From Agrobacterium genomosp. 13 str. CFBP 6927 (lineage in GTDB: Bacteria; Pseudomonadota; Alphaproteobacteria; Rhizobiales; Rhizobiaceae): 64,000 nucleotides of DNA. Positions 1-64,000 of this stretch are shown one piece after another. A program made the position numbers and the translations under genes. A model generated the notes under the pieces. It saw nothing but the letters and a program-made list of their open reading frames with translations. It was not told the origin of the DNA and ran no database searches. Positions within the stretch are counted from its first letter, which is position 1. Every line of letters begins with the position of its first letter. Location: positions 1-64,000 of the forward strand of contig LT009757.1 of NCBI GenBank assembly GCA_900012615.1, written 5' to 3'.

Positions 1-453
1 CAGCCAATGCGTTTCGGAAAAATAGAGAGGTCCACCACAAACCAAATTCCATCTCTCCTCCAGTCATTGCCAGAGAACGTTCCCTGTCAGACCCCGAAAT
101 ATCAGCGCGACGTCTTCCCTTACAATCGGCGCTGGTTCAGCTTCAAAACCGAGATTTCTCCGGTTCATCGCGGAACAGGGTTAGTGTAGGGCAAGACCGA
201 AGGGAGGGGATGAATGGGTAAATAAATTCTTGGAAAGATATATAAAACAAAGAAATTTAAGAAAAAATACGCGCGTTGAATCGAACTAAGTCACCAAATG
301 GCATCTAAAAAAAATCAAACCTACACCCTAGCGATCTGCGAAAATATAACTCTTCCGCCAGATTAGTATCCGTTTGTAAAGTCGTCGGTAATCGGCAACG
401 GTAGCGCCCAGAACAAGTTAGCGCAATTGTGTGATAGGAGCACCGAAAAACGA
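1..453. other. Gene-free AT-rich flank of the RT island
   Basis: No convincing coding frame is seen here; the one short frame near the left edge has no recognisable protein features. Base composition is clearly AT-richer than the DNA to the right of 2900, matching the adjacent RT/SLATT genes, so this is probably part of the same acquired segment. A run of eight A at 307-314 (eight T on the minus strand) lies about 140 nt past the RT stop and could end that transcript, but I see no strong hairpin directly before it. Defence RTs often have a cognate noncoding RNA beside them, so this flank is one of two places it could lie. Confidence 0.4.
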
Positions 454-1767
454 TCAGCTCGTAGGCGTCATGTCTTTGAGAAGATCACTAACTTCCCGCT
501 TTATGTACCTTTTGAAAGTCTTACGTATTTTCTCTTCAGTCCAATCTCGAACTTCGTCAATACTTATTGCTTCAAAATCGGCGATAAACTGCATCATTTG
601 ATCGATAGTGTAATCATCAAAACGCGGAATATATTTTGTTTCTGCGACATTATATTTGATTTCATGGAAGGTTTTAACGAATGTTTTAGGCTTTCCATAT
701 TTTTCGAAACCCGCCTTCTTCCACAGTCGACCCACAAAGCGATCCAACCGCATAAGTTGCTCTTTATCATCCGTCATCGAAAAGTAGAACATGGAGCCGT
801 ACCGCTTACCATTGACGAAACATCCTGTGATTTTCAGGTTCAAGCGCCGAACTTGTCGACGGTCGGCCGACTTGTATTTGGCCGCCGTAACAACAGAGAC
901 CAGATTCTCCATAATATTTCGGTACGAACTCTTCCTAATTGAAACTTTGTCTGGCGTCAGGTGGTAGCCAAGATACTCCACCCCTCCAGAAAGCAGTTCA
1001 ATCTTGGTTTTGCTGCCGGGTGTCGGAGAATGACAAATTAACCCAACCTTTGCCAATCTTCTCATCATAAAGTCCAGGTTAGTGCTAGCATTCTCCGTTT
1101 TGCATATGATGAGGATGTCGTCGACGTATCTGTAATATTCGTATTTACCGTGAGCCTCCTCATCAATCGGTATCATGTAGATCGATGAAAGGACATTAGA
1201 AATGCTCAGCCCCTGAGGTACACCTCTATTGTTAGTTCCGCTCGCCCCGGTCGACGTCCGGATCGCCGCAGATACAACCGATAAGAGTTTTCGGTACCGC
1301 GTCTTACGTCTAAGACGTTTGAGCAACTCCTCATGAAGCAAAGATGGAAAGAAGTTCTGCACGTCCAACTGCACGAACGAGTAGTCATCTGACAACGGCT
1401 TAATATAAGCTTTTATCTCCGCAATATACTGGTGAGCCAGAGCGGGCTTGGCTTCTGTGAAGATCGCGGACAGCGAATTGTTTAACGCGCGCAGACAAAC
1501 TCGGTCTCTGACCCCCGCAATGGATATTTCACGAGGCGCTTTTCCCGCTCCCTTAAGCACTAGTCGCTGCTTGTATGTCGTGAAACGGTACTTTTCTTCG
1601 GCAATGTTTTTCCTGATCAATGCAATCTCTTGATCAAGATTTTTCTCGAATGCAGCAGGATGGATACCATCCCTTCCAACGGTGCCAGACTGCGAGACTC
1701 TGTCGTGGAAAATAGCGATTAAATTACTAGCAGAGAACTGTGCGTCAAAAATCTCTTTTGGAGTCAT
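454..1767 (-). CDS. Defence-type reverse transcriptase (UG/Abi/DRT-like)
   Basis: Predicted 437-residue RNA-directed DNA polymerase. Core RT motifs are in order: QLDVQNFF with the first catalytic Asp at residue 135, GVPQG at 182-186, the catalytic YVDD at 214-217, and YLGYHL near 265-270. The N-terminal part (about 30-100, with RDGIHPAAF and the RDRVCLRALN segment) is typical of group II-like bacterial RTs. There is no maturase/HNH domain and no group II intron RNA around it, so a mobile intron is unlikely. A C-terminal extension of about 165 residues is basic and helical. The start chosen is the ATG that overlaps the stop of the SLATT gene as ATGA, giving translational coupling; a longer frame would overlap that gene by about 80 bp. 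SLATT_5-type membrane proteins are known RT partners, so an abortive-infection role is inferred. Family assignment to RT is secure; the exact DRT/UG class is not. Confidence 0.93.
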   Translation of the reverse strand: MTPKEIFDAQFSASNLIAIFHDRVSQSGTVGRDGIHPAAFEKNLDQEIALIRKNIAEEKYRFTTYKQRLVLKGAGKAPREISIAGVRDRVCLRALNNSLSAIFTEAKPALAHQYIAEIKAYIKPLSDDYSFVQLDVQNFFPSLLHEELLKRLRRKTRYRKLLSVVSAAIRTSTGASGTNNRGVPQGLSISNVLSSIYMIPIDEEAHGKYEYYRYVDDILIICKTENASTNLDFMMRRLAKVGLICHSPTPGSKTKIELLSGGVEYLGYHLTPDKVSIRKSSYRNIMENLVSVVTAAKYKSADRRQVRRLNLKITGCFVNGKRYGSMFYFSMTDDKEQLMRLDRFVGRLWKKAGFEKYGKPKTFVKTFHEIKYNVAETKYIPRFDDYTIDQMMQFIADFEAISIDEVRDWTEEKIRKTFKRYIKREVSDLLKDMTPTS

Positions 1768-2354
1768 GATAGTAGCGATCCACAAAACAACGGTAAAAGC
1801 AGAAATGCTACTGGCCCCAAAAACAATATTGCAAGCAAACCCCAATAAATTGTCGCGCGTAGAAAGAAGGAAAACGCCATCAAACCTGTGTATTTTAGTT
1901 TCTCTCCGCCGTTGGTGAGAGTTTTTCCTTCCAGAAGAAGGTGGTTGATCAATAGGTCAGCATAGTCATTCGGCGCATGATTTGGGAAATCCATCATGAT
2001 TTCTCGATATTTCTTCTTCTTCTCTTGATCCGCTAAATCTTCATCATGGAGGCTTTGGAGTTTCAAGTAGCATTCACGGAAAGCGGATGCTCTGGCTTCC
2101 AAACGGAAACCTGCAGCAACAAGCGAGGCTACGAGTACGATCACCGAGGAAGAGAGATTGATCTTATCAAGAGCGGGATAGGGCTTGCTGTAGAAATCGC
2201 CGAAGATAGAAAGAATGACGGAGAACAAAGAGTAATATGTGACAGCAAGGAAAGATACATTCTGGTTCCTAAGAGCTTTCCGCTCCGCAATTATACGAAC
2301 CCTAGATGTGATCCAGATAGTGTCATTGATAGTAGACTTCGCAATTTCTTCCAT
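1764..2354 (-). CDS. SLATT-domain two-TM membrane protein, RT partner
   Basis: A 196-residue protein with the layout of the SLATT family (SMODS and SLOG-associated two-TM effectors). An N-terminal helix carries a TSRVRIIAERKALRN-like segment (about 16-30), followed by two hydrophobic segments at about 33-52 and 66-83, a charged helical stretch (100-120), and a third hydrophobic stretch at about 158-190. SLATT proteins are predicted membrane effectors that damage the envelope when triggered by a partner sensor; the SLATT_5 branch is known next to reverse transcriptases. The ATG at 2354 is preferred over an upstream start because a GGGGAG ribosome-binding sequence lies just before it. Its stop overlaps the RT start by ATGA, so the two proteins are expected to be made together. 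Codon use and GC are unlike the rest of the window, suggesting transfer. Confidence 0.8.
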   Translation of the reverse strand: MEEIAKSTINDTIWITSRVRIIAERKALRNQNVSFLAVTYYSLFSVILSIFGDFYSKPYPALDKINLSSSVIVLVASLVAAGFRLEARASAFRECYLKLQSLHDEDLADQEKKKKYREIMMDFPNHAPNDYADLLINHLLLEGKTLTNGGEKLKYTGLMAFSFFLRATIYWGLLAILFLGPVAFLLLPLFCGSLLS

Positions 2355-2695
2355 GCTCTCCCCATCAAATTGGTGGTGCGGACGCAATATCTCAAAGCAA
2401 CTAAACACTCACGAAGGAATGTAGCAAACGCCAAGGACAAGCCTTGCTCTATGACCGTGACCCATAAATGAGCCAGTGGTTTTACCCACTCCGCCCGCAC
2501 CGTCTTCTATCTAATCCGGATCACGGAGAATTTCAACTTCTAGGAGTACATTAGAAGCGCGTTATCCAGCGCGAAACCAAAAACAGCATATCTTGCCGAC
2601 AAAAGAGTTTGCCACGAGGAGTATATAACTGACCGACGTGGAGAGAGCAGTCGTTGCCTGCGTTTACTTAATACCCTTAAAATCTCCGCCTCGCT
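2355..2695 (-). promoter_or_regulatory. Leader of the SLATT-RT operon; possible ncRNA site
   Basis: No gene is supported. On the minus strand this is the 5' leader and promoter region of the SLATT-RT operon. It contains short potential hairpins: a CAAGG/CCTTG pair near 2432-2446 and a GCGC/GCGC pair near 2556-2572. Defence RTs that work from a dedicated noncoding RNA commonly have it upstream of the operon, so about 300 nt of non-coding leader is compatible with one. I could not identify a conserved ncRNA or a template repeat by eye. Confidence 0.3.
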
Positions 2696-2786
2696 AGTGT
2701 AGCCACTCGCAACGATAGGCGAGGACCGGCTCGGCAAATCCTTCAGTCTGTAACGATCCCCATGCACGAGGACATCAGCGCTGCCA
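2696..2786 (-). pseudogene. Broken duplicate of the cyclase gene 3' end
   Basis: This 91-bp stretch matches 4281-4372 almost base for base (a handful of substitutions and one missing base). The matched target is the last ~30 codons of the nucleotidyl cyclase gene 1.6 kb away. Translated on the minus strand it gives GSADVLVHGDRYRLK, then a frameshift caused by the deleted base changes the remaining codons. Similarity stops abruptly at both ends, so it is a fragment and not a working gene. Together with the intact copy it forms a direct repeat around the MFS gene at the right border of the RT island. Confidence 0.85.
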
Positions 2787-2918
2787 GGAGGCGCGCATGC
2801 CCTTCCGAACATTGTGCGATGCACAAATTTCGGAGGAATAGGCATGAAATTCGGATTTTTAGATACATATCATCCGAAAAAATTCGTCTAAAACTCTCCC
2901 AACTCAAGGAGAGAGACC

Positions 2919-4127
2919 ATGACGGACACGACATCAGAATTTGATGGGTCAACAATTGCCCTGGAGGCCGCCGAGGAACCCGCGTGGACGGCTGCGACCT
3001 GGTTTGCGGTTCTTTCGATGGCGGCCACCAGTTTTGCGCTGGTATCGGCCGAGTTTCTGCCAGCGGGATTGTTGACGCCCATGGCGCGCGATCTCGGCAT
3101 TACCGAGGGTACAGCCGGGCAGGTTGTGACGGCGACAGCTTCCGTGGGCGCCGTAACAGCGCTGCTGAGCAATGTTCTCATCGGCAAACTGAACCGCAAG
3201 ACCGTGCTTGTCGGTCTTAGCGCGCTGGCGATCGGCTCCAACATTCTCGCATCAGTTGCTGCTGATTTCTGGCTATTGTTGGTGGGCCGGGCTGGACTGG
3301 GGATTGCGCTCAGCGGTTTCTGGGCGCTTTCGGTTGCGGTTGTGGCGCGGCTCGTTGGCGCGAATTCGACCGGGCGCGGCATGGCTATCGTCACCCTCGG
3401 CGTTTCGCTTGCCACCATCGCCGCCCCTTCAATGGGCGCTTTGATCAGCGACTGGCTGGGATGGCGCATCGCCATGTCGATGACGGCGGGACTCGCCATA
3501 ATTGCCATGCTGCTGCAGATACTCAGCCTGCCATCGCTGCCGGCAAGTACGAGCAACAGTCTTTCCGATGTTTTCCGGCTGACGCGGCGGCGCAGCGTTC
3601 AACTGGGGATGCTGGCGATTCTGTTGCTGATGACGGGGCATTTTGCCGGTTCGGTCTATGTGCGTCCCTTCCTCGAACAGGTGACGCTGCTTGACACCAC
3701 GCCGATTGCTCTCGCCCTGCTCGGCTTTGGCGTCGCTTCCGTGATCGGCAATGTGCTGGGGGGCCGGATGGCTGACACCAGTATCCGCCTCGCACTTATC
3801 GTTACCGCCGCCCTGATGGCATTTGCGACGATCGCCCTCGTTGTCTGGGGTGTTCATACCGGTGCCGCATTTGCTCTCGTCGCCCTTTGGGGTCTCGCCT
3901 TCGGCATGGCGCCTGTGGTGCTGCCGACCAACCTTTCCCGCGGCGCACCCGATGCGCTGGAGGCAGCAGGCAGCCTGATGGTCGTTTCCTTCCAGGTGGC
4001 CATCAGTATCGGTGCGGTTTTTGGCGGTTATATCGTCGATTCCTACGGGGCTACTGCTCCGCTGGCGCTGACCGCGATACTGGCTGCATCCACGGTGGCT
4101 CTGGCCCTGCTGCAGCGCCCAGAGTGA
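2919..4127 (+). CDS. MFS drug/metabolite exporter, DHA1 type
   Basis: A 402-residue major facilitator superfamily protein with about twelve hydrophobic helices. The first helix region reads FALVSAEFLPAGLLTPMARDL, resembling DHA1 exporters of the NepI/AraJ/sugar-efflux kind, and the loop between helices 2 and 3 has LIGKLNRKTVLVGL, a version of the MFS loop motif. It should export small molecules by proton antiport across the inner membrane; the substrate cannot be told. The ATG at 2919 has an AAGGAGAGAGACC ribosome-binding site. The gene stands alone between two copies of the cyclase 3' end, which could allow its loss by homologous recombination. Confidence 0.87.
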   Translation: MTDTTSEFDGSTIALEAAEEPAWTAATWFAVLSMAATSFALVSAEFLPAGLLTPMARDLGITEGTAGQVVTATASVGAVTALLSNVLIGKLNRKTVLVGLSALAIGSNILASVAADFWLLLVGRAGLGIALSGFWALSVAVVARLVGANSTGRGMAIVTLGVSLATIAAPSMGALISDWLGWRIAMSMTAGLAIIAMLLQILSLPSLPASTSNSLSDVFRLTRRRSVQLGMLAILLLMTGHFAGSVYVRPFLEQVTLLDTTPIALALLGFGVASVIGNVLGGRMADTSIRLALIVTAALMAFATIALVVWGVHTGAAFALVALWGLAFGMAPVVLPTNLSRGAPDALEAAGSLMVVSFQVAISIGAVFGGYIVDSYGATAPLALTAILAASTVALALLQRPE

Positions 4128-4132
4128 TCACG

Positions 4133-4165
4133 GCCTTGCCGCCTTCCATCATCTGGAGGCAAGGC
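4133..4165 (+). terminator. Hairpin after the MFS gene
   Basis: An imperfect stem pairs CCTTGCC-GCC-TTCCA with TGGAGGCAAGG, starting a few bases after the MFS stop. There is no long T tract, so its role as terminator is plausible but not certain. Confidence 0.45.
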
Positions 4166-4278
4166 GTCTGATCAAGCGCAATTGTGCTGGCGTTGCCTGC
4201 GCCAGCACACGGGTTTCCACGCTTGCCGTTACCGGCAGGCGGTTTCGTCGTGATCGCATGTGGTGCGAGCACCCGTTA

Positions 4279-5091
4279 TTAGTGCAGCCACTCGCAACGA
4301 TAGGCGAGGACCGGCTCGGCAAAGCCTTTCAGCCTGTAACGATCCCCATGCACGAGGACATCGGCGCTGCCATATTCCTGCAGGGTCTTGTCCGATATCA
4401 GAATCTGATCGCTCTCGGCGGCGGCGCAAAGCCTTGCGGCCAGTTGCACGGTCGTGCCGAAGAAATCATTGCTGTCTTCGATTGGCTCACCACAATCCAG
4501 CCCGATGCGGATGTGGATGGGTTCGCCGCTATCGATGTTGTAGCGATGGAACTCGCGCTGGATATCAATGGCGCAATCCACCGCAAATGGGATGGAGGCG
4601 AACACGGCCATGATGCCATCACCGGTGTGCTTGACCTCCCGTCCCGAGCGCCGCCCCAGACAGCCACGCACGAGAGCATCGTGCGCCCTGATGAGTTCTG
4701 CCGCCATACGATCGCCGAGGCGGGCCGTCATTTCGGTTGAACCGACAATATCCGTGAACAGGATCGCGCGGTGGCCAGCATCCATTTTTTTCGTGGCGGC
4801 CACGACCGCCACGGGATCCTGTATTCGCCCGAGAAATGCTTCTACGGCCGACAGGGCGACTTCCACCACTTCACTGGCGATAAAGCCGTGCGCTTCCCGA
4901 TGCACGCATTGCGCGGTTTCAGCATCCGGGGCATCGATGAGGCAAAAGGCGGTGCCGCGCCTTTCATCAAACCAGTAGGTCAAGAACCTGACGCCGTACT
5001 GATCCTGGATGTTGAGATCTTTAAGGTGTGCCGCGGCGATATCCGCCGCTGAAACTCCGGCAAGCTCGTGCCGGTCCATGAAGATAGGCAT
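4279..5091 (-). CDS. DUF4242-class III adenylate/guanylate cyclase
   Basis: A 270-residue protein in two parts. Residues 1-80 (MPIFMDRHEL..., with HREAHGF near 64-70) match the small DUF4242 ferredoxin-like fold related to nickel-binding SCO4226-type proteins. Residues 105-270 are a class III nucleotidyl cyclase catalytic domain: the metal-binding Asp lies in ILFTDIVGST (D114) and the second in KHTGDGIMAVF (D158). There are no membrane segments, so it is soluble. It probably makes cAMP or cGMP, with the N-terminal domain as sensor. Fusion of DUF4242 to a cyclase is common in rhizobia, but the ligand is unknown. It is transcribed alone. The 3' end is duplicated at 2696-2786. Confidence 0.9.
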   Translation of the reverse strand: MPIFMDRHELAGVSAADIAAAHLKDLNIQDQYGVRFLTYWFDERRGTAFCLIDAPDAETAQCVHREAHGFIASEVVEVALSAVEAFLGRIQDPVAVVAATKKMDAGHRAILFTDIVGSTEMTARLGDRMAAELIRAHDALVRGCLGRRSGREVKHTGDGIMAVFASIPFAVDCAIDIQREFHRYNIDSGEPIHIRIGLDCGEPIEDSNDFFGTTVQLAARLCAAAESDQILISDKTLQEYGSADVLVHGDRYRLKGFAEPVLAYRCEWLH

Positions 5092-5331
5092 TGGTTTCCT
5101 CCCAAGAGTATATCGTTGCCTGCTCTTCCAGCCAGTTTACGACTTCCCCAAACCATCGTCTATCGCCCGCGTGGGTGACCCTGACATAAGGGCCTCACCG
5201 GAAAGGGCGATGGTCGTTCGCGTGACAATTTCGGGGCATTCGGCTATGTTACGTGGTCTACGAGCATTCACTGACGCAATCAATTTGCGCTCAGCCTTTG
5301 CCCGCCAACGAAGCGAATTGGGGGGAATGCG

Positions 5332-6396
5332 ATGACACAGCTCGACGAAACCAAACTACATTCTTTTATTGGCAAAATGCTGGGCGACCTCGGAGGCGCC
5401 TTCAGCGTTCCAACCGTCAGGATCGGCTTGAGACTGGGTCTGTTCGATGCGCTGCATCGGGTGGGGCCGGTAACATCCGCAGGACTGGCGGCGGCCTCTG
5501 GCGGTCTCTCCGAGCGATATGTGAGGGAGTGGGCGCTGGCACAGGCGGCGAACGGCTACATCGACTATGACAGCGGTTCCGAGATGTTCAGTCTCTCACC
5601 CGAGCAGGCGATGGTGTTCGTCAACAGGGACAGCCCCGTCTATCTGGAAGGTGCATTCGATCTGGTGGCGGCGATGATCGAGGGAGAGCCGAAGGTTGAG
5701 CGCAGCTTCCGCACCGGCGGCGGGGTGCGGTGGGGAGACACGGCAGGTTGCCTGTTCTGCGCGACGGGTGCGTTCTTCCGGCCGGGATATGTGAACAATA
5801 TCGTGCAATCCTGGCTGCCTGCCCTTCAGGGCGTGGAGGAGAAGCTGGTGAAAGGCGCCAAGGTGGCCGATGTCGGCTGTGGCGTTGGCTTCTCGACGAT
5901 TCTCATGGCGGAAGCGTACCGCAACGCCAGCTTCATCGGCTACGACTTCCATGAGCCATCCATAGAAGAGGCGAACAAACATGCCCGAAACCATGGGGTG
6001 AGCGACCGGGTGACGTTCGTGGCGGCAACGGCCAAGGACATCAGGGATACGGATTTCGATCTCATCACCAGTTACGACTGTCTGCACGACATGGGTGATC
6101 CGCGTGGCTGTGCGGGACACATGTCGCGCATTCTCAAAAAGGACGGCACCTGGATGATCGTCGAGCCCATTGCGGGCGACCGCCCGGTGGACAATATGAA
6201 CCCCGTCGGCCGCCTCTATTACAATGCATCCACCATGATCTGCGTGCCGACATCGCTTGACCAGGAGGTGGGTGAAGGATTGGGGGCGCAGGCCGGCGAA
6301 GCGAAGCTTTCCGAGGTTATCCGCTCGGGTGGCTTTAGCCATGTCAGGCGGGCCTTTACCGGGCCTTTCAACATGGTGCTGGAGGCGCGGGCCTAG
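5332..6396 (+). CDS. SAM-dependent methyltransferase with N-terminal winged helix
   Basis: A 354-residue class I methyltransferase. Residues about 20-90 form a winged-helix dimerisation domain (VRIGLRLGLFDAL, then AAASGGLSERYVREWALA), as in Rv2258c-type and O-methyltransferase-like proteins. The SAM-binding motif I is VADVGCGVGFSTI at about 178-190, followed by an acidic strand end (IGYDFHEPSI) and SYDCLHDMGDP, the usual post-motif. The substrate is unknown. The start ATG follows a G-rich ribosome-binding site (GGGGGGAATGCG). No clear operon partner is present, as the downstream Lrp gene is convergent. Confidence 0.88.
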   Translation: MTQLDETKLHSFIGKMLGDLGGAFSVPTVRIGLRLGLFDALHRVGPVTSAGLAAASGGLSERYVREWALAQAANGYIDYDSGSEMFSLSPEQAMVFVNRDSPVYLEGAFDLVAAMIEGEPKVERSFRTGGGVRWGDTAGCLFCATGAFFRPGYVNNIVQSWLPALQGVEEKLVKGAKVADVGCGVGFSTILMAEAYRNASFIGYDFHEPSIEEANKHARNHGVSDRVTFVAATAKDIRDTDFDLITSYDCLHDMGDPRGCAGHMSRILKKDGTWMIVEPIAGDRPVDNMNPVGRLYYNASTMICVPTSLDQEVGEGLGAQAGEAKLSEVIRSGGFSHVRRAFTGPFNMVLEARA

Positions 6397-6451
6397 GAGG
6401 TTATGCAGGGCCGAGCCCGGTGAAAATGGTCCCCGCTGGTGGTGGCGGGGC

Positions 6452-6910
6452 TCAGATGCGCCGGGCCTTGATCGTGTTCATGACGAAGCTGGTCTCGATG
6501 GTATCGACGCATTTCAGCTTGGCGATCTTCTCCTTGATGAAGCGCTCATAATCCTCCAGCCCGCCGCACATGACCTTCAGCATATAGTCCTTCGAACCGG
6601 TGACGAGGTGACATTCGAGAACCTCGTCCCAGTCCAGAACGGCTGCTTCGAACATCCGGATTTCGTCATCGTGCTGGCGGCTGAGGCGGATGGAGGCAAG
6701 GGCGGTCATGGTCCATCCCTCGATGGCCGGATCGACGACCGCGGAATAACCCTTGATCACCCCGATCTCTTCCAGCCGTCGCAGCCGGCGCAGGCAGGCG
6801 GATGCCGACAGGCCGACCCGCTCGGCCAGTTCATTGTTGGTGATCCTTGCATCGGCGGATAATTCTTTCAGAATCCGTCTATCGACCGTATCTGCAATTT
6901 TCTGCGACAT
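6452..6910 (-). CDS. Lrp/AsnC-family transcriptional regulator
   Basis: A 152-residue regulator of typical Lrp length. The N-terminal helix-turn-helix is at about 8-60 (DRRILKELSADARITNNELAERVGLSASACLRRLRRLE), followed by a RAM ligand-binding/oligomerisation domain with the VTGSKDYMLKV strand. A longer frame starts 39 bases upstream, but MSQKIADTVDRRIL matches the usual Lrp start. It is divergent from the PLP lyase gene with about 126 bp between starts, and so very probably regulates it in response to an amino acid, as MdeR does for methionine gamma-lyase in pseudomonads. Confidence 0.92.
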   Translation of the reverse strand: MSQKIADTVDRRILKELSADARITNNELAERVGLSASACLRRLRRLEEIGVIKGYSAVVDPAIEGWTMTALASIRLSRQHDDEIRMFEAAVLDWDEVLECHLVTGSKDYMLKVMCGGLEDYERFIKEKIAKLKCVDTIETSFVMNTIKARRI

Positions 6911-7036
6911 AAATGGGAATTCTCCGCAATATATTGCTTTATCAGACATGGATGCGCTTCAGAATGCAAGGTATTTCGGCTGGATTGCATGTAAGCTGCG
7001 CAGAGTTCAAAGCCTGTCGAGGAGGATCTACCGGAC

Positions 7037-8320
7037 ATGACCGCACCACATCCGTCGAAAACCCATATCGGCAACCACGCCCTGCATCCCGAAACCCAGA
7101 TGCTGAACTACGGCTACGATCCGGAATTGTCTGAAGGCGCCGTGAAGCCGCCGGTGTTCCTGACATCGACCTTCGTCTTCAAGTCGGCGGAGGACGGGCG
7201 CGACTTCTTCGATTATGTCTCCGGGCGCAAGGAGCCACCGGCGGGCCGGGGTGCAGGCCTCGTTTATTCCCGCTTCAACCATCCCAATAGCGAGATCGTC
7301 GAGGATCGTCTCGCCGTTTACGAGCGCACGGAAAGCTGTGCGCTGTTCTCGTCCGGCATGTCCGCCATTTCGACGACGCTGTTCGCTTTCGTGCGGCCGG
7401 GCGATACCGTGCTCCATTCCCAGCCTCTCTATGGTGGCACGGAGACGCTGCTCGCAAAGACCTTCCACAATTTCGGCGTTTCGGCGGTGGGTTTCGCCGA
7501 CGGTGTCAGCGAGGCCTCGGTAGTGGCCGCCGCGGAAGAGGCGATGGCGAAAGGCAGGGTGTCCGTCATCCTCATCGAGACACCCGCCAATCCGACGAAC
7601 AGCATTGTCGATATCCCGATGATCAGCCGTGTCGCCGACATGATCGGCCAGAAGCAGGGGCACAGGCCGATCATCGCCTGCGACAACACGCTTCTCGGCC
7701 CGGTCTTCCAGCGCCCCATCGATCACGGCGCCGACATCTCGCTCTATTCACTGACAAAATATGTTGGCGGCCACTCCGACCTCATTGCCGGGGCAGCGCT
7801 TGGCCGCAAGGATGTGATGAAGCAGGTGAAGGCGTTGCGCGGGGCGATCGGCACGCAGCTCGATCCGCATTCCTGCTGGATGCTGGGACGCTCGCTTGAG
7901 ACGCTGCAGATCCGGATGGAGCGGGCAAACAGCAATGCCCAGCTGGTGGCCGAATTCCTGAAGGCGCATCCCAAGGTCGAGAAAATCCATTACCTGCCGT
8001 TCAACGATCCGGCATCCCCGGTTGGCAAGGTGTTCGCAGATCAATGCACCGGCGCGGGATCGACCTTCTCCTTCGACATAACCGGCGGGCAGGCCGCGTC
8101 TTTCAAATTCCTCAATGCCCTCACCATATTCAAACTCGCGGTCAGCCTCGGCGGCACGGAATCCCTCGCCTCCCACCCGGCAACCATGACACATTCAGGT
8201 GTTCCGGCGGATGTGCGCCAGCGCATCGGCGTGCTCGATTCCACCATCCGGCTGTCCATCGGCATCGAACATCCCGACGATCTGATCGCCGACCTCGCCC
8301 TCTCCCTGGATGCGGCCTGA
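7037..8320 (+). CDS. PLP-dependent Cys/Met-metabolism gamma-lyase
   Basis: A 427-residue member of the cystathionine gamma-synthase/methionine gamma-lyase family. The PLP-binding Lys is K241 in [12 protein letters not shown]; the conserved [17 protein letters not shown] segment (77-93), CDNTLLGP (215-222) and [17 protein letters not shown] near the C-terminus are present. The enzyme should cleave or exchange at the gamma carbon of methionine or O-substituted homoserine. The divergent Lrp regulator suggests a catabolic methionine gamma-lyase-like role over biosynthesis, but sequence alone does not fix this. A GAGGAGG ribosome-binding site lies 12 bases before the ATG. Confidence 0.9.
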
Positions 8321-8417
8321 GGAAGAGGCAAAGCCACATTCCCGTTGATTTCGACTCCCGAAGCAACCGATGGGAACGCCGAACAAAACGATGGCAAGGA
8401 TGATATTTGCTTTGCTG

Positions 8418-8478
8418 TCGCCCCGCGCGCATGGTACCGGCATCAGCAATGGCCGACGGTATCGGAGGCGCGGGGCGA
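8418..8478. other. Long structured hairpin in intergenic gap
   Basis: The 301-bp gap between the lyase and the sigma-factor gene has no supported gene. It contains an 11-bp perfect inverted repeat, TCGCCCCGCGC (8418-8428) with GCGCGGGGCGA (8468-8478), and inside it a second pairing of GGTACCG with CGGTATC. The folded RNA would be about 60 nt long. There is no following T tract. It may be a terminator for the lyase gene or a small structured RNA. Confidence 0.45.
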
Positions 8479-8621
8479 TCCCGCAAAACCAGGGCCGTCG
8501 CTTCGCATAGTCTCGAATTCGGCACCGATTACAGATAATCGGCCGGCGACTGCATTGTTCGACAGACCGACTGCCCGGGATTTCGGGCAGGCAGGGTGTC
8601 GATGACCGGAAGGCAAGGCTC

Positions 8622-9125
8622 TTGAGTTGGGATCTGCAGGAATTGTTCCGGCTATATGCGAAAGGCATCGTCAGATCCCTGCGCAGCAGAGGCATAGATT
8701 CCGAAACAGCGTCCGATCTGGCGCAGGATGCGTTTTTGAAGGTGCTGGCATCACCGCCACCGGCCAGCGCCGCTTCCCACAATCCCAAATCCTACCTTTA
8801 TACCGTGGCGCGCAATCTCAGCATCGACCACTATCGCCGCGAGCGCAGCCTGCTCCGTGTCGATCTGCCGCAAAATGCCTTCGATGCCATCATCGATCCG
8901 TCACCATCCGCGGAAACCATCGTTTACGACCGCCAGCGGCTGCAGCTGGTGGAGCAGGCCCTGGCGGAGCTGCCGCGCCGGGTGCGCGAGGCCTTCCAGC
9001 TGCACCGCATGGGGGGCCTGACCATAAGCGAAGTGGCCCAGAAGCTTGGCATGTCCACCACCCGTACCTGGGTTTTGATCCGCGACGCCTACGAACATAT
9101 AGAGGACCGCCTGAACGGTCTTTAG
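8622..9125 (+). CDS. ECF sigma-70 factor, FecI-like
   Basis: A 167-residue extracytoplasmic-function sigma factor. Region 2 covers about 8-75 (ASDLAQDAFLKVL and YLYTVARNLSIDHYRRE), and region 4 about 105-160 (LPRRVREAFQLHRMGGLTISEVAQKLGMS). It is first in a sigma-FecR-TonB receptor series, so it should be held or activated by the next gene product and direct transcription of the receptor operon when an iron-siderophore is bound outside. The start is a TTG preceded by GGAAGGCAAGG; no in-frame ATG is suitable. Confidence 0.92.
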   Translation: MSWDLQELFRLYAKGIVRSLRSRGIDSETASDLAQDAFLKVLASPPPASAASHNPKSYLYTVARNLSIDHYRRERSLLRVDLPQNAFDAIIDPSPSAETIVYDRQRLQLVEQALAELPRRVREAFQLHRMGGLTISEVAQKLGMSTTRTWVLIRDAYEHIEDRLNGL

Positions 9126-9286
9126 AAGACGGAAACCGACCGTCCGGCCACCGGTTTTTTGAAAACCATCCCGGATTTCAAGGGCCTATGCTTTAAATTC
9201 CTCTTCACCCGGAAATATGCCGCCTCTCATTCGTATATATCAAAGGCTGTATTTTTTGACCTCCGGCAATTTCTGAAAGGCTCCCT

Positions 9287-10246
9287 ATGAACGAAGTGTC
9301 GGAAGAACGGCGCCTGTTTCGTGAGGCTGCGGATATTGCCATTCGCCTGCAGAACGATCCCGGCAATCCCGTCGCCATCGAAACCGCGCGCGCCTGGATT
9401 GAGCGCGGCCCGGCCCATGCGGCCGCCTGGGCGAAGGTCGCCGCCATCCATGGCATGACTGGCCAGGTTCTGGCCGAAGAGGCGCGTTCGTCTCAACCGG
9501 GATTCGATCCGAACCGACGCCTTCTTCTGATTGCCGGAGGCGCGCTCTGTCTCGGTGCGGCCGCCAGCGGCCCATGGCTCGCACCTTATGTGGCGATGCG
9601 CGCCCGGGCCGACTATCTGACCGCAACGGCCGAGATCAGAAAAATTCCCCTCGCGGATGGCAGCGTGGTCACACTCGGACCGGACAGCGCAATCGCTGTC
9701 GAATTCGGCGAGCGGGCAAGACGGGTGAACCTCTTATCCGGCATGGCGTATTTCGATGTTACGCCCGATCGCTCACGCCCCTTTTCGGTCGCCTACGGGC
9801 CGCTGACGGCGACGGCGCTTGGAACCGCCTTCGACGTTTCCGGCGATGATCTCTCCATTTCCGTCTCCGTCGACAGGGGGCTTGTTCTCGCGACCTCGCC
9901 CGACCTGCCCTCGCCCCAGGGGGAAAGACTGGCGGCGGGCGATTGGCTGACCTACGATCAGACATCACGCCGCATGGATCGCGGCGTCCGGGAGGCTTCG
10001 GAAATCGCGGCATGGCGCATGGGCATGCTCATCGCCGAAAAGGAAACCGTCGCGGCCGTGGTAAAGCGCATCGCCCGCTGGCAGCAGGGAAAAGTGGTCA
10101 TCGCCGCTCCATCCCTGAAAAACAATGTCGTCAGCGGCGTATTCGATCTTAACGACCCCCTGCGTGCCCTCGACGCGGTGGTGCGGCCATTCGGCGGAAA
10201 AGTGCGAACAGTCACGCCATTCCTGACCGTTATTTCCTCCGTTTGA
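9287..10246 (+). CDS. FecR-family anti-sigma/signal transducer
   Basis: A 319-residue inner-membrane protein. The N-terminal cytosolic segment (about 1-75) has the ARAWIERGPAHAAAWAKV pattern of FecR sigma-binding regions. One membrane helix is at about 78-98 (LLLIAGGALCLGAAASGPWLA). The periplasmic FecR domain follows, with IPLADGSVVTLGPDSAIAVEF and LLSGMAYFDVTPDRSRPFSV, then a C-terminal STN-like part. It relays the signal from the receptor plug to the sigma factor. It lies 161 bp after the sigma gene and 116 bp before the receptor. Confidence 0.92.
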   Translation: MNEVSEERRLFREAADIAIRLQNDPGNPVAIETARAWIERGPAHAAAWAKVAAIHGMTGQVLAEEARSSQPGFDPNRRLLLIAGGALCLGAAASGPWLAPYVAMRARADYLTATAEIRKIPLADGSVVTLGPDSAIAVEFGERARRVNLLSGMAYFDVTPDRSRPFSVAYGPLTATALGTAFDVSGDDLSISVSVDRGLVLATSPDLPSPQGERLAAGDWLTYDQTSRRMDRGVREASEIAAWRMGMLIAEKETVAAVVKRIARWQQGKVVIAAPSLKNNVVSGVFDLNDPLRALDAVVRPFGGKVRTVTPFLTVISSV

Positions 10247-10265
10247 TAAAACTTGAGAAAAAGAG

Positions 10266-10296
10266 GAAAATTTTCGAACGCCATTCGTACTGTCCT
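10266..10296 (+). promoter_or_regulatory. Candidate FecI-type promoter for the receptor operon
   Basis: GAAAAT at 10266-10271 and TGTCCT at 10291-10296 match the hexamers described for the E. coli fecA promoter, and sit 67 bp before the receptor start. The spacer is 19 nt, which is long for such promoters, so this is tentative. Confidence 0.4.
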
Positions 10297-10362
10297 CAGG
10301 AAGCCCGCCGACGGCATGCGCCGGCCGGTCTTCGGGGACAGATTTAACGGAGTGGTTTTCAC

Positions 10363-12783
10363 ATGGGGAATGGGTTCTCATCGGCTCATAGGGGTAACAA
10401 CAGGGGCTGCAAGGGCCGTGGCGCGCTGGTCGCCGCCTTTCTGGCAACGACATCGGCGCTCGCCACGGGCATCGCAGCGCAGCCTGCCTATGCGCAGGCG
10501 GTTTATTCGGTTCCGGCCGGCCCGCTGAACAAATCGCTGGCGACATTCGGCAAATTGTCGGGAACGCAGATTTCCTATGATGCGTCGATCGCGCGCGGAA
10601 AGCTTTCACAGGGCGTAAACCGCGCAACGACCCGCGAAGAGGCAATCGTGGAGCTTCTGCGAGGGACGGGTCTGGTTTATTCCTTCACCGACGCCACCTC
10701 CATTGTCATCGCCGCCCCGGTCAGCGCCGCGAATGCCGCCGCCGGTGGAAACTCCACCCTTCTCGAAACGATCACAGTTCAGGGCACGGGGCCCGCTTCG
10801 GTGCTGCAGCAGGATGGGCTTGCGCGGGACGGCTACCGGACATCGACCCTGTCATCCCTTGGCCTGCTTGGACAGACCTCTATTCGCGACACACCGTTTT
10901 CCGTCACCGTTGCGCCAAGGGAACTCATCCAGAATATCCAGGCGCAATCCCCTGAAGATATCTACCGTGTCCTGCCGACCATCCGCAGCCAGACGCCGCA
11001 GATGTCCGGCTGGGCGCCGATGGCCAATATTCGCGGTTTCACCACCTATGACACCGCCGAAGACGGCTTCCGCCGCTCCTATAGCCACGCGACGGTGCTG
11101 GAAGACAAGGAGCGCACCGAGGTTCTCTCCGGCCTTTCCGGCTTCCTCTACGGCGCGGCCTCGCCTGCCGGCATGATCAATTACGTCTACAAGCGGCCGA
11201 CGCAGGAACGTTTAAACAGCGTGACGGTTGGTAATTACGGCGGCGCACAGGCTTTCGTCCATGGTGATTTCGGCGGTCGCATCGATCCGGAAGGCGATAT
11301 GGGCTATCGCCTCAACATCGTTCGCGCGGCCGGAGATGCAGCAATCGACGACCAGAATGTCGACCGTTTTCTGGCAAGTGGCGCTTTCGACTGGAACATC
11401 ACCGACCGGCTGAAGCTGGAACTCAACGCTTCCTACAGCAAATACAAGCTGGATGCCGCCAACTCCTATTGGGCTTTCGCAGACGGCGTGCCGCATGGTG
11501 ACGCGCCGGACGCCAGCAGGAACTGGAGTCAGCCCTGGATTCACGATGAAATCGAGAAAAAGCGGTTCTCGGCCAAACTTACCTATGATGTAAACGATGC
11601 CATCACCCTGCGCGGCGGCTATATGCGGGAATATATCAACCGGCCGGTTCAGGATCATACGATGAACTCCGTTGAAACGCCGGGTGAATATTCCCAGATC
11701 GCAATTCGCTCCGGCAGGACAAAAAACCTCTTCGATGCCGCGAATTTTTTCACTGACGTCAACTTTGATACCGGTGCTGTCTCGCACAAGCTGACCGCTG
11801 GATATTACATGTATCAGGGCAAGGACTGGGGCACGACGTATAACCCCAACACGGGCTGGCAGCCGTCCTTCCCCATGTCCTCTCCGCGGCATATTGCCGA
11901 GCCCGTTTTCCCGGTGAATAACGGCACGCTCTACAAGTCGGGTTATGTGCGCAATCATAACTTCGTCGTCGGCGATCAGATCGAATTCGATGAACAGTGG
12001 TCGGCCCTCGTTGGCGCCAATTACAGCATGATCCAGAGCCAGTCGCTGGATAGCAGCGGCGCCCGCTCCGCACCCGATTATGACGAGGGAAGACTGTCAC
12101 CCTCCGCGTCGCTTCTGTTCAAGCCGGTGGAACAGGTCACCCTTTATGGAAGCTATATCGAAGGGCTTGAGCAGGGCGGGGTCGCGCCGGACACCGCCGT
12201 CAACAGCGGACAGATTCTGGCACCCATGGTCAGCAAGCAGAAGGAAATCGGCATCAAGGGCGAAGTCGGCGACATGCTGCTGACGGCGGCGCTGTTCGAC
12301 ATTTCCAAGGCTTACGAACTGACGACGGATGCCAATGTCTACACGCAGGACGGTCGCCAGCGCCATCGCGGCCTCGAATTCACGGCAACCGGCAAGGTGA
12401 CCGACGACCTTACCATTCTCGGCGGCGTGACCTTCCTCGACGCCAGGGTCGAAGGTGGAACCTATGACGGCAAGCGCCCCATGAACGTCGCCAATGTTCT
12501 GGCCAAGGTCTATGCCGAATATCAGGTTCCCACCGTCGAGGGCCTCTTCCTGACTGGTGGCCTGTATTATACCGGCAAGCAATGGGCGACATCCGAAAAC
12601 AACGACCGGCTTTCCTCCTATGTCACCGCCGATCTCGGGCTGCGCTACACCACCGAAAACTTCGGCAATCCGCTGACCTTCCGGTTGAACGTCAGCAACA
12701 TCACCGATGAGAACTACTGGCAGAACAGCTATTATCTCGGTGCACCGAGGACCGTTTCCTTCTCGGTCCAGGCGAAGTTCTGA
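10363..12783 (+). CDS. TonB-dependent siderophore receptor with STN domain
   Basis: An 806-residue outer-membrane receptor. A long signal peptide ends around AQPAYAQA (about residue 45). An STN signalling domain covers about 47-115 (YSVPAGPLNKSLATFGKLSG). The TonB-box-like ETITVQG follows at about 133-139, then the plug (DTPFSVTVAPRELIQN..., VLEDKERTEVLSGLSGFLYG) and a 22-strand barrel ending in the aromatic SFSVQAKF. The layout is that of FhuA/FoxA/FpvA-type ferric-siderophore receptors that also signal to FecR. It is followed, with a one-base overlap, by the binding protein, permease and reductase genes, so all form one operon. Which siderophore is bound cannot be told. Confidence 0.94.
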   Translation: MGNGFSSAHRGNNRGCKGRGALVAAFLATTSALATGIAAQPAYAQAVYSVPAGPLNKSLATFGKLSGTQISYDASIARGKLSQGVNRATTREEAIVELLRGTGLVYSFTDATSIVIAAPVSAANAAAGGNSTLLETITVQGTGPASVLQQDGLARDGYRTSTLSSLGLLGQTSIRDTPFSVTVAPRELIQNIQAQSPEDIYRVLPTIRSQTPQMSGWAPMANIRGFTTYDTAEDGFRRSYSHATVLEDKERTEVLSGLSGFLYGAASPAGMINYVYKRPTQERLNSVTVGNYGGAQAFVHGDFGGRIDPEGDMGYRLNIVRAAGDAAIDDQNVDRFLASGAFDWNITDRLKLELNASYSKYKLDAANSYWAFADGVPHGDAPDASRNWSQPWIHDEIEKKRFSAKLTYDVNDAITLRGGYMREYINRPVQDHTMNSVETPGEYSQIAIRSGRTKNLFDAANFFTDVNFDTGAVSHKLTAGYYMYQGKDWGTTYNPNTGWQPSFPMSSPRHIAEPVFPVNNGTLYKSGYVRNHNFVVGDQIEFDEQWSALVGANYSMIQSQSLDSSGARSAPDYDEGRLSPSASLLFKPVEQVTLYGSYIEGLEQGGVAPDTAVNSGQILAPMVSKQKEIGIKGEVGDMLLTAALFDISKAYELTTDANVYTQDGRQRHRGLEFTATGKVTDDLTILGGVTFLDARVEGGTYDGKRPMNVANVLAKVYAEYQVPTVEGLFLTGGLYYTGKQWATSENNDRLSSYVTADLGLRYTTENFGNPLTFRLNVSNITDENYWQNSYYLGAPRTVSFSVQAKF

Positions 12784-13673
12784 TGATGCTGCATAGTTGC
12801 CTGTCCCGCAGAGCCCTGCTCTGCGGGACAGTATCCCTTTTTCTCACCCACCGGCCCTCATCGGCCGCCTGTTCCGGCGGCATCGTTGCCATGGACTGGG
12901 TAAGCGGGCAAAACCTGCTGGCGCTCGGTGTGCAACCCGTCGCCATGCCGGAGCTGGAGCGTTATGCCAGCCTCGTTGTCGAACCGGCCCTGTCGCCATT
13001 GGTCGCTGAGCTTGGGTTGCGGTCAGAGCCCAATCTGGAGCTTGTCGACCACCTTCGACCCTGCATGATCGTACACAGCGACGATTTCTCCATGGCCGCG
13101 GGCCGCCTCAACTCCATCGCGCCCATCCATTTTTTCGATGCCGGCGTAACAGCAGGCGAGGACCATTTAATCAGCGGCAGAAATGCGCTCATGACGCTCG
13201 CCGCGCGGATCGGCGATCCCGGCCGGTTTGATGCGTTTGAGGAAAGTTTCAACGCGGAAATACGGCAGGCACGCGCCCGGCTCTCATCCTATGACGGCCG
13301 GCCTCTCCTGCTGGCGACGGTCATAGATGGTCGCCGATTGCTGGTTTTCGGCAGGAACAGTCTTTTCCAGAATGTCCTCGACCAGTTCGGCATTAAAAAC
13401 GCCTGGGACGGTTACACCTCGCAATATGGTCATACGACGGTGACGGCCGACCAGCTTTCGCGCTACCCGCAGGCACGGCTTCTATGCATCGGCGACACCA
13501 GCAGCGAAAAGCTGGATACGCTTCTGGCTGGGCCGGTCATGAAAAGCCTGCCCTTCATCCGCGAAAACCGGTTGGTGCGCATCGAGGATGTGCTGTTTTA
13601 CGGCGGGCTGCCGCCAGCAAAACGGTTTGCCCGTCTCGTTGCCACAGCCCTTGCCGGTGAGGCATCGCAATGA
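12783..13673 (+). CDS. Iron-siderophore ABC transporter binding protein, FhuD-like
   Basis: A 296-residue periplasmic binding protein of the FecB/FhuD/BtuF type. It has an N-terminal signal with an SRRALLCG segment that may use the Tat route. The mature part begins VAMDWVSGQNLLALGVQPVAM, the usual first lobe, and later KSLPFIRENRLVRIEDVLFYGGLPPAKRFARLV, the usual C-terminal lobe. It carries ferric siderophore from receptor to permease. The start overlaps the receptor stop by one base (TGATG; an alternative ATG is the next codon), and its stop overlaps the permease start as ATGA, so translation is coupled. Confidence 0.9.
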   Translation: MMLHSCLSRRALLCGTVSLFLTHRPSSAACSGGIVAMDWVSGQNLLALGVQPVAMPELERYASLVVEPALSPLVAELGLRSEPNLELVDHLRPCMIVHSDDFSMAAGRLNSIAPIHFFDAGVTAGEDHLISGRNALMTLAARIGDPGRFDAFEESFNAEIRQARARLSSYDGRPLLLATVIDGRRLLVFGRNSLFQNVLDQFGIKNAWDGYTSQYGHTTVTADQLSRYPQARLLCIGDTSSEKLDTLLAGPVMKSLPFIRENRLVRIEDVLFYGGLPPAKRFARLVATALAGEASQ

Positions 13674-15640
13674 GCAGGACGGAAAACATATCCACAATCG
13701 TGACCGCATCGCTCGCCATCGTCTGCCTTGGCCTTACCGGCCTCAACCTGTTTCTGCGCATGCCTGAGGGAACGCCGCTTGCGGCCCTGTTTTTTCCCGA
13801 TCCCGACGTTACAGCGCAGGTACTGCTTCACAATACATTGCTGCCGAGGATCGCCGTTGCGCTGATGACCGGCGCCGCACTCGGGCTTGTCGGGGCGATC
13901 CTCCAGAACATCCTGCGCAACCCTCTCGCCGAGCCGGCGACACTCGGCATTTCAGCCGGTTCCTATCTTCTGCTAGCCATTGCCACGCTCTGGTTTCCGC
14001 AATGGATGGGTGCACGGGAATGGGTCGCCTTTGCCGGAGCGGGGCTGTCGCTTCTGGCGATCCTGGCGCTTTCCTGGCGCAACGGCCTCTCGCCCGTCAC
14101 GGTGACGCTGGCGGGTATGATCGTCAGCCTCTATTGCGGCGCCGCGAGCGCCGTTCTGGTGTTGTTCAATCACGATTTTCTCGTCAGCATCTTCTTGTGG
14201 GGCGCAGGATATCTCGACCAGCAGGACTGGAGCGCCGTGTCATTTCTGGCCCCGCGCCTCGCGGTGCTCGTCGTCGCTGTCACATTGCTGCTTCGGCCCC
14301 TGACAATAATGGCGCTGGAAGATGCCAGTGCCAGAAGTCTCGGCCTGTCGCTGGCCGCCTACCGGCTTCTGACGCTCGTGGCGGCGGCGGCACTGACGGC
14401 GGTGGTGACGGCCTCGGTTGGTATTATCAGCTTTGTCGGGCTGGCCGCACCCGCACTTGCGCGTGCCTGCGGTGCAAGGCGAATGGCGGCGCAGCTTGGC
14501 TGTTCGGCGGCACTTGGCGCGCTGCTGCTGACCCTGACCGACCAGATCGTCCTGTTTTTTCCCGTTACCTACCGATTGTTCCCGACCGCCGCCGTCACCG
14601 CGCTTCTCGGGGCGCCCCTGATGTTTGCGCTGATCCGGCGGCTGAAAATGCCCGCTCCGCCGCAGCCGGGCGCCCAGGCGACACCGGCGCGCCTTGCCCG
14701 GCCCGTTCCAGCCTTGCTCGCCCTCGTCGCCATTCTCTGTGTCGCCGCCTTCATGGCCCTGTTCGTTGGAAAAAATACGGATGGCTGGTTTTTATCGGGG
14801 CTTGCCGATCCCGGTATTCTCGACTGGCGCTGGCCAAGGGCGCTGGCGGCCTTTAGCGGTGGTGCCATGCTGGCGCTCGCCGGCGCGATCCTGCAGCGTG
14901 TAACCGGCAACGCCATGGCATCGCCGGAAGTGCTGGGCGTGTCTTCCGGGGCAATGCTTGGCGTCATTGCCGTGCTTCTCACCCTTGCCGCACCCACCCG
15001 GGCCGCGCAGATTGTCACAGGGGCTGCCGGTTCGCTGACGGTTCTGCTGCTGATGCTGACCCTGTCGCGCAAGCCCGGTTTTTCTGGCGACCGGCTGCTG
15101 CTGATCGGCATCGCCCTCAGTTCCGTCTCCGGCTTCGTCATGGCGGTGCTGATGACATCACAGGATCCGAGGCTCGGCCAGCTTCTGGCCTGGCTCTCCG
15201 GCTCCACCTATGCGGTTGAACCCGGCGAGGCAATCATGGCGATGATGCTGCTTTTCTGCGGGCTCGTCTCGACGCCCTTCATCCGCCGCTGGCTGGAACT
15301 GCTGCCGCTTGGGGAAGACATTGCCCGGAACGCCGGCGTCCCGCTCGTGGCGAGCCGCAACATTCTCTATTCGCTTTCGGCCATTCTCACGGCAAGCGCC
15401 ACAATTCTCGTCGGCCCCTTGAGTTTCGCCGGGCTGATGGGGCCTCACATTGCGCGTCTTGCGGGCTTTCAGCGCGCTGGCACCCAATTGCCGGCGGCGG
15501 CGCTGATCGGCGGCCTTATCCTTCTCGTCGCCGACTGGCTGGGGCGCAGCATTATTTTCCCTTTCCAGATACCCGCCGGCCTCCTTGCAACGGTGGTCGG
15601 CGGCCCGTTTTTTCTTGTACTCATGGGGAAGCGCGCATGA
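13670..15640 (+). CDS. Fused iron-siderophore ABC permease, FhuB-like
   Basis: A 656-residue membrane protein made of two FecCD-type halves in one chain. Half one (about 1-330) includes GAALGLVGAILQNILRNPLAEPATLGISAGS; half two (about 340-656) includes GGAMLALAGAILQRVTGNAMASPEVLGVSSGAMLG. Each half has about ten helices and its own ATPase-contact loop. Such double permeases (FhuB) import hydroxamate siderophores with a dimeric FhuC ATPase. No ATPase gene is present in this operon, so the energising subunit must be encoded elsewhere. The start overlaps the binding-protein stop and its own stop overlaps the next start as ATGA. Confidence 0.93.
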   Translation: MSRTENISTIVTASLAIVCLGLTGLNLFLRMPEGTPLAALFFPDPDVTAQVLLHNTLLPRIAVALMTGAALGLVGAILQNILRNPLAEPATLGISAGSYLLLAIATLWFPQWMGAREWVAFAGAGLSLLAILALSWRNGLSPVTVTLAGMIVSLYCGAASAVLVLFNHDFLVSIFLWGAGYLDQQDWSAVSFLAPRLAVLVVAVTLLLRPLTIMALEDASARSLGLSLAAYRLLTLVAAAALTAVVTASVGIISFVGLAAPALARACGARRMAAQLGCSAALGALLLTLTDQIVLFFPVTYRLFPTAAVTALLGAPLMFALIRRLKMPAPPQPGAQATPARLARPVPALLALVAILCVAAFMALFVGKNTDGWFLSGLADPGILDWRWPRALAAFSGGAMLALAGAILQRVTGNAMASPEVLGVSSGAMLGVIAVLLTLAAPTRAAQIVTGAAGSLTVLLLMLTLSRKPGFSGDRLLLIGIALSSVSGFVMAVLMTSQDPRLGQLLAWLSGSTYAVEPGEAIMAMMLLFCGLVSTPFIRRWLELLPLGEDIARNAGVPLVASRNILYSLSAILTASATILVGPLSFAGLMGPHIARLAGFQRAGTQLPAAALIGGLILLVADWLGRSIIFPFQIPAGLLATVVGGPFFLVLMGKRA

Positions 15641-16377
15641 GCATTCTTGCGGACAGGAGTTTTCGGATTCTGACATTGGCCGACAGTCGCCGCATCGCGC
15701 CGGGCATGCAGCGCCTGCGATTCACCGGCAAAGAGCTTCATCGTTTCGACACGCTGAAGAACCTCCATGTCAGGCTCTATTTTCCAAGGCAGAACACCAT
15801 CGGAGGCGGCCGCCTCCCTCCCGAAAACCATGGCGGCACATCCGGGTCGGAAGATGCTTTCAATGTCCGTTATTATACGATCCGGACGATGGACGCCCGC
15901 AGCGGCTGGATGGACATTGATTTTGTCCTGCATGAAGATGCGGGACCTGGATGCGCCTTCGCACTCAACGGCCGCCCCGGAGCAGTTTGCGGCATGTCCG
16001 GTCCCTGCGGGCTGGGAGTGAAGCCCGCGAAACACTATCTCCTGGCCGGGGATGAAACGGCCCTGCCAGCCATTGCCCGCATCTGCGAAAACCTGCCCGC
16101 GGACGCGATCGGTCAGGTCTTCATCCGCGCGGCAAGCTGCCAATATGACATCGTCGCGCCCGCCGGCATGCAGATAGGCTGGCTGCCGCGATCGGACGTG
16201 TCCGCTGCGGAGTTCGTTGAACGTGTTGGCGACGCAGCCGCGGAAACGGCCGCATCCACCGACGACTATTTCCTGTGGCTCGCCAATCCATTCTCACAAT
16301 GGCAGGAATTCCGCGACAGGCTGTCGAGATTGCCCAAGAAGCGCTATCTCAACGCCTGCTACTGGCGAGATGATTGA
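15637..16377 (+). CDS. Siderophore-interacting protein / ferric-siderophore reductase
   Basis: A 246-residue cytoplasmic flavoprotein of the SIP/ViuB family. An N-terminal FAD-binding barrel has NVRYYTIRTMDARSGWMDIDFVLHE at about 86-110, containing the family's RxYT-type motif. A NAD(P)H-binding C-terminal region has YLLAGDETALPAIARI at about 133-148. It should reduce imported Fe3+-siderophore to release iron. It is the last gene of the receptor-import operon, coupled to the permease by an ATGA overlap, and ends 7 bp from the convergent uracil permease gene. Confidence 0.9.
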   Translation: MSILADRSFRILTLADSRRIAPGMQRLRFTGKELHRFDTLKNLHVRLYFPRQNTIGGGRLPPENHGGTSGSEDAFNVRYYTIRTMDARSGWMDIDFVLHEDAGPGCAFALNGRPGAVCGMSGPCGLGVKPAKHYLLAGDETALPAIARICENLPADAIGQVFIRAASCQYDIVAPAGMQIGWLPRSDVSAAEFVERVGDAAAETAASTDDYFLWLANPFSQWQEFRDRLSRLPKKRYLNACYWRDD

Positions 16378-16384
16378 TTGGCCC

Positions 16385-17707
16385 TCACCTGTCCTGCGCA
16401 GGCCTTGCGAGACCCAGAAGATGGTAAAAGGCGATTGCGCCGATCGTTGCCGTGCCGATGCCATCCAGCGTGAAACCGGCGACATTGAGCTTGAAGTTTC
16501 CGGCACCCAGTACCAGCGCGATACCCACGGTGATGAGGTTGCGGGGCTCGGAAAAATCGACCTTGTTTTCAACCCATATGCGCCCGGCGGTCGCCGCTAT
16601 CAGGCCGAAGACGACGACCGACAGGCCGCCAATGACGGGTCCGGGTATCGTCTGGATGAGCGCGCCGAATTTCGGCGAGAAGCCGAGAATGATGGCGACG
16701 AGTGCGGCGACGATGAACACAAGCGTCGAAAAAATGCGCGTGATCGCCATGACACCCATGTTTTCCGCGTAGGTCGTCATTCCCGTTCCGCCGAAGGCGC
16801 CGGAAAAGATGGTTGCGATGCCGTCACCGATGAAGGCGCGGCCGAGATAAGGGTCGAGATTGCGGCCGGTCATCGCCCCTATCGCCTTGATATGCCCAAG
16901 ATTTTCGGCCACCAGAATGACAACGACCGGCGCGATCAGGGCAATGGCCGGCGCGGAGAATTCCGGCGTGGTGAATGTCGGCAGTCCAAACCAGGATGCC
17001 GCCGCAACGCCTGTAAAATCGACGGGTTTGCCGAGGTCGAAGCCATTGGCCAGAACAAGATAGGCAATATAGGCAATCGCGCCGCCGATGAGGATGGGCA
17101 ACCGGCGCGCCATGCCCGGCGCATAGACCGCAATTGCACCGACAGATGCAACCGTCAAAATCGCAATCCAGCGGGATAGCTGGTCGCCATCGGGATTGCC
17201 CGGGCCGGTGCCGGAGGCGCTGGCTATGGCGATGGGCGCAAGTACGAGACCGATTGCGGCAACGATCGCGCCGGTCAGAACAGGCGGCATCAGCCGCTCG
17301 ATCCAGTTATGGCCGACGATCATGACGATGACGCCGATCAGCGCATAAAGCACGCCGGCAGCAATGATGCCGCCCAGTGCAAGCGCGATGTTCGGGCTGG
17401 CGGCACCCGCGGCCGCGCCGGTCGCCACCAGCACGGGGCCGATAAATGCGAAAGATGAGCCGAGATAGCTCGGCACCCGGCCGCCCACGGCGATGAAGAA
17501 GATCAGCGTCGAGATGCCTGAAAATAGGATGGAAACATTCGGATCGAAGCCCATGATCAGTGGCGCAAGAACCGTGGAGCCGAACATCGCGACGACGTGC
17601 TGCAACCCGAGCACCGCGGTCTGCCCGGCAGGCAGCCGCTCATCCGGCATGATGCGCCCCTCGGTTTTCAATCGCCAACGCGGAAAATAGCCACCCGTAT
17701 CGCTCAT
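16385..17707 (-). CDS. NCS2 uracil/xanthine permease, UraA/RutG-like
   Basis: A 440-residue nucleobase:cation symporter-2 protein with about 14 hydrophobic segments. LGLQHVVAMFGSTVLAPLIMG is the family's first helix with the conserved QH. Family signatures NLGHIKAIGAMTGRNLDPYLGRAFIGDG and GAFGGTGMTTYAENMGVMAITRI match the uracil branch of NCS2. It imports uracil or another pyrimidine/purine base. Two adjacent ATG codons are possible; the second (17707) has better spacing from the GGGGGA ribosome-binding site. It is a single gene, not next to rut or other pyrimidine-degradation genes here. Confidence 0.93.
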   Translation of the reverse strand: MSDTGGYFPRWRLKTEGRIMPDERLPAGQTAVLGLQHVVAMFGSTVLAPLIMGFDPNVSILFSGISTLIFFIAVGGRVPSYLGSSFAFIGPVLVATGAAAGAASPNIALALGGIIAAGVLYALIGVIVMIVGHNWIERLMPPVLTGAIVAAIGLVLAPIAIASASGTGPGNPDGDQLSRWIAILTVASVGAIAVYAPGMARRLPILIGGAIAYIAYLVLANGFDLGKPVDFTGVAAASWFGLPTFTTPEFSAPAIALIAPVVVILVAENLGHIKAIGAMTGRNLDPYLGRAFIGDGIATIFSGAFGGTGMTTYAENMGVMAITRIFSTLVFIVAALVAIILGFSPKFGALIQTIPGPVIGGLSVVVFGLIAATAGRIWVENKVDFSEPRNLITVGIALVLGAGNFKLNVAGFTLDGIGTATIGAIAFYHLLGLARPAQDR

Positions 17708-17961
17708 CATCGTCCCCCACGAACCGGCCGGCGCGTGCTGGACGGGATTTTCCGTTTCAGTCCACAGCCGGGCAAAAAAGATTTGTCTTTGCATGATATG
17801 CGCCCGTCGACCGAGATCGAATCGGTGGCCGGCGCATCTTTTCTCCGGTAGCGCGATTGCCTGCCGCTGTCATCGGGTCGAATACGGCCGAAAGGCGCTT
17901 TGACGCGGGAGAGATCAACTCCCACGCCGAAGACATGGAGCCCGGAATGCTGTCCCGATGC

Positions 17962-19119
17962 TTATTCTGCCCTGTCGAGCGCCGTCAAAATCTCATAGGC
18001 CGCAGAAACCCGCTCCTCATTAGGATAGTTTTTATTGGCCAGAATGACGATGCCCCGCTTCTGTTCCGGTATGAACGCGACATAAGCGCCAAAACCATTG
18101 GTGGAGCCGGTCTTGTTGATGAAGACATCCTGCCGCGGTTTCATCGGCGGCGAGATTTCGGAGACAGGCACTGTCTTGAGCAGGGCGCCGGAGTTCGCAT
18201 CGGTGAGCGTCTTCAAGGCGGCCGGGTACGCATATTGCTCCCAGATCATATCCTGCGTCATGGCGCCGACGCTGAAATATCCCGTGTGGGTGTTGAGGAT
18301 CGCCCGCTGGATTTTTCCGTCCAGCTTTTCCAGACCCATATTCGCGTTGACGAAACGGATCATGTCGTCGGCTGTCGATCTGACGCCATAAGCCTCTGAA
18401 GAAAGAATGGCGGGTGTCATGCGGGCCGGCTCGCCGGTTCTCTTATAGCCCTGCGCATAATTGGCCATCTTCGCCTTGGGCACGGTCGTGAAGGTGTTCT
18501 TCAATCCCAGCGCGGGAAACAGCGTGTCCTGCATGGCGCTGTCAAAACCTTTGCCCATGGCCTTTGCAGTGACATATCCAAGCATTCCAATGCTGGGATT
18601 GGCATAACTTCTATGGGTTCCGGCCTTGTATGAGGGCTTCCAGGCCTTGAGATAGGCCAGCAGCTGCTGCTCCGTCTTGATATTCTCGGGCACCTGAATG
18701 GGGAAGCCGCCGGCCGTGTGGGTGCCAAGATGCATCAAGGCGACATCGCCGAAGGGCTTGCCCTTCAGGGACGGCAGATAGTCACCCACCTTGCCGGAGA
18801 GCGATAGCTGGCCATTCAACTCCGCATAGGTGCTGAGTGCCACCGTGAATGTCTTGCTGATGGAGCCGAGTTCGAAAAGCGTTTGCGGGGTCACCGGCTG
18901 GCCCGTGCTTTTCGACATGACGCCATAGGTGAAGATGTGGTTTTCGCCACCGACACTGATGGCGACGGCCAGACCCGGAATGCCGTTTTTCTCCATGACC
19001 GGCTTGATCGCGGCATCCGCAATCGCCTTCAGCCTGGCATCATCAGCAGCGAGTGCCTGCGTAAACAGGCCAGCCGAGAGCAAGGCGGTCAGTGCGACAT
19101 GTCTGCGATTAAGTTTCAT
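17962..19119 (-). CDS. ampC: Class C beta-lactamase (AmpC)
   Basis: A 385-residue secreted serine beta-lactamase. The signal peptide ends after AQALAA (about residue 25). The three active-site elements are all present: SISK with nucleophile S86 and K89, the YAN motif at 172-174, and KTG at 336-338. Length and motif spacing fit chromosomal AmpC cephalosporinases, so it is expected to hydrolyse cephalosporins and penicillins in the periplasm. The divergent ampR-like LysR gene indicates induction by beta-lactams through cell-wall fragments. Confidence 0.95.
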   Translation of the reverse strand: MKLNRRHVALTALLSAGLFTQALAADDARLKAIADAAIKPVMEKNGIPGLAVAISVGGENHIFTYGVMSKSTGQPVTPQTLFELGSISKTFTVALSTYAELNGQLSLSGKVGDYLPSLKGKPFGDVALMHLGTHTAGGFPIQVPENIKTEQQLLAYLKAWKPSYKAGTHRSYANPSIGMLGYVTAKAMGKGFDSAMQDTLFPALGLKNTFTTVPKAKMANYAQGYKRTGEPARMTPAILSSEAYGVRSTADDMIRFVNANMGLEKLDGKIQRAILNTHTGYFSVGAMTQDMIWEQYAYPAALKTLTDANSGALLKTVPVSEISPPMKPRQDVFINKTGSTNGFGAYVAFIPEQKRGIVILANKNYPNEERVSAAYEILTALDRAE

Positions 19120-19251
19120 CTTTCGCTTTCTCCAAAACCTAAGGTGGATTTTCGGCGCGTGCGCCGCCCCAGCGAAAGACGTTTAACCGCCCTACATTGC
19201 ACGAACAAATCATGATATCTCGCAGCAGGCATAATAAAATCTAGGTCTCGA
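19120..19251. promoter_or_regulatory. ampC-ampR divergent promoter region
   Basis: A 132-bp intergenic stretch between divergent ampC and ampR, the standard place for the AmpR operator and overlapping promoters. The AT-rich part at about 19198-19240 is the likely promoter core. I could not pick out a confident AmpR box by eye. Confidence 0.6.
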
Positions 19252-20142
19252 ATGGTTCGGCAATTTCTTCCCCTGAATGGCTTGAGGGCGTTTGAGGCCT
19301 CAGCCCGGCACCTCAGCTTCACCCGTGCGGCCATCGAACTGTGTGTGACGCAGGCGGCGGTGAGCCAGCAGGTGAAAGGGCTGGAAAAGCGGCTCGGGGT
19401 TTCGCTTTTCCAGCGGCTTCCAAGAGGTTTGAAAATCACCGCCGAAGGCGAGGCCCTGCTGCCGACAGTCACCAGTTCCTTCGACCAGATGGCGACCACG
19501 CTTGACAGGATAGAGGCAGGACAGGTGCGCGAGCTGCTGTTTCTGGGAGTTGTGGGAACCTTTGCCGTCGGCTGGCTGCTGCCCCGCCTGAAGGCGTTTC
19601 AAAAGCAGCATCCGTTCATCGATGTGCGGGTTTCCACCAACAACAACCGGGTGGACATGGCCGCTGAAGGGCTGGATTTTGCCATTCGCTTCGGTCAGGG
19701 CTCCTGGCATGGCACGGATGCGTTCCGGCTTTTCGAAGCGCCCCTGTCACCTCTGTGTACGCCGAAACTGGCGGAAACGCTGAAGTCTCCCACCGATCTC
19801 GTCGAGGCAACATTGCTGCGCAGCTACAGGTCTGACGAATGGGCGACGTGGTTTGCGACAGCTGGCGTGGTGCCGGTGGCACAGGTGAACGCCGGGATCG
19901 TTTTCGACACCTCGCTCGGCATGATGGAGGCCGCCTTGCAGGGGCTGGGGGTGGCGCTGGCTCCGCCCTCGATGTTTTCGCGGCACCTGGCATCCGGGGC
20001 GATCGTGCAGCCCTTTCCCATCACCATATCACTCGGCAGCTACTGGCTGACGCGGCTGCAATCAAAACCGCAGACGGCGGCCATGCAGGCCTTTTCCGAC
20101 TGGATCTTCGCCAATATTGGCCCGACGCAGGACGGCTTATGA
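19252..20142 (+). CDS. ampR: LysR-family beta-lactamase regulator (AmpR)
   Basis: A 296-residue LysR-type regulator. The winged helix-turn-helix is at about 5-65 (LNGLRAFEASARHLSFTRAAIELCVTQAAVSQQVKGLE), typical of the AmpR/GcvA branch. The effector domain begins LLFLGVVGTFAVGWLLPRLKAF near 95-115, matching the AmpR segment that senses muropeptides. It is expected to repress ampC with UDP-MurNAc-pentapeptide bound and activate it with anhydro-muropeptides. Its 3' end overlaps the convergent chromate transporter gene by 6 bp. Confidence 0.92.
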   Translation: MVRQFLPLNGLRAFEASARHLSFTRAAIELCVTQAAVSQQVKGLEKRLGVSLFQRLPRGLKITAEGEALLPTVTSSFDQMATTLDRIEAGQVRELLFLGVVGTFAVGWLLPRLKAFQKQHPFIDVRVSTNNNRVDMAAEGLDFAIRFGQGSWHGTDAFRLFEAPLSPLCTPKLAETLKSPTDLVEATLLRSYRSDEWATWFATAGVVPVAQVNAGIVFDTSLGMMEAALQGLGVALAPPSMFSRHLASGAIVQPFPITISLGSYWLTRLQSKPQTAAMQAFSDWIFANIGPTQDGL

Positions 20143-21366
20143 AAAAGCGAGCAGAACGCCGCCAATTGCGCAGATGATCACCACGATCCATGGCGGCGTT
20201 TTCCACACCGTCAACAGAATGAAACCGATGAGCGCAAGCGCGAAATCCTTCTGGGTGAAGATGGCGCTTGTCCATACCGGATCATAAAGCGCTGCGGCGA
20301 GAATGCCGACGACGGCGGCATTGGCGCCACGCATGGCGGCCTGCGCCAGAAGGTGCCTGCGAAAATCTTCCCAGAATGGCAGCGCGCCGACGAGCAGCAG
20401 CATGCCCGGCAGGAAGATCGCGATGAGGGCAATGGCTGCCCCTGCAATGCCGTTCGGCTGCGGCCCCACCACCGCGCCGAGATAGGCCGCAAAGGTGAAG
20501 AGTGGGCCGGGAACGGCCTGGGTCGCGCCATAACCCGCTATAAATGCATCCTTCGTGACCCAGCCCGTTGCGACGACTTCCGATTGCAGCAAGGGCAACA
20601 CCACATGGCCACCGCCGAAGACGAGCGCGCCGGCACGATAAAACGCATCGAACAGGGAGAGGCCCTGCGATCCGGCCATTGCTGCGATAACCGGCAGGAA
20701 AGCCAGCAGAAGCGCGAAAATGGCGAGCGCGATGTATCCAATGCTTTTCGGCACCCGGAATGCGAGATGGGCGGCCTGACGTGTGGCATCCGTGCGGCAG
20801 AAGGCAAGGCCCGCCATGGCGCCGACGGCAAGCGCCAGTATCTGGCCGAAGGCGCCGGCGAGAAACACGACGCAGATGACGCCGGCCAGCGCAATGCTGG
20901 CGCGCTCACGATCCGGCGCAAGGCTTTTTGCCATGCCCCAGACCGCCTGTGCTACCACGGCAACGGCGACGATTTTCAGACCATGCAACAGGCCGGTGCC
21001 GACCGGTCCTTCAATGGAGGCGGCGACCATGGCGAAGAGAAGGAGGAGGACTGCGGATGGCAGGGTGAACGCGGTCCAGGCGGCCAGCGCGCCGAGCGGC
21101 CCTGCCCGCAGCAGCCCAAGGGCAAACCCCACCTGGCTGGAGGCAGGGCCAGGCAGAAACTGACAGAGCGCCACAAGATCGGCGTAACCCGCCTCATCGA
21201 TCCATTTGCGCCTGACGACCAGCTCGTCGCGGAAATAACCGAGATGGGCGATGGGACCGCCGAAGGAAGTGACCCCGAGCTTCAGGAAGGTCGCGAAAAC
21301 CTCGCCGGGTGTGCCAGTTGGCGAGGTGTGGGCTTCACCTCGAATTGCATCCGCTGACGACTTCAT
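20137..21366 (-). CDS. chrA: Chromate transporter, ChrA long-chain type
   Basis: A 409-residue CHR-superfamily membrane protein with two homologous halves. Half one has FLKLGVTSFGGPIAHLGYFRDELV (about 27-50) and the CQFLPGPASSQVG signature. Half two has AGALVFGGGHVVLPLLQSEVV and GYGATQAVPGPLFTFAAYLGA. Proteins of this type export chromate, by exchange with or in competition against sulfate. A GGGAG ribosome-binding site precedes the ATG. No chrB-like regulator gene is adjacent. A palindrome lies about 60 bp upstream of the start. Confidence 0.93.
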   Translation of the reverse strand: MKSSADAIRGEAHTSPTGTPGEVFATFLKLGVTSFGGPIAHLGYFRDELVVRRKWIDEAGYADLVALCQFLPGPASSQVGFALGLLRAGPLGALAAWTAFTLPSAVLLLLFAMVAASIEGPVGTGLLHGLKIVAVAVVAQAVWGMAKSLAPDRERASIALAGVICVVFLAGAFGQILALAVGAMAGLAFCRTDATRQAAHLAFRVPKSIGYIALAIFALLLAFLPVIAAMAGSQGLSLFDAFYRAGALVFGGGHVVLPLLQSEVVATGWVTKDAFIAGYGATQAVPGPLFTFAAYLGAVVGPQPNGIAGAAIALIAIFLPGMLLLVGALPFWEDFRRHLLAQAAMRGANAAVVGILAAALYDPVWTSAIFTQKDFALALIGFILLTVWKTPPWIVVIICAIGGVLLAFS

Positions 21367-21406
21367 GAAGGGGCTCCCTGAGCGTGCAACGGCTGTTCGT
21401 CAACAC

Positions 21407-21435
21407 ATATCGACCTCTAAAACGATATCGATATC
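21407..21435. promoter_or_regulatory. Palindromic operator candidate upstream of chrA
   Basis: The 12-base perfect palindrome GATATCGATATC (21424-21435) and a related ATATCGA (21407-21413) lie 41-69 bp upstream of the chrA start. Repeated ATATCG units in a promoter suggest a binding site for a dimeric repressor. The regulator is unknown. Confidence 0.4.
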
Positions 21436-21478
21436 AGACACTATTACGACAGGGATATGAAGGGGTGACCTGCATCAA

Positions 21479-21507
21479 CGCCGGGAAGCTGAGCTAACTT
21501 CCCGGCG
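21479..21507 (-). terminator. Hairpin after the coiled-coil/peptidase operon
   Basis: A 10-bp perfect stem, CGCCGGGAAG paired with CTTCCCGGCG around a 9-nt loop, lies about 30 bp past the stop of the last minus-strand gene at 21538. It lacks a long T tract, but position and strength suit an operon terminator. Confidence 0.6.
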
Positions 21508-21537
21508 CGCTGTAGTGCTTGTCAGGTCAAAGAACGG

Positions 21538-22017
21538 TTATTTCGGAGGCAGCAATCCGGAGAAATGCGATATCCAGCCCTGATCGTCGGTGCCGCCCGA
21601 GAAGCCGGTCGCACCGAGAGTGATGTCGTGCCGGGTGCTCTTCTTATAAATGGTGACGGCGATCGCAATCGGCGTCGGAGCTGTCCAGGAAAAGCTGCGG
21701 TTCTTGCCGGGTGTCAGATGGCTGAGGGATTCAAGCTGAACATCGTCGAGAAACATGACGGTGCTCTTGCTGGTCTCGTAAAGATGCTCCCACCGTGCCT
21801 GGGCAACGGCATTCGCCGCTTCGGCGAAAAGATTGCCCTCGGTCTTCGGGTCAGCCAGGGCCGCCTTGCGCCATGCGGTGAAGATGGAGGTGATCTCATC
21901 CATATCAAGGCTCAGACTTGAGAGGAACTCGATGGTCTGTTTGTTGCCGAACGTGTTGTAACCGTCTTCGCTGAAGGGGCGGAGATGCTTGACCACGAAA
22001 TCGCTGAGAATTGGCAT
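21538..22017 (-). CDS. Hypothetical protein, last gene of coiled-coil operon
   Basis: A 159-residue soluble protein that I do not recognise. The N-terminal half is helical (FVVKHLRPFSEDGYNTFGNKQ..., IEFLSSLSLDMDEITSIFTAWRKAAL). The second half looks beta-rich (SWTAPTPIAIAVTIYKK, HDITLGATGFSGG), like a small sandwich or lectin-like fold. No signal peptide is seen. The start MPILSDFVV is preferred to a longer frame because GGAGGCACAA precedes it and the upstream part looks non-coding. It is last in a four-gene unit with a cysteine peptidase and two long coiled-coil proteins, so it may be an accessory or protective factor; that is a guess from context. Confidence 0.65.
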   Translation of the reverse strand: MPILSDFVVKHLRPFSEDGYNTFGNKQTIEFLSSLSLDMDEITSIFTAWRKAALADPKTEGNLFAEAANAVAQARWEHLYETSKSTVMFLDDVQLESLSHLTPGKNRSFSWTAPTPIAIAVTIYKKSTRHDITLGATGFSGGTDDQGWISHFSGLLPPK

Positions 22018-22133
22018 TTGTGCCTCCTGCTGGGCAATGACCAGCCTGCTCCCGGACTTGCAAGCGCGGGATCGGTTGGCCTGATTGGATTGAATGAATG
22101 GGTGTGCGTGCCGGAAGCTGCCCGGCAGCGCCG

Positions 22134-22685
22134 CTATACGGCGTGATCGAAGATGATGGCGGTATGGGCAGGCGTTCTCAGGAATTCCTGCAGGCCGATC
22201 CGGGTTTTCGTGCCGCCCCGCCCGGCCGGCCATGGATCGTGAATGTGAAGCTCCAGATCCTTGCCATTCTCCGTATATCCATAAACGAGGTAATAATGGA
22301 TATTCGTTCCGATCACGAAGACGCGGTTGTTGTCGATCTCGCGCCTGACGATTTCGGCCGTCAGGTCGGCGACGAACCGACCGCCGGTCGTCTCATGATC
22401 GAAAGAGTTCCACTGGCTGGAAACGAGCTTGACGACATCGCTGTTCTGATTGGCGCCACCCATTTCATCGAGGCCGGTGGACTGGTCCAGAACCTGCGCC
22501 AGCTCCCAGCGCTCCTGGACCTGTGGATCGGCACTTGCGAGTGCGGCGGTATTGCGCCGCGCAATCGCATATTGCGTGGCTGCGGGAAGCCCGTAATAGG
22601 CCCGCACCATTTCCTCGACGGCGGCAAAGCACCAGGAGGGGGTGCCTTGAGCGATCAGGGCGGGAAGATTGGTTACAGTCGGCAC
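22134..22685 (-). CDS. Papain-like cysteine peptidase (C39/AvrRpt2-like)
   Basis: A 183-residue protein with the layout of small papain-fold peptidases. The probable nucleophile Cys is in GTPSWCFAAVEEMVRAYYG (Cys at about residue 19), with a small-aromatic-Cys pattern followed by a helix. The catalytic His is probably in NIHYYLVYGYTENGKD (about 130-145), followed by HIHDPWP supplying the Asp. No signal peptide is seen, so it is cytosolic unless exported by a special route. The start is GTG, preceded by GGAAGGAG. It lies between an orphan gene and the 622-residue coiled-coil gene and could process one of them, but no substrate can be inferred. Confidence 0.75.
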   Translation of the reverse strand: MPTVTNLPALIAQGTPSWCFAAVEEMVRAYYGLPAATQYAIARRNTAALASADPQVQERWELAQVLDQSTGLDEMGGANQNSDVVKLVSSQWNSFDHETTGGRFVADLTAEIVRREIDNNRVFVIGTNIHYYLVYGYTENGKDLELHIHDPWPAGRGGTKTRIGLQEFLRTPAHTAIIFDHAV

Positions 22686-22792
22686 GTGATTTCTCCTTCC
22701 TAAAATGACGGTGCAGGCGTTGCCTTTGATGGCAATCCGAATGTCCGTCTGCGGGGTTGCATCGGGTGGTCAGGCTGTCGGTGGAGGTGGCC

Positions 22793-22820
22793 GTCCTGCC
22801 GGCACTTGCGCCGGCAGGAC
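22793..22820 (-). other. Strong intercistronic hairpin inside the coiled-coil operon
   Basis: An 11-bp perfect stem, GTCCTGCCGGC paired with GCCGGCAGGAC around a 6-nt loop, lies in the 232-bp gap between the 622-residue coiled-coil gene and the peptidase gene. No T tract follows on either strand, so it is more likely an mRNA stability or processing element, or a partial attenuator, than a simple terminator. No gene is supported in this gap. Confidence 0.55.
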
Positions 22821-22917
22821 GCTGCCCATGATCGTGAGGCCAACGGGGACGACCTGCAGCCGCGATCATGGCGATGCTCTCCGTCTGGCCGGGACGGGAG
22901 CAGCAGTTCAATGAACA

Positions 22918-24786
22918 TCAGGCCGTTTTGCTCAGATCCTGACGATAGGCTTGCAACGACGCGATTTTTGCTTCCGCCGCGGCCTCGCGTTCGGCGACAA
23001 TGACCGAGACCTTTTCCGAAGCTTCCGCCAGATAGTTCGTCAGTTCAGTGCCGGTGAGATATTTCCCCTGCAGCTTGTTGAGCTTCGACCATCCATCCGC
23101 AAAGCTGCGGTTGAACCTTTCGCTGACGCTCGCGACCGCATACCATTGGCCGGTCTGCCTGACGAAGAACTCGTTGACGGAGCGGACGAGCTGGGCGAGA
23201 CGGTTCTTGCGAATGACCTCCAGCTCGGCCACATTGTCGATCGCCTTGATCTGGTGCGCGGCATCGTCGGCCACCGCCTGCATGAAGTCGGCGAAGCTTT
23301 TAAAGAAAAAGGCGATTTCCTCAATGATTTCCTTCATGCGTTTCAGCGCCGTAATGCTGACATTGAGGGATTGGACCGCAAGCTTGATCTTGTCGTCCTC
23401 GGCCTGCTTTCCCTTGAGCAGCGCATTGATCTTGATGAGCTCGGCGGCCTGGGTGCGACGTTCGTTCTCATAGGCTTCCGCCTTGTCGATCATCTTCATC
23501 TGCATGTCGCGCAGGCTTGCCGCCTGTTGCTGCTGCTCGTCGGTGAGCTTGCCGAGCCCCTTGTCGAGCGCGTCGAGCGAAGCCTGGAGGCTGGAAATCA
23601 GGGTCTGCTGACTTGCGATCTTTTCCTCCTGCGTCTTCAGTTCCGCGGCACGGGCGGTGAGACGTTTGTCGAGTTCGGCAAGCTCCACGGCCTTGCTCGA
23701 TTTCGGGTCACTGCCCTCGGCATCCTTCGCCAGCACCGACCTGCTGTCTTCCAGCGATTTGATATCCGTCTTCAACGTATCGCGTTTTTCCTCGCTCTTG
23801 CGCAGTTCGGCCTTCTGCTCGGAAAGCCTGCTTTGCGTGGCAGCCGCATCCGTCTTGTCTCCGCCGGTTGTGGGTGTGCGGGAACCGCCGCCCTGCCCCT
23901 GCCCATCGGCATCCTGGCCACCCCTGGACTGTCCCGAAAGCGCGCCGCCGACCGACGAGGCCAGCATGGAGGCCGGGCCGCCCGCCGCCATGGCGATTGC
24001 GGGAATAGCGCTTGAAATCATTTGTGCGCCAACCCGGACGATCGACATGATGAAAGCGCGCTGCTCGGCGGTATTGGCCCGCTTTTCATATTCACGGGCC
24101 TTCTTTTCGAACTCCGCAACCTGCACCTTCAGATCGTTCACAAGCGATTCCAGCTGTTGACGCCGCGCGTCAGCCTCGCGGATTTCCCGCTCCATCGTCG
24201 CCTTGTCTTCGAGACGCTTGCTCAAGACCATTTCGCTGGCATCGGTGATCTGTGCGGTCGCCTTGATGATGCCATCATAGGTGGCGGCGACCTCAAGCAG
24301 ATCGTCCCGCACTTCCAGCGCCCTATCGCGGATATCTTTCGCAAGCTTGATCAAGTCGTTGGAGACGAAAGCCTTGATCTCGGCTTGATCATTCCCCTCG
24401 CGGACGTCCAGCCAGTCCGGGAAGAGATCGTCGACTGAAATACGGACGCGATTGGCAATATCCATCGCATGTCTCATGGTGATTTCACTGTTCTGCTGCG
24501 CCGTTATCAAGCTGTCCATGATGGCGCTGATGCGGCCACGAATTTTGCCTTCCTCCTGCGGCGTGGTGTTATAGGCGATGTAGAGCAGGTCGATCGCATT
24601 GTCGGTGTCGCGCTTGGCGCGCTCGACATCGTAGGTTCCCTGGATCTTGTCGACATAATAGCGGACGAGCGCCGTATCCGCTTTCGGAAGGCTGAATTCC
24701 GGCTTCGACACGATCGCCTCGACATCGGCGTCGATCGCGCTGTTCAATTTGGTTACCCGGCTTTCAAGATTGACGACATTGTTCAT
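22918..24786 (-). CDS. Large coiled-coil protein with hydrophobic hairpin (alpha-PFT-like?)
   Basis: A 622-residue, almost wholly helical protein. Long coiled coils cover about 140-240 and 315-470. Between them is a hydrophobic segment at about 245-285 (RAFIMSIVRVGAQMISSAIP, then AIAMAAGGPASMLASSVGGA) and a Gly/Ser-rich linker at about 283-310. A second amphipathic region near 505-530 has IIEEIAFFFKSFADFMQAV. Helical bundles with a central hydrophobic hairpin are the plan of alpha-helical pore-forming toxins (Xax/Yax, Hbl, Mak groups), which are encoded as multi-component operons like this one. I cannot assign a family. No signal peptide is seen. The second of two close ATG codons is chosen because AGGAG lies at proper spacing before it. 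It could instead be a structural or scaffold protein. Confidence 0.75.
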   Translation of the reverse strand: MNNVVNLESRVTKLNSAIDADVEAIVSKPEFSLPKADTALVRYYVDKIQGTYDVERAKRDTDNAIDLLYIAYNTTPQEEGKIRGRISAIMDSLITAQQNSEITMRHAMDIANRVRISVDDLFPDWLDVREGNDQAEIKAFVSNDLIKLAKDIRDRALEVRDDLLEVAATYDGIIKATAQITDASEMVLSKRLEDKATMEREIREADARRQQLESLVNDLKVQVAEFEKKAREYEKRANTAEQRAFIMSIVRVGAQMISSAIPAIAMAAGGPASMLASSVGGALSGQSRGGQDADGQGQGGGSRTPTTGGDKTDAAATQSRLSEQKAELRKSEEKRDTLKTDIKSLEDSRSVLAKDAEGSDPKSSKAVELAELDKRLTARAAELKTQEEKIASQQTLISSLQASLDALDKGLGKLTDEQQQQAASLRDMQMKMIDKAEAYENERRTQAAELIKINALLKGKQAEDDKIKLAVQSLNVSITALKRMKEIIEEIAFFFKSFADFMQAVADDAAHQIKAIDNVAELEVIRKNRLAQLVRSVNEFFVRQTGQWYAVASVSERFNRSFADGWSKLNKLQGKYLTGTELTNYLAEASEKVSVIVAEREAAAEAKIASLQAYRQDLSKTA

Positions 24787-24837
24787 TTTCATGCTCCTGT
24801 TGATGGGTGGTTATGGAGAGTCACTGGGGTTGATCGT

Positions 24838-25737
24838 TCACGAACCGCACTGTTTCTTCGCGTCGTCAGGCAGACCGGCCTCGGTCGAGGAAATGAACTG
24901 CGGCACGTCGCTGGTAAGGCCGTCGATCTCGGCGGACAGCCGGTTGACCTGACGTATTTTCGCGTCGTCGGGATTGACTTCGCTCGCTTCCTTGAGAGCG
25001 TTGGTGAAGTTGCCGACCTGAATGTTGAAGTCCTGAACCTTGACGTTGATGGTGGAAATCGCCGCCTTGAGCCTGGTGATCTGCTCTTCAAGCGTTTTCA
25101 CCGCATTCTCGTTTTCCGCGTGGCCCTGCTTTGCCGCCTCAAGCTGGCGGCGATTGTTTTCAAGCTGGTTGCGAACGCCGTCGAGAGCCGACCGGGCATT
25201 GTCCAGCCGCGGCAGCGCGATGCGGTATTCCCTCTCCGCATCGTTCATCCAGCCAAACGCCTTCACCGCGGCGTCACCGGCCTGGCAAATGCCCGGCAGG
25301 AAGAAGAGGACCCCGCTGCATATTCTTACTCGCTTGGCCTGTTCGTCCCTTTCCCTTCGGGCTTTTTCGAAGGTGGCCTGACGCGCCCTGACATTCTCGC
25401 TCTCGGACCGAACGAGATCCTCGTAGCCCTTCACGCTGGTTTCGGACTGCACCACCTGCCGTTCCAGCTCGATCTGCAGGTATTTGGCCTGCCCCAGCGC
25501 CTTTTCGCGGTCCGCGCTCAGCTGCTGCTGCGCCGTCAGATGCTCCATCAGGCACACGGAACGGCGGCCGAGCAGTTCGCGACCTGCTTCCGCCTGCTCC
25601 AGTTTCGACTGAAAGGCGGCCACCTGCTCGGCAGACAGGGTGGCCGCATCGGCAGGCGCCGCATAGCGCAGTGCCGGTAGATCGAACTGCGTCGCAATCG
25701 CGGCGAGGCCGGCAAAAATAACATGTCGAAGTTGCAT
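24838..25737 (-). CDS. Secreted coiled-coil protein, first gene of the operon
   Basis: A 299-residue protein with a signal peptide (MQLRHVIFAGLAAIATQFDL..., cleavage near AAPADAA at about 28-32) and long coiled coils at about 35-135 and 165-260. A short hydrophobic, Cys-containing stretch, VRICSGVLFFLPGICQAG, lies in the middle at about 140-157, flanked by two helical arms; two of the Cys could form a disulphide. This is again a hairpin between coiled coils, as in the next gene, so the two may be partner components. A strong AAGGAGG ribosome-binding site precedes the ATG. I do not recognise the family. Confidence 0.75.
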   Translation of the reverse strand: MQLRHVIFAGLAAIATQFDLPALRYAAPADAATLSAEQVAAFQSKLEQAEAGRELLGRRSVCLMEHLTAQQQLSADREKALGQAKYLQIELERQVVQSETSVKGYEDLVRSESENVRARQATFEKARRERDEQAKRVRICSGVLFFLPGICQAGDAAVKAFGWMNDAEREYRIALPRLDNARSALDGVRNQLENNRRQLEAAKQGHAENENAVKTLEEQITRLKAAISTINVKVQDFNIQVGNFTNALKEASEVNPDDAKIRQVNRLSAEIDGLTSDVPQFISSTEAGLPDDAKKQCGS

Positions 25738-26314
25738 TATCTCATCCTCCTTTGGAGAATTGGGGGTGGATAAAAAGGCATTGCAAAGCCGGCGGCCGCC
25801 CGGCATCGCTGCCGACCGCGCCATAGGCAGGGTAGAAACATTCGGAAGTCGGCGACCTTCGGGTGCATCCCTTGCAACGTCGTCAAGCCCAAAAAAACAA
25901 CCATCAAAGATTGTATTTCAGAATATCCGGCGATATGGGAAGCGTTCGAAGCCGTATAAAATTATGCAATAAAAACAGGTATTAACGTTATCTTTCGTGT
26001 CACACTCATAAACCGTCTCAAAAGAGAACATATTTTAATGCGCCCTTTAACATTCAATTTATGAGAGTATTTTTTAATAACCCCCAATGGGACGGCGGGG
26101 GAGTGCAACAAATTGCACCTATCTCCACGTCCGCGAATTTTCGGCTGTCTTGCACTTAGCGAACGGGCGCAGCCGGCTCATGAAACCCACGCCTTGAATT
26201 TCGCCAAAAAGTAGTGACGACCTAGAAGCCCAAGGGGGAAAGGCATCTCGAAGAGAGATTTCGCACGTTTCGAAACCGCTCCCGGCGGGGAATTCCGTTC
26301 GGCCGCCGCCGGAC
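25738..26314. promoter_or_regulatory. Divergent promoter region with palindromic operator
   Basis: No gene is supported in this 577-bp stretch between the coiled-coil operon (minus) and the HTH gene (plus). The part at about 25900-26090 is strongly AT-rich. At 26103-26118 there is a perfect inverted repeat, GTGCAA-CAAA-TTGCAC, and a further half-site TTGCAC at 26150-26155. This is a good operator candidate for the divergent HTH protein. The composition differs from the flanks and may mark transferred DNA. Confidence 0.5.
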
Positions 26315-27145
26315 ATGCTTCTCGAGAGGCTGACCCCACTTGCGAACCGGATTTTGAACGATGAGGCTTTCGATGAATCGGTAACCTGCCTCTGTGCGCA
26401 GATATCGATCGTGTTTAAACGGGAACAACGCCTCGTCCGCGCCATCGGTGATTTCGGCGCATTCGCGACCGTCATCTGCGCTCTCGGTCCGGGTTCGGTC
26501 CATGAAGGGCAGTTCACACTGGCCGCGGTTCAGGCGGCCGTCGTTCCGAGGGGCTGGGCATCCAGCCGCAGGACACGCGCGCTGATAGACTGGCTGGAAC
26601 TGGAGGGCACCGCACAGCGGCTTCCGCCATGCGGCGACAGGCGCGAACGCCCATGGTCATTGAATGGCTGGCTGGTTGATGCGGTGCAGACGCTGGCAGC
26701 CGCCTATCTGGCTGCGGCCTCGGCATGGCATGAACATCCGGGGATGGTGACGTCCGAAAAAACGGCGGACGGCGTAAGCACCCTTCTGGATGGCATGAAC
26801 TGGCTTTTGAGGCATCCCCCGGAATTGCATCAGCTGTCGGAGGAAATGCGGATATTCCTGGGGCATGCGCCGGGATTTCCGTTGCTGCTGGATTTGCTGT
26901 CGGCGGCGACAGCAACCAGATCTGATGACACGGGATGCGAATTTTCCCGCAAGGCGGCCGCTCGCGCCTACGGGATCAGCCGTGCCCACGTCACGGCGCT
27001 GCTGGCCAAGGCGGAGCGACTGAATTTCCTGCAGAGAGACGGCTCCAGAATAATCCTGAGCGATCCGACGCTGCAAAATGTGCGACGCGATCTCGCCTAT
27101 CAGCTCGCCTTCGTTGTTTTATGGTCGGAGAGTTCCAAACCGTGA
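26315..27145 (+). CDS. HTH-domain protein, probable regulator of the divergent operon
   Basis: A 276-residue protein that I do not recognise as a whole. The C-terminal region (about 205-250: FSRKAAARAYGISRAHVTAL followed by LAKAERLNFLQRDG) reads as a helix-turn-helix with a following wing. The earlier region is helical with SRRTRALIDWLELEGTAQRL near 88-107, possibly another winged-helix segment. There is no signal peptide. Divergence from the coiled-coil/peptidase operon and the nearby palindrome suggest it is the local regulator. Its 3' end overlaps the convergent racemase gene by 46 bp, so one of the two ends may be mis-set, although both frames look intact. Confidence 0.7.
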   Translation: MLLERLTPLANRILNDEAFDESVTCLCAQISIVFKREQRLVRAIGDFGAFATVICALGPGSVHEGQFTLAAVQAAVVPRGWASSRRTRALIDWLELEGTAQRLPPCGDRRERPWSLNGWLVDAVQTLAAAYLAAASAWHEHPGMVTSEKTADGVSTLLDGMNWLLRHPPELHQLSEEMRIFLGHAPGFPLLLDLLSAATATRSDDTGCEFSRKAAARAYGISRAHVTALLAKAERLNFLQRDGSRIILSDPTLQNVRRDLAYQLAFVVLWSESSKP

Positions 27146-27909
27146 CGGTCGCCATGGCCGCCTGAGGAAGCCACGATGCGGTCCGGCTGGAATGTTTCCA
27201 GCAATCCGCGATAGGGCTTGACGACCGGCGTGGCATAGGCGCCGCGTTTGGCCGTCGAAAGACCCATGGCCACCAGCGCTTCGGCCTGCTTGACGGCAGC
27301 GGCGACGCCATCGATGACGGGCACGCCGAATTCGCTGCGCAGTTCGGCGGTAAGGTCCGCCATGCCGGCACAGCCGAGCACGATCGCCTCCGCCCCGTCA
27401 TTCTTCAGCGCCAGCGAAATCTCTTCGCGCAACCTCTCGCGGGCATTTGAACCGGGCTCTTCCAGCGACAGGACGGGAATATCGGCGGCACGCACATTGC
27501 AACGGGAAGACATGCCGTAGCGATGGACGAGATGTTCGAGCGGCAGCCGTGAACGCTCCATCGTCGTGACAATGGTGAACTTCTGCGCGATGAAGGCGGT
27601 GGCGGAAACCGCGGCCTCGCAGATACCGATAACCGGTATATCGGCGAGCGCCCGCGCCGCATCGAGCCCGGTATCATCGAAACAGGCGATGATAGCGGCA
27701 TCCGCACCGAGCGCCGGCGCCCTGGCAAGCTCCAGCAGCAGGCCGGGCACGGCGAAAACCTCATCGTAATATCCTTCTATGGAGACAGGCCCCATGGACG
27801 AGGTAACGGCCAGAATTTCCGTTTCCGGGTTGGATACACGGATCGCCGCATCGGCGATCGTGTCAGTCATGGAATGCGTCGTATTCGGATTGATGATGAG
27901 GATGCGCAT
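27100..27909 (-). CDS. Asp/Glu (hydantoin) racemase family protein
   Basis: A 269-residue member of the Asp/Glu/hydantoin racemase family. It begins MRILIINPNTTHSMTD, the usual nucleotide-like first strand. The two catalytic Cys are C76 in IIACFDDTGLDAA and C180 in IVLGCAGMADL. Such enzymes racemise 5-substituted hydantoins or amino-acid-like acids without cofactor. It is the last gene of an ABC-importer operon, so it probably acts on the imported compound. The C-terminus runs past the usual end by about 15 residues and overlaps the convergent gene. Confidence 0.87.
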   Translation of the reverse strand: MRILIINPNTTHSMTDTIADAAIRVSNPETEILAVTSSMGPVSIEGYYDEVFAVPGLLLELARAPALGADAAIIACFDDTGLDAARALADIPVIGICEAAVSATAFIAQKFTIVTTMERSRLPLEHLVHRYGMSSRCNVRAADIPVLSLEEPGSNARERLREEISLALKNDGAEAIVLGCAGMADLTAELRSEFGVPVIDGVAAAVKQAEALVAMGLSTAKRGAYATPVVKPYRGLLETFQPDRIVASSGGHGDRHGLELSDHKTTKAS

Positions 27910-27920
27910 GGTAAGTTTCT

Positions 27921-28739
27921 TTATCCGCGTGAATGGCGGCGGTTCAAGGTAACGATCAGGCCGAGCGTGCCTGCGATTACCAGGAAGGAGAACAGGGTCG
28001 TTACGGCTCCGAGCGCATAAAGCACCGGCGTCGTGACATTGGTGGTCATGCCGTAAATTTCCAGCGGCAGGGTGTTGTAGGTCCCCGCCGTCATCAGCGT
28101 GCGGGCGAATTCGTCATAGGAGAGCGTGAAGCCGAACAGGCCGACGCCGATCAGGCTCGGCGCGATCATCGGCAGCACCACATGGGCAAATGTTTGCCAG
28201 GAGGACGCGCCAAGGTCACGGGCTGCCTCCTCATAGGATGGCGAGAAGCGGTTGAACACGGCCAGCATGATGAGCACCCCAAATGGCAGCGTCCAGGTGA
28301 GATGCGCGCCAAAAGCTGACGTATACCATGAGGGTTCCAGCCCAAGCTGTTGGAAAAGAACACCAATGCCAAGCGAAATGATGATTGACGGAACCACCAG
28401 GCTGGCAACCGAGAGATAAAAAAGCGGTGTCGCGCCGATGAATTTTCGCCGGAAGGCAAGGCCCGCCAGAAGCGATACGAAGACGGTGACGATCATGACC
28501 ATCAGGCCAAGCCCGAAGGAGCGGCGGAACGAGCCGCCGAAATCGCCCACCGCCTGCTGTTCGAAAAGATTGCCGAACCAGTGCAGCGAAACGCCATTCA
28601 GCGGAAAAGTCAGGCCGCCATTCGGTCCCTGAAAAGCGAGGATGAGGATGGCTGACAGCGGGCCGTAAAGGAACAGCACGAAGAGGGCGAAAAAGAAGGC
28701 GAGGATGTAGAATTCGCGACCGCGTTTTTCCTGATGCAT
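27921..28739 (-). CDS. ABC transporter permease, PotC-type
   Basis: A 272-residue inner-membrane permease with six helices. The EAA loop, EEAARDLGASSWQTFAHVVLP at about 167-187, contacts the ATPase. The family is the spermidine/putrescine/opine-type permeases (PotC/YdcV). The start at 28739 is chosen because AAGGAG lies 10 bases upstream. It overlaps nothing but lies only 4 bp after the other permease gene, with which it forms the channel. Confidence 0.9.
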   Translation of the reverse strand: MHQEKRGREFYILAFFFALFVLFLYGPLSAILILAFQGPNGGLTFPLNGVSLHWFGNLFEQQAVGDFGGSFRRSFGLGLMVMIVTVFVSLLAGLAFRRKFIGATPLFYLSVASLVVPSIIISLGIGVLFQQLGLEPSWYTSAFGAHLTWTLPFGVLIMLAVFNRFSPSYEEAARDLGASSWQTFAHVVLPMIAPSLIGVGLFGFTLSYDEFARTLMTAGTYNTLPLEIYGMTTNVTTPVLYALGAVTTLFSFLVIAGTLGLIVTLNRRHSRG

Positions 28740-28743
28740 GGGA

Positions 28744-29655
28744 TTAGAGCTCCTTGCGGATATCAACGATGCGCAGGATGCCCGCGACCATCAGCAGAAC
28801 GAGAATGAGTAGAATGACGGCGTTTGCGGCGGCCGCCGGATATTGCAGCAGCGACATCTGGTTCTTCATCATCAGCGCCACGGAAGCGCTTTGCCCGCCG
28901 GACATGACCTGAACCGTCGAAAAATCCGCCATCACCAGCGTCACGACAAAGATGCTGCCGATGGCCATGCCGGGTTTGGCAAGGGGAATGATGACGTTCC
29001 AGAGTGTCTGCCAGCCCGTTGCACCGGCGTCACGCGCCGCCTCGATCAGCGATTTGTCGATGCGCATCAGCGTATTGAAGATCGGCGTGACCATGAAGAG
29101 CGTATAAAGATGCACCATGGCCAGCACCACGGCGAAATCCGAATAAAGCAGCCACTCAATCGGTGCGGGCACGATGCCGGCGCTGACCAGCGTGCTGTTG
29201 ACCAGCCCGTTGCGCCCGAGAACGGGTATCCAGGAAATCATGCGGATGATGTTCGATGTCAGGAACGGCACGGTGCAGATGAGGAAGAGCACCATCTGCA
29301 TGGTGGTGGTGCGAATGTGAAAAGCCAGGAAATAGGCGACCCAGAAACCGCAGAACAGCGTGATGGCCCAGACGATGGCGGCATATTTCAGCGTGTTGAA
29401 ATAGGTCTGCCAGGTGACCCACGAGCCGAGCGTTTCCAGATAGTTGAAGGTCACGAAATCGGGATACATCTGGGCGAAGTCATAGTCCCAGAAGCTGACG
29501 ACGGCGATCATGAGGATCGGCAGAGCCAGGAAAAAGCCGAGGATCAGCAAAAGCGGAGCGGCCTGCACATAGGATACGAGCTTCTGCGGCAGGGCGAAGC
29601 TGCGGGGCGGCCTATCCTTTTTTTCGCTGACGCCGATAAGTCTGACCGTCACCAT
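28744..29655 (-). CDS. ABC transporter permease, PotB-type
   Basis: A 303-residue inner-membrane permease, partner of the PotC-type protein. Six hydrophobic helices follow a short charged N-terminus (VRLIGVSEKKDRPPRSFALP). The EAA loop is IEAARDAGATGWQTLWNVIIP. A longer frame reads upstream through the palindromic repeat at 29728-29803; that part is not real coding sequence, so the start is set at MVTVRLIG with AAAGG upstream. Confidence 0.9.
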   Translation of the reverse strand: MVTVRLIGVSEKKDRPPRSFALPQKLVSYVQAAPLLLILGFFLALPILMIAVVSFWDYDFAQMYPDFVTFNYLETLGSWVTWQTYFNTLKYAAIVWAITLFCGFWVAYFLAFHIRTTTMQMVLFLICTVPFLTSNIIRMISWIPVLGRNGLVNSTLVSAGIVPAPIEWLLYSDFAVVLAMVHLYTLFMVTPIFNTLMRIDKSLIEAARDAGATGWQTLWNVIIPLAKPGMAIGSIFVVTLVMADFSTVQVMSGGQSASVALMMKNQMSLLQYPAAAANAVILLILVLLMVAGILRIVDIRKEL

Positions 29656-29686
29656 GGTGGAGCCTTTCGCTGGATTTAGAGATGCA

Positions 29687-29853
29687 CCGGCGGCGAAAGC
29701 CGCCGGCAAGCTTGTTGACACTCTCGCCGTCATCCTCGGGCTTGACCCGAGGATCCATGGCCGCGCCAGATTGTGGATCCTCGGGTCAAGCCCGAGGATG
29801 ACGGCGGAGGGTTTTCGACGCCTATGTGACTGACCGGCGGCCTTCACCGCCGG
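29687..29853. repeat. REP-like palindromic repeat cluster in ABC operon
   Basis: Three hairpins lie in the gap between the binding-protein gene and the permease genes. First, CCGGCGGC-GAAA-GCCGCCGG at 29687-29706. Second, a large palindrome whose 30-bp arms at 29728-29757 and 29774-29803 pair perfectly; each arm is itself a hairpin built on CCTCGGGCTTGACCCGAGG. Third, CCGGCGG/CCGCCGG at 29834-29853. The middle element has the sequence of a widespread intergenic palindromic repeat of Rhizobiales. In this position such structures typically protect the binding-protein mRNA and reduce permease expression. Confidence 0.85.
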
Positions 29854-29871
29854 CTTCGTCCTTCAAAAACA

Positions 29872-31161
29872 TCAGGCCGCGATGAATTCGTTCCAGCGGC
29901 GGACCATGTAGCGGTCCTCGTCCATGACGGAGTTCCAGCATGCGACCTTGCCCATGCGCTCCTCGAAGGAGCCGCCATCGCGCACCGCACCGGCCTTTTC
30001 CATGACCTTACCGTCAGGCGCGATGATATCGCCCTGCGCCGGCTTGCCTTCGACCCAGTAACCCCACTCGTCGGCGCTCATGTGTTCCTTCGCCGTTTCC
30101 ATGGCGGCGGAATAATAGCCCTGACGGTTGAGATAAGCGCCGACCCAGCCGGAGGTGTACCAGTTGATATATTCATAGGCCGCATCGAGTTTCGCGCCCG
30201 AGAGGTGCTTCGCAAGCCCGAGACCGCCGCCCCAGGAGCGATAGCCTTCCTTCAGCGGCTGATATTTGCAGGCAATGCCCTTGGAGCGAACGGCGGCGAC
30301 GGCCGGCGACCACATGGACTGGATGATGACCTCACCCGAGGCCATGAGGTTGACGCTTTCATCGAAGCTCTTCCAGAAGGCGCGGAACTGGCCGTCTTTT
30401 TTCGCCTTGATGAGGAAGTCGATCGTCTTGTCGATCTCTTCCTTGGTCATGTTGCCCTTGTCGGCATATTTGATGTTGCCCAGGGCTTCCATGATCATCG
30501 CCGCATCCATGATGCCGATGGAAGGGATGTTGAGGATCGAGGTCTTGCCCTTGAACTTCGGGTCCATGATATCGGCCCAGCTGGAGATATCGCGGCCGAC
30601 GAGATCGGGGCGGATGCCGAGCGTATCGGCATTGTAGATGGTCGGGACCATGGTGAAATAATCGGTCTCGCCCTTGGCGAACTTCTTGTCGCCGGGCTTT
30701 TCGACGAAACCGACCGTGTGCGGGGCCGTGCCCTGCGCCACGACGCTGTCCGGCTTCAGCTTGCCGTTTTTGAACAGCGGCACGATCTTGTCGTAATATT
30801 TCAGCTTCTTGATTTCCATCGGCTGGATGACGCCCGCCGGATAGACCTTCTTCAGGATCCAGTATTCGATGTCGGCGATGTCATAGGAATTCGGCTGGGT
30901 CACCGCACGCTGGGCGGCAGCGTCGGAATCCGTCGCCGTCATTTCGAGCGTGATACCGAGATCGGCCTTGCACTTTTCGGCAATGGCATTGAGGTTCGAC
31001 ACGCCGGTGCCGAACTGGCGGATGGTGATCGGGTTCTGCGCCCAGATGGTCGGGAAGCCGGTGATGAGGCCGGAGCCGATCGCCGCACCCGTCGCCGCCG
31101 CACCGGCCTTGAGAAGGCCGCGGCGGGAAAGGCCTGTTTTGATCTTGGAGGTATCGGTCAT
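29872..31161 (-). CDS. ABC transporter substrate-binding protein, PotD-type, Tat signal
   Basis: A 429-residue periplasmic binding protein. The N-terminus has a twin-arginine signal, LSRRGLLKAGAAATG, ending near TIWAQ (about residue 41). The mature part resembles polyamine/opine-type binding proteins (family 1), with SYDIADIEYWILKKVYPAGV and FKGKTSILNIPSIG. The ligand is unknown; a hydantoin- or amino-acid-derived compound is suggested by the racemase gene in the same operon. It lies between the ATPase and the permeases and is flanked by REP-like hairpins. Confidence 0.92.
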   Translation of the reverse strand: MTDTSKIKTGLSRRGLLKAGAAATGAAIGSGLITGFPTIWAQNPITIRQFGTGVSNLNAIAEKCKADLGITLEMTATDSDAAAQRAVTQPNSYDIADIEYWILKKVYPAGVIQPMEIKKLKYYDKIVPLFKNGKLKPDSVVAQGTAPHTVGFVEKPGDKKFAKGETDYFTMVPTIYNADTLGIRPDLVGRDISSWADIMDPKFKGKTSILNIPSIGIMDAAMIMEALGNIKYADKGNMTKEEIDKTIDFLIKAKKDGQFRAFWKSFDESVNLMASGEVIIQSMWSPAVAAVRSKGIACKYQPLKEGYRSWGGGLGLAKHLSGAKLDAAYEYINWYTSGWVGAYLNRQGYYSAAMETAKEHMSADEWGYWVEGKPAQGDIIAPDGKVMEKAGAVRDGGSFEERMGKVACWNSVMDEDRYMVRRWNEFIAA

Positions 31162-31191
31162 TTCAAAGTTCTCCTCTGGTTATTTTTGGGG

Positions 31192-32277
31192 TCACTTCTC
31201 TACCCGGCCGAGCACGATGGCATCGGCCGCATTCCATGAAAGCGGTATGGCGTCGCCGGTCCTGACCGGCTTTTCAAAAAAGGCGGCATCGCTGAGGATG
31301 ACGTTGAAATCCTCGATACCCGCGCCGCTGACGGCGATCTTCACGCTCGCGCCGCGATATTCGACATTCGAGACAATGCCGGTAAAACCGAAGCCCGGCT
31401 GATCCGCCTCCCCCACGCGCACGCGGTCGGTACGGATGGCGATATCCACCGCGCCGTCATCGGGAGCGGTGCCGTTGGCCGTGAAGGTGCCTCCACCCGC
31501 CACTTCCAGCATGACGAGATCGCCGGTCTTTTGTTTGAAACGCCCGGAAATGACATTGTGGTCGCCCATGAAACGGGCAACGAAAGCGGTGGCCGGGCGC
31601 TCGAACACCTCGCGTGGTGTCGCCGCCTGCTCGATACGGCCATCATTCATGACGACGATGACATCGGCCAGAGCCATCGCCTCTTCCTGGCTGTGTGTGA
31701 CGTGGACGAAGGTGATGCCAAGCGAGGTCTGCAGCTTCTTCAATTCGGCACGCATGCGGATTTTGAGGAAAGGATCGAGTGCCGACAGCGGCTCATCCAG
31801 CAGCAGCGCCTCGGGATCGGTGATGAGCGCGCGCGCCAGCGCCACGCGCTGCTGCTGCCCGCCGGAAAGCTGGGCCGGACGTCGGCTGGCATAGGGTTCA
31901 AGCTGCATCAGCCGCAGCATATCGAGCGCCTTGGCGCGGCGCGTCTCCCTGTCCACCCCCTTCATCTTGAGGCTGAAGGCGACATTGTCGACGAGATCGA
32001 GATGCGGAAACAGCGCATAGGACTGGAACATCATCGCCGTGCCGCGCCGGGCGGGCGGCAGATCGGTGACCACCACATTGCCCAGCCGGACATCACCGCT
32101 GGAAATGCTTTCATGGCCGGCAATCATTCGCAGCGTCGAGGTTTTTCCGCAGCCAGACGGGCCAAGCAGGCAGCAATAGCTTCCCGCCGGAATCTTGAGG
32201 CTTATCGCATGCACGGCGGTGGTGTTGCCGTAAATCTTGGATACGGACGCGATGTCGATTGCTGCGGCTTTGCTCAT
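31192..32277 (-). CDS. ABC transporter ATPase, PotA-type
   Basis: A 361-residue ATP-binding subunit. Walker A is GPSGCGKT (39-46), the signature is LSGGQQQRVALARAL, and Walker B is LLLDEPLSALD. A C-terminal TOBE-like region covers about 290-355. It energises the two downstream permeases. The start at 32277 is supported by GGAG 9 bases upstream; it is the first gene of the operon ATPase, binding protein, permease, permease, racemase. The 238-bp space upstream holds the promoter region and no gene. Confidence 0.93.
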   Translation of the reverse strand: MSKAAAIDIASVSKIYGNTTAVHAISLKIPAGSYCCLLGPSGCGKTSTLRMIAGHESISSGDVRLGNVVVTDLPPARRGTAMMFQSYALFPHLDLVDNVAFSLKMKGVDRETRRAKALDMLRLMQLEPYASRRPAQLSGGQQQRVALARALITDPEALLLDEPLSALDPFLKIRMRAELKKLQTSLGITFVHVTHSQEEAMALADVIVVMNDGRIEQAATPREVFERPATAFVARFMGDHNVISGRFKQKTGDLVMLEVAGGGTFTANGTAPDDGAVDIAIRTDRVRVGEADQPGFGFTGIVSNVEYRGASVKIAVSGAGIEDFNVILSDAAFFEKPVRTGDAIPLSWNAADAIVLGRVEK

Positions 32278-32515
32278 GAACACTCTCCTGCGACAACCTT
32301 GTCATGCAGGAGGCGTGCCAATCCGCTTTGCCATTGATCTAAAAGGAAATTCCAGGGCGACCTATGAACCCGGCCGGCCGCCTGCCCAAATTTGCAGCGA
32401 TTGTTTTCGATTGACTGTCGAAATTGTATGCGATCTTGGTGGGCGGGTTTGCGAGATCAGGCTGTTTGCGGGTTGCGCAGTTCTCGATGAGGCAACACCC
32501 AGCAGAATCTGTCGC

Positions 32516-33499
32516 CTAACCGGCCTTGAACCGATCGAACGCCGTGAGGCGCTTCACCATGGGATCGGCGTCCCAGCGGTAGATTTCGGTCCGGAGGAAA
32601 TGCAGCTCTTCCTCGAGCTTTTCCTCCGGCAGCTCCACCCACCAGGATTTCGGCCGGCCATCCGACCCGTCCGACCAGCGGTAGCCGCGTTTTTTCAGAT
32701 GATCCTTCATCTCGAACGGACTGTTTTCCGCGTAGATGCGGACCCTTGACAGCCGGCTTGCCTCGTGAAGCTCGGCAAAGGGCGTTCCTGTCTGGCCGGA
32801 ACGCTCCTGTGCCAGCACCTCCAGCAACGCGAAACAATCATCGACAGCGCGGTGGCCATCGTGGAAATAGCCGGATTGGCCGATCAGATAACCAAGCTTG
32901 TTGCCTTCAAAGCCCCGCGCCCGCCAGTCTATCTCCTTTACGGAACAGGCCCAGGCCTTGTCCCGGAAGATCGGCGAGAAGCTCTCGCAAAAGGGACGGT
33001 CGAAGCCGGCATTGTGGGCAATGATGAGATCGGCATCGGCGACAAGGGACGTCAACCACTCGATGTCTATCGCCTGTCCCGCGACCATTTCATCGGTAAT
33101 ACCCGTCAGGCGCGTGATCTCTTCGGGAATGGCAATGCCAGGCTGGCGCAGGCCGCCATAGATACCGGTGACATCGCCAATCATACCCTGATCGTCGAAT
33201 GTGAAGGCGATGACACCTATTTCTATGATCTCGTCGGCTCGATGGTCGAGGCCCGTCGTTTCCGTATCCAGGATGATACCCCGACGGGGAAATCCGGGTT
33301 TCGGCTGCTCGACGACGGCACGAGGCTGAAGCCTGCGCAGGATGCGGTAATTGCCGGTGGATTCGAGATGAGCGGCAAGCGTCTCGTCGTCAGCAACCGC
33401 CTTCTGCGTTGTTTCGCCACCACCCGCTTTTTTTCGCCCACGTTCGGCCTGGGCAAGCCGCGCCGCCGCGGGGGCAAAAAAATCCAACTGGGAGGTCAT
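32516..33499 (-). CDS. DEDDh 3'-5' exonuclease (DnaQ/Pol III epsilon-like)
   Basis: A 327-residue exonuclease. The DEDDh motifs are ILDTETTGLDH (Exo I), HNAGFDRPF (Exo II) and HRAVDDC (Exo III). The nuclease core is at about 65-235; the C-terminal part (KKRGYRWSDGSDGRPKSWWVEL) is a small domain seen in some proofreading-like exonucleases of alphaproteobacteria. It is probably a DNA-repair or RNA-processing enzyme. The replicative epsilon subunit is normally shorter, so this is an accessory paralogue. The start MTSQLDFF is chosen because a longer frame adds a non-conserved tail. Confidence 0.9.
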   Translation of the reverse strand: MTSQLDFFAPAAARLAQAERGRKKAGGGETTQKAVADDETLAAHLESTGNYRILRRLQPRAVVEQPKPGFPRRGIILDTETTGLDHRADEIIEIGVIAFTFDDQGMIGDVTGIYGGLRQPGIAIPEEITRLTGITDEMVAGQAIDIEWLTSLVADADLIIAHNAGFDRPFCESFSPIFRDKAWACSVKEIDWRARGFEGNKLGYLIGQSGYFHDGHRAVDDCFALLEVLAQERSGQTGTPFAELHEASRLSRVRIYAENSPFEMKDHLKKRGYRWSDGSDGRPKSWWVELPEEKLEEELHFLRTEIYRWDADPMVKRLTAFDRFKAG

Positions 33500-33662
33500 C
33501 GTGCTCCTGTCCGCCTTGGCCGGAAATCGAGATTGAGTAGTCCAGCATATGCGCAGAGGCTTAACGTCACAACAGCGGTTACCGTCATCCACAGAAACCG
33601 GGTCGCATCCGCCAGAGGGCTATTGCGAGGGGGCTGTCGCGAAGAGAACCATTTTAACATGA

Positions 33663-33687
33663 TTATTTCAGTTAAGTATTGAAATAA
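33663..33687. promoter_or_regulatory. Inverted repeat upstream of the second sigma gene
   Basis: A perfect 8-base inverted repeat, TTATTTCA-N9-TGAAATAA, lies 46-70 bp upstream of the sigma-factor start in a locally AT-rich stretch. The position fits an operator for an iron-responsive repressor (RirA, Irr or Fur group), but the exact consensus of those does not match closely, so the regulator is unassigned. Confidence 0.5.
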
Positions 33688-33732
33688 GTCGCTGCGCGGG
33701 GTATCGCCTCAAACGCAATCCCCAGGTCGGTC

Positions 33733-34242
33733 ATGACGCAACGCGACGACAAATTCCTCTCGGCATTCCTGAAAACGCAGTCGGACATCAAGCGATATCT
33801 GACGCGGATGACGGGTTCCCGGGAAGATGCCGAGGATCTTGCCCATGAAGCCTGGATCAAGCTGGCGAGGAACAGTTCCAATGCCTCCGAGGCCCCCGTT
33901 CCCTATCTCAAGCGGATTGCAAGGTCACTTGCCATCGATCATGGGCGCGGTCGCAAGCACCGCGCGACGACCGAACAGATCGAGGATGCGCTTTCAATTC
34001 GCGATGAACGTCCATTACCGGACCAACAGGTGATCGATCGCGACCAGATCCGGGAACTCATGCGGGTCATCGGCGAATTACCGGATCGGCAGCGAAAAAT
34101 ACTCGTCGCGGCGCGGCTGGAGTTTCGCCCCTATGCCGAGATCGCGGCGGAATTTCATGTCTCGACCCGCACGGTGGAAATGGAAATCAACCGGGCGATC
34201 AATTACTGCATGGAGAAAATGGGTCATGAGCGGCGCAGATAA
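33733..34242 (+). CDS. ECF sigma-70 factor, FecI-like (second)
   Basis: A 169-residue ECF sigma factor. Region 2 has REDAEDLAHEAWIKLAR (about 30-46) and PYLKRIARSLAIDHGRGRKH; region 4 has LPDRQRKILVAARLEFRPYAEIAAEFHVSTRTVEMEINRA at about 116-156. It is first in a second sigma-FecR-TonB receptor module and is expected to activate the receptor gene. It is not closely similar to the first module's sigma, so the two systems are separate in origin. Confidence 0.92.
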   Translation: MTQRDDKFLSAFLKTQSDIKRYLTRMTGSREDAEDLAHEAWIKLARNSSNASEAPVPYLKRIARSLAIDHGRGRKHRATTEQIEDALSIRDERPLPDQQVIDRDQIRELMRVIGELPDRQRKILVAARLEFRPYAEIAAEFHVSTRTVEMEINRAINYCMEKMGHERRR

Positions 34243-34329
34243 TTTTCGGATTTCCGGTTTTCAATCGTTAGAGCTAGTGAGGTTCATGTGAAATTCCCGT
34301 GCCCGGATGGACTTTTTGATAGGGGTTGA

Positions 34330-35253
34330 GTGTTGAACGACGGATCCGATGCGCTCAGAAAAAAGGCCACGTCCTTTATCGTCAGGCTGCACTCCGGCGC
34401 GGCTACGGTCGAGGATACGGAAGCGCTCAGCCATTGGCGCAATCTCAGTGCCGAGCACGAACGCGCCTTCATCGAGGCATCGGCGCTCTGGCGCAATCTC
34501 GGCCCGGCCTTGCAGGCCGAAACGCGAACGCGCGCAAACGTCGTCTCCAGACGGTTATTCATGATTGGCGGCAGCCTTGCAGCCGGTTTTGCCGGCGTCG
34601 CCGTGGCGCTGCCGCAACTCGGTTACATGCCCTCCATAGATTCAATGCTTGCGGATTTTTCAACGGGGGTCGGCGAGCAGCGACATGTGAACCTGCCGGA
34701 CGGATCGACCGCCTTTCTGGATGGCGGCACGGCGCTGTCTCTCGACGGTGAACGGCGGTTCGATCTGACGGCGGGTGCTGCGGTCTTCACCGTCAGGCAG
34801 GCATCCGACATGCCATTTGTCGTGAATGCCGGTGCCGGTTATGTCGAAGCCTCCGGCGGCTCTTTCAGCGTGACACACAACGCCAGCGGCGTGACGGTGG
34901 AATGCCTGTCCAGCCCGCTTGCCGTGCACTGTCTCGGCAATGCCCAGCTCCTTCCCGGCGAGGCCATCACTTACGGACGTTCCGGCCTCAAGGAAAAATC
35001 CACAATCGACCTTGAAACCGCCTCCGCCTGGCGCGAAGGCCTGCTGGTGTTCAACAACCGCCCCCTTGAAGACATCGTCGCAAGTCTGAACCGGCACCGG
35101 CGTGGCAGGATCATCATCACGCGTGAAAGCCTGCGGTCCCTGCATGTCTCGGGCGTTTTCCAGCTCAACCGGCCACAGGATATTATCGCCCATCTTGAGG
35201 AAACGCTGCATCTGCGGGCAATCGGTGCCGGCGGAATACTGCTCCTCGTCTGA
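34330..35253 (+). CDS. FecR-family signal transducer (second)
   Basis: A 307-residue FecR protein. The cytosolic part (about 1-72) contains EALSHWRNLSAEHERAFIEASALWRNL. A membrane helix is near 76-98 (MIGGSLAAGFAGVAVALPQLGY). The periplasmic FecR domain has RHVNLPDGSTAFLDGGTALSLDG, and the C-terminal part has NNRPLEDIVASLNRHRRGRI, the STN-like contact region. The start is GTG, preceded by AGGGG; the next codon, TTG, is also possible. It lies 87 bp after the sigma gene. Confidence 0.9.
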   Translation: MLNDGSDALRKKATSFIVRLHSGAATVEDTEALSHWRNLSAEHERAFIEASALWRNLGPALQAETRTRANVVSRRLFMIGGSLAAGFAGVAVALPQLGYMPSIDSMLADFSTGVGEQRHVNLPDGSTAFLDGGTALSLDGERRFDLTAGAAVFTVRQASDMPFVVNAGAGYVEASGGSFSVTHNASGVTVECLSSPLAVHCLGNAQLLPGEAITYGRSGLKEKSTIDLETASAWREGLLVFNNRPLEDIVASLNRHRRGRIIITRESLRSLHVSGVFQLNRPQDIIAHLEETLHLRAIGAGGILLLV

Positions 35254-35402
35254 CCCCGGCTCACACCCTCGCCCTGCCACGATATTGTTCGACCAAAAAA
35301 ATATTACCAAAAAACTCCAGAAATCTTTTCGGGTTTCTGCGCCTCGGTCGTCCTTCCTATCAGAGGCCGCAGTGATGCGGCGAAACTGAAGGGGTTACGG
35401 GG

Positions 35403-38400
35403 ATGAATTTATTGGCGACGGGACAAAAATCCGGTAGTCGCGCAGGGCGTTTGAGGCTGGCGGCATTCTGCGCATCGCTGGCGTGCTCCGTCTCGTTTTA
35501 CGCTCACACCCAGGTTCACGCGCAGGAGCTGCGCCAATTCTCCATTCCCGCGGGATCGCTTGACGTGGCGCTGACGCGATTTGGTGCGTCAAGCGGCATA
35601 CAGATTTTCTACGATGCGTCTTTGACAACGGGGCTGAAAACTTCCGGCGCGGCGGGAGCCCTTCAACCGCGCGAGGCGCTCGGCAAGCTTCTGGACGGCA
35701 CCGGCCTGAGCTTTCGCTTTACTGCGCCCGATCGCGTGACGGTCTCCAACGCCTCACAGGCGCCGCAAGCGACCGCGGCGGATGGTACAGTCGCGCTGGA
35801 GACAATCACCGTCACCGGCAAAAGCGGGCGATACGGCAGTCCCGACGCGCCCTACGGAACCGACGCCCCCACGGCCTATATTTCGGGCGAGGACATCGAC
35901 CGTTTTCGCGGCTCCAGCCCGGCTGACATGTTTCGCGGAACGGCGGGCGTCATGTCCGGCGAGGCGCGCAACGGCGCGGGCGCCATCGACGTCAATATTC
36001 GCGGCATGCAGGGAATGGGCCGCGTCGCCACGACGATAGACGGCGCCGAGAATTCCGTGACGGTCTATCAGGGCTATCAGGGCGTCTCTAACCGCACCTA
36101 TGTCGATCCCGATTTCATCGCCGGCGTCGACATTACCAAGGGGGCAGACGCCGCTTCCTTCGGCAATGCCGGCTCGGTCGCGATGAGGACGGTCAGTGCC
36201 GATGACATCGTCAAGGACGGCGAGAAATGGGGCCTCAAGGTCAAAGGCGGTTTTGGCACCAATTCGTCAAGCCCGAAGGATGGCGCGCTGGGCGGCTACA
36301 GCTACCAGTCCGGCGTGGGCACCGCGACACCATCTGCCGACGGGATGGATCGTCCCGCCTTCCTCAAGCCGACGACCGGCTCAGGCAGTGTGATCGGCGC
36401 CTATAAGGGCGAGGACATCGATGTCGTTGCGGGTTATGCGCATCGTCGCCAGGGCAATTATCACGCCGGCAGCCACGGCCCCGTCGCCTCCCCGAAAAAC
36501 ATTGGCAACACGAAATATTGGGGCGGCATTCTTCCCAACACGATGATCAATGAAGGCCTGGTCAACTATCGCGGGGGTGAGGAAGTCCTCAACACCGAGC
36601 TGGAAACGCAATCTCTTCTGGCAAAAGTGACCGCACGCCTTTCGGACGACCAGACATTCCAGATCGGTTATATGGGATATAGAAGCGAGGCCGGGGACCG
36701 GCTTGCCTCGCGGCTGACCTCGAATACCGGACAGGCGCAGCAACAGGAACAGACGGTCAGCACCAGCCTCGACACGTTCACGGCGAGATACAACTGGAAC
36801 CCCGAGGATAATGATCTCATCGACTTCAAGTCGAATTTCTACTTCAACCATCTCGAAGTCCGAAATCCCGTGCGCGGCGGGCGAGGACTGACGCCCGAAA
36901 AAATCGGCCTGCCATCCGGTTTCCGGGTCGGCACCGACACCAATATGTGGGGAGCCGAAATTACCAACCGCTCGCAATTCAGCTCGGATTACGGTGACCT
37001 CGATCTGAACTACGGCATTTCCTACCGGGCCGAGGACACCAATGGCAGCGAGCACGCCGCTGTTCTTGAGGGTTGGCTGACGCCGCGCGATGCCATTCGT
37101 CATGAAGGTGCCGCTTTCGCCAAGGCGGCCTACAAGCCCGTTGACTGGCTTACCCTCAATGGCGGCCTGCGATACTCGCATTATTGGCTCAAGGATCGAT
37201 TTGACCCTTACGAAAAATATCAGGCCCAGGGCAAACCCATTGGCCTGACGGTGGATGACGGGGGATTCAGCCCGTCTGCCGGCGTGACCGTGGAACCGTT
37301 CGACAATACGCAGTTCTACGCCAACTATTCGAATACGCTCAGATCGCCATCCATCATCGAATCCGTCTCCGCCTTCAACAGCGTGATCGCCAATGCCGGC
37401 GTCCAGCCGGAACGGTCCAGCAACTGGGAAATCGGCACCAACATCATTCGCGACGGCATTCTGTCCGACGACGATACCGCCATGATCAAGTTCGGTTATT
37501 TCAATTGGGACGTGAAGAATTACATATCGCGCACGGTGGTGACCGAACCGGTGCTGACCCTCAATATCGGCAACATTCCCCGGGCTAAATTTTCAGGTCT
37601 CGAACTCTCCGGCCGTTACACCAATGGCGGCTTTTCGGCGGACCTTTCGGCCAATTATTTCCTGAACGTCGAATATTGCCGCACGACCCAGACCTGCGAC
37701 AGCAAGTCCCTCTACGGCGACTATGCGACCAACCATGTTCAGCCGGAATATACGGTGGACCTGACGCTCTCGCAGAAATTCCTCGAGGACCGGCTGACGG
37801 TCGGCGGCCGCATCTCCTATGTCGGTCCGCGCGCCATCGGACATGGCGATGTCACGGCGCAGGGCGCCTCCGAATTCATCGCTCTCGTGGACTGGGAACC
37901 CTATACGCTTGTCGACCTGTTTACCGAATACAAGATCAACGACAACATGACCGCGAGCCTGCGCGTGGAAAACCTGTTCGATCGTTTCTATGTCGATCCT
38001 CTCGGCCTTGTCACGCAGCCGGGACCGGGCCGGACGATCTATGCCAGCCTCACGGCAACCATTGGCGGCGGTGAAGCCCTGCCCGGCCTTTCCCCCTTCA
38101 GCAGCCCGACGGACAGCGCCTTCGTTCGCGACTGGACCGGCTTTAATGTGGGTGCTCATGCGGGCGGCGATTTCCTGAATATCGCGGGAAATACGACCTC
38201 TCTGGATGGAACGTTCAGCGATGCAGCCGCGCGGGAATCTGCCGATTTCAACATGCGCGGCGGCGCATTCGGGCTGCATGCGGGTTATGACCGCCAGCTC
38301 GAAAACGGCTTTGTCGTCGGCGTCGAGGCCGATTACACCAAAACCTATCTTCGCGGCATCGAGAAGTTCGGTTCCACCGATGCCACATTGGCGAAAAACG

Positions 38401-38990
38401 GACATGTGGACGCAACCACCAGCTACGACATCGACTGGACTGCCGGGTTGCGGGCAAAACTCGGATATGCCGTCAACGACAGGCTGCTGGTTTATTCGAC
38501 CGCCGGTCTGGCGCTTGCCCGGGAAACCCAAAGGCGCGACCAGTATGTCTCAGACAGTGCGAGCGCTACCAACCCCATGGGTTCCGAAACAACGGCATTC
38601 TTCGTAGAGAAGGCTTCGGGCACGCGAACCGGCTTCACCATCGGGCTCGGCGCGGAATATGCCCTGAACGAAAACTGGTCGATCAGGGCGGATTACAGCT
38701 ACAGCCATTTCCGCGCCAAGTCCTTCAAGTTCAAGAATGCCCGCGCCGGCACCGGCAAGGACTACCAGACCAGCGAGCAGACCGGCACCGAGATGATCGA
38801 CCCCGGTTTGGCCAATGATCCCAATATGGCCTGGCTTTGCGCCATCTATCCGGAAGTTTGCGCTCCCTATGAATCGCCGGTTTACGAATATGTCGACCAC
38901 GCCGGCACTTCGGGAATAACAAACGGCCGCAACGCGTCGAATTCGCTGAACATGCATGCCATCAAGGTCGGGCTGAACTATCGCTTTTAA
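35403..38990 (+). CDS. TonB-dependent receptor fused to Omp25-like barrel
   Basis: A 1195-residue outer-membrane protein, far longer than usual receptors (700-850). It has a signal peptide ending near HAQA (about residue 40), an STN domain at about 45-110 (QFSIPAGSLDVALTRFGASSG), a TonB-box-like ETITVTG near 136-142, a plug with VNIRGMQGMGRVATTIDGAEN, and a 22-strand barrel to about 890 with LRSPSIIESVSAFNSVI and GVQPERSSNWEIGTN, resembling the FRAP/NPNL regions of haem/haemoglobin-type receptors. The TonB barrel end (ASLTATIGG) is followed by a separate domain at about 905-1195 with WTGFNVGAHAGGDF, GLHAGYDRQLENGFVVGVEADY and the terminal KVGLNYRF. This matches Omp25/Omp31-type outer-membrane beta-barrels. 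Two barrels in one chain is unusual. Confidence 0.9.
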   Translation: MNLLATGQKSGSRAGRLRLAAFCASLACSVSFYAHTQVHAQELRQFSIPAGSLDVALTRFGASSGIQIFYDASLTTGLKTSGAAGALQPREALGKLLDGTGLSFRFTAPDRVTVSNASQAPQATAADGTVALETITVTGKSGRYGSPDAPYGTDAPTAYISGEDIDRFRGSSPADMFRGTAGVMSGEARNGAGAIDVNIRGMQGMGRVATTIDGAENSVTVYQGYQGVSNRTYVDPDFIAGVDITKGADAASFGNAGSVAMRTVSADDIVKDGEKWGLKVKGGFGTNSSSPKDGALGGYSYQSGVGTATPSADGMDRPAFLKPTTGSGSVIGAYKGEDIDVVAGYAHRRQGNYHAGSHGPVASPKNIGNTKYWGGILPNTMINEGLVNYRGGEEVLNTELETQSLLAKVTARLSDDQTFQIGYMGYRSEAGDRLASRLTSNTGQAQQQEQTVSTSLDTFTARYNWNPEDNDLIDFKSNFYFNHLEVRNPVRGGRGLTPEKIGLPSGFRVGTDTNMWGAEITNRSQFSSDYGDLDLNYGISYRAEDTNGSEHAAVLEGWLTPRDAIRHEGAAFAKAAYKPVDWLTLNGGLRYSHYWLKDRFDPYEKYQAQGKPIGLTVDDGGFSPSAGVTVEPFDNTQFYANYSNTLRSPSIIESVSAFNSVIANAGVQPERSSNWEIGTNIIRDGILSDDDTAMIKFGYFNWDVKNYISRTVVTEPVLTLNIGNIPRAKFSGLELSGRYTNGGFSADLSANYFLNVEYCRTTQTCDSKSLYGDYATNHVQPEYTVDLTLSQKFLEDRLTVGGRISYVGPRAIGHGDVTAQGASEFIALVDWEPYTLVDLFTEYKINDNMTASLRVENLFDRFYVDPLGLVTQPGPGRTIYASLTATIGGGEALPGLSPFSSPTDSAFVRDWTGFNVGAHAGGDFLNIAGNTTSLDGTFSDAAARESADFNMRGGAFGLHAGYDRQLENGFVVGVEADYTKTYLRGIEKFGSTDATLAKNGHVDATTSYDIDWTAGLRAKLGYAVNDRLLVYSTAGLALARETQRRDQYVSDSASATNPMGSETTAFFVEKASGTRTGFTIGLGAEYALNENWSIRADYSYSHFRAKSFKFKNARAGTGKDYQTSEQTGTEMIDPGLANDPNMAWLCAIYPEVCAPYESPVYEYVDHAGTSGITNGRNASNSLNMHAIKVGLNYRF

Positions 38991-39002
38991 GCCCCCTTGC
39001 AA

Positions 39003-39044
39003 CCTCCTGAGCTGCGTTCCGCCCCCGGAGCGCGGTTCAGGAGG
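39003..39044. terminator. Bidirectional hairpin between receptor and lipoprotein genes
   Basis: CCTCCTGA (39003-39010) pairs with TCAGGAGG (39037-39044), with further TGCG/CGCG pairing inside. It lies between two convergent genes and overlaps the stop of the lipoprotein gene, so it can serve as a shared terminator. Confidence 0.55.
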
Positions 39045-39450
39045 CCGGACGATTTAGAATATTTTCGCAACTGGCCGGATTACCAATGATCTCGCTCGTC
39101 CTGATGGTGGAGGCGGCGTCCGCAGTGATCTTGATGATGCAGTCACGGCGGTGCTCCTTGATCTTCATGCCCTCGGTTTCCGATATCTGCGCCTGGCCAT
39201 TGACGGTTTTATATTCGCGCCTGTTGCTGAGGCCCGCATAGGTCTCGACATCGACCTTCAGCCAATAGGATTCGGTTGCGCCGTTTTCGATGATGACCTT
39301 GTTCGGACGGCCAAGTCTGGCGATGGCGGCATCGCGGGGCTGTCCCACAAAGCCTGCGACGGTGCGGGAAATCTCCGTCTGCCCGGTGGAGGAACAGGCG
39401 CTGACGATTGCCAGCGCAGCCGTAAGGCATCCGGTTTCAAGCCATCTCAT
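39037..39450 (-). CDS. Small lipoprotein, unknown function
   Basis: A 137-residue protein beginning MRWLETGCLTAALAIVSACS, a lipoprotein signal with lipobox IVSAC (Cys at about residue 19). The mature part has a repeat-like SmpA/BamE-style opening (TVAGFVGQPRDAAIARLGRP), with YWLKVDVETYAG later, and is otherwise unrecognised. It is probably anchored in the outer membrane. A longer frame starts 51 bases upstream but would precede the signal peptide. It is a single gene, not clearly linked to its neighbours. Confidence 0.72.
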   Translation of the reverse strand: MRWLETGCLTAALAIVSACSSTGQTEISRTVAGFVGQPRDAAIARLGRPNKVIIENGATESYWLKVDVETYAGLSNRREYKTVNGQAQISETEGMKIKEHRRDCIIKITADAASTIRTSEIIGNPASCENILNRPAS

Positions 39451-39599
39451 TTTTAATGCTTCCCCTCGTAAAATGCCTGTGGTCGCACAAGACGCGACCA
39501 TGGCCCGGGCGCAAATCTAGGGTCGATGGTTTGCCGCTGGAAGGAGGCGCAAACGAAATGCCGATCAACTTGTTATGATCGGCTTAAAATGACAGTCGC

Positions 39600-40517
39600 C
39601 TACCTGTTGCGAAACACGGTGCAGGGAACGCCGGCCTGCCGGATTGCACCGCAAAGCTTATTGGCTTCACCACGTGTTTCGCGGCCGATGCGGGCGGCAT
39701 AACGCGGGCGCGAACCGAAATTCCCGCCGCGTTGGCGCACGATCAAGGCTCGTTCAGCGTTAAGAGGCTCCGCCAGCTGACCTATCGCGCGGGTGAAAAG
39801 CCGGTTTGCCACCGCCGGATTATAATGCGCTGCAAGCTGCACGCCCCAGGGCGCCCAGTCGGCCGAGGAAATCAGCACGGGATCGTTCATGGTGCGGGTA
39901 TCGGCCAGCTTCAGGCAGGCATCGATGAAGGACCTGTTGTCATCCAGCGCCGGGGCCGCTTTTTCCGGCGGATTGTCCTTCCAGCTTTCCACGGGGTATC
40001 CGGTAATCGCAAACACGTAATCCCGGGTTTCCATCGGCAGGCGGCCGGTGGCGATGAATGTCCGCAATCCCGCCTCGCCCGCATTATAGGCCGCCGCCGC
40101 GAGACCAAAATTGCCGAATTGCGTGTTCAGCTCCGACAGATAACGCGAGGATGCCTCAAGCGCGGCGATGATGTTGAAACTGTCTTCAAGGCCGCGCAGC
40201 CTTGCCGTGCCCGGCATGAACTGGGCGATACCCTCAGCGCCCTTCGGGCTCACCGCATCGGCCCGGAACAGGCTTTCCCGCCAGATCAGCCGCGCGAAAT
40301 AATCCGGCGGAACGGCATGACGCCCGGCCAGAACCTCAATGGCATGGCAAAGATCATTATTGTAGCTGCCGACGCGGATGCACAGTTCCGGCGCGACATC
40401 ATGGCTGTAGGCGCAGATTGTTTTTTCCTTTGCCGGCTGGTCAGCACCGGTCGGACCGGAGGTGACGGCCAGCAGACAGAAGGCAAGAGCCAGACGGCTT
40501 GTCGATATCCCTGCCAA
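39600..40517 (-). CDS. Lytic transglycosylase with SLT and SPOR-like domains
   Basis: A periplasmic murein hydrolase of about 305 residues. The SLT catalytic domain has LIWRESLFRADAVSPKGAEGIAQFMPGTARLRG (catalytic Glu in WRES) and AAAAYNAGEAGLRTFI. The C-terminal 35 residues (ARIGRETRGEANKLCGAIRQ..., VPCTVFRN) look like a SPOR peptidoglycan-binding motif. It cleaves the MurNAc-GlcNAc bond to give anhydro-muropeptides. The start is uncertain: TTG at 40517 gives a standard signal peptide (MAGISTSRLALAFCLLAVTS) with GGGGA upstream; a TTG at 40571 would add 18 residues. No ATG is available. Confidence 0.88.
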   Translation of the reverse strand: MAGISTSRLALAFCLLAVTSGPTGADQPAKEKTICAYSHDVAPELCIRVGSYNNDLCHAIEVLAGRHAVPPDYFARLIWRESLFRADAVSPKGAEGIAQFMPGTARLRGLEDSFNIIAALEASSRYLSELNTQFGNFGLAAAAYNAGEAGLRTFIATGRLPMETRDYVFAITGYPVESWKDNPPEKAAPALDDNRSFIDACLKLADTRTMNDPVLISSADWAPWGVQLAAHYNPAVANRLFTRAIGQLAEPLNAERALIVRQRGGNFGSRPRYAARIGRETRGEANKLCGAIRQAGVPCTVFRNR

Positions 40518-40686
40518 GCGAAGGTCCCCGAAAACTCCAAACGCGATGCGCCGATTATCAGCCAATCGCAACGATATGCCCAGACCTTTGGCTGTTCTTC
40601 AATGGAAGTTTCGGTCGGGCCTCATTCCCGTGCCTGTCACGGGAATGAGGAAGCCCAGACCGGAAAGCGCGCATTCGCGAAGTGCT

Positions 40687-42468
40687 CTAGAAGTCCTGCC
40701 ACTCTTCGCGATCGACGGCGACGGCGGCGGAACCGCGTGACGCAAGCGGGCGGGATGCGGGACGGCGGGCACCGGCCGGCGCGGTTTCCTGCGGGCTGCG
40801 CCGTAAAGAGGATGTCGATCGCGGCGTGTCATCGAAGCGGAACTGCCCGAGAAGTTCGAACAGGGCCGCCGCTTCCCGCGCGAGGCTGTGGCTCGCCGCC
40901 GTCTGCTCCTCCACCATCGCGGCGTTCTGCTGCGTTCCCTGATCGACGGTGTTGACCGCCTGGTTGATTTCAGCGAGTGCGGTGGACTGTTCGCGTGCGG
41001 CATCGACAATCGCCACGACATTGGTGTTGATATCGCGCACCTGCGCGGCGATTTCCTGCAGGGCGGAACCCGCTCTGGTGACGAGGCCGACGCCGTTTTC
41101 CACCTGCGCGCCGGATGCGTTGATGAGGCTCTTGATTTCCTTGGCAGCTGTCGCCGAGCGTTGCGCGAGCTCACGGACCTCCTGCGCCACCACCGCAAAC
41201 CCCTTGCCCGCCTCACCGGCGCGTGCGGCTTCGACGCCCGCATTCAGCGCCAGAAGATTGGTCTGAAAGGCAATTTCATCGATCACGCCGATGATATTGG
41301 ATATTTCCCGTGATGATTTTTCGATCTGGTCCATCGCGCCGATCGCATCGCGCACCACCTGGCCCGAATGCTCGGCATGGTCGCGGGCGCGGGCGACAAT
41401 CTTTCCGGCCTCTTCCGCCCGCCGGCTGGAATCGTTGACGGCAGTGGTGATCTCTTCAAGGGCTGCGGCCGTTTCCTCGATCGAGGCTGCCTGCTGTTCC
41501 GTGCGTCTGGCAAGATCATCGGCCGCCGAGCGTATTTCATTCGAGCCGGAAGAAATGGCGCCGGCATTCTCCGACACCAGCGTCATGGCCTTTTTCAGCT
41601 TTTCCGAGGCGGCGTTGAAATCCGTCCGCAATCGTTCAAGCGAAGGGATAAAGGGCTTGTCGATGCTTTGTGAAAGATCCCCCTCGGCCAGTTCAGTCAG
41701 GGACTGCGCAAGCTTTTCGACATTTTCCACCCGGCCGGTCACGTCGGTCGCGAATTTGACGACCTTGAACACCCTGCCGTTCAAATCGAAGATCGGATTA
41801 TAGGAGGCCTGAATGAAAACCCTGCGGCCACCCTTGCCAAGCCGCATGAATTCATCCGCCACGAGATCGCCGCCGGCAAGCCTTTTCCAGAATTGCGCAT
41901 AGTCGGCAGATTGCGTGTAGGCCGGCTCGCAGAACATTGAATGATGCCTGCCCTGGACTTCGGCCAGCGAATAACCGAGTGCCGCCAGAAAATTCTCATT
42001 GGCCGTCAGCACCTCGCCGTCCGGCGAGAATTCAATGATGGCCTGCGCCCGCGACAGGGCGTCGATCTTGCCGGCATCTTCCGCCGCCATCAGCTCGCGC
42101 GCGGTAATATCGGTGGCGATCTTGACCACTTTCACCGGCTTGCCGCGACGAAACACCGGATTGTAGGAGGCCTCGATCCAGATTTCCCTGCCGCCCTTGC
42201 CGATGCGCTTATATTGCCGCTGGTCGAACTCGCCCGCCGCAAGCTTTGCCCAGAAGGCCTTGTAGTCCTGCGAAGATACGATGGCGGGCTCGACAAACAT
42301 GCTGTGATGCCTGCCGACGATTTCCGCGAGATCATAACCGAGCGCACGGCAGAAATTCTCGTTGGCAGTGAGAATCTTTCCCGACATATCGAACTCTATG
42401 ATGGCTTGAGATTTGGAAAGTGCGGTCAGAACCGCAAAAGCATTTGCGCCACGATCAAGAAAACTCAC
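40687..42468 (-). CDS. Cytosolic methyl-accepting chemotaxis protein with two PAS domains
   Basis: A 593-residue chemoreceptor with no membrane segment. There are two PAS domains at about 15-125 and 137-245, both with the ANENF...LGY...GRHHSMF pattern. A HAMP-like linker ([15 protein letters not shown]) at about 255-290 precedes the MCP signalling domain, whose tip [20 protein letters not shown] and flanking [21 protein letters not shown] mark the CheA/CheW-contact hairpin. The C-terminus ends EWQDF, matching the xWxxF pentapeptide used to tether CheR/CheB. The PAS pair suggests redox or oxygen/energy sensing. The start is GTG after a GGAGG site. Confidence 0.94.
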
Positions 42469-42737
42469 GTGCGATCCTCCGATGGCATCTAAATGGTTTC
42501 CACTGGAAATTATTCGTCAATAATGTTGTTTCATAATTAAATAATACTTAATAATAATTTGATGCTCGCCAAGCAAATCCGCCAGCTCATCGAAAGAGGC
42601 CCGACGAAAAACTTCACGGCCCGCGGATGAAGTCAAATTGATACATATTTGCATTTATATTCCGGGCCCTGAGCGAGTCGAAAAACGCTGCCCCTGACAT
42701 CGGGACGGCAAGGCTCGCCGTCGTCTTTGGGGGAAAT

Positions 42738-43328
42738 ATGATCGATATTATTGCGACGCTCGTCGTCTGGGCATATGTGGCCGGATTTCTGTTTCTGACA
42801 GCGCGGCTGGCGAAACAAACGGGGGAACCGGTCTGGCTTTTTGCAAAGGGCCGCGAGCGGCAGACCCTTCCCGCCATGCTTTTCCGTCTCGCTTTTCTTC
42901 TCGGTGCCATTCTGCCGCTTGTCAGCCTGTGGCTGGGGCCGCAGCAATCCGGCTTTCTTCTGAACCGTTGCGAGCCTGGCCTTACAATCCGTATCGTCGG
43001 TGTGGTGATGGTGCTGGCCGGAGGTCTGATCGCACTTTACGCGCAGCACTACATGGGCAGGTCATGGCGCATCGGCGCGGCCGAAGGCCATCTCGGCGCC
43101 ATCGTGGATACCGGCCCGTTCGGCCTTTCCAGAAACCCGGTCTTCGTCGGGCAGATCGTGCTGTTTGCAGGGCTGGTGCTGGTTTTCACGACGGTTCTGC
43201 AATTTGCAGTCGCCATTGCTCTCATCATCGCCGTGATGCTGCAGGTGAGGATCGAGGAACGGGTGCTGACCAAGGAACTCGGCCCCGCCTATGATGCCTA
43301 TCGGCGCAGGGTCAGGCGCTGGTTGTAA
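42738..43328 (+). CDS. Isoprenylcysteine carboxyl methyltransferase-family membrane protein
   Basis: A 196-residue integral membrane protein with about five helices. The C-terminal half has the ICMT/NnrU-like signature GPFGLSRNPVFVGQIVLFAG and RIEERVLTKELGPAYDAYRRRVRRW, which bind SAM and a lipid acceptor in the family. Bacterial members methylate unknown lipophilic substrates. It is flanked by a chemoreceptor gene (divergent) and a VOC protein gene (same strand, 193 bp downstream). Confidence 0.85.
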   Translation: MIDIIATLVVWAYVAGFLFLTARLAKQTGEPVWLFAKGRERQTLPAMLFRLAFLLGAILPLVSLWLGPQQSGFLLNRCEPGLTIRIVGVVMVLAGGLIALYAQHYMGRSWRIGAAEGHLGAIVDTGPFGLSRNPVFVGQIVLFAGLVLVFTTVLQFAVAIALIIAVMLQVRIEERVLTKELGPAYDAYRRRVRRWL

Positions 43329-43521
43329 CGAGGACTGCGGGCCGGCGTCGCCGTCATGACCCACCCTGCATCCCCGAAAAATTGCGCGGTTGGCCGACCT
43401 TTCCGGAACGTTCGCCCGGCAGCTGCATTCTATGCCGGATGGGAAGCCGGCAACATCCGGCCATTTCCCTGCCGCTCTGAGGCGGGGCGAAAATCTGATT
43501 CCAATCTGGGAGGAACATGTA

Positions 43522-43995
43522 ATGAAGAAGAATATGATCTGTATCTGGTACGACAGGGATGCCGAGGCCGCCGCCAGATTTTATGCCAGCACATTCCCTG
43601 ACAGCGTTGTCAGCAACGTCTACCGGGCACCGAGCGACTATCCCTCCGGTAAGGAAGGCGACGTTTTGATGGTGCAGTTCACCGTTGCCGGCGTCGCCTG
43701 CATTGGGCTCAATGGCGGACCGGCCTTTAAACAGAGCGAGGCCTTCTCGTTTCAGATATCGACTGAAGATCAGGAAGAAACCGACCGCTACTGGAACGCC
43801 ATTGTCGGCAATGGCGGCGAGGAAAGCGCCTGTGGCTGGTGCAAGGACAAATGGGGCATCTCCTGGCAGATCACCCCGCGCGTGCTGATGGAGGCGATGG
43901 CCGCCGGCGGTGCAGAGGCCAAACGCGCCTTTGCCGCCATGATGGACATGAAGAAAATCGATGTCGCCACCATTGAGGCCGCACGCCGCGGTTGA
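43522..43995 (+). CDS. VOC/PhnB-like protein
   Basis: A 157-residue vicinal-oxygen-chelate-fold protein of the PhnB/'3-demethylubiquinone-9 3-methyltransferase' type. It has two beta-alpha-beta repeats: ICIWYDRDAEAAARFYASTFPDS at about 6-28, and later GWCKDKWGISWQITPRVL. The true function is unknown; the methyltransferase name of the family is historical. The start at 43522 is preferred over a longer frame because GGGAGGAACA precedes it. Confidence 0.9.
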   Translation: MKKNMICIWYDRDAEAAARFYASTFPDSVVSNVYRAPSDYPSGKEGDVLMVQFTVAGVACIGLNGGPAFKQSEAFSFQISTEDQEETDRYWNAIVGNGGEESACGWCKDKWGISWQITPRVLMEAMAAGGAEAKRAFAAMMDMKKIDVATIEAARRG

Positions 43996-44100
43996 CACAG
44001 CAACCCTACTCAGCATCAGGTAGAAAAATAATATAAAAACCGTAACGACATGAAAAATAAAAATAAAAACACAAATACGGCTTTTATTGCAGCTGTTTTA

Positions 44101-44122
44101 CCGCGCAGGTTCCCCTGCGCGG
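44101..44122. terminator. Hairpin upstream of ugpB
   Basis: CCGCGCAGG-TTCC-CCTGCGCGG is a perfect 9-bp stem with a 4-nt loop, about 105 bp after the VOC gene stop. It lacks a T tract; it may end the VOC transcript. The surrounding 43996-44256 holds no gene; the AT-rich stretch before the hairpin probably carries promoter signals. Confidence 0.5.
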
Positions 44123-44256
44123 CCAGTCATCATAAAACGTTCAACAAAGTGTAAGCCATCCGTCAAAGACGGCTGCTAGCAGAGCCCGTGGCTTCGTGCT
44201 GTGGACATGATGTCCTTGCCGATCATGCCATCAAATCCATCAACGGGGCTCAACAC

Positions 44257-45600
44257 ATGAAATCTTCCGCTCTGACTTCTTTTGTGGCCGGCGTCGCCAT
44301 AGCGGCCGCCTTCGGCGCTACCGCCGCTCACGCAGAAAAGACCAAGTTCGAATTCTGGTACGGCCTCTCCGGCGATCTCGGCGACCGCGTTCAGGACACC
44401 TGCAAGAAATTCAACGATTCGCAGGCTGAATTCGAAATCGTCTGCACCTCGCAGAACGATTACGACGCCACGCTGCAGAACACCATTGCCGCCTACCGCG
44501 CCAAGAAGCAGCCCGCAATCACGCAGATCTACGATGCCGGCACCCTCGATCTGATGCTCTCCGGCGCTTTTGTTCCGGCCAAGAAGCTGATGGCCGACAA
44601 TGGTTACAAGATCGACTGGAACAATTATTTTCCCGGCATCGCCAATTATTACGCGACGGCTTCGGGCGAGCTGAACTCCTTCCCGTATAATTCTTCCACG
44701 GCGATGTTCTATTACAATATCGACGCCTTCGAGAAAGCCGGTATCACCTTCAAGCCCGACACCTGGGAAGAAGTTGAAGAGGCCGCCAAGAAGCTGAAGA
44801 CTGCCGGTTTCGAATGCCCGCTGGCCTTCAACTTCGACACCTGGATGCTGATGGAGCAGTTCTCCGCCATCCATAACCAGCCGATTGCCACCAAGGGCAA
44901 CGGCTATCAGGGCCTTGACGCCGAACTGACGATCAACAAGACGAAATTCGTCGATCACGTCAAGTTCTTCAAGAAGATGCAGGACGAGAAGCTCTTTGTC
45001 GTCAAGACGAAGCAGCTCGGCATGGACATCCTGCCCGCTTTCACCTCGCAGACCTGCCAGATGTTCATGACCTCCATCGCCAATCACGGCACCGTCGGCA
45101 AGACCATGCCGGAAGGCGTGAAATGGGACGTCGCCATGCTGCCGGTCTGGAAAGGCACCGAGCGCCACAACTCGCTCGTCGGCGGCGCTTCGCTCTGGGT
45201 CATGGCCGGTCGCCCCGACGCAGAATATAAGGGCGCTGCCGCATTCCTGAACTTCATCGCCCAGCCGGAGATGGTTCAGTGGTGGTCCACGGTCACCGGC
45301 TACATCCCGGTCACCAAGACCGGCTTCGACGCCATGAAGGCCAACGGCTTCTACGACAAGGCACCTTACAAGGGCCGTGAAAAGGCGATCGAAAGCCTGA
45401 CGTTTACGCCGCCTTCCGACTATACCCGCGGCATCCGCCTTGGCGGTTTCACCCAGATCCGCAAGGAAGTCGCCACCTCGCTCGAAGCCATCTTCATGCA
45501 AAACGCCGACGTCCAGGCTGAACTGGACAAGGCCGTCGAGCGCTCCAATGCCGCTCTGCGCCGCTTCGAAAAGACCTATGCCGGCGCCAAGCTGAACTAA
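44257..45600 (+). CDS. ugpB: sn-Glycerol-3-phosphate ABC binding protein
   Basis: A 447-residue periplasmic binding protein with a signal peptide ending AATAAHA (about residue 26). The mature part begins EKTKFEFWYGLSGDLGDRVQDTC, the UgpB-type opening, followed by FEIVCTSQNDYDATLQNTIAAYRAKKQPAITQIYDAG. It binds glycerol-3-phosphate and its diesters. It is the first gene of ugpBAEC. The start ATG after ACGGGGCTCAACAC is chosen over a longer frame because the signal peptide begins there. Confidence 0.95.
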   Translation: MKSSALTSFVAGVAIAAAFGATAAHAEKTKFEFWYGLSGDLGDRVQDTCKKFNDSQAEFEIVCTSQNDYDATLQNTIAAYRAKKQPAITQIYDAGTLDLMLSGAFVPAKKLMADNGYKIDWNNYFPGIANYYATASGELNSFPYNSSTAMFYYNIDAFEKAGITFKPDTWEEVEEAAKKLKTAGFECPLAFNFDTWMLMEQFSAIHNQPIATKGNGYQGLDAELTINKTKFVDHVKFFKKMQDEKLFVVKTKQLGMDILPAFTSQTCQMFMTSIANHGTVGKTMPEGVKWDVAMLPVWKGTERHNSLVGGASLWVMAGRPDAEYKGAAAFLNFIAQPEMVQWWSTVTGYIPVTKTGFDAMKANGFYDKAPYKGREKAIESLTFTPPSDYTRGIRLGGFTQIRKEVATSLEAIFMQNADVQAELDKAVERSNAALRRFEKTYAGAKLN

Positions 45601-45620
45601 GCTTCCCGCCCGACTTCGAA

Positions 45621-45657
45621 GGACTTGCCCGCGACGCCTCGCTTCACGGGCAAGTCC
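45621..45657 (+). other. Intercistronic hairpin between ugpB and ugpA
   Basis: GGACTTGCCCG (45621-45631) and CGGGCAAGTCC (45647-45657) form an 11-bp perfect stem in the 87-bp gap. It likely stabilises the ugpB message or partially terminates, giving more binding protein than permease. Confidence 0.6.
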
Positions 45658-45687
45658 GCCCATTTCTCCAGTAATGCCGGTTTTTTC

Positions 45688-46578
45688 ATGGAAAAGCGCG
45701 CCGTCTTCAAAAGCACGTGGTTGCCCGTGCTGTTCGCCCTGCCGCAGCTTCTGCTGATCTTTCTGTTCTTCTATTGGCCAGTGGCAGCGGTCATCAACTG
45801 GGCGTTCACGCTCGAACCGCCTTTCGGTGGCGCTGCGGAGTTCGTCGGTCTCGCCAATTTCGAGGAAACCTTTCTCGATCCGCTTTACTGGCATTCGGTG
45901 CTCGTCAGCATGGTCTTTGCCATTGCCGGGCCTGTCTTCACCATCCTGATCGGCCTCGTTCTGGCGCTTTGTGTCGATCGCGCGCTGCCCGGCTCCGGCT
46001 TTTTCAGGGTCTTGTACATTCTCCCTTACGCCATTGCCGGCCCCGCCGCGGGCATGGCCTTCCGCTTCATCCTGTCGCCGGAACGTGGTCTTGCCGCCTC
46101 GCTCAACGCCTGGTGGCCGGACATCTGGAACCCGGCCAAATACGGTGAACATGCGCTGATCCTCGTCATCGTCATCTTCATCTGGAAATGGGCGGGCTAC
46201 ACCTTCATCTTCGTGCTCGCCGGCCTGCAATCGGTGCCGCGCTCGCTGACGGAAGCGGCCGCCATGGACGGCTCCGGCCCCATTCGTCGCGCCATCGACA
46301 TTCAGGTGCCGCTGCTTGCCCCCACTTTGTTCTTCCTCACCGTGATCATGATGACCGAGGGCTTCGTCGGAGCCGATACGTTCGGCATCGTCGCCACCAC
46401 CACCGAGGGCGGCCCCAACCGCGCCACCGAGGTAATGGTCTACCGCATCGTCAGCGAAGCCTTCGAGGGCCTGAACTATTCCGGCGCTTCGGCGCAGAGC
46501 ATCGTCCTCATCGGCCTCATCATGGTTTTCACCTTCATCCAGTTCCGCTTTGTCGAGCGGCAGGTCCATTACAAGTGA
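45688..46578 (+). CDS. ugpA: Glycerol-3-phosphate ABC permease
   Basis: A 296-residue six-helix permease: MEKRAVFKSTWLPVLFALPQ, a first helix, then WRRALE-like loops and the EAA motif TEAAAMDGSGPIRRAIDIQVP. The position directly after ugpB and sequence family identify UgpA, one half of the membrane channel. Confidence 0.94.
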   Translation: MEKRAVFKSTWLPVLFALPQLLLIFLFFYWPVAAVINWAFTLEPPFGGAAEFVGLANFEETFLDPLYWHSVLVSMVFAIAGPVFTILIGLVLALCVDRALPGSGFFRVLYILPYAIAGPAAGMAFRFILSPERGLAASLNAWWPDIWNPAKYGEHALILVIVIFIWKWAGYTFIFVLAGLQSVPRSLTEAAAMDGSGPIRRAIDIQVPLLAPTLFFLTVIMMTEGFVGADTFGIVATTTEGGPNRATEVMVYRIVSEAFEGLNYSGASAQSIVLIGLIMVFTFIQFRFVERQVHYK

Positions 46579-46585
46579 GGCGGCC

Positions 46586-47470
46586 ATGATACAGCGCACA
46601 CCCTTTGCCGACGCCCTGACCTATATACTGATGGTCGCCGGCTTCTTTTTGCTCATCGGCCCCTTCATCGTCGTGATTTCCGGCGCCAGCCAGTCGGTGC
46701 AGCAGGTCAACAGCGTACCGTTCAACTTCATGCCCCAGGGCGAGTTTTTCACCAACGCCACAACGGCATGGGAGCGCGCCAATCTCGGCAATGCCCTGTT
46801 GAACAGCATCATCATGGCCACGCTGGTCACGATCGGCAAGGTGGCCCTCTCGGCCTGCACCGCCTTTGCCATCGTGTTTTTCCGTTCGCCGCTCAAACAC
46901 CTGTTTTTCTGGACGGTCTTTATCACGCTGATGCTGCCGCTCGAAGTGCGCGTGGTGCCGACCTATTCCGTGGCAGCCGATCTTTTCCAGCCGTTCCGCT
47001 CCATTCTTGGACTTTTCGGCATCGAAGTGACGGTCGAGTGGAACCTTCTGAACTCCTATTCCGGACTCACCTTGCCGCTGGTCGCCACGGCCACCGGCAC
47101 CTTCCTTTACCGGCAGTTCTTCATGACGATCCCCGACGAGCTGGCGGAAGCCGCGCGCATGGACGGCTCGGGCCCGGTGCGCTTCTTCGTGGAAATGCTG
47201 CTGCCGCTTTCGCGCACCAATATGGCGGCGCTCACCACCATCATGTTCGTTTATGCCTGGAACCAGTATCTGTGGCCGCTGCTTATGGTCACCGACCCCT
47301 CCTACAAAACGGTAATGATGTCGCTGCGCGCACTTCTGCCCGCCGAAGACGGCATACCGGACTGGAACGTCACGCTGGCCGGCTCCCTCATCATCATCAT
47401 GCCGCCGCTTCTCGTCGTGGCCTTCCTGCAACGCTGGTTCGTCCGCGGCCTCGTATCGTCCGACAAGTGA
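46586..47470 (+). CDS. ugpE: Glycerol-3-phosphate ABC permease
   Basis: A 294-residue six-helix permease, partner of UgpA, with EAA motif [21 protein letters not shown] and the C-terminal [14 protein letters not shown] typical of MalG-like subunits. It starts 7 bp after ugpA ends. An in-frame extension upstream overlaps ugpA and is not used. Confidence 0.94.
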
Positions 47471-47508
47471 CGTCGTCGCGTGGCTTTCAACAACAAGGTT
47501 CTCCTATC

Positions 47509-48630
<1,122 letters not shown>

Positions 48631-48632
48631 AA

Positions 48633-48664
48633 CATTCCCCGTGAACGCGGGTTCGCGGGGAATG
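48633..48664 (+). terminator. Terminator-like hairpin after ugpC
   Basis: CATTCCCCG (48633-48641) pairs with CGGGGAATG (48656-48664), starting three bases after the ugpC stop, followed by CCCTTTGTCTT. It is a likely end of the ugp operon transcript. Confidence 0.65.
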
Positions 48665-48788
48665 CCCTTTGTCTTAGCGCCTTGTCCAGACGTGAAGGCG
48701 ATTGGCTTTCACTCGAAAAATGCTCCGGCGGCCGCGCAAGGCGCGTCCGCTGCGGGATCGACTGGCCGGCGGCCGTCACGAGGTCCCA

Positions 48789-49190
48789 TCAAAACGGGAT
48801 GTGGAAAGAGAGCGGCATGACGTGCGCGTCCTTCACCGGCAGGCCCAGGAAGGTGATCGATTCGGCGATTGCGACACCGAGACCCATGCGCGCCCGCGAA
48901 AGCTAAACATTGCTGTCGATCACGGAGGAAGGGTCGAGGCCGAGGCTGGAAAGCACATCGTTGATCCGCACGCGCAGGCGGAAGGAGTTTGCGAAAGCGA
49001 TAAGCCGGTTTCCGGCAAGGTCTTCGGCGGAGATGACCGCCTTCCCGGCGAGCGGATGATTTTCCACCACCACGGCCACGCACGGCACTTCCCAACGGGA
49101 TGCAAACAGGGCCGGCGCAGGTGACGGGATCATCGCCAAATGCAGAATTTCAGCAAAAATCTTTCGGTTCGCAAATCATAATCGGAATAG
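48789..49190 (-). pseudogene. LysR-family regulator remnant
   Basis: On the minus strand this reads as the C-terminal part of a LysR effector domain: VPCVAVVVENHPLAGK, then AEDLAGNRLIAFANSF, an in-frame TAG (48903-48905), and then in the same frame RMGLGVAIAESITFLGLP up to a TGA at 48789. The N-terminal DNA-binding domain is missing and upstream DNA is replaced by the start region of the flavin monooxygenase gene. It is therefore truncated and interrupted. It was probably once the regulator of that divergent gene. No other gene is seen between 48665 and 49297. Confidence 0.8.
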
Positions 49191-49297
49191 TCTTTGCCGC
49201 GCCAATCCCCCGGCGGGGATATCGTCGCGACGAGCAAGGGCCTGCCTGCGGCTGAAGCAATCCGCAACGCCCAGAACATCGATGAAAGTGAAGCCCA

Positions 49298-50623
49298 ATG
49301 GCAAATGATCGCAAACTGCATCTCGGCGCCTTCATGCGGCCCGTCAGTCTCCACACGGGTGCATGGCGTTATCCGGGCGCCTTTCCGGATGCGAATTTCA
49401 ATTTCGCCCATCTGGCGCGCTTTGCACAACAGCTCGAGGCAGCGAAGTTCGATGCATTCTTCATGGCCGATCATCTGGCGGTGCTGAACATGCCCACCGA
49501 GGCGCTGCGCCGCAGCCACACCGTCACATCCTTCGAGCCCTTCACGCTGCTTTCGGCGCTCGCCGCCGTCACCTCCCGCATCGGGCTGGTCGCCACCGCC
49601 TCCACCACGTTCGATGAGCCCTATCATGTGGCCCGGCGTTTCGCCTCGCTCGATCACCTCAGCAATGGCCGCGCCGGCTGGAACATCGTCACCACGTCAA
49701 ATCCAGACGCCGCCCGGAATTTCGGCCGCGAGGAGCAGCCGGATCACGCCGAGCGCTATGGACGCGCGCGGGAATTTTACGACGTCGTCACCGGTCTCTG
49801 GGACTCTTTTTCGGATGACGCCTTTATCCGGGATGTCGATAGCGGGCTGTTCTTCGATCCCGAAAAGATGCATGTGCTGGACCACAAGGGACCGGAATTG
49901 TCCGTGCGCGGACCGCTCAACATCGCGCGCCCGGTGCAGGGTTGGCCCGTCATCGTGCAGGCCGGAGCTTCCGAGCCGGGCCGCCAGCTTGCCGCCGAGA
50001 CGGCGGAAGTGGTTTTTGCCGCAACCCCCACGCTTGCGGCAGGAAAAGCATTCTACAAGGATGTCAAGGACAGGACCGTTGCGGCAGGCCGCTCCCGCGA
50101 CAGCATTGTTATCCTGCCGGGCGCTTTCGTTCTCGTCGGCGACAGCGTGGAGGAGGCGAAGGCCAAACGCGCCAGGCTCGACAGTCTCGTCCATTATGAC
50201 AGCGCAATCGCCTCGCTTTCCATTGCACTCGGCCACGATGTTTCCGGCTTCGATCCCGATGGCCCCTTGCCTGATATTCCCGAGACCAACGCCAGCAAAT
50301 CCAGCCGTGAAAGGGTGATCGAGCTTGCCCGCAGCGAGGGCCTGACGGTGCGCCAGCTTGCCCAGCGGCTGGGCGGTTATGCAGGTCTCGCCTTCGTCGG
50401 CACACCAAAGACCATCGCCGACGAGATGGAGCAATGGCTTCATGAGGAGGGTTCGGATGGTTTCAACGTCACCTTCCCTTTCCTGCCGGCCGGCCTTGAC
50501 GACTTCACGACACAGGTAGTTCCGGAACTGCAAAGGCGCGGGCTGTTTCGCAAGGACTATGAGGGGCCGACATTACGCGACCATCTTGGCCTGCAACGAC
50601 CAGCCAATCGTTTTTTCAGCTGA
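49298..50623 (+). CDS. LLM-class flavin-dependent monooxygenase (NtaA/SnaA/DszA-like)
   Basis: A 441-residue bacterial-luciferase-like enzyme. Diagnostic segments include HTGAWRYPGAFPDANFNFAHLARFAQQLE, RRFASLDHLSNGRAGWNIVTTSNPDAARNFG (about 111-141), and GWPVIVQAGASEPGRQLAAETAEVVF. It uses FMNH2 supplied by a separate reductase to oxidise an organic substrate, as in nitrilotriacetate or organosulfur degradation; the substrate is unknown. The nearby nitroreductase-family protein could handle flavin chemistry, but it is convergent and the link is not proven. Confidence 0.93.
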   Translation: MANDRKLHLGAFMRPVSLHTGAWRYPGAFPDANFNFAHLARFAQQLEAAKFDAFFMADHLAVLNMPTEALRRSHTVTSFEPFTLLSALAAVTSRIGLVATASTTFDEPYHVARRFASLDHLSNGRAGWNIVTTSNPDAARNFGREEQPDHAERYGRAREFYDVVTGLWDSFSDDAFIRDVDSGLFFDPEKMHVLDHKGPELSVRGPLNIARPVQGWPVIVQAGASEPGRQLAAETAEVVFAATPTLAAGKAFYKDVKDRTVAAGRSRDSIVILPGAFVLVGDSVEEAKAKRARLDSLVHYDSAIASLSIALGHDVSGFDPDGPLPDIPETNASKSSRERVIELARSEGLTVRQLAQRLGGYAGLAFVGTPKTIADEMEQWLHEEGSDGFNVTFPFLPAGLDDFTTQVVPELQRRGLFRKDYEGPTLRDHLGLQRPANRFFS

Positions 50624-50697
50624 ATAAAGCGCCGTTGACCTCGGTGATGCCCAGGTGATCATGCGGAAAGGCCAAAACACGATCGTGTCAGCCGGGT

Positions 50698-51705
50698 TCA
50701 GTTCAGCGGCGGCTCGTGCAGCAGAACCTGCGCAAGCGGCCTGCGGCGCGAAACGGGAACGGAAAAGCTTTCGACCATGTGGCCGAAACCAATCAGTGTG
50801 ATGATGACATGCGAATCGTCCAGTCCCAGAAGCCCGCGCATGGCGCGATCCTCCTCCATTGTCGCACTCCAGTTCAGCATGCAGGCCCCGAGACCTTCCG
50901 CATGCAGCCCGAGCGCCAGCGTCATGGCAAACATTCCGCCATCCACCCAGCCCTGATTTCGCTCCCCTATCGTGTTCCAGTTTCTAAGATCGACCGTCAC
51001 GACGAAGACCCCGCCAAGCTGGTCTCCGAAACCGCGATTGCCCTGATGGTGCGAGAGGACGCGCCGGATAGAATCCTTGTCCGTAAACGCAAGAACTTTC
51101 GTGGTCTGGCGATTGCAGCTCGAAGGCGATTGCATGGCGGCCGTGACAGCCCGCTCGATCCGCTCCGCTTCAATCGGCCTTGCACGGTCATACTGACGAA
51201 CACTGTGGCGGGCAGCCATGAAGCCCATGAAATCGCACGAGGCCGCGGCACGGATGGCCCTTGCCGAAACCGCCTCGCTTCCGGCGGCACAGGGAGAGGA
51301 TGCGGCATCGGATGCAAGCAGGTCATCCAGAAGTTTCTGCGCCTCCCGGACATCCGCCCCATTGGCCGCATTATAGGCCACATAAGCGGCAAGCACGCCA
51401 AGCCCGTTATCGGTCGCTGCATCAGGACCGTAGCTTTCGATATAATGGGAGACTTCCGCCGCCAGCAAACGCACCTTGTCGATCCCGAAACCTGCACGAG
51501 GATCGCTGAGCGACAGGCCATATTCCAGCATATGGGACAACAGCCTGATATGCGCCTCCAGATTTTGACGCTCGCGCGGACCGTCAATGAAACTGGAGGC
51601 CCGGTATCGACGAAAATCATAGGCGAAATTCCGCACAAGCGTGACGAAGCTTTGCAAACGCGACAAAGCTCCGCCGCTGCCCGGCGCGCTTCTGGCGACT
51701 GGCAT
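50698..51705 (-). CDS. Nitroreductase-family flavoprotein with N-terminal extension
   Basis: A 335-residue protein. The C-terminal 185 residues form an FMN-binding nitroreductase domain: FMAARHSVRQYDRARPIEAE (about 158-178), SPSSCNRQTTKVLAF, GMFAMTLALGLHAEGLGACMLNW, and LIGFGHMVESFSVPVSRRRPLAQVL. The first 150 residues are helical and not recognised; they resemble the extension in nitroreductases linked to polysaccharide genes. The start at 51705 is preferred because GGAGG lies 8 bases upstream. It is convergent with the monooxygenase gene, 74 bp apart. Confidence 0.88.
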   Translation of the reverse strand: MPVARSAPGSGGALSRLQSFVTLVRNFAYDFRRYRASSFIDGPRERQNLEAHIRLLSHMLEYGLSLSDPRAGFGIDKVRLLAAEVSHYIESYGPDAATDNGLGVLAAYVAYNAANGADVREAQKLLDDLLASDAASSPCAAGSEAVSARAIRAAASCDFMGFMAARHSVRQYDRARPIEAERIERAVTAAMQSPSSCNRQTTKVLAFTDKDSIRRVLSHHQGNRGFGDQLGGVFVVTVDLRNWNTIGERNQGWVDGGMFAMTLALGLHAEGLGACMLNWSATMEEDRAMRGLLGLDDSHVIITLIGFGHMVESFSVPVSRRRPLAQVLLHEPPLN

Positions 51706-52098
51706 TGTGACCTCCGTGAAGTAGTCTCTCTTTGATGGAAACACCATCGCCATGGCCGGCCCCGCTGTCAAACCAGCCACGAAACGCCAAAATCGCCTTA
51801 TTTTGCGACGTTACTCGTCCAATATTTAATCAAATATCGGAAACGCATCCGTTTTATGCAGCAACACCTATCCGAAAGGATAGGAAATTTGCTTCAAAGC
51901 CAGCCATACTACCCACCCGAAAGAGCGAAGACCCTATTCGCCAAAGCTCTTTCGTCAGACGGCACGCCGATGCACCGTAAGGCATCGGAACAAGCGGCGC
52001 AGGAAGCCGACGCCCAGAAGTGTCGGATGCGCAACGTTCAAGGCTTGGATTTGTCCCGCATACGCCGGTCGTAGCGGTGCTTGAAGGAGGTATCGAGA
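51706..52098. promoter_or_regulatory. Promoter region of the racemase/ABC cluster
   Basis: A 393-bp gap with no supported gene between the nitroreductase gene (minus) and the racemase gene (plus). At 51822-51837 it has an inverted repeat, ATATTT-AATC-AAATAT, in an AT-rich stretch, which may be an operator or divergent promoter core. The AAGGAGG at 52083-52089 is the ribosome-binding site of the racemase gene. Confidence 0.45.
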
Positions 52099-52866
52099 AT
52101 GCGTAACGTCAATGTTCGTGTCGTGTCCCCCATCGTAACGCGCGGCTTTCGCAAGCTGGCGGATCTCAAGGCGCTGGAATATCCCGGCGTGAGCCTTTCC
52201 CATGCCGAGATAGCCACAGGGCCGGGTTCGATCGAAAGCGAGTTCGAGGCGGCGATGTCCGTTCCCGGCACCCTGCTTGAGGTCGCGCGCGCCGAGCGCG
52301 AAGGCGTCGATGCCGTCATCATCGACTGCATGGGCGATCCGGGCCTGCGGCCGGCCCGGGAAATTTCCGGCATGCTTATTGTCGGACCATGCCAAACCGG
52401 CATGCATGTTGCATCCATGCTGGGACATAAATTCTCGGTCATTACCGTCATGCGTCGCCTGATCCCGTCTTTTGAAAATACCGCCGCCCTATGCGGCCTT
52501 TCCAGCAAGCTGGCCTCGGTGCGCAGCGTCGACATTCCCGTCCTCGATCTCGAGGCGGATCTTGTCGCCACCGCCCGGCGGCTGGTGGAGGAAGGCAGGA
52601 AGGCTGTCGAGGAGGACGGCGCGGAAGCGCTGATCTTCGGCTGCACCGGCCTGATGGGATGCGCCGCCGGTCTGCGCGATGGGCTGCTTGCCGAAGGCAT
52701 CGACGTTCCGGTCATCGATCCCATTCCGACAGCGGTGTCGATTGCCGCCGGTCTCGTGCGCGCCGGTCTTTCGCAAAGCAAGATGACCTATCCGGCCCCG
52801 CCGGAAAAGGAACTGATCGGTTACGACGCCTTGCACAGGGCCATGCTGCCGCAAGCGGCAGAATGA
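52099..52866 (+). CDS. Asp/Glu (hydantoin) racemase family protein (second)
   Basis: A 255-residue racemase-family protein. The two catalytic Cys are C77 in IIDCMGDPGLRPAREIS and C182 in LIFGCTGLMGC. It is only distantly similar to the racemase at 27100-27909. It is the first gene of a co-directional series with an ABC importer, a HyuA-like protein and DUF917 proteins, so it probably interconverts stereoisomers of the imported compound. The start ATG is preceded by AAGGAGGTATCGAGA. Confidence 0.9.
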   Translation: MRNVNVRVVSPIVTRGFRKLADLKALEYPGVSLSHAEIATGPGSIESEFEAAMSVPGTLLEVARAEREGVDAVIIDCMGDPGLRPAREISGMLIVGPCQTGMHVASMLGHKFSVITVMRRLIPSFENTAALCGLSSKLASVRSVDIPVLDLEADLVATARRLVEEGRKAVEEDGAEALIFGCTGLMGCAAGLRDGLLAEGIDVPVIDPIPTAVSIAAGLVRAGLSQSKMTYPAPPEKELIGYDALHRAMLPQAAE

Positions 52867-52880
52867 GGAGATCGGGCAAC

Positions 52881-53819
52881 ATGGCGGTATCCGCAATGAC
52901 GACATCGGACAAACAGGTGAACGGCCTGCCTCTTTCTCAGGCTTCGTCGCTGCGAAGGCGCTTCGGCGAGGGGCTCGGCTTCTGGCTGCTTCTGCTGCCG
53001 GCCCTGATTTTCTTCATCGCCTTTTTCGTCGTGCCCACCGCTTCGCTTTTTGCCCTTGCCTTCAACAAATCGGTGGCGGGCGTCATAACCCTCTCAAGCG
53101 CGATCACCTTCGACAATTTCGTGCGCATCTTCACCCGCGCCATTTATTACGAGGCCATTTTGCGCTCCGTCGGCATTGCCGCCATGGTGGCGCTGGTCTG
53201 TCTGGTGCTCGGATATCCGCTTGCTTATGTCATCGCCAAGACGGTCAGCCCCGGCCGCAATACCCTGCTGATGATCCTGGTGCTGTCATCGATGCAGCTC
53301 GACATGGTCATTCGGCTTTATGGGCTGATGGTGCTTCTGGGCGATAACGGCCTCATCAACAGCACACTCATCCGCATCGGCATCATTTCAGAGCCCTTGC
53401 CGCTGATGTACAACATCTTCGGTGTCGTGGTCGGGCTGGTGCAGATCACGCTGCCTTTCATGATCCTGTCATTGATCGGCATCATCAAATCCATCCATCC
53501 TGCGCTGGAAGAAGCGGCCAGATCGCTTGGCGCTTCCCGTGCGAAGGCCTTCTTCTCCATCGTGCTGCCGCTTTCCATGCCGGGAATTCTGGCGGGTACG
53601 CTGCTGGTCTTCGCACTTGCCATTTCATCCTATGTCGTGCCGGCGCTGATGGGCGGCTGGAAGGTCATGGTCATGCCGATCCACATCTACCAGCAGGTGG
53701 CGGAAACCGGACGCTGGCAGTTCGGTGCGGCCATCGCCATCGTCCTCTTCGTCACCAGCCTGATGGCGATCGCCGTCTATCACCGCGCTGCCATGCGCAC
53801 CACGGGAGGGCGCAGCTGA
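52881..53819 (+). CDS. ABC transporter permease (PotB-like)
   Basis: A 312-residue inner-membrane permease with six helices and EAA motif EEAARSLGASRAKAFFSIVLP. It belongs to the spermidine/putrescine-type group. GAGGAG precedes the chosen ATG. Its stop overlaps the next start by one base (TGATG), so the two permeases are translationally coupled. Confidence 0.9.
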   Translation: MAVSAMTTSDKQVNGLPLSQASSLRRRFGEGLGFWLLLLPALIFFIAFFVVPTASLFALAFNKSVAGVITLSSAITFDNFVRIFTRAIYYEAILRSVGIAAMVALVCLVLGYPLAYVIAKTVSPGRNTLLMILVLSSMQLDMVIRLYGLMVLLGDNGLINSTLIRIGIISEPLPLMYNIFGVVVGLVQITLPFMILSLIGIIKSIHPALEEAARSLGASRAKAFFSIVLPLSMPGILAGTLLVFALAISSYVVPALMGGWKVMVMPIHIYQQVAETGRWQFGAAIAIVLFVTSLMAIAVYHRAAMRTTGGRS

Positions 53820-54622
53820 TGCGTGAGGAATCATCCATTCCGCTTGTTTTCAGACTTCTGTCGGTGCTGACGCTGACGGTTTTGCTGGTCCCCGTCATCA
53901 TCGTCATCCTGTCCGGCCTGAATGCCGGCGACTATCTGACCTTTCCGCCGCAGGGTTTTTCCCTGCGCTGGGTCTATGCCTTCCTGACCTCACCGACCTT
54001 TCTCTCGGCCTATGGCGTTTCCTTCCTCGTCGCCGGCATCTCGACAGCGATTGCGACGGTGCTCGGCACCATGGCGGCACTGTTCCTGACACGGTCGTCG
54101 AGCCGTCTTGTTGCACCGCTGCGCGCCTTCTTCATGATGCCCATCGTCCTGCCGGGGGTGGTGCTGGGCCTTGCGCTCTACGTGTTCTATGTCACCACCG
54201 GCATCGGGCTCGCACGGAGCATGACCGGGCTCATAATCGGCCACGTCATCGTCACCTGCCCCTTCGTCATCGCCACGGTCACCGCCGCCCTCGTCGGCTT
54301 CGACCGCAGCCTGGAAGAGGCAGCACGGTCGCTCGGGGCTTCTCCCTTTACCGCCTTTCGGCTCGTGACGCTGAAGATCATTTCACCGGCCATTTCGGCT
54401 GGCACCATCTTCGCTTTCATCATTTCCTTCGGCCAGTTCGAGGTGACGCTCTTTCTCTCGACGCCAAACCTGCAAACCTTGCCGATGGCCATGTATGTGG
54501 CGCTGCGTTACGCCTTCGAACCCACTGCGGCGGCAGCAGGCATATTCGCCATCCTCCTCGTCGTCGTGTCGATGGTGGCAACGTCCAGGCTCATCAATCT
54601 GAAGCGCGTTTTCGGCGGCTAG
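53819..54622 (+). CDS. ABC transporter permease (PotC-like)
   Basis: A 267-residue permease with six helices and EAA motif EEAARSLGASPFTAFRLVTLK. It pairs with the preceding permease to form the channel. The upstream gene's stop overlaps its ATG. Confidence 0.9.
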   Translation: MREESSIPLVFRLLSVLTLTVLLVPVIIVILSGLNAGDYLTFPPQGFSLRWVYAFLTSPTFLSAYGVSFLVAGISTAIATVLGTMAALFLTRSSSRLVAPLRAFFMMPIVLPGVVLGLALYVFYVTTGIGLARSMTGLIIGHVIVTCPFVIATVTAALVGFDRSLEEAARSLGASPFTAFRLVTLKIISPAISAGTIFAFIISFGQFEVTLFLSTPNLQTLPMAMYVALRYAFEPTAAAAGIFAILLVVVSMVATSRLINLKRVFGG

Positions 54623-54680
54623 AGCACCGCCGGACATTTAATGAATGCCCGCATCCATAGGTTCAAAAAACAAGGGGAAC

Positions 54681-55790
54681 ATGGACATGACTGGAATGAC
54701 ATTCGATCCCAACCGCCGCAAGCTTCTCAAGATCGGCGCCGCAGCAGCAACCCTGCCGCTCTTCAACATCAACCATGCCTTCTCGCAGGACGTGACCTAT
54801 GACGGCTCCGTCTTCGATGCCGGCGGGGCGGTGTTGCGGATAGGCGAATGGGGCGGGCCCTGGGGTGAGCTGGTCAATAAATATCTGCTGACCGACTTCG
54901 CGAAAGATTTCAACTGCAAGATCGAATATGATTCCACCTGGCCGTGGTTTCCCAAATTCGTCGCCAACGGGCCGAAAAAACCGCCGCTCGACATTACCAA
55001 CTGGAACCTGCCGGAAATGTTCAAGACGGCGGCGGCGGGCGATTTCTTCCACACGATCGACGAAATCCTTCCCAACCTGCCGAACGGCAAAAATCTCTGG
55101 CCCTTCGCCACCTCGAACGGCGTCGGCGTCACCTGGGCCTTCAACCAGTATGTGCATGCCTATCGCACCGACCTCGTCACGCCGCCGCCGACCAGCTTCA
55201 AGGACATGTGGAAGCCGGAATTCGCCGGCAAGCGCGGCACCTACATCACCTCCAACACGCTGCAGATGGACTTCTTCCTCGTCGCCTGCTCGCTGTTCGG
55301 CAAGGATCAGTACGATCTCGATGCCGGTTACAAGGCGATGAAGGAATTGATGCCCGCCAAGATTTCGGATTTCACCGGCAACATGCAGACGCTGATGGAT
55401 CGCGGCGAGGTGGTCATCGCGGTACAGAGCGACGCCGAACCCATGCAGGCCCGCGACAAGGGCGCGCCTTTCGCCGTCATGTACTGGAAGGAACTGCAAC
55501 CGATCCTGACCCAGACCTATACGGTCAGCCGCTATTCCGAGCCAACCCAGAAGAAGCTTGCTTATGCGCTTCTCAACCGGGCGCTGGAGCCGTCCTTCAT
55601 GACCAATATGGGCAAGGAATTCTACCTGCGCCCCACCGTCTCCAACGCCGCTCTGCCGGACAATCTCGTCAAGGCCGGCATCGTCAACAGCGCCGACGCC
55701 ACCAAGGATTTCTGGCTGCCGGACTGGAAAGCCTATCTCGAAAACGAAGACGAGATCGTTGAGACCGTGAACGAAATCTTCGCGGGCTGA
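54681..55790 (+). CDS. ABC transporter substrate-binding protein (PotD-like)
   Basis: A 369-residue periplasmic binding protein. The N-terminal signal contains DPNRRKLLKIGAAAATLPLF, with an Arg-Arg pair that may use Tat. The mature part begins near DVTYDGSVFDAGGAVLRIGEWGG, and later FKDMWKPEFAGKRGTYITSN is typical of the polyamine/opine-type family. The ligand is unknown. Two ATG codons (54681 and 54687) fit the AAGGGGAAC ribosome-binding site; the second has better spacing. Confidence 0.92.
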   Translation: MDMTGMTFDPNRRKLLKIGAAAATLPLFNINHAFSQDVTYDGSVFDAGGAVLRIGEWGGPWGELVNKYLLTDFAKDFNCKIEYDSTWPWFPKFVANGPKKPPLDITNWNLPEMFKTAAAGDFFHTIDEILPNLPNGKNLWPFATSNGVGVTWAFNQYVHAYRTDLVTPPPTSFKDMWKPEFAGKRGTYITSNTLQMDFFLVACSLFGKDQYDLDAGYKAMKELMPAKISDFTGNMQTLMDRGEVVIAVQSDAEPMQARDKGAPFAVMYWKELQPILTQTYTVSRYSEPTQKKLAYALLNRALEPSFMTNMGKEFYLRPTVSNAALPDNLVKAGIVNSADATKDFWLPDWKAYLENEDEIVETVNEIFAG

Positions 55791-55810
55791 CCCTCGCACC
55801 CACAGAACGT

Positions 55811-55833
55811 CGTGGCCGGTTCCGCCGGCCACG
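55811..55833 (+). other. Hairpin between binding-protein and ATPase genes
   Basis: CGTGGCCGG-TTCCG-CCGGCCACG is a 9-bp perfect stem in the 71-bp gap, 20 bp after the binding-protein stop. As in the other importer operons of this window it probably boosts the binding-protein message. Confidence 0.6.
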
Positions 55834-55861
55834 TCCCAGAGGGAAAGGACAACGGAAGCCG

Positions 55862-56920
55862 ATGTCGGATATTCAACTGAAAAGCCTCGTCAAATCCTAT
55901 GGCGACAATGTCGCGGTCGCGGGCATCGATCTGCATATAGAACAGGGCGAATTCTTCTCGCTGCTGGGACCTTCCGGCTGCGGCAAGTCCACGACATTGC
56001 GCATGATCGCCGGCTTCATCCGCCCATCGTCGGGGCAAATCCTGATCGGATCGGATGACGTCACCTATCTGCCGCCCGAAAAGCGCGACATCGGCATCGT
56101 CTTCCAGAATTATGCGATTTTTCCGCATATGAACGTGGCCGAAAACATCGCCTTCGGTCTGAAGCTGCGAAAGAAATCCAGGGAAGAAATCGACCGCTCC
56201 GTCGCCTTCGCATTACGCCAGGTCGGCCTTGCGGGATATGAAAACCGCTATCAGCGCCAGCTTTCCGGTGGCGAGCAGCAGCGTGTGGCCCTTGCCCGCG
56301 TGCTGGTTACCGAACCGCGCATCCTGCTTCTCGATGAACCGCTTTCGGCACTCGACAAATCGCTGCGGGAGGAAATGAAATACTGGATCAAGGATCTGCA
56401 AAAGAAGCTCGGCATCACCACCGTTTACGTGACCCACGATCAGGATGAGGCGCTCACCATGTCCGACCGCATCGGCGTGATGCAGAAAGCCAGAGTCGAG
56501 CAGGTGGGCACGCCGCAGGAAATCTACGAGAGGCCGAAGACGCTTTTCGTCACCACCTTCATCGGCCAGTCGAATGTCATCGACGCCACAGTGAGGGGCC
56601 GCCAAGGCGAAAGCCTGGTGGTCAGCTTCGGCGACACCGTGGCGCTGACACGTGTTCCCGCCGAAGACTTCGCCGATGGCAAAGCCGTCAAGCTCGTCGT
56701 CAGACCGGAAAACATCATCATCGGCGAGGCCGGCACCGGCGTTCCGGCAACCGTCGTCTCTGAAACCTATCAGGGCGCCCTTGTCCGGTACCATCTTTCG
56801 GTCGGCGGGCAGGATATCGTCGCCGAACGGCAGAACCAGTCCCATCTCGCTAGGCTGTCGCCCGGACAGGCGATCGGCGTGACATGGGACCCGGAACGAT
56901 CCGAAGTCTTGGTGGCCTGA
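55862..56920 (+). CDS. ABC transporter ATPase (PotA-like)
   Basis: A 352-residue ATPase. Walker A is GPSGCGKST (36-44), the signature LSGGEQQRVALARVL, Walker B ILLLDEPLSALDKSLR, and a C-terminal TOBE region covers about 270-345. It energises the two permeases of this cluster. Confidence 0.93.
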   Translation: MSDIQLKSLVKSYGDNVAVAGIDLHIEQGEFFSLLGPSGCGKSTTLRMIAGFIRPSSGQILIGSDDVTYLPPEKRDIGIVFQNYAIFPHMNVAENIAFGLKLRKKSREEIDRSVAFALRQVGLAGYENRYQRQLSGGEQQRVALARVLVTEPRILLLDEPLSALDKSLREEMKYWIKDLQKKLGITTVYVTHDQDEALTMSDRIGVMQKARVEQVGTPQEIYERPKTLFVTTFIGQSNVIDATVRGRQGESLVVSFGDTVALTRVPAEDFADGKAVKLVVRPENIIIGEAGTGVPATVVSETYQGALVRYHLSVGGQDIVAERQNQSHLARLSPGQAIGVTWDPERSEVLVA

Positions 56921-57016
56921 GACCCGGCCACCGGAACCAGAAAATCGGGAAAGGATGCAATGTGCGGTGAGCAACCGCGCAGGCGCCCTTCCCTTGTCAA
57001 TCGACAGGAGAAAGAC

Positions 57017-58558
57017 ATGCGTATTGGCATTGATGTGGGTGGCACGAATACCGACGCCGCCCTTATGGATGGGGCAGCGGTCATCGGCGCCTGCAAAAGC
57101 CCGACAACGGCCGATGTCGGCTCGGGCATCGTGGCGGTGCTGAACAAGCTTCTGGGCATGACGGGCGTATCCGTCTCGCAAATTCAGGCGGTGATGATCG
57201 GCACGACCCATTTCACCAATGCCGTGGTCGAGCGCAAGCGCCTGCTGGAAGTCGCCGCCATCCGCCTCGGCCTGCCGGCCACCAAGGGCCTGCCGCCGCT
57301 GACCGACTGGCCGAAGGACCTTGCCGACACGCTTGGCCGACACACCTTCATGCTGCGCGGCGGACATGAATTCGACGGGCGCACCATCGCGCCTCTCGAC
57401 GAAAAGGGATTGATGGAGGTTGCCGCCACCGTGCGCGAACGCGGCCTGAAGACGGCGGCCATCACCTCGGTTTTTTCGCCGGTCACGCCGGAAATGGAGC
57501 TTCGCGCCGCCGAAATCCTGCGCGATGCGGTTCCCGACATCGCCATCTCGCTCAGCCATGAAATCGGAAGAGTGGGTTTCCTCGAGCGTGAAAACGCCTC
57601 GATCATGAATGCCTCGCTGGCCGAGCTTTCCCGCAAGGTCGTCTCCTCCTTCCGCAGCGCGCTGAAGGAACTCGACATCAAGGCGCCCTTTTTCATCAGC
57701 CAGAACGATGGAACATTGATGTCTCCCGACTATGTCGAGCGTTATCCGGTCCTTACCTTCGCCTCCGGTCCCACCAATTCCATGCGCGGCGCTGCGATGC
57801 TGGCCGGTGTCAAGGAAGCCATGGTGGTGGATATTGGCGGCACGACATCGGATGTCGGCATGCTCGTGCACGGTTTTCCGCGAGAATCGGCGGTTGCCGT
57901 CGATATTGGCGGTGTGCGCACCAATTTCCGCATGCCGGACGTGCTGGCCATCGGGCTTGGCGGCGGCTCGCTGGTGCGTGACGAGGGTAAGCGCATCGGT
58001 CCCGATTCCGTCGGTTACGAGATCACCAGCAAGGCGCTGGTTTTCGGCGGCGATACGCTGACAACCACGGATATCGTGGTGGCGGCCGGGCTGGAGGATA
58101 TTGGCGACCGCTCCCGTGTTGCGCATATTCCTGCAGAAACCATCGAAAACGCGCTCGACACCATGCATCGCATGGTCGATGAGGCCGTGGATCGCATGAA
58201 AACCAGCGCCGATCCGCTTCCCGTCATTCTGGTGGGCGGCGGCTCCATTCTGGTCTCGCGCGACCTGCCTTCGGCATCGAAGGTTCTGAGGCCACAAAAC
58301 GCCTCCGTCGCCAATGCCATCGGCGCGGCGATCGCACAGGTGGGCGGCGAGGTGGATCGCATCTTCTCGCTGGAAGGCACCTCGCGAGACGCCGTTCTGG
58401 CAAGCGCAAAGGCCGAGGCTTCGGAACGCGCGGTGAAGGCAGGGGCGGCAGCCGCCTCCGTCAAGATCATGGATATCGAGGAAGTGCCGCTTGCCTATTT
58501 GCCCGGCAGCGCCACCCGCATCCGCGTCAAGGCGGTCGGCGACCTAGTGATCGGTTGA
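57017..58558 (+). CDS. HyuA-like hydantoinase/oxoprolinase-family protein
   Basis: A 513-residue protein of the hydantoinase A/oxoprolinase N-terminal family. The ATP-binding signatures RIGIDVGGTNTDAALMDG (2-19) and VVDIGGTTSDVGML are visible, as is FISQNDGTLMSP. HyuA proteins normally pair with HyuB to hydrolyse hydantoins or oxoproline with ATP. Here no HyuB-like gene is present; two DUF917 genes follow directly. It is therefore likely a variant system for a cyclic amide or related acid. The start ATG has CAGGAGAAAGAC upstream, and 96 bp separate it from the ATPase gene. Confidence 0.9.
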   Translation: MRIGIDVGGTNTDAALMDGAAVIGACKSPTTADVGSGIVAVLNKLLGMTGVSVSQIQAVMIGTTHFTNAVVERKRLLEVAAIRLGLPATKGLPPLTDWPKDLADTLGRHTFMLRGGHEFDGRTIAPLDEKGLMEVAATVRERGLKTAAITSVFSPVTPEMELRAAEILRDAVPDIAISLSHEIGRVGFLERENASIMNASLAELSRKVVSSFRSALKELDIKAPFFISQNDGTLMSPDYVERYPVLTFASGPTNSMRGAAMLAGVKEAMVVDIGGTTSDVGMLVHGFPRESAVAVDIGGVRTNFRMPDVLAIGLGGGSLVRDEGKRIGPDSVGYEITSKALVFGGDTLTTTDIVVAAGLEDIGDRSRVAHIPAETIENALDTMHRMVDEAVDRMKTSADPLPVILVGGGSILVSRDLPSASKVLRPQNASVANAIGAAIAQVGGEVDRIFSLEGTSRDAVLASAKAEASERAVKAGAAAASVKIMDIEEVPLAYLPGSATRIRVKAVGDLVIG

Positions 58559-58562
58559 GGAC

Positions 58563-59657
58563 ATGGCGATGAAACTCACACGCGAACATCTTGCCGATCT
58601 TGCCGTCGGCGCGGCTTTTCTCGGAACCGGCGGCGGCGGCGACCCCTATGTCGGGCGCATGATGGTGCAGCAATGCCTGGACGAAGGCTGCGAGGTCGAG
58701 CTGATCGATCCCAGTGAATTGCCTGATGACAGCCTCGTCATCCCGACAGCCATGATGGGTGCGCCGACCGTGCTGGTGGAGAAAATCCCGTCTGGCGAAG
58801 AGGCCATCTTCTCGCTCCGTCGCCTTGAGAAACGGCTCGGCAAAAAAGCCGGCTACACCATGCCCATCGAGATAGGCGGCATCAATTCCACCATTCCGCT
58901 GGTCGTCGGCGCCCGGCTCGGTCTGCCCATCGTCGATGCCGACGGCATGGGGCGCGCCTTTCCCTTTCTCGAAATGGAAACATTCGGCGTTTACGGCATA
59001 TCCGGCTCCCCCATGGCGGTGAGCAATGAGTGGGGCGATTGCGCGCTGATCGAGGCAGTCGATAACAGGCAGATGGAATGGCTCTCCCGCGCCGTCGCCA
59101 TTCGCATGGGCGGCTGCGCCTATATTGCGGAATATGCCATGAGCGGCGCGGAGGTGAAGCGCACCGCCATTCCCAATACGCTGACACTGGCGATCCACAT
59201 CGGCAAGGTGTTGCGCAAGGCGCAGGAGGACCACATCAATCCCATCGAGGCGCTTCTCGGTTTCCTGCCTTCCACGCTTTACCGTTACGGCCGCGTCATC
59301 TTCAAGGGAAAGATCGTCGATGTGATGCGCGAAACCAAAGCCGGTTTCACCATCGGCCGCGCCCGCATCGAAGCTGTCGCGCCATTCACCTCGCAGATGG
59401 AAATCGAAATCCAGAACGAGAACCTGATCGCCAGGCAGGATGGCCGGGTAAGAGCCATCGTGCCGGACCTGATCTCGATCATGAACACGGAAACCGCCGA
59501 GCCAATCACCAGCGAAAACCTGCGTTACGGCCAGCGCGTCACCGTGGTCGCCGTCTCCGTGCCCGAGATCATGCGCACTCCGGAAGCGCTCAACGTGTTC
59601 GGCCCGGCCTGCTTCGGCCTGAAGGAACCCTTTACCTCCATCGAGGAGATCGACTGA
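58563..59657 (+). CDS. DUF917-family protein (first of tandem pair)
   Basis: A 364-residue DUF917 protein. The Gly-rich LGTGGGGDPYVGRMM near 19-33 and MGAPTVLVEKIPSGEEA near 65-82 are family features, along with PIVDADGMGRAFPFLEMETF. DUF917 proteins often accompany hydantoinase-like genes, and their activity is not established. It starts 4 bp after the HyuA-like stop. About half its residues match the next protein by eye, so the two are paralogues. Confidence 0.88.
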   Translation: MAMKLTREHLADLAVGAAFLGTGGGGDPYVGRMMVQQCLDEGCEVELIDPSELPDDSLVIPTAMMGAPTVLVEKIPSGEEAIFSLRRLEKRLGKKAGYTMPIEIGGINSTIPLVVGARLGLPIVDADGMGRAFPFLEMETFGVYGISGSPMAVSNEWGDCALIEAVDNRQMEWLSRAVAIRMGGCAYIAEYAMSGAEVKRTAIPNTLTLAIHIGKVLRKAQEDHINPIEALLGFLPSTLYRYGRVIFKGKIVDVMRETKAGFTIGRARIEAVAPFTSQMEIEIQNENLIARQDGRVRAIVPDLISIMNTETAEPITSENLRYGQRVTVVAVSVPEIMRTPEALNVFGPACFGLKEPFTSIEEID

Positions 59658-59658
59658 C

Positions 59659-60747
59659 ATGGCAATCATCACGGAGCAGGACATAGACGATCTGGCCGTC
59701 GGCGCGGCCGTTCTCGGCACCGGCGGCGGCGGCGACCCCTATATCGGCAAGCTTCTGGCCAAGGCCGCCATCGAAAAATACGGACCGGTCGATCTGATCG
59801 CACTCGACGCGGTGCCCGATGGCGCAGCCGTCGTCGCCTGCGGCGCGATGGGAGCGCCCACCATCCTCATCGAAAAAATTCCCTCCGGCGAAGAGGGCGA
59901 CCTTGCGCTTGAGACCTATGAGGACCACACCGGCATCGATGTCGGCGCCATCATTCCCTTCGAGGCGGGTGGCATCAATTCCATGATACCGATCGTGCTG
60001 GCGGCCAAAAAGCGCGTGCCCGTCATCGATGCGGACGGCATGGGCCGCGCCTTCCCGCAGCTTGAAATGGAAACCTTCAACGTCTACGGCGTGCCGGCAA
60101 GCCCGGTGGCGGTGGCCGACGAACGCGGCAACCGCGTGCTGATCGAGACCGAAGACGCCGCAAAGGCCGAGTGGCTGGCCCGCGGCGTGACCATCCGCAT
60201 GGGCGGGCAGGCCTATATCGTCAATTACGGCATGGATGGCGAAACGGCAAAACGTGTTTCGGTGCCCGCCACCATGTCGCTCGCCATCGGCATTGGCCGG
60301 ACCCTGCGCGAGGCGGCCGCAGGGCATCTCGACCCGGTCCGGGCGCTTGTCGATTTTTTTGCGGGCACGCATTATGGCCATGCCGAAATCATCACCTCCG
60401 GCAAGGTCTGCGATGTCGCCCGCAAGGAGGAAAACGGCTGGTCGGTGGGGATCGCCACCATCGAACCCTTCGACACCTCGAAACCGAAAGTCAAAATCCG
60501 CATCCAGAACGAAAACCTCGTGGCGGAGGAAGAAGGCGGACGCGTGCTGGCGATCGTTCCCGATCTCATTACCGTGCTCGACATCGATACGGCCGAAGCC
60601 ATCACCACAGAAAGGCTGCGTTATGGTCAGCGCGTGAACGTGCTTGCCGTGCGTGTGCCGCCCATCATGCGCACGCCGGAAGCGCTGGCTGTCTTCGGTC
60701 CCGGCGCCTTCGGCCTCACGCAGGCCTACCGTCCACTCGGCTCTTGA
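59659..60747 (+). CDS. DUF917-family protein (second of tandem pair)
   Basis: A 362-residue DUF917 protein with the same LGTGGGGDPYIGKLL, MGAPTILIEKIPSGEE and DADGMGRAFPQLEMETF features as its neighbour, 1 bp away. Conserved tandem duplication suggests a heteromeric enzyme or two related steps. It is the last structural gene of the cluster. Confidence 0.88.
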   Translation: MAIITEQDIDDLAVGAAVLGTGGGGDPYIGKLLAKAAIEKYGPVDLIALDAVPDGAAVVACGAMGAPTILIEKIPSGEEGDLALETYEDHTGIDVGAIIPFEAGGINSMIPIVLAAKKRVPVIDADGMGRAFPQLEMETFNVYGVPASPVAVADERGNRVLIETEDAAKAEWLARGVTIRMGGQAYIVNYGMDGETAKRVSVPATMSLAIGIGRTLREAAAGHLDPVRALVDFFAGTHYGHAEIITSGKVCDVARKEENGWSVGIATIEPFDTSKPKVKIRIQNENLVAEEEGGRVLAIVPDLITVLDIDTAEAITTERLRYGQRVNVLAVRVPPIMRTPEALAVFGPGAFGLTQAYRPLGS

Positions 60748-60751
60748 CGAA

Positions 60752-60767
60752 TGCCCGGCATCGGGCA
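60752..60767 (+). terminator. Small hairpin after the second DUF917 gene
   Basis: TGCCCG-GCAT-CGGGCA forms a 6-bp stem just past the stop. It is short, and may partly separate the structural genes from the regulator gene. Confidence 0.35.
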
Positions 60768-60837
60768 CTGATAATATCCCGCCCTTCCCGGACGCCACTC
60801 CGGCAGGGGCCGGTCGTTGAGTGACGAAAGAGGACCG

Positions 60838-63582
60838 ATGCCGAGCCGTGTCTTGCGTGAAAAGCCGTCGCATGCCGTCAGAACCTTTACCGGTGCCGGG
60901 CTGCGCTTCAGCCCGCCCCGCATGCTTTTTTCCGGCATCGAGCGACCCTACCTGCTTTCGAAGCTGGCAGCGGGGCTTTCAAGGCAGATCGTCGTGCTGC
61001 GCGCGCCGCCCGGTTTCGGCAAGACCGCCCTGATGAAAGCGGCCTATGAGCGGCTGGTGGACGGCACGCTTACCTTGCCGGGCCTGCGGGAAACGGCGGT
61101 TTCCCATTGCTCCTGGCTTAACGCTTCGGGCATCGCCTCTCCTGAACGGTTCGTCGGCGAATTGCGTCAGTCACTCGGCCTTGCCGCAATGGCGGACATG
61201 CAGGACGCGCTGATGGACGCCATGGAAGCCGTGGCGCGGCGTGATGGCCTCACCATTCTCTTCATCGATAATATCGACGAAATCGACACGGGCGGCCAGC
61301 ATCGGTTGCTGGAGCGGCTCATCCTTGCCGCGCCGGATACGCTGCGCATCGCCTGCTCTTCCTGCTCTCCCGCGCAATTGCCGCTTGCCCGGCTGAAGGC
61401 GCGCGGTGTGCTGGCGGAAGTGACCGCTCGGGAACTCGAATTCGGACGATCTGAACTGCGGCGGCTTCTGTCACGCGGCGCAATGTCGGCGCTTGTCGAT
61501 CCTTTGATGGAGATCACCCGCGGCTGGCCGGCGCTGGCGCAGCTCGCCGCCGGCATCGTTACCGGCAACCCGACGGAAGAGGAGCGCCGTGTGCTCCTTG
61601 CCGGCACCCATCACGACCTGACCGACTACGTGCGTGAAACCGTCATCAACCGGCTTTCTCCGGCGCTTTTGTCCACATTGCGCCGTTTGTCGCCCTTTTC
61701 GGAATTTCGCCTCGATCTTGCATCCGATCTCGGTCTGCCCAGCCTGCCCGAGGAAGATCTGGCGATGCTGGAGGCCATGCATCCCATCATAGAAAACGGC
61801 GCGAACGGCTGGCTCTCCCTGCATCCCGTGCTGCGCACCTGCCTGGAACGGGACACCGCCTTCGTTTCGGACGCGGAGAAGAAGGCGCTGCATCGACAGG
61901 CCGCCGTCTGGTTCGCAACGCGCGCCCATCTGGAACGAGCGGTTTCCCACGCGGCCCAGAGCGGCGATTTCCACATGGCGGAAGAAATCATCGGCAAGGC
62001 GGGCGGCGTCGATATCTTCCTCAGGGCGGGACATCAGGTGCTCGAGCATCTGATCGATAATTTTCCGCCGGAAATCCTGCATGCCTCGCCGGGCCTGATG
62101 GTCTGTTATGCCGTGGTGCTCTCCAAGCGCGGCAATGCGGCGGCCGGGCGCGAGCGGCTCGATATTCTGAAAGAAAACGGCGAATGGTCCGCTGCCGCAC
62201 TTGCCGTCGTCGACCGCAGCGTGCTCGATCATATCGACAGCCTGATCGACGTTTACGAAGATCGCCGCATGAGCGTGGCCGAGGCGCAACGGCTGGAAAG
62301 GGCGGCCGCTGCCCTGCCGCCACATGCCACATGGGAGCTAGCCTGGCTCTTCAACCATCTCTGTATCATTTACACCCGCACGGGCGACCTCGAAGAGGCA
62401 CGCCGGGCGGCGCTCAAGGCTCTCGGCTATTACCGCGAGGAAAAAACGCCCTATGCCCAGGTCTTCATGCTCATCCACCTTGGCCTCGTCAGCACGCTGA
62501 CCGGAGAATTTTCCGCGGCCCTGCAATTTTGCCGGGAAGCCGAGGAACTGGTGGAACGGGTGCACTGGACGGATCGAAACCTGCTCGCCATCGTGCGCCT
62601 TGCAACGGCCGATGTGCTCTATCAGCAGGGCGAGGTGCTTCATGTCGAGCAGACGCTGACGGAATGCGTGGAGCCGCTGATCCGCGGCGAAAGCTGGGTC
62701 GACCTGTTCATGCGGCTGTTCTGGCTGCTGGCCCGCAGCCGCCTTCAGGTCAGCGGCTTCGATGCCGCCGCCGCGGCAATCGACAAGGCCGAGGAAGTGG
62801 CTGTGGAGCGTGACCTGCCCCGGTTGAAGACCGCCGCCGGCATCATGCGTGTCGACCTGCTCGTCAGGGCTGGCATGATCGAATCGGCAACACAGGCGAT
62901 GGAGCGGGTGGAAACACTCAAAGAGGCAGGCGGCCCCGACAACTGGACGTGGCGGGAGGCATATGATTTTGACATCGCAGCCGCCCGGCTGGCGCTTGCA
63001 CAGGGACTGGCGCCACAGGCACTGCAAACGCTTGAAGCCCTGATCCTTTCCGCCAAGGCGTCCGGCCGCGCCTATCATCGCATGCTGGCCGAGATCATGG
63101 CGGTGCAGGCGTCATGGAAGACCGGCCGCCAGCAGCAGGCCTTCGCCTATCTGCAATCGGCCATCGCCCTTGCCCGCGCTCACGAAGCGACGCAGCTCTT
63201 TACCGATGAGGGCCAGGAACTGGCCACCACGTTGCGCGCCATCGTGCGTCGCTTCGGGCTGAAGGTGTTCAGCCCGAATGCCGTGGAATTCATGAGCCGC
63301 ATTGTCGGACACGGTCTTGGCCGCCAGCCACGCACCATCGTGCCGCTGGGCGGCAACGAAGATGGCGCAGCACACGCCGCGGGCCTTCTGAGCGGCCGGG
63401 AAACCACCGTTTTGAAACTTCTCTCCGAAGGCCGCAGCAACAAGGAAATGGCCCGCGATCTCGGACTTTCCGAAGCAACCGTAAAATTCCATCTGAAGAA
63501 CATCTATGCCAAGCTCGGCGTCAGCCGGCGCGGCATGGCCGTTTCCGTCAGCAAACATCTCAAGCTGACCGAACGCGAATAG
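60838..63582 (+). CDS. MalT-like LuxR-family ATP-dependent regulator (LAL type)
   Basis: A 914-residue regulator. The N-terminal NTPase has Walker A APPGFGKT (56-63) and an acidic Walker B-like TILFIDNIDEID. The centre (about 380-800) is a helical TPR-like sensor region. The C-terminal LuxR helix-turn-helix is at about 845-905 (LSGRETTVLKLLSEGRSNKEMARDLGLSEATVKFHLKNIYAKLGV). It should activate the preceding racemase/ABC/HyuA/DUF917 genes when it binds the substrate or a product with ATP. ATG 60838 with AGAGGA is preferred; a TTG 21 bases upstream is possible. Confidence 0.92.
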   Translation: MPSRVLREKPSHAVRTFTGAGLRFSPPRMLFSGIERPYLLSKLAAGLSRQIVVLRAPPGFGKTALMKAAYERLVDGTLTLPGLRETAVSHCSWLNASGIASPERFVGELRQSLGLAAMADMQDALMDAMEAVARRDGLTILFIDNIDEIDTGGQHRLLERLILAAPDTLRIACSSCSPAQLPLARLKARGVLAEVTARELEFGRSELRRLLSRGAMSALVDPLMEITRGWPALAQLAAGIVTGNPTEEERRVLLAGTHHDLTDYVRETVINRLSPALLSTLRRLSPFSEFRLDLASDLGLPSLPEEDLAMLEAMHPIIENGANGWLSLHPVLRTCLERDTAFVSDAEKKALHRQAAVWFATRAHLERAVSHAAQSGDFHMAEEIIGKAGGVDIFLRAGHQVLEHLIDNFPPEILHASPGLMVCYAVVLSKRGNAAAGRERLDILKENGEWSAAALAVVDRSVLDHIDSLIDVYEDRRMSVAEAQRLERAAAALPPHATWELAWLFNHLCIIYTRTGDLEEARRAALKALGYYREEKTPYAQVFMLIHLGLVSTLTGEFSAALQFCREAEELVERVHWTDRNLLAIVRLATADVLYQQGEVLHVEQTLTECVEPLIRGESWVDLFMRLFWLLARSRLQVSGFDAAAAAIDKAEEVAVERDLPRLKTAAGIMRVDLLVRAGMIESATQAMERVETLKEAGGPDNWTWREAYDFDIAAARLALAQGLAPQALQTLEALILSAKASGRAYHRMLAEIMAVQASWKTGRQQQAFAYLQSAIALARAHEATQLFTDEGQELATTLRAIVRRFGLKVFSPNAVEFMSRIVGHGLGRQPRTIVPLGGNEDGAAHAAGLLSGRETTVLKLLSEGRSNKEMARDLGLSEATVKFHLKNIYAKLGVSRRGMAVSVSKHLKLTERE

Positions 63583-63606
63583 GACCTGCATTTAAAAGGC
63601 AGGATC

Positions 63607-63647
63607 GGGGCACCGCCGCGCGGTTTCGACGCCGCGTGCGGTGCCCC
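63607..63647. terminator. Bidirectional terminator between convergent genes
   Basis: GGGGCACCGC-CGCGCGG (63607-63623) pairs with CCGCGTGCGGTGCCCC (63632-63647), a stem of about 16 bp with one bulge, followed by CTTGT on the plus strand. It lies between the LuxR gene stop and the binding-protein gene stop, and serves both. Confidence 0.75.
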
Positions 63648-63654
63648 CTTGTCG

Positions 63655-64000
63655 TCATCCGCGCTTGCGCAGGGTCCGCGTGCCGGTGTCGACAAGGTTT
63701 TGCGCCGCCTCGTCCACGCTGGCGCGGCCGAAAGCGAGCGAGTCGGCGATGGGGCGCATCACCCCACGGTCGAACTCATTGGCGCCAATCGGGGCAGGCT
63801 CCGGATAGGGATCGAGCTTGCCGGACAGGCTTTCAATGTAATCCACCGTCTTGCGTTCGGTCTCGTTGAGGCTCGGCAACACCGCTTCGCGCACTTTCTT
63901 CGCTGGCGGTACGCCACGCTCGACACCGAGAACCTTGCCGGCATCCAGATCGTTGACGAAGAAGTTGATGAACTTCGCCGCCGCTTCCGGATTGGTAGAG
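63655..64000 (-). CDS. Sugar-type ABC binding protein, 3' end only
   Basis: The frame is open from the window edge to a TGA at 63655, giving the C-terminal 114 residues: FINFFVNDLDAGKVLGVERG, then VPPAKKVREAVLPSLNETERK, and NEFDRGVMRPIADSLAFGRA. This is the C-terminal lobe of a family 1 (MalE/UgpB-type) binding protein; the AAKFINFFVND-type segment is characteristic. The gene continues past 64000. The substrate is unknown. Confidence 0.8.
   Translation of the reverse strand, partial: STNPEAAAKFINFFVNDLDAGKVLGVERGVPPAKKVREAVLPSLNETERKTVDYIESLSGKLDPYPEPAPIGANEFDRGVMRPIADSLAFGRASVDEAAQNLVDTGTRTLRKRG

Follow-up and report, generated by a model that had tools for sequence, protein, structure and literature searches.

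The window analysed here is the 64,000-base stretch G000:C2:1-64000 of an Agrobacterium genome, and its base 1 is the end of contig C2 (2,231,699 bases). On the minus strand, close to that end, lie a reverse transcriptase (RT) gene (454..1767), a gene for a SLATT_5 membrane protein (1764..2354) and a predicted ncRNA (2375..2501), so that the system, as read from its sequence, is tripartite: ncRNA, SLATT and RT. Both genes are AT-rich relative to the surrounding chromosome, as the initial annotation of this DNA had claimed; G+C is 45.2% in the RT gene, 43.5% in the SLATT gene and 52% in the ncRNA vs. 60.1% for 5-64 kb of the window.

The RT has 437 aa and ends in a serine, Ser437. Its profile match is to RT_UG17 of PADLOC-DB (PDLC03754; E 2.6e-142, 472.7 bits, profile positions 1-428 of 429), with 120 bits for the runner-up family and 107.5 bits for the next DRT model, Drt3a. 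We rested the UG17 class (Drt10 RT) on profiles because in a tree of 44 RTs UG17 does not form a single clade (2 changes; long branches); in that tree the window RT clusters with L024 and, at 100/99, with L029, L031 and L105. Residues D135, V215, D216 and D217 are invariant across 60 aligned RTs and the catalytic YVDD of the window RT is intact. Pfam reports RVT_1 alone (2.7e-19) and, at E 0.001, neither an HNH nor a maturase domain, and both the YVDD motif and the lack of such domains had been seen correctly in the initial annotation, whose proposed search of the RT against UG/DRT profiles gave the UG17 match above. The NCBIfam models for group II, Drt3a, Drt2, Drt4, retron St85 and AbiA all score far below cut-off. 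For DRT3 in particular, Drt3a reaches 91 bits against a cut-off of 200, and the partner gene encodes SLATT, with no second RT. Relatives align from ATG 1767, which we take as the RT start; the leftmost start in the ORF list, TTG 1845, is for that reason unlikely.

The membrane protein (196 aa) has RTasSLATT as its best PADLOC-DB family (E 7.7e-68, 225.7 bits) and matches SLATT_5 in Pfam (PF18160, E 5.7e-29), the accession given in the initial annotation. Its ATG at 2354 is preceded by GGGGAG; the leftmost start in the ORF list, GTG 2408, is unlikely given this GGGGAG and the ncRNA at 2375-2501. The SLATT stop and the RT start share an ATGA overlap, so the coupling of the two genes over 454-2354 stands as first described. 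The description of the protein as "two-TM" holds for two N-terminal hydrophobic spans (about residues 32-54 and 61-90) and misses a third, C-terminal one (157-196) in the hydropathy plot. Of 90 loci, window and near-copies counted, 66 have a SLATT gene adjoining the RT, and in the excerpts of PMC8934634 UG17 RTs adjoin SLATT_5 in 76-82% of cases.

The closest relative found is L024 of Rhizobium sp. BK316, whose RT is 81% identical and whose elements have the same order, ncRNA, SLATT, RT. The local DNA alignment between the two (71%) covers window bases 454-2502, reaching from the stop codon of the RT gene as far as the opening bases of the ncRNA, and in the 5.2 kb compared these three elements only are conserved; L024, unlike the window copy, sits within a 193-kb contig, and no local alignment extends past 454 and 2502. 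At E <1e-60, UG17 was found in seven of 394 family genomes, the window's own included, and in the 39 genus genomes the window's own was the only strong match. The same-species genome G026 had no strong match, and RT traces in the other 38 genus genomes were weak (best 40 bits), one of them, L002, being the Drt3a of L188 discussed below. In an annotated phage collection there was no match to P0001 or to the E. coli RT, and L107 gave no E. coli match; UG17-like RTs are present on IMG/VR contigs. On plasmid b of Rhizobium tropici CIAT 899 (L023, 4724-5011) a DRT10 operon adjoins a gene annotated as encoding a Shedu SduA-domain protein.

The upstream RNA and the limits of the unit

Directly upstream of SLATT, a conserved block was evident in 12 upstream regions, aligned as A2: ten Rhizobiales loci including the window, one from Azospirillum and one from a viral contig. 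RNAalifold on A2 gave a central stem of 10 pairs and four hairpins, with compensatory changes in 14 of 31 pairs. In the window this corresponds to a putative DRT10-type ncRNA of 127 nt (2375..2501, minus strand; fold z -3.22) with the central stem, the four hairpins and a template loop. When a longer stretch (2355-2560) was folded, it was not stabler than shuffles (z -0.66), and window bases 1-5000 contained no Rfam match.

A covariance model, R1, built from the 12 A2 sequences and run on 91 sources gave 25 matches with E no higher than 1, comprising the 12 training rows (among them the window, at 120 bits), four copies of L023 (L025-L028) and nine held-out loci of UG17 type (L037, L038, L039, L044, L048, L050, L052, L082 and L087); 66 of the 91 sources were unmatched. 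In eight of the nine held-out loci the ncRNA precedes the RT start by 595-643 nt, compared with 608 in the window, the exception being L082 (1,955 nt); in L087 a SLATT gene was not found and the RT frame is broken. Across 21 sequences, 96.9% of cells are paired and 27 of the 31 pairs show changes on both sides. The covariation score of 0.610, which is favoured by an alignment fitted to the structure, compares with 0.245 for shuffled alignments (none of 500 shuffles reaches 0.610), and controls with slid partners are nonetheless far lower, at most 0.125.

A second model of 21 rows, R2, added nine sources for a total of 30 of 86. Among its matches is an E. coli RT and SLATT locus, L148 (E 7e-8), whose RT terminates in Tyr444, the priming residue stated for Eco1DRT10 in the excerpts of PMC12632851, and we infer that L148 is Eco1DRT10 or close to it. 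R2 also matched 15 of 53 viral loci, some on contigs that overlap with the earlier set. It left 56 of the 86 sources and 38 of the 53 viral loci unmatched, and with them the Eco3-type locus L267, the sole one among 302 to carry the published Eco3 template and A'. Because R1 and R2 miss most sources, and R2 misses L267 as well, the kinship of the window ncRNA to the Eco3 ncRNA is one of layout only. Folded on its own, L267 (z -5.08) has the same order as the window: central stem, hairpins, SL5, template loop and closing stem.

The predicted template loop with 2 nt of its closing stem lies at 2383..2404 (minus strand; UUAGUUGCUUUGAGAUAUUG followed by CG); with respect to SL5 and the closing stem, its position is much as in an Eco3-type RNA. 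Within it, a candidate A-B-A' arrangement is UUGC-UUUGAGAUA-UUGC, for which the cDNA unit would be TATCTCAAAGCAA; an alternative, UUG-AGAUA-UUG, would give TATCTCAA. The two UUGC copies are 13 nt apart, near the Eco3 positions of A and A', and are kept in L024, L031 and L023/L033 while B differs; the 8-nt alternative fails in L024 and L031. In 29 loops, a free repeat search (duplicate L111 left out) found a mean longest A of 3.45 vs. 3.28 in shuffled loops (p 0.18), and a search with Eco3 geometry (identical-loop rows L023 and L111 left out, the L267 loop put in) found 2.28 vs. 2.08 (p 0.23). For an A of 4 or more in the Rhizobiales subset of 10 loops, p was 0.03, uncorrected and from loops that are not independent. 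Since neither search beats shuffled loops, we dropped A-B-A' as proof of a telomerase-like template and keep the repeat unit as a prediction. The RT itself offers another point of comparison: its last residue is Ser or Tyr in 77 of 85 RTs (Ser 62, Tyr 15; window and near-copies counted; five of 90 loci dropped, so that each RT counted is >380 aa and has a stop), a prevalence that would be expected if a C-terminal hydroxyl primes synthesis.

A putative promoter at 2508..2536 on the minus strand (TTGAAA, a 17-nt spacer and TAGATA, or 16 nt and TTAGAT) ends 6-7 nt before the ncRNA start. TTGAAA is found again upstream of the ncRNAs of several relatives, and over 29 loci the consensus score shows a modest rise (mean 7.69 vs. 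6.63 shuffled); the output of a generic promoter scan did not contain this site. The unit first delimited as 454-2354 thus held both genes and stopped short of the end, which we place at about 2501 with the ncRNA or 2536 with the putative -35 element.

Assignment to DRT10 and a possible mechanism

We regard it as highly probable that 454-2501 is a DRT10 (UG17) anti-phage system, in which telomerase-like repeat synthesis would govern SLATT. DRT10 is already described, and what we add is the ncRNA, the limits of the cassette and its telomeric setting. The pairing of UG17 with SLATT was named DRT10 in a 2025 preprint that demonstrated its action in phage defence (PMC12632851, here and below as excerpted) and in which all three parts of the E. 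coli system were needed and priming and repeat synthesis were shown; SLATT was required, and how it acts was left unshown (PMC12632851). The literature searched mentions DRT10 in two preprints only, 66 times in that one and 5 times in one on DRT3. An RT and SLATT defence operon of a numbered DRT type had thus been proposed rightly in the initial annotation, and the number is 10; the ncRNA had been missed.

The published systems and the window share the RT family, the SLATT partner and the C-terminal Ser, as well as an ncRNA upstream of SLATT with a central stem, four hairpins and a template loop after SL5 (PMC12632851). They differ in RT length (437 aa in the window, 456 in Eco3) and in the repeat unit (a candidate 13 or 8 nt vs. 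9 nt in Eco3), and the window branch, unlike published DRT10 in the excerpts of the preprint, is alphaproteobacterial and subtelomeric on a very probably linear chromid. A tyrosine recombinase accompanies two of three E. coli DRT10 systems (PMC12632851); none was recognised by eye in the ORF list near the window unit. DRT9 and DRT2, class 2 UG systems, likewise make repetitive cDNA on an ncRNA template, and the DRT9 ncRNA resembles that of DRT10 in layout (PMC12632851), but their RT profiles give the window RT just 57.6 (Drt9) and 73.6 bits (Drt2) and their products differ from that of DRT10, being poly-A and a de novo gene. Telomerase (TERT), for its part, has like DRT10 a template with an alignment segment and a boundary hairpin, and a kinship of the two was proposed in PMC12632851.

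How might the window copy work? One transcript starting near 2501 would carry the ncRNA and then the SLATT and RT messages. By analogy, the RT would bind the ncRNA, begin DNA on its own C-terminal Ser437 and copy the template loop that separates SL5 from the central stem, and pairing of A with A' would let it slip back and add repeats in the manner of telomerase. The resulting protein-linked, tandem-repeat ssDNA may govern the SLATT membrane protein. We infer from sequence and analogy the single transcript, all activity of the window copy, the repeat sequence and the SLATT step. In healthy cells the repeat DNA would most likely restrain SLATT, and on infection its loss would free SLATT, with membrane damage and abortive infection as the outcome. 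We favour restraint because the tandem-repeat cDNA of Eco3DRT10 is constitutive and falls during infection (PMC12632851), and the authors of that preprint raise the option that the cDNA holds SLATT in check. The same observation makes doubtful the earlier proposal that the RT makes a DNA signal which triggers SLATT on infection.

Could the sign nevertheless be the opposite, with infection raising the repeat DNA and the DNA turning SLATT on? The cDNA of DRT2 and DRT9 does rise on infection, and nucleic-acid control of membrane effectors is called an emerging theme in the discussion of the same preprint (PMC12632851), but the behaviour of the Eco3DRT10 cDNA runs the other way, and we consider this order of events unlikely, at perhaps a third of the weight given to all others. 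It is very improbable that the unit is a decaying, inactive, AT-rich passenger dumped in a subtelomeric region: its base composition, the variable segment in which it lies and the lack of a strong match among the remaining 38 genomes of the genus would suit such a history, but the frames are open, the catalytic residues intact and the ncRNA pairs kept, and the RT is more alike L024 in protein than the unit is in DNA (81% vs. 71%), as under purifying selection. We give almost no credence to a retron or group II intron RT that happens to stand beside an unrelated SLATT, since the kinship on which it would draw, and which bears out the earlier "group II-like" as distant relation and not as membership, is 119 bits for TIGR04416 against a cut-off of 300 and 54 bits for the St85-type NF038233 (the sole retron model among the six NCBIfam matches listed) against 235, compared with 472.7 bits for UG17, and RVT_1 stands alone in Pfam and SLATT recurs beside the RT.

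The end of a probable linear chromid and its defence genes

The DRT10-type unit lies next to what is very probably the end of a linear chromid. Bases 1..226 of the window are a terminal repeat with an inverted copy (81%) at C2:2231050-2231276, 423 nt from the other end of C2, and the other contig of the genome carries a telomere resolvase gene (PF16684, E 9.3e-38), a location on another replicon that is reported for some Agrobacterium in the excerpts of PMC13293297. Among the 39 genus genomes the repeat occurs at 15 places in 12 genomes, 14 of them at most 702 nt from a contig end; the exception, in G028, is internal (E 5e-4). The inverted terminal repeat, the resolvase and the end-bound repeats in the genus make it very probable that C2 is a linear chromid; its left telomere is then probably located about 0.4-0.7 kb past window base 1. 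Short matches on both strands link ends L228, L232 and L233 to telomere-proximal bases of L187, L193 and others, as expected of a hairpin-telomere palindrome. We set aside a telomere role for the DRT10-type RT, with the resolvase gene present and no matching repeats in the genome, where a search for either predicted repeat found no exact tandem pair of units.

The segment from the terminal repeat to the first common gene (window 1-2805) varies between strains. At L184, L186 and L187 the flanking genes match the window at 93-97% from 2805-2810 onward, there is no match to the window between the terminal repeat and 2690, and the variable segments have their own, differing ORFs and Pfam content. 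A 93-bp duplication (about 95%) at window 2695-2786 and 4280-4372 is the 3' end of an ORF that by eye resembles adenylate cyclase, and is found once in L184, L186 and L187; lying just before homology resumes at 2805, it is perhaps the scar of the DRT10 insertion.

With PADLOC families and Pfam, a defence system or candidate was found at six of 14 telomere-proximal ends, namely the window and 13 other repeat-bearing ends: DRT10 in the window; DRT3a+b (Drt3a, Drt3b) just inside the terminal repeat at L188 (G005:C20, 1156-4561); SIR2-HerA at L190; a type II methylase with Vsr and a restriction enzyme at L193; an R-M system akin to it at L195, where the methylase was scanned alone and a second REase_II member is among the matches listed (25 of 88 families); and the SIR2 candidate PDC-S25 at L186. 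Weak matches (PifA-like at L194, RT-protease-like at L196, mad2 at L189) were left uncounted. The DRT3 pair at L188 gives the genus a second example of RT-based defence at a telomere. At the right end of C2 (L196) are a DUF4238 protein and a protein weakly akin to RT-protease XI (7794-9071 and 6743-7747), and L185, of the same species, has the same ORF layout.

Among the 97 proteins of 24 internal 5-kb blocks, eight matched a PADLOC family, seven of them mad3 and one mad8. Because Pfam shows seven ABC-transporter ATPases among the same 97 proteins, we take the mad3 matches to be these, not paired protein by protein, and count 0 of 24; were all eight mad matches counted as defence, the contrast with the ends would largely vanish. 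As counted, six of 14 vs. 0 of 24 gives a Fisher p of 0.0011 for related genomes that are not independent. Four more telomere-bearing ends (L222, L228, L232 and L233; 10 of 15 ORFs scanned) had no strong match and one weak PDC-M03A, which brings the count to six of 18 (p 0.0035), or to five of 17 (p 0.008) with the two R-M ends counted once; ten further contig ends, in which telomere sequence was not detected, stand outside these counts. As related genomes are not independent, we treat the enrichment as a lead. In linear chromids of the Agrobacterium type, the stretch just inside the terminal repeat may be a hot spot at which anti-phage systems turn over, with hairpin ends as sites of exchange; we judge the chances of this to be even. 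A narrow literature search returned nothing on defence at linear bacterial ends, and titles and abstract openings held no such claim for Agrobacterium linear chromids.

What we describe is in all likelihood a complete DRT10 from an alphaproteobacterium, with the ncRNA and a record of RNA covariation of its own. This copy provides a testable, distant DRT10 template against which the A-B-A' rule can be checked. That a telomerase relative should lie beside a bacterial telomere with an unrelated end mechanism is probably coincidence. If the subtelomeric finding is true, the ends of linear replicons would be a place in which to seek defence systems.
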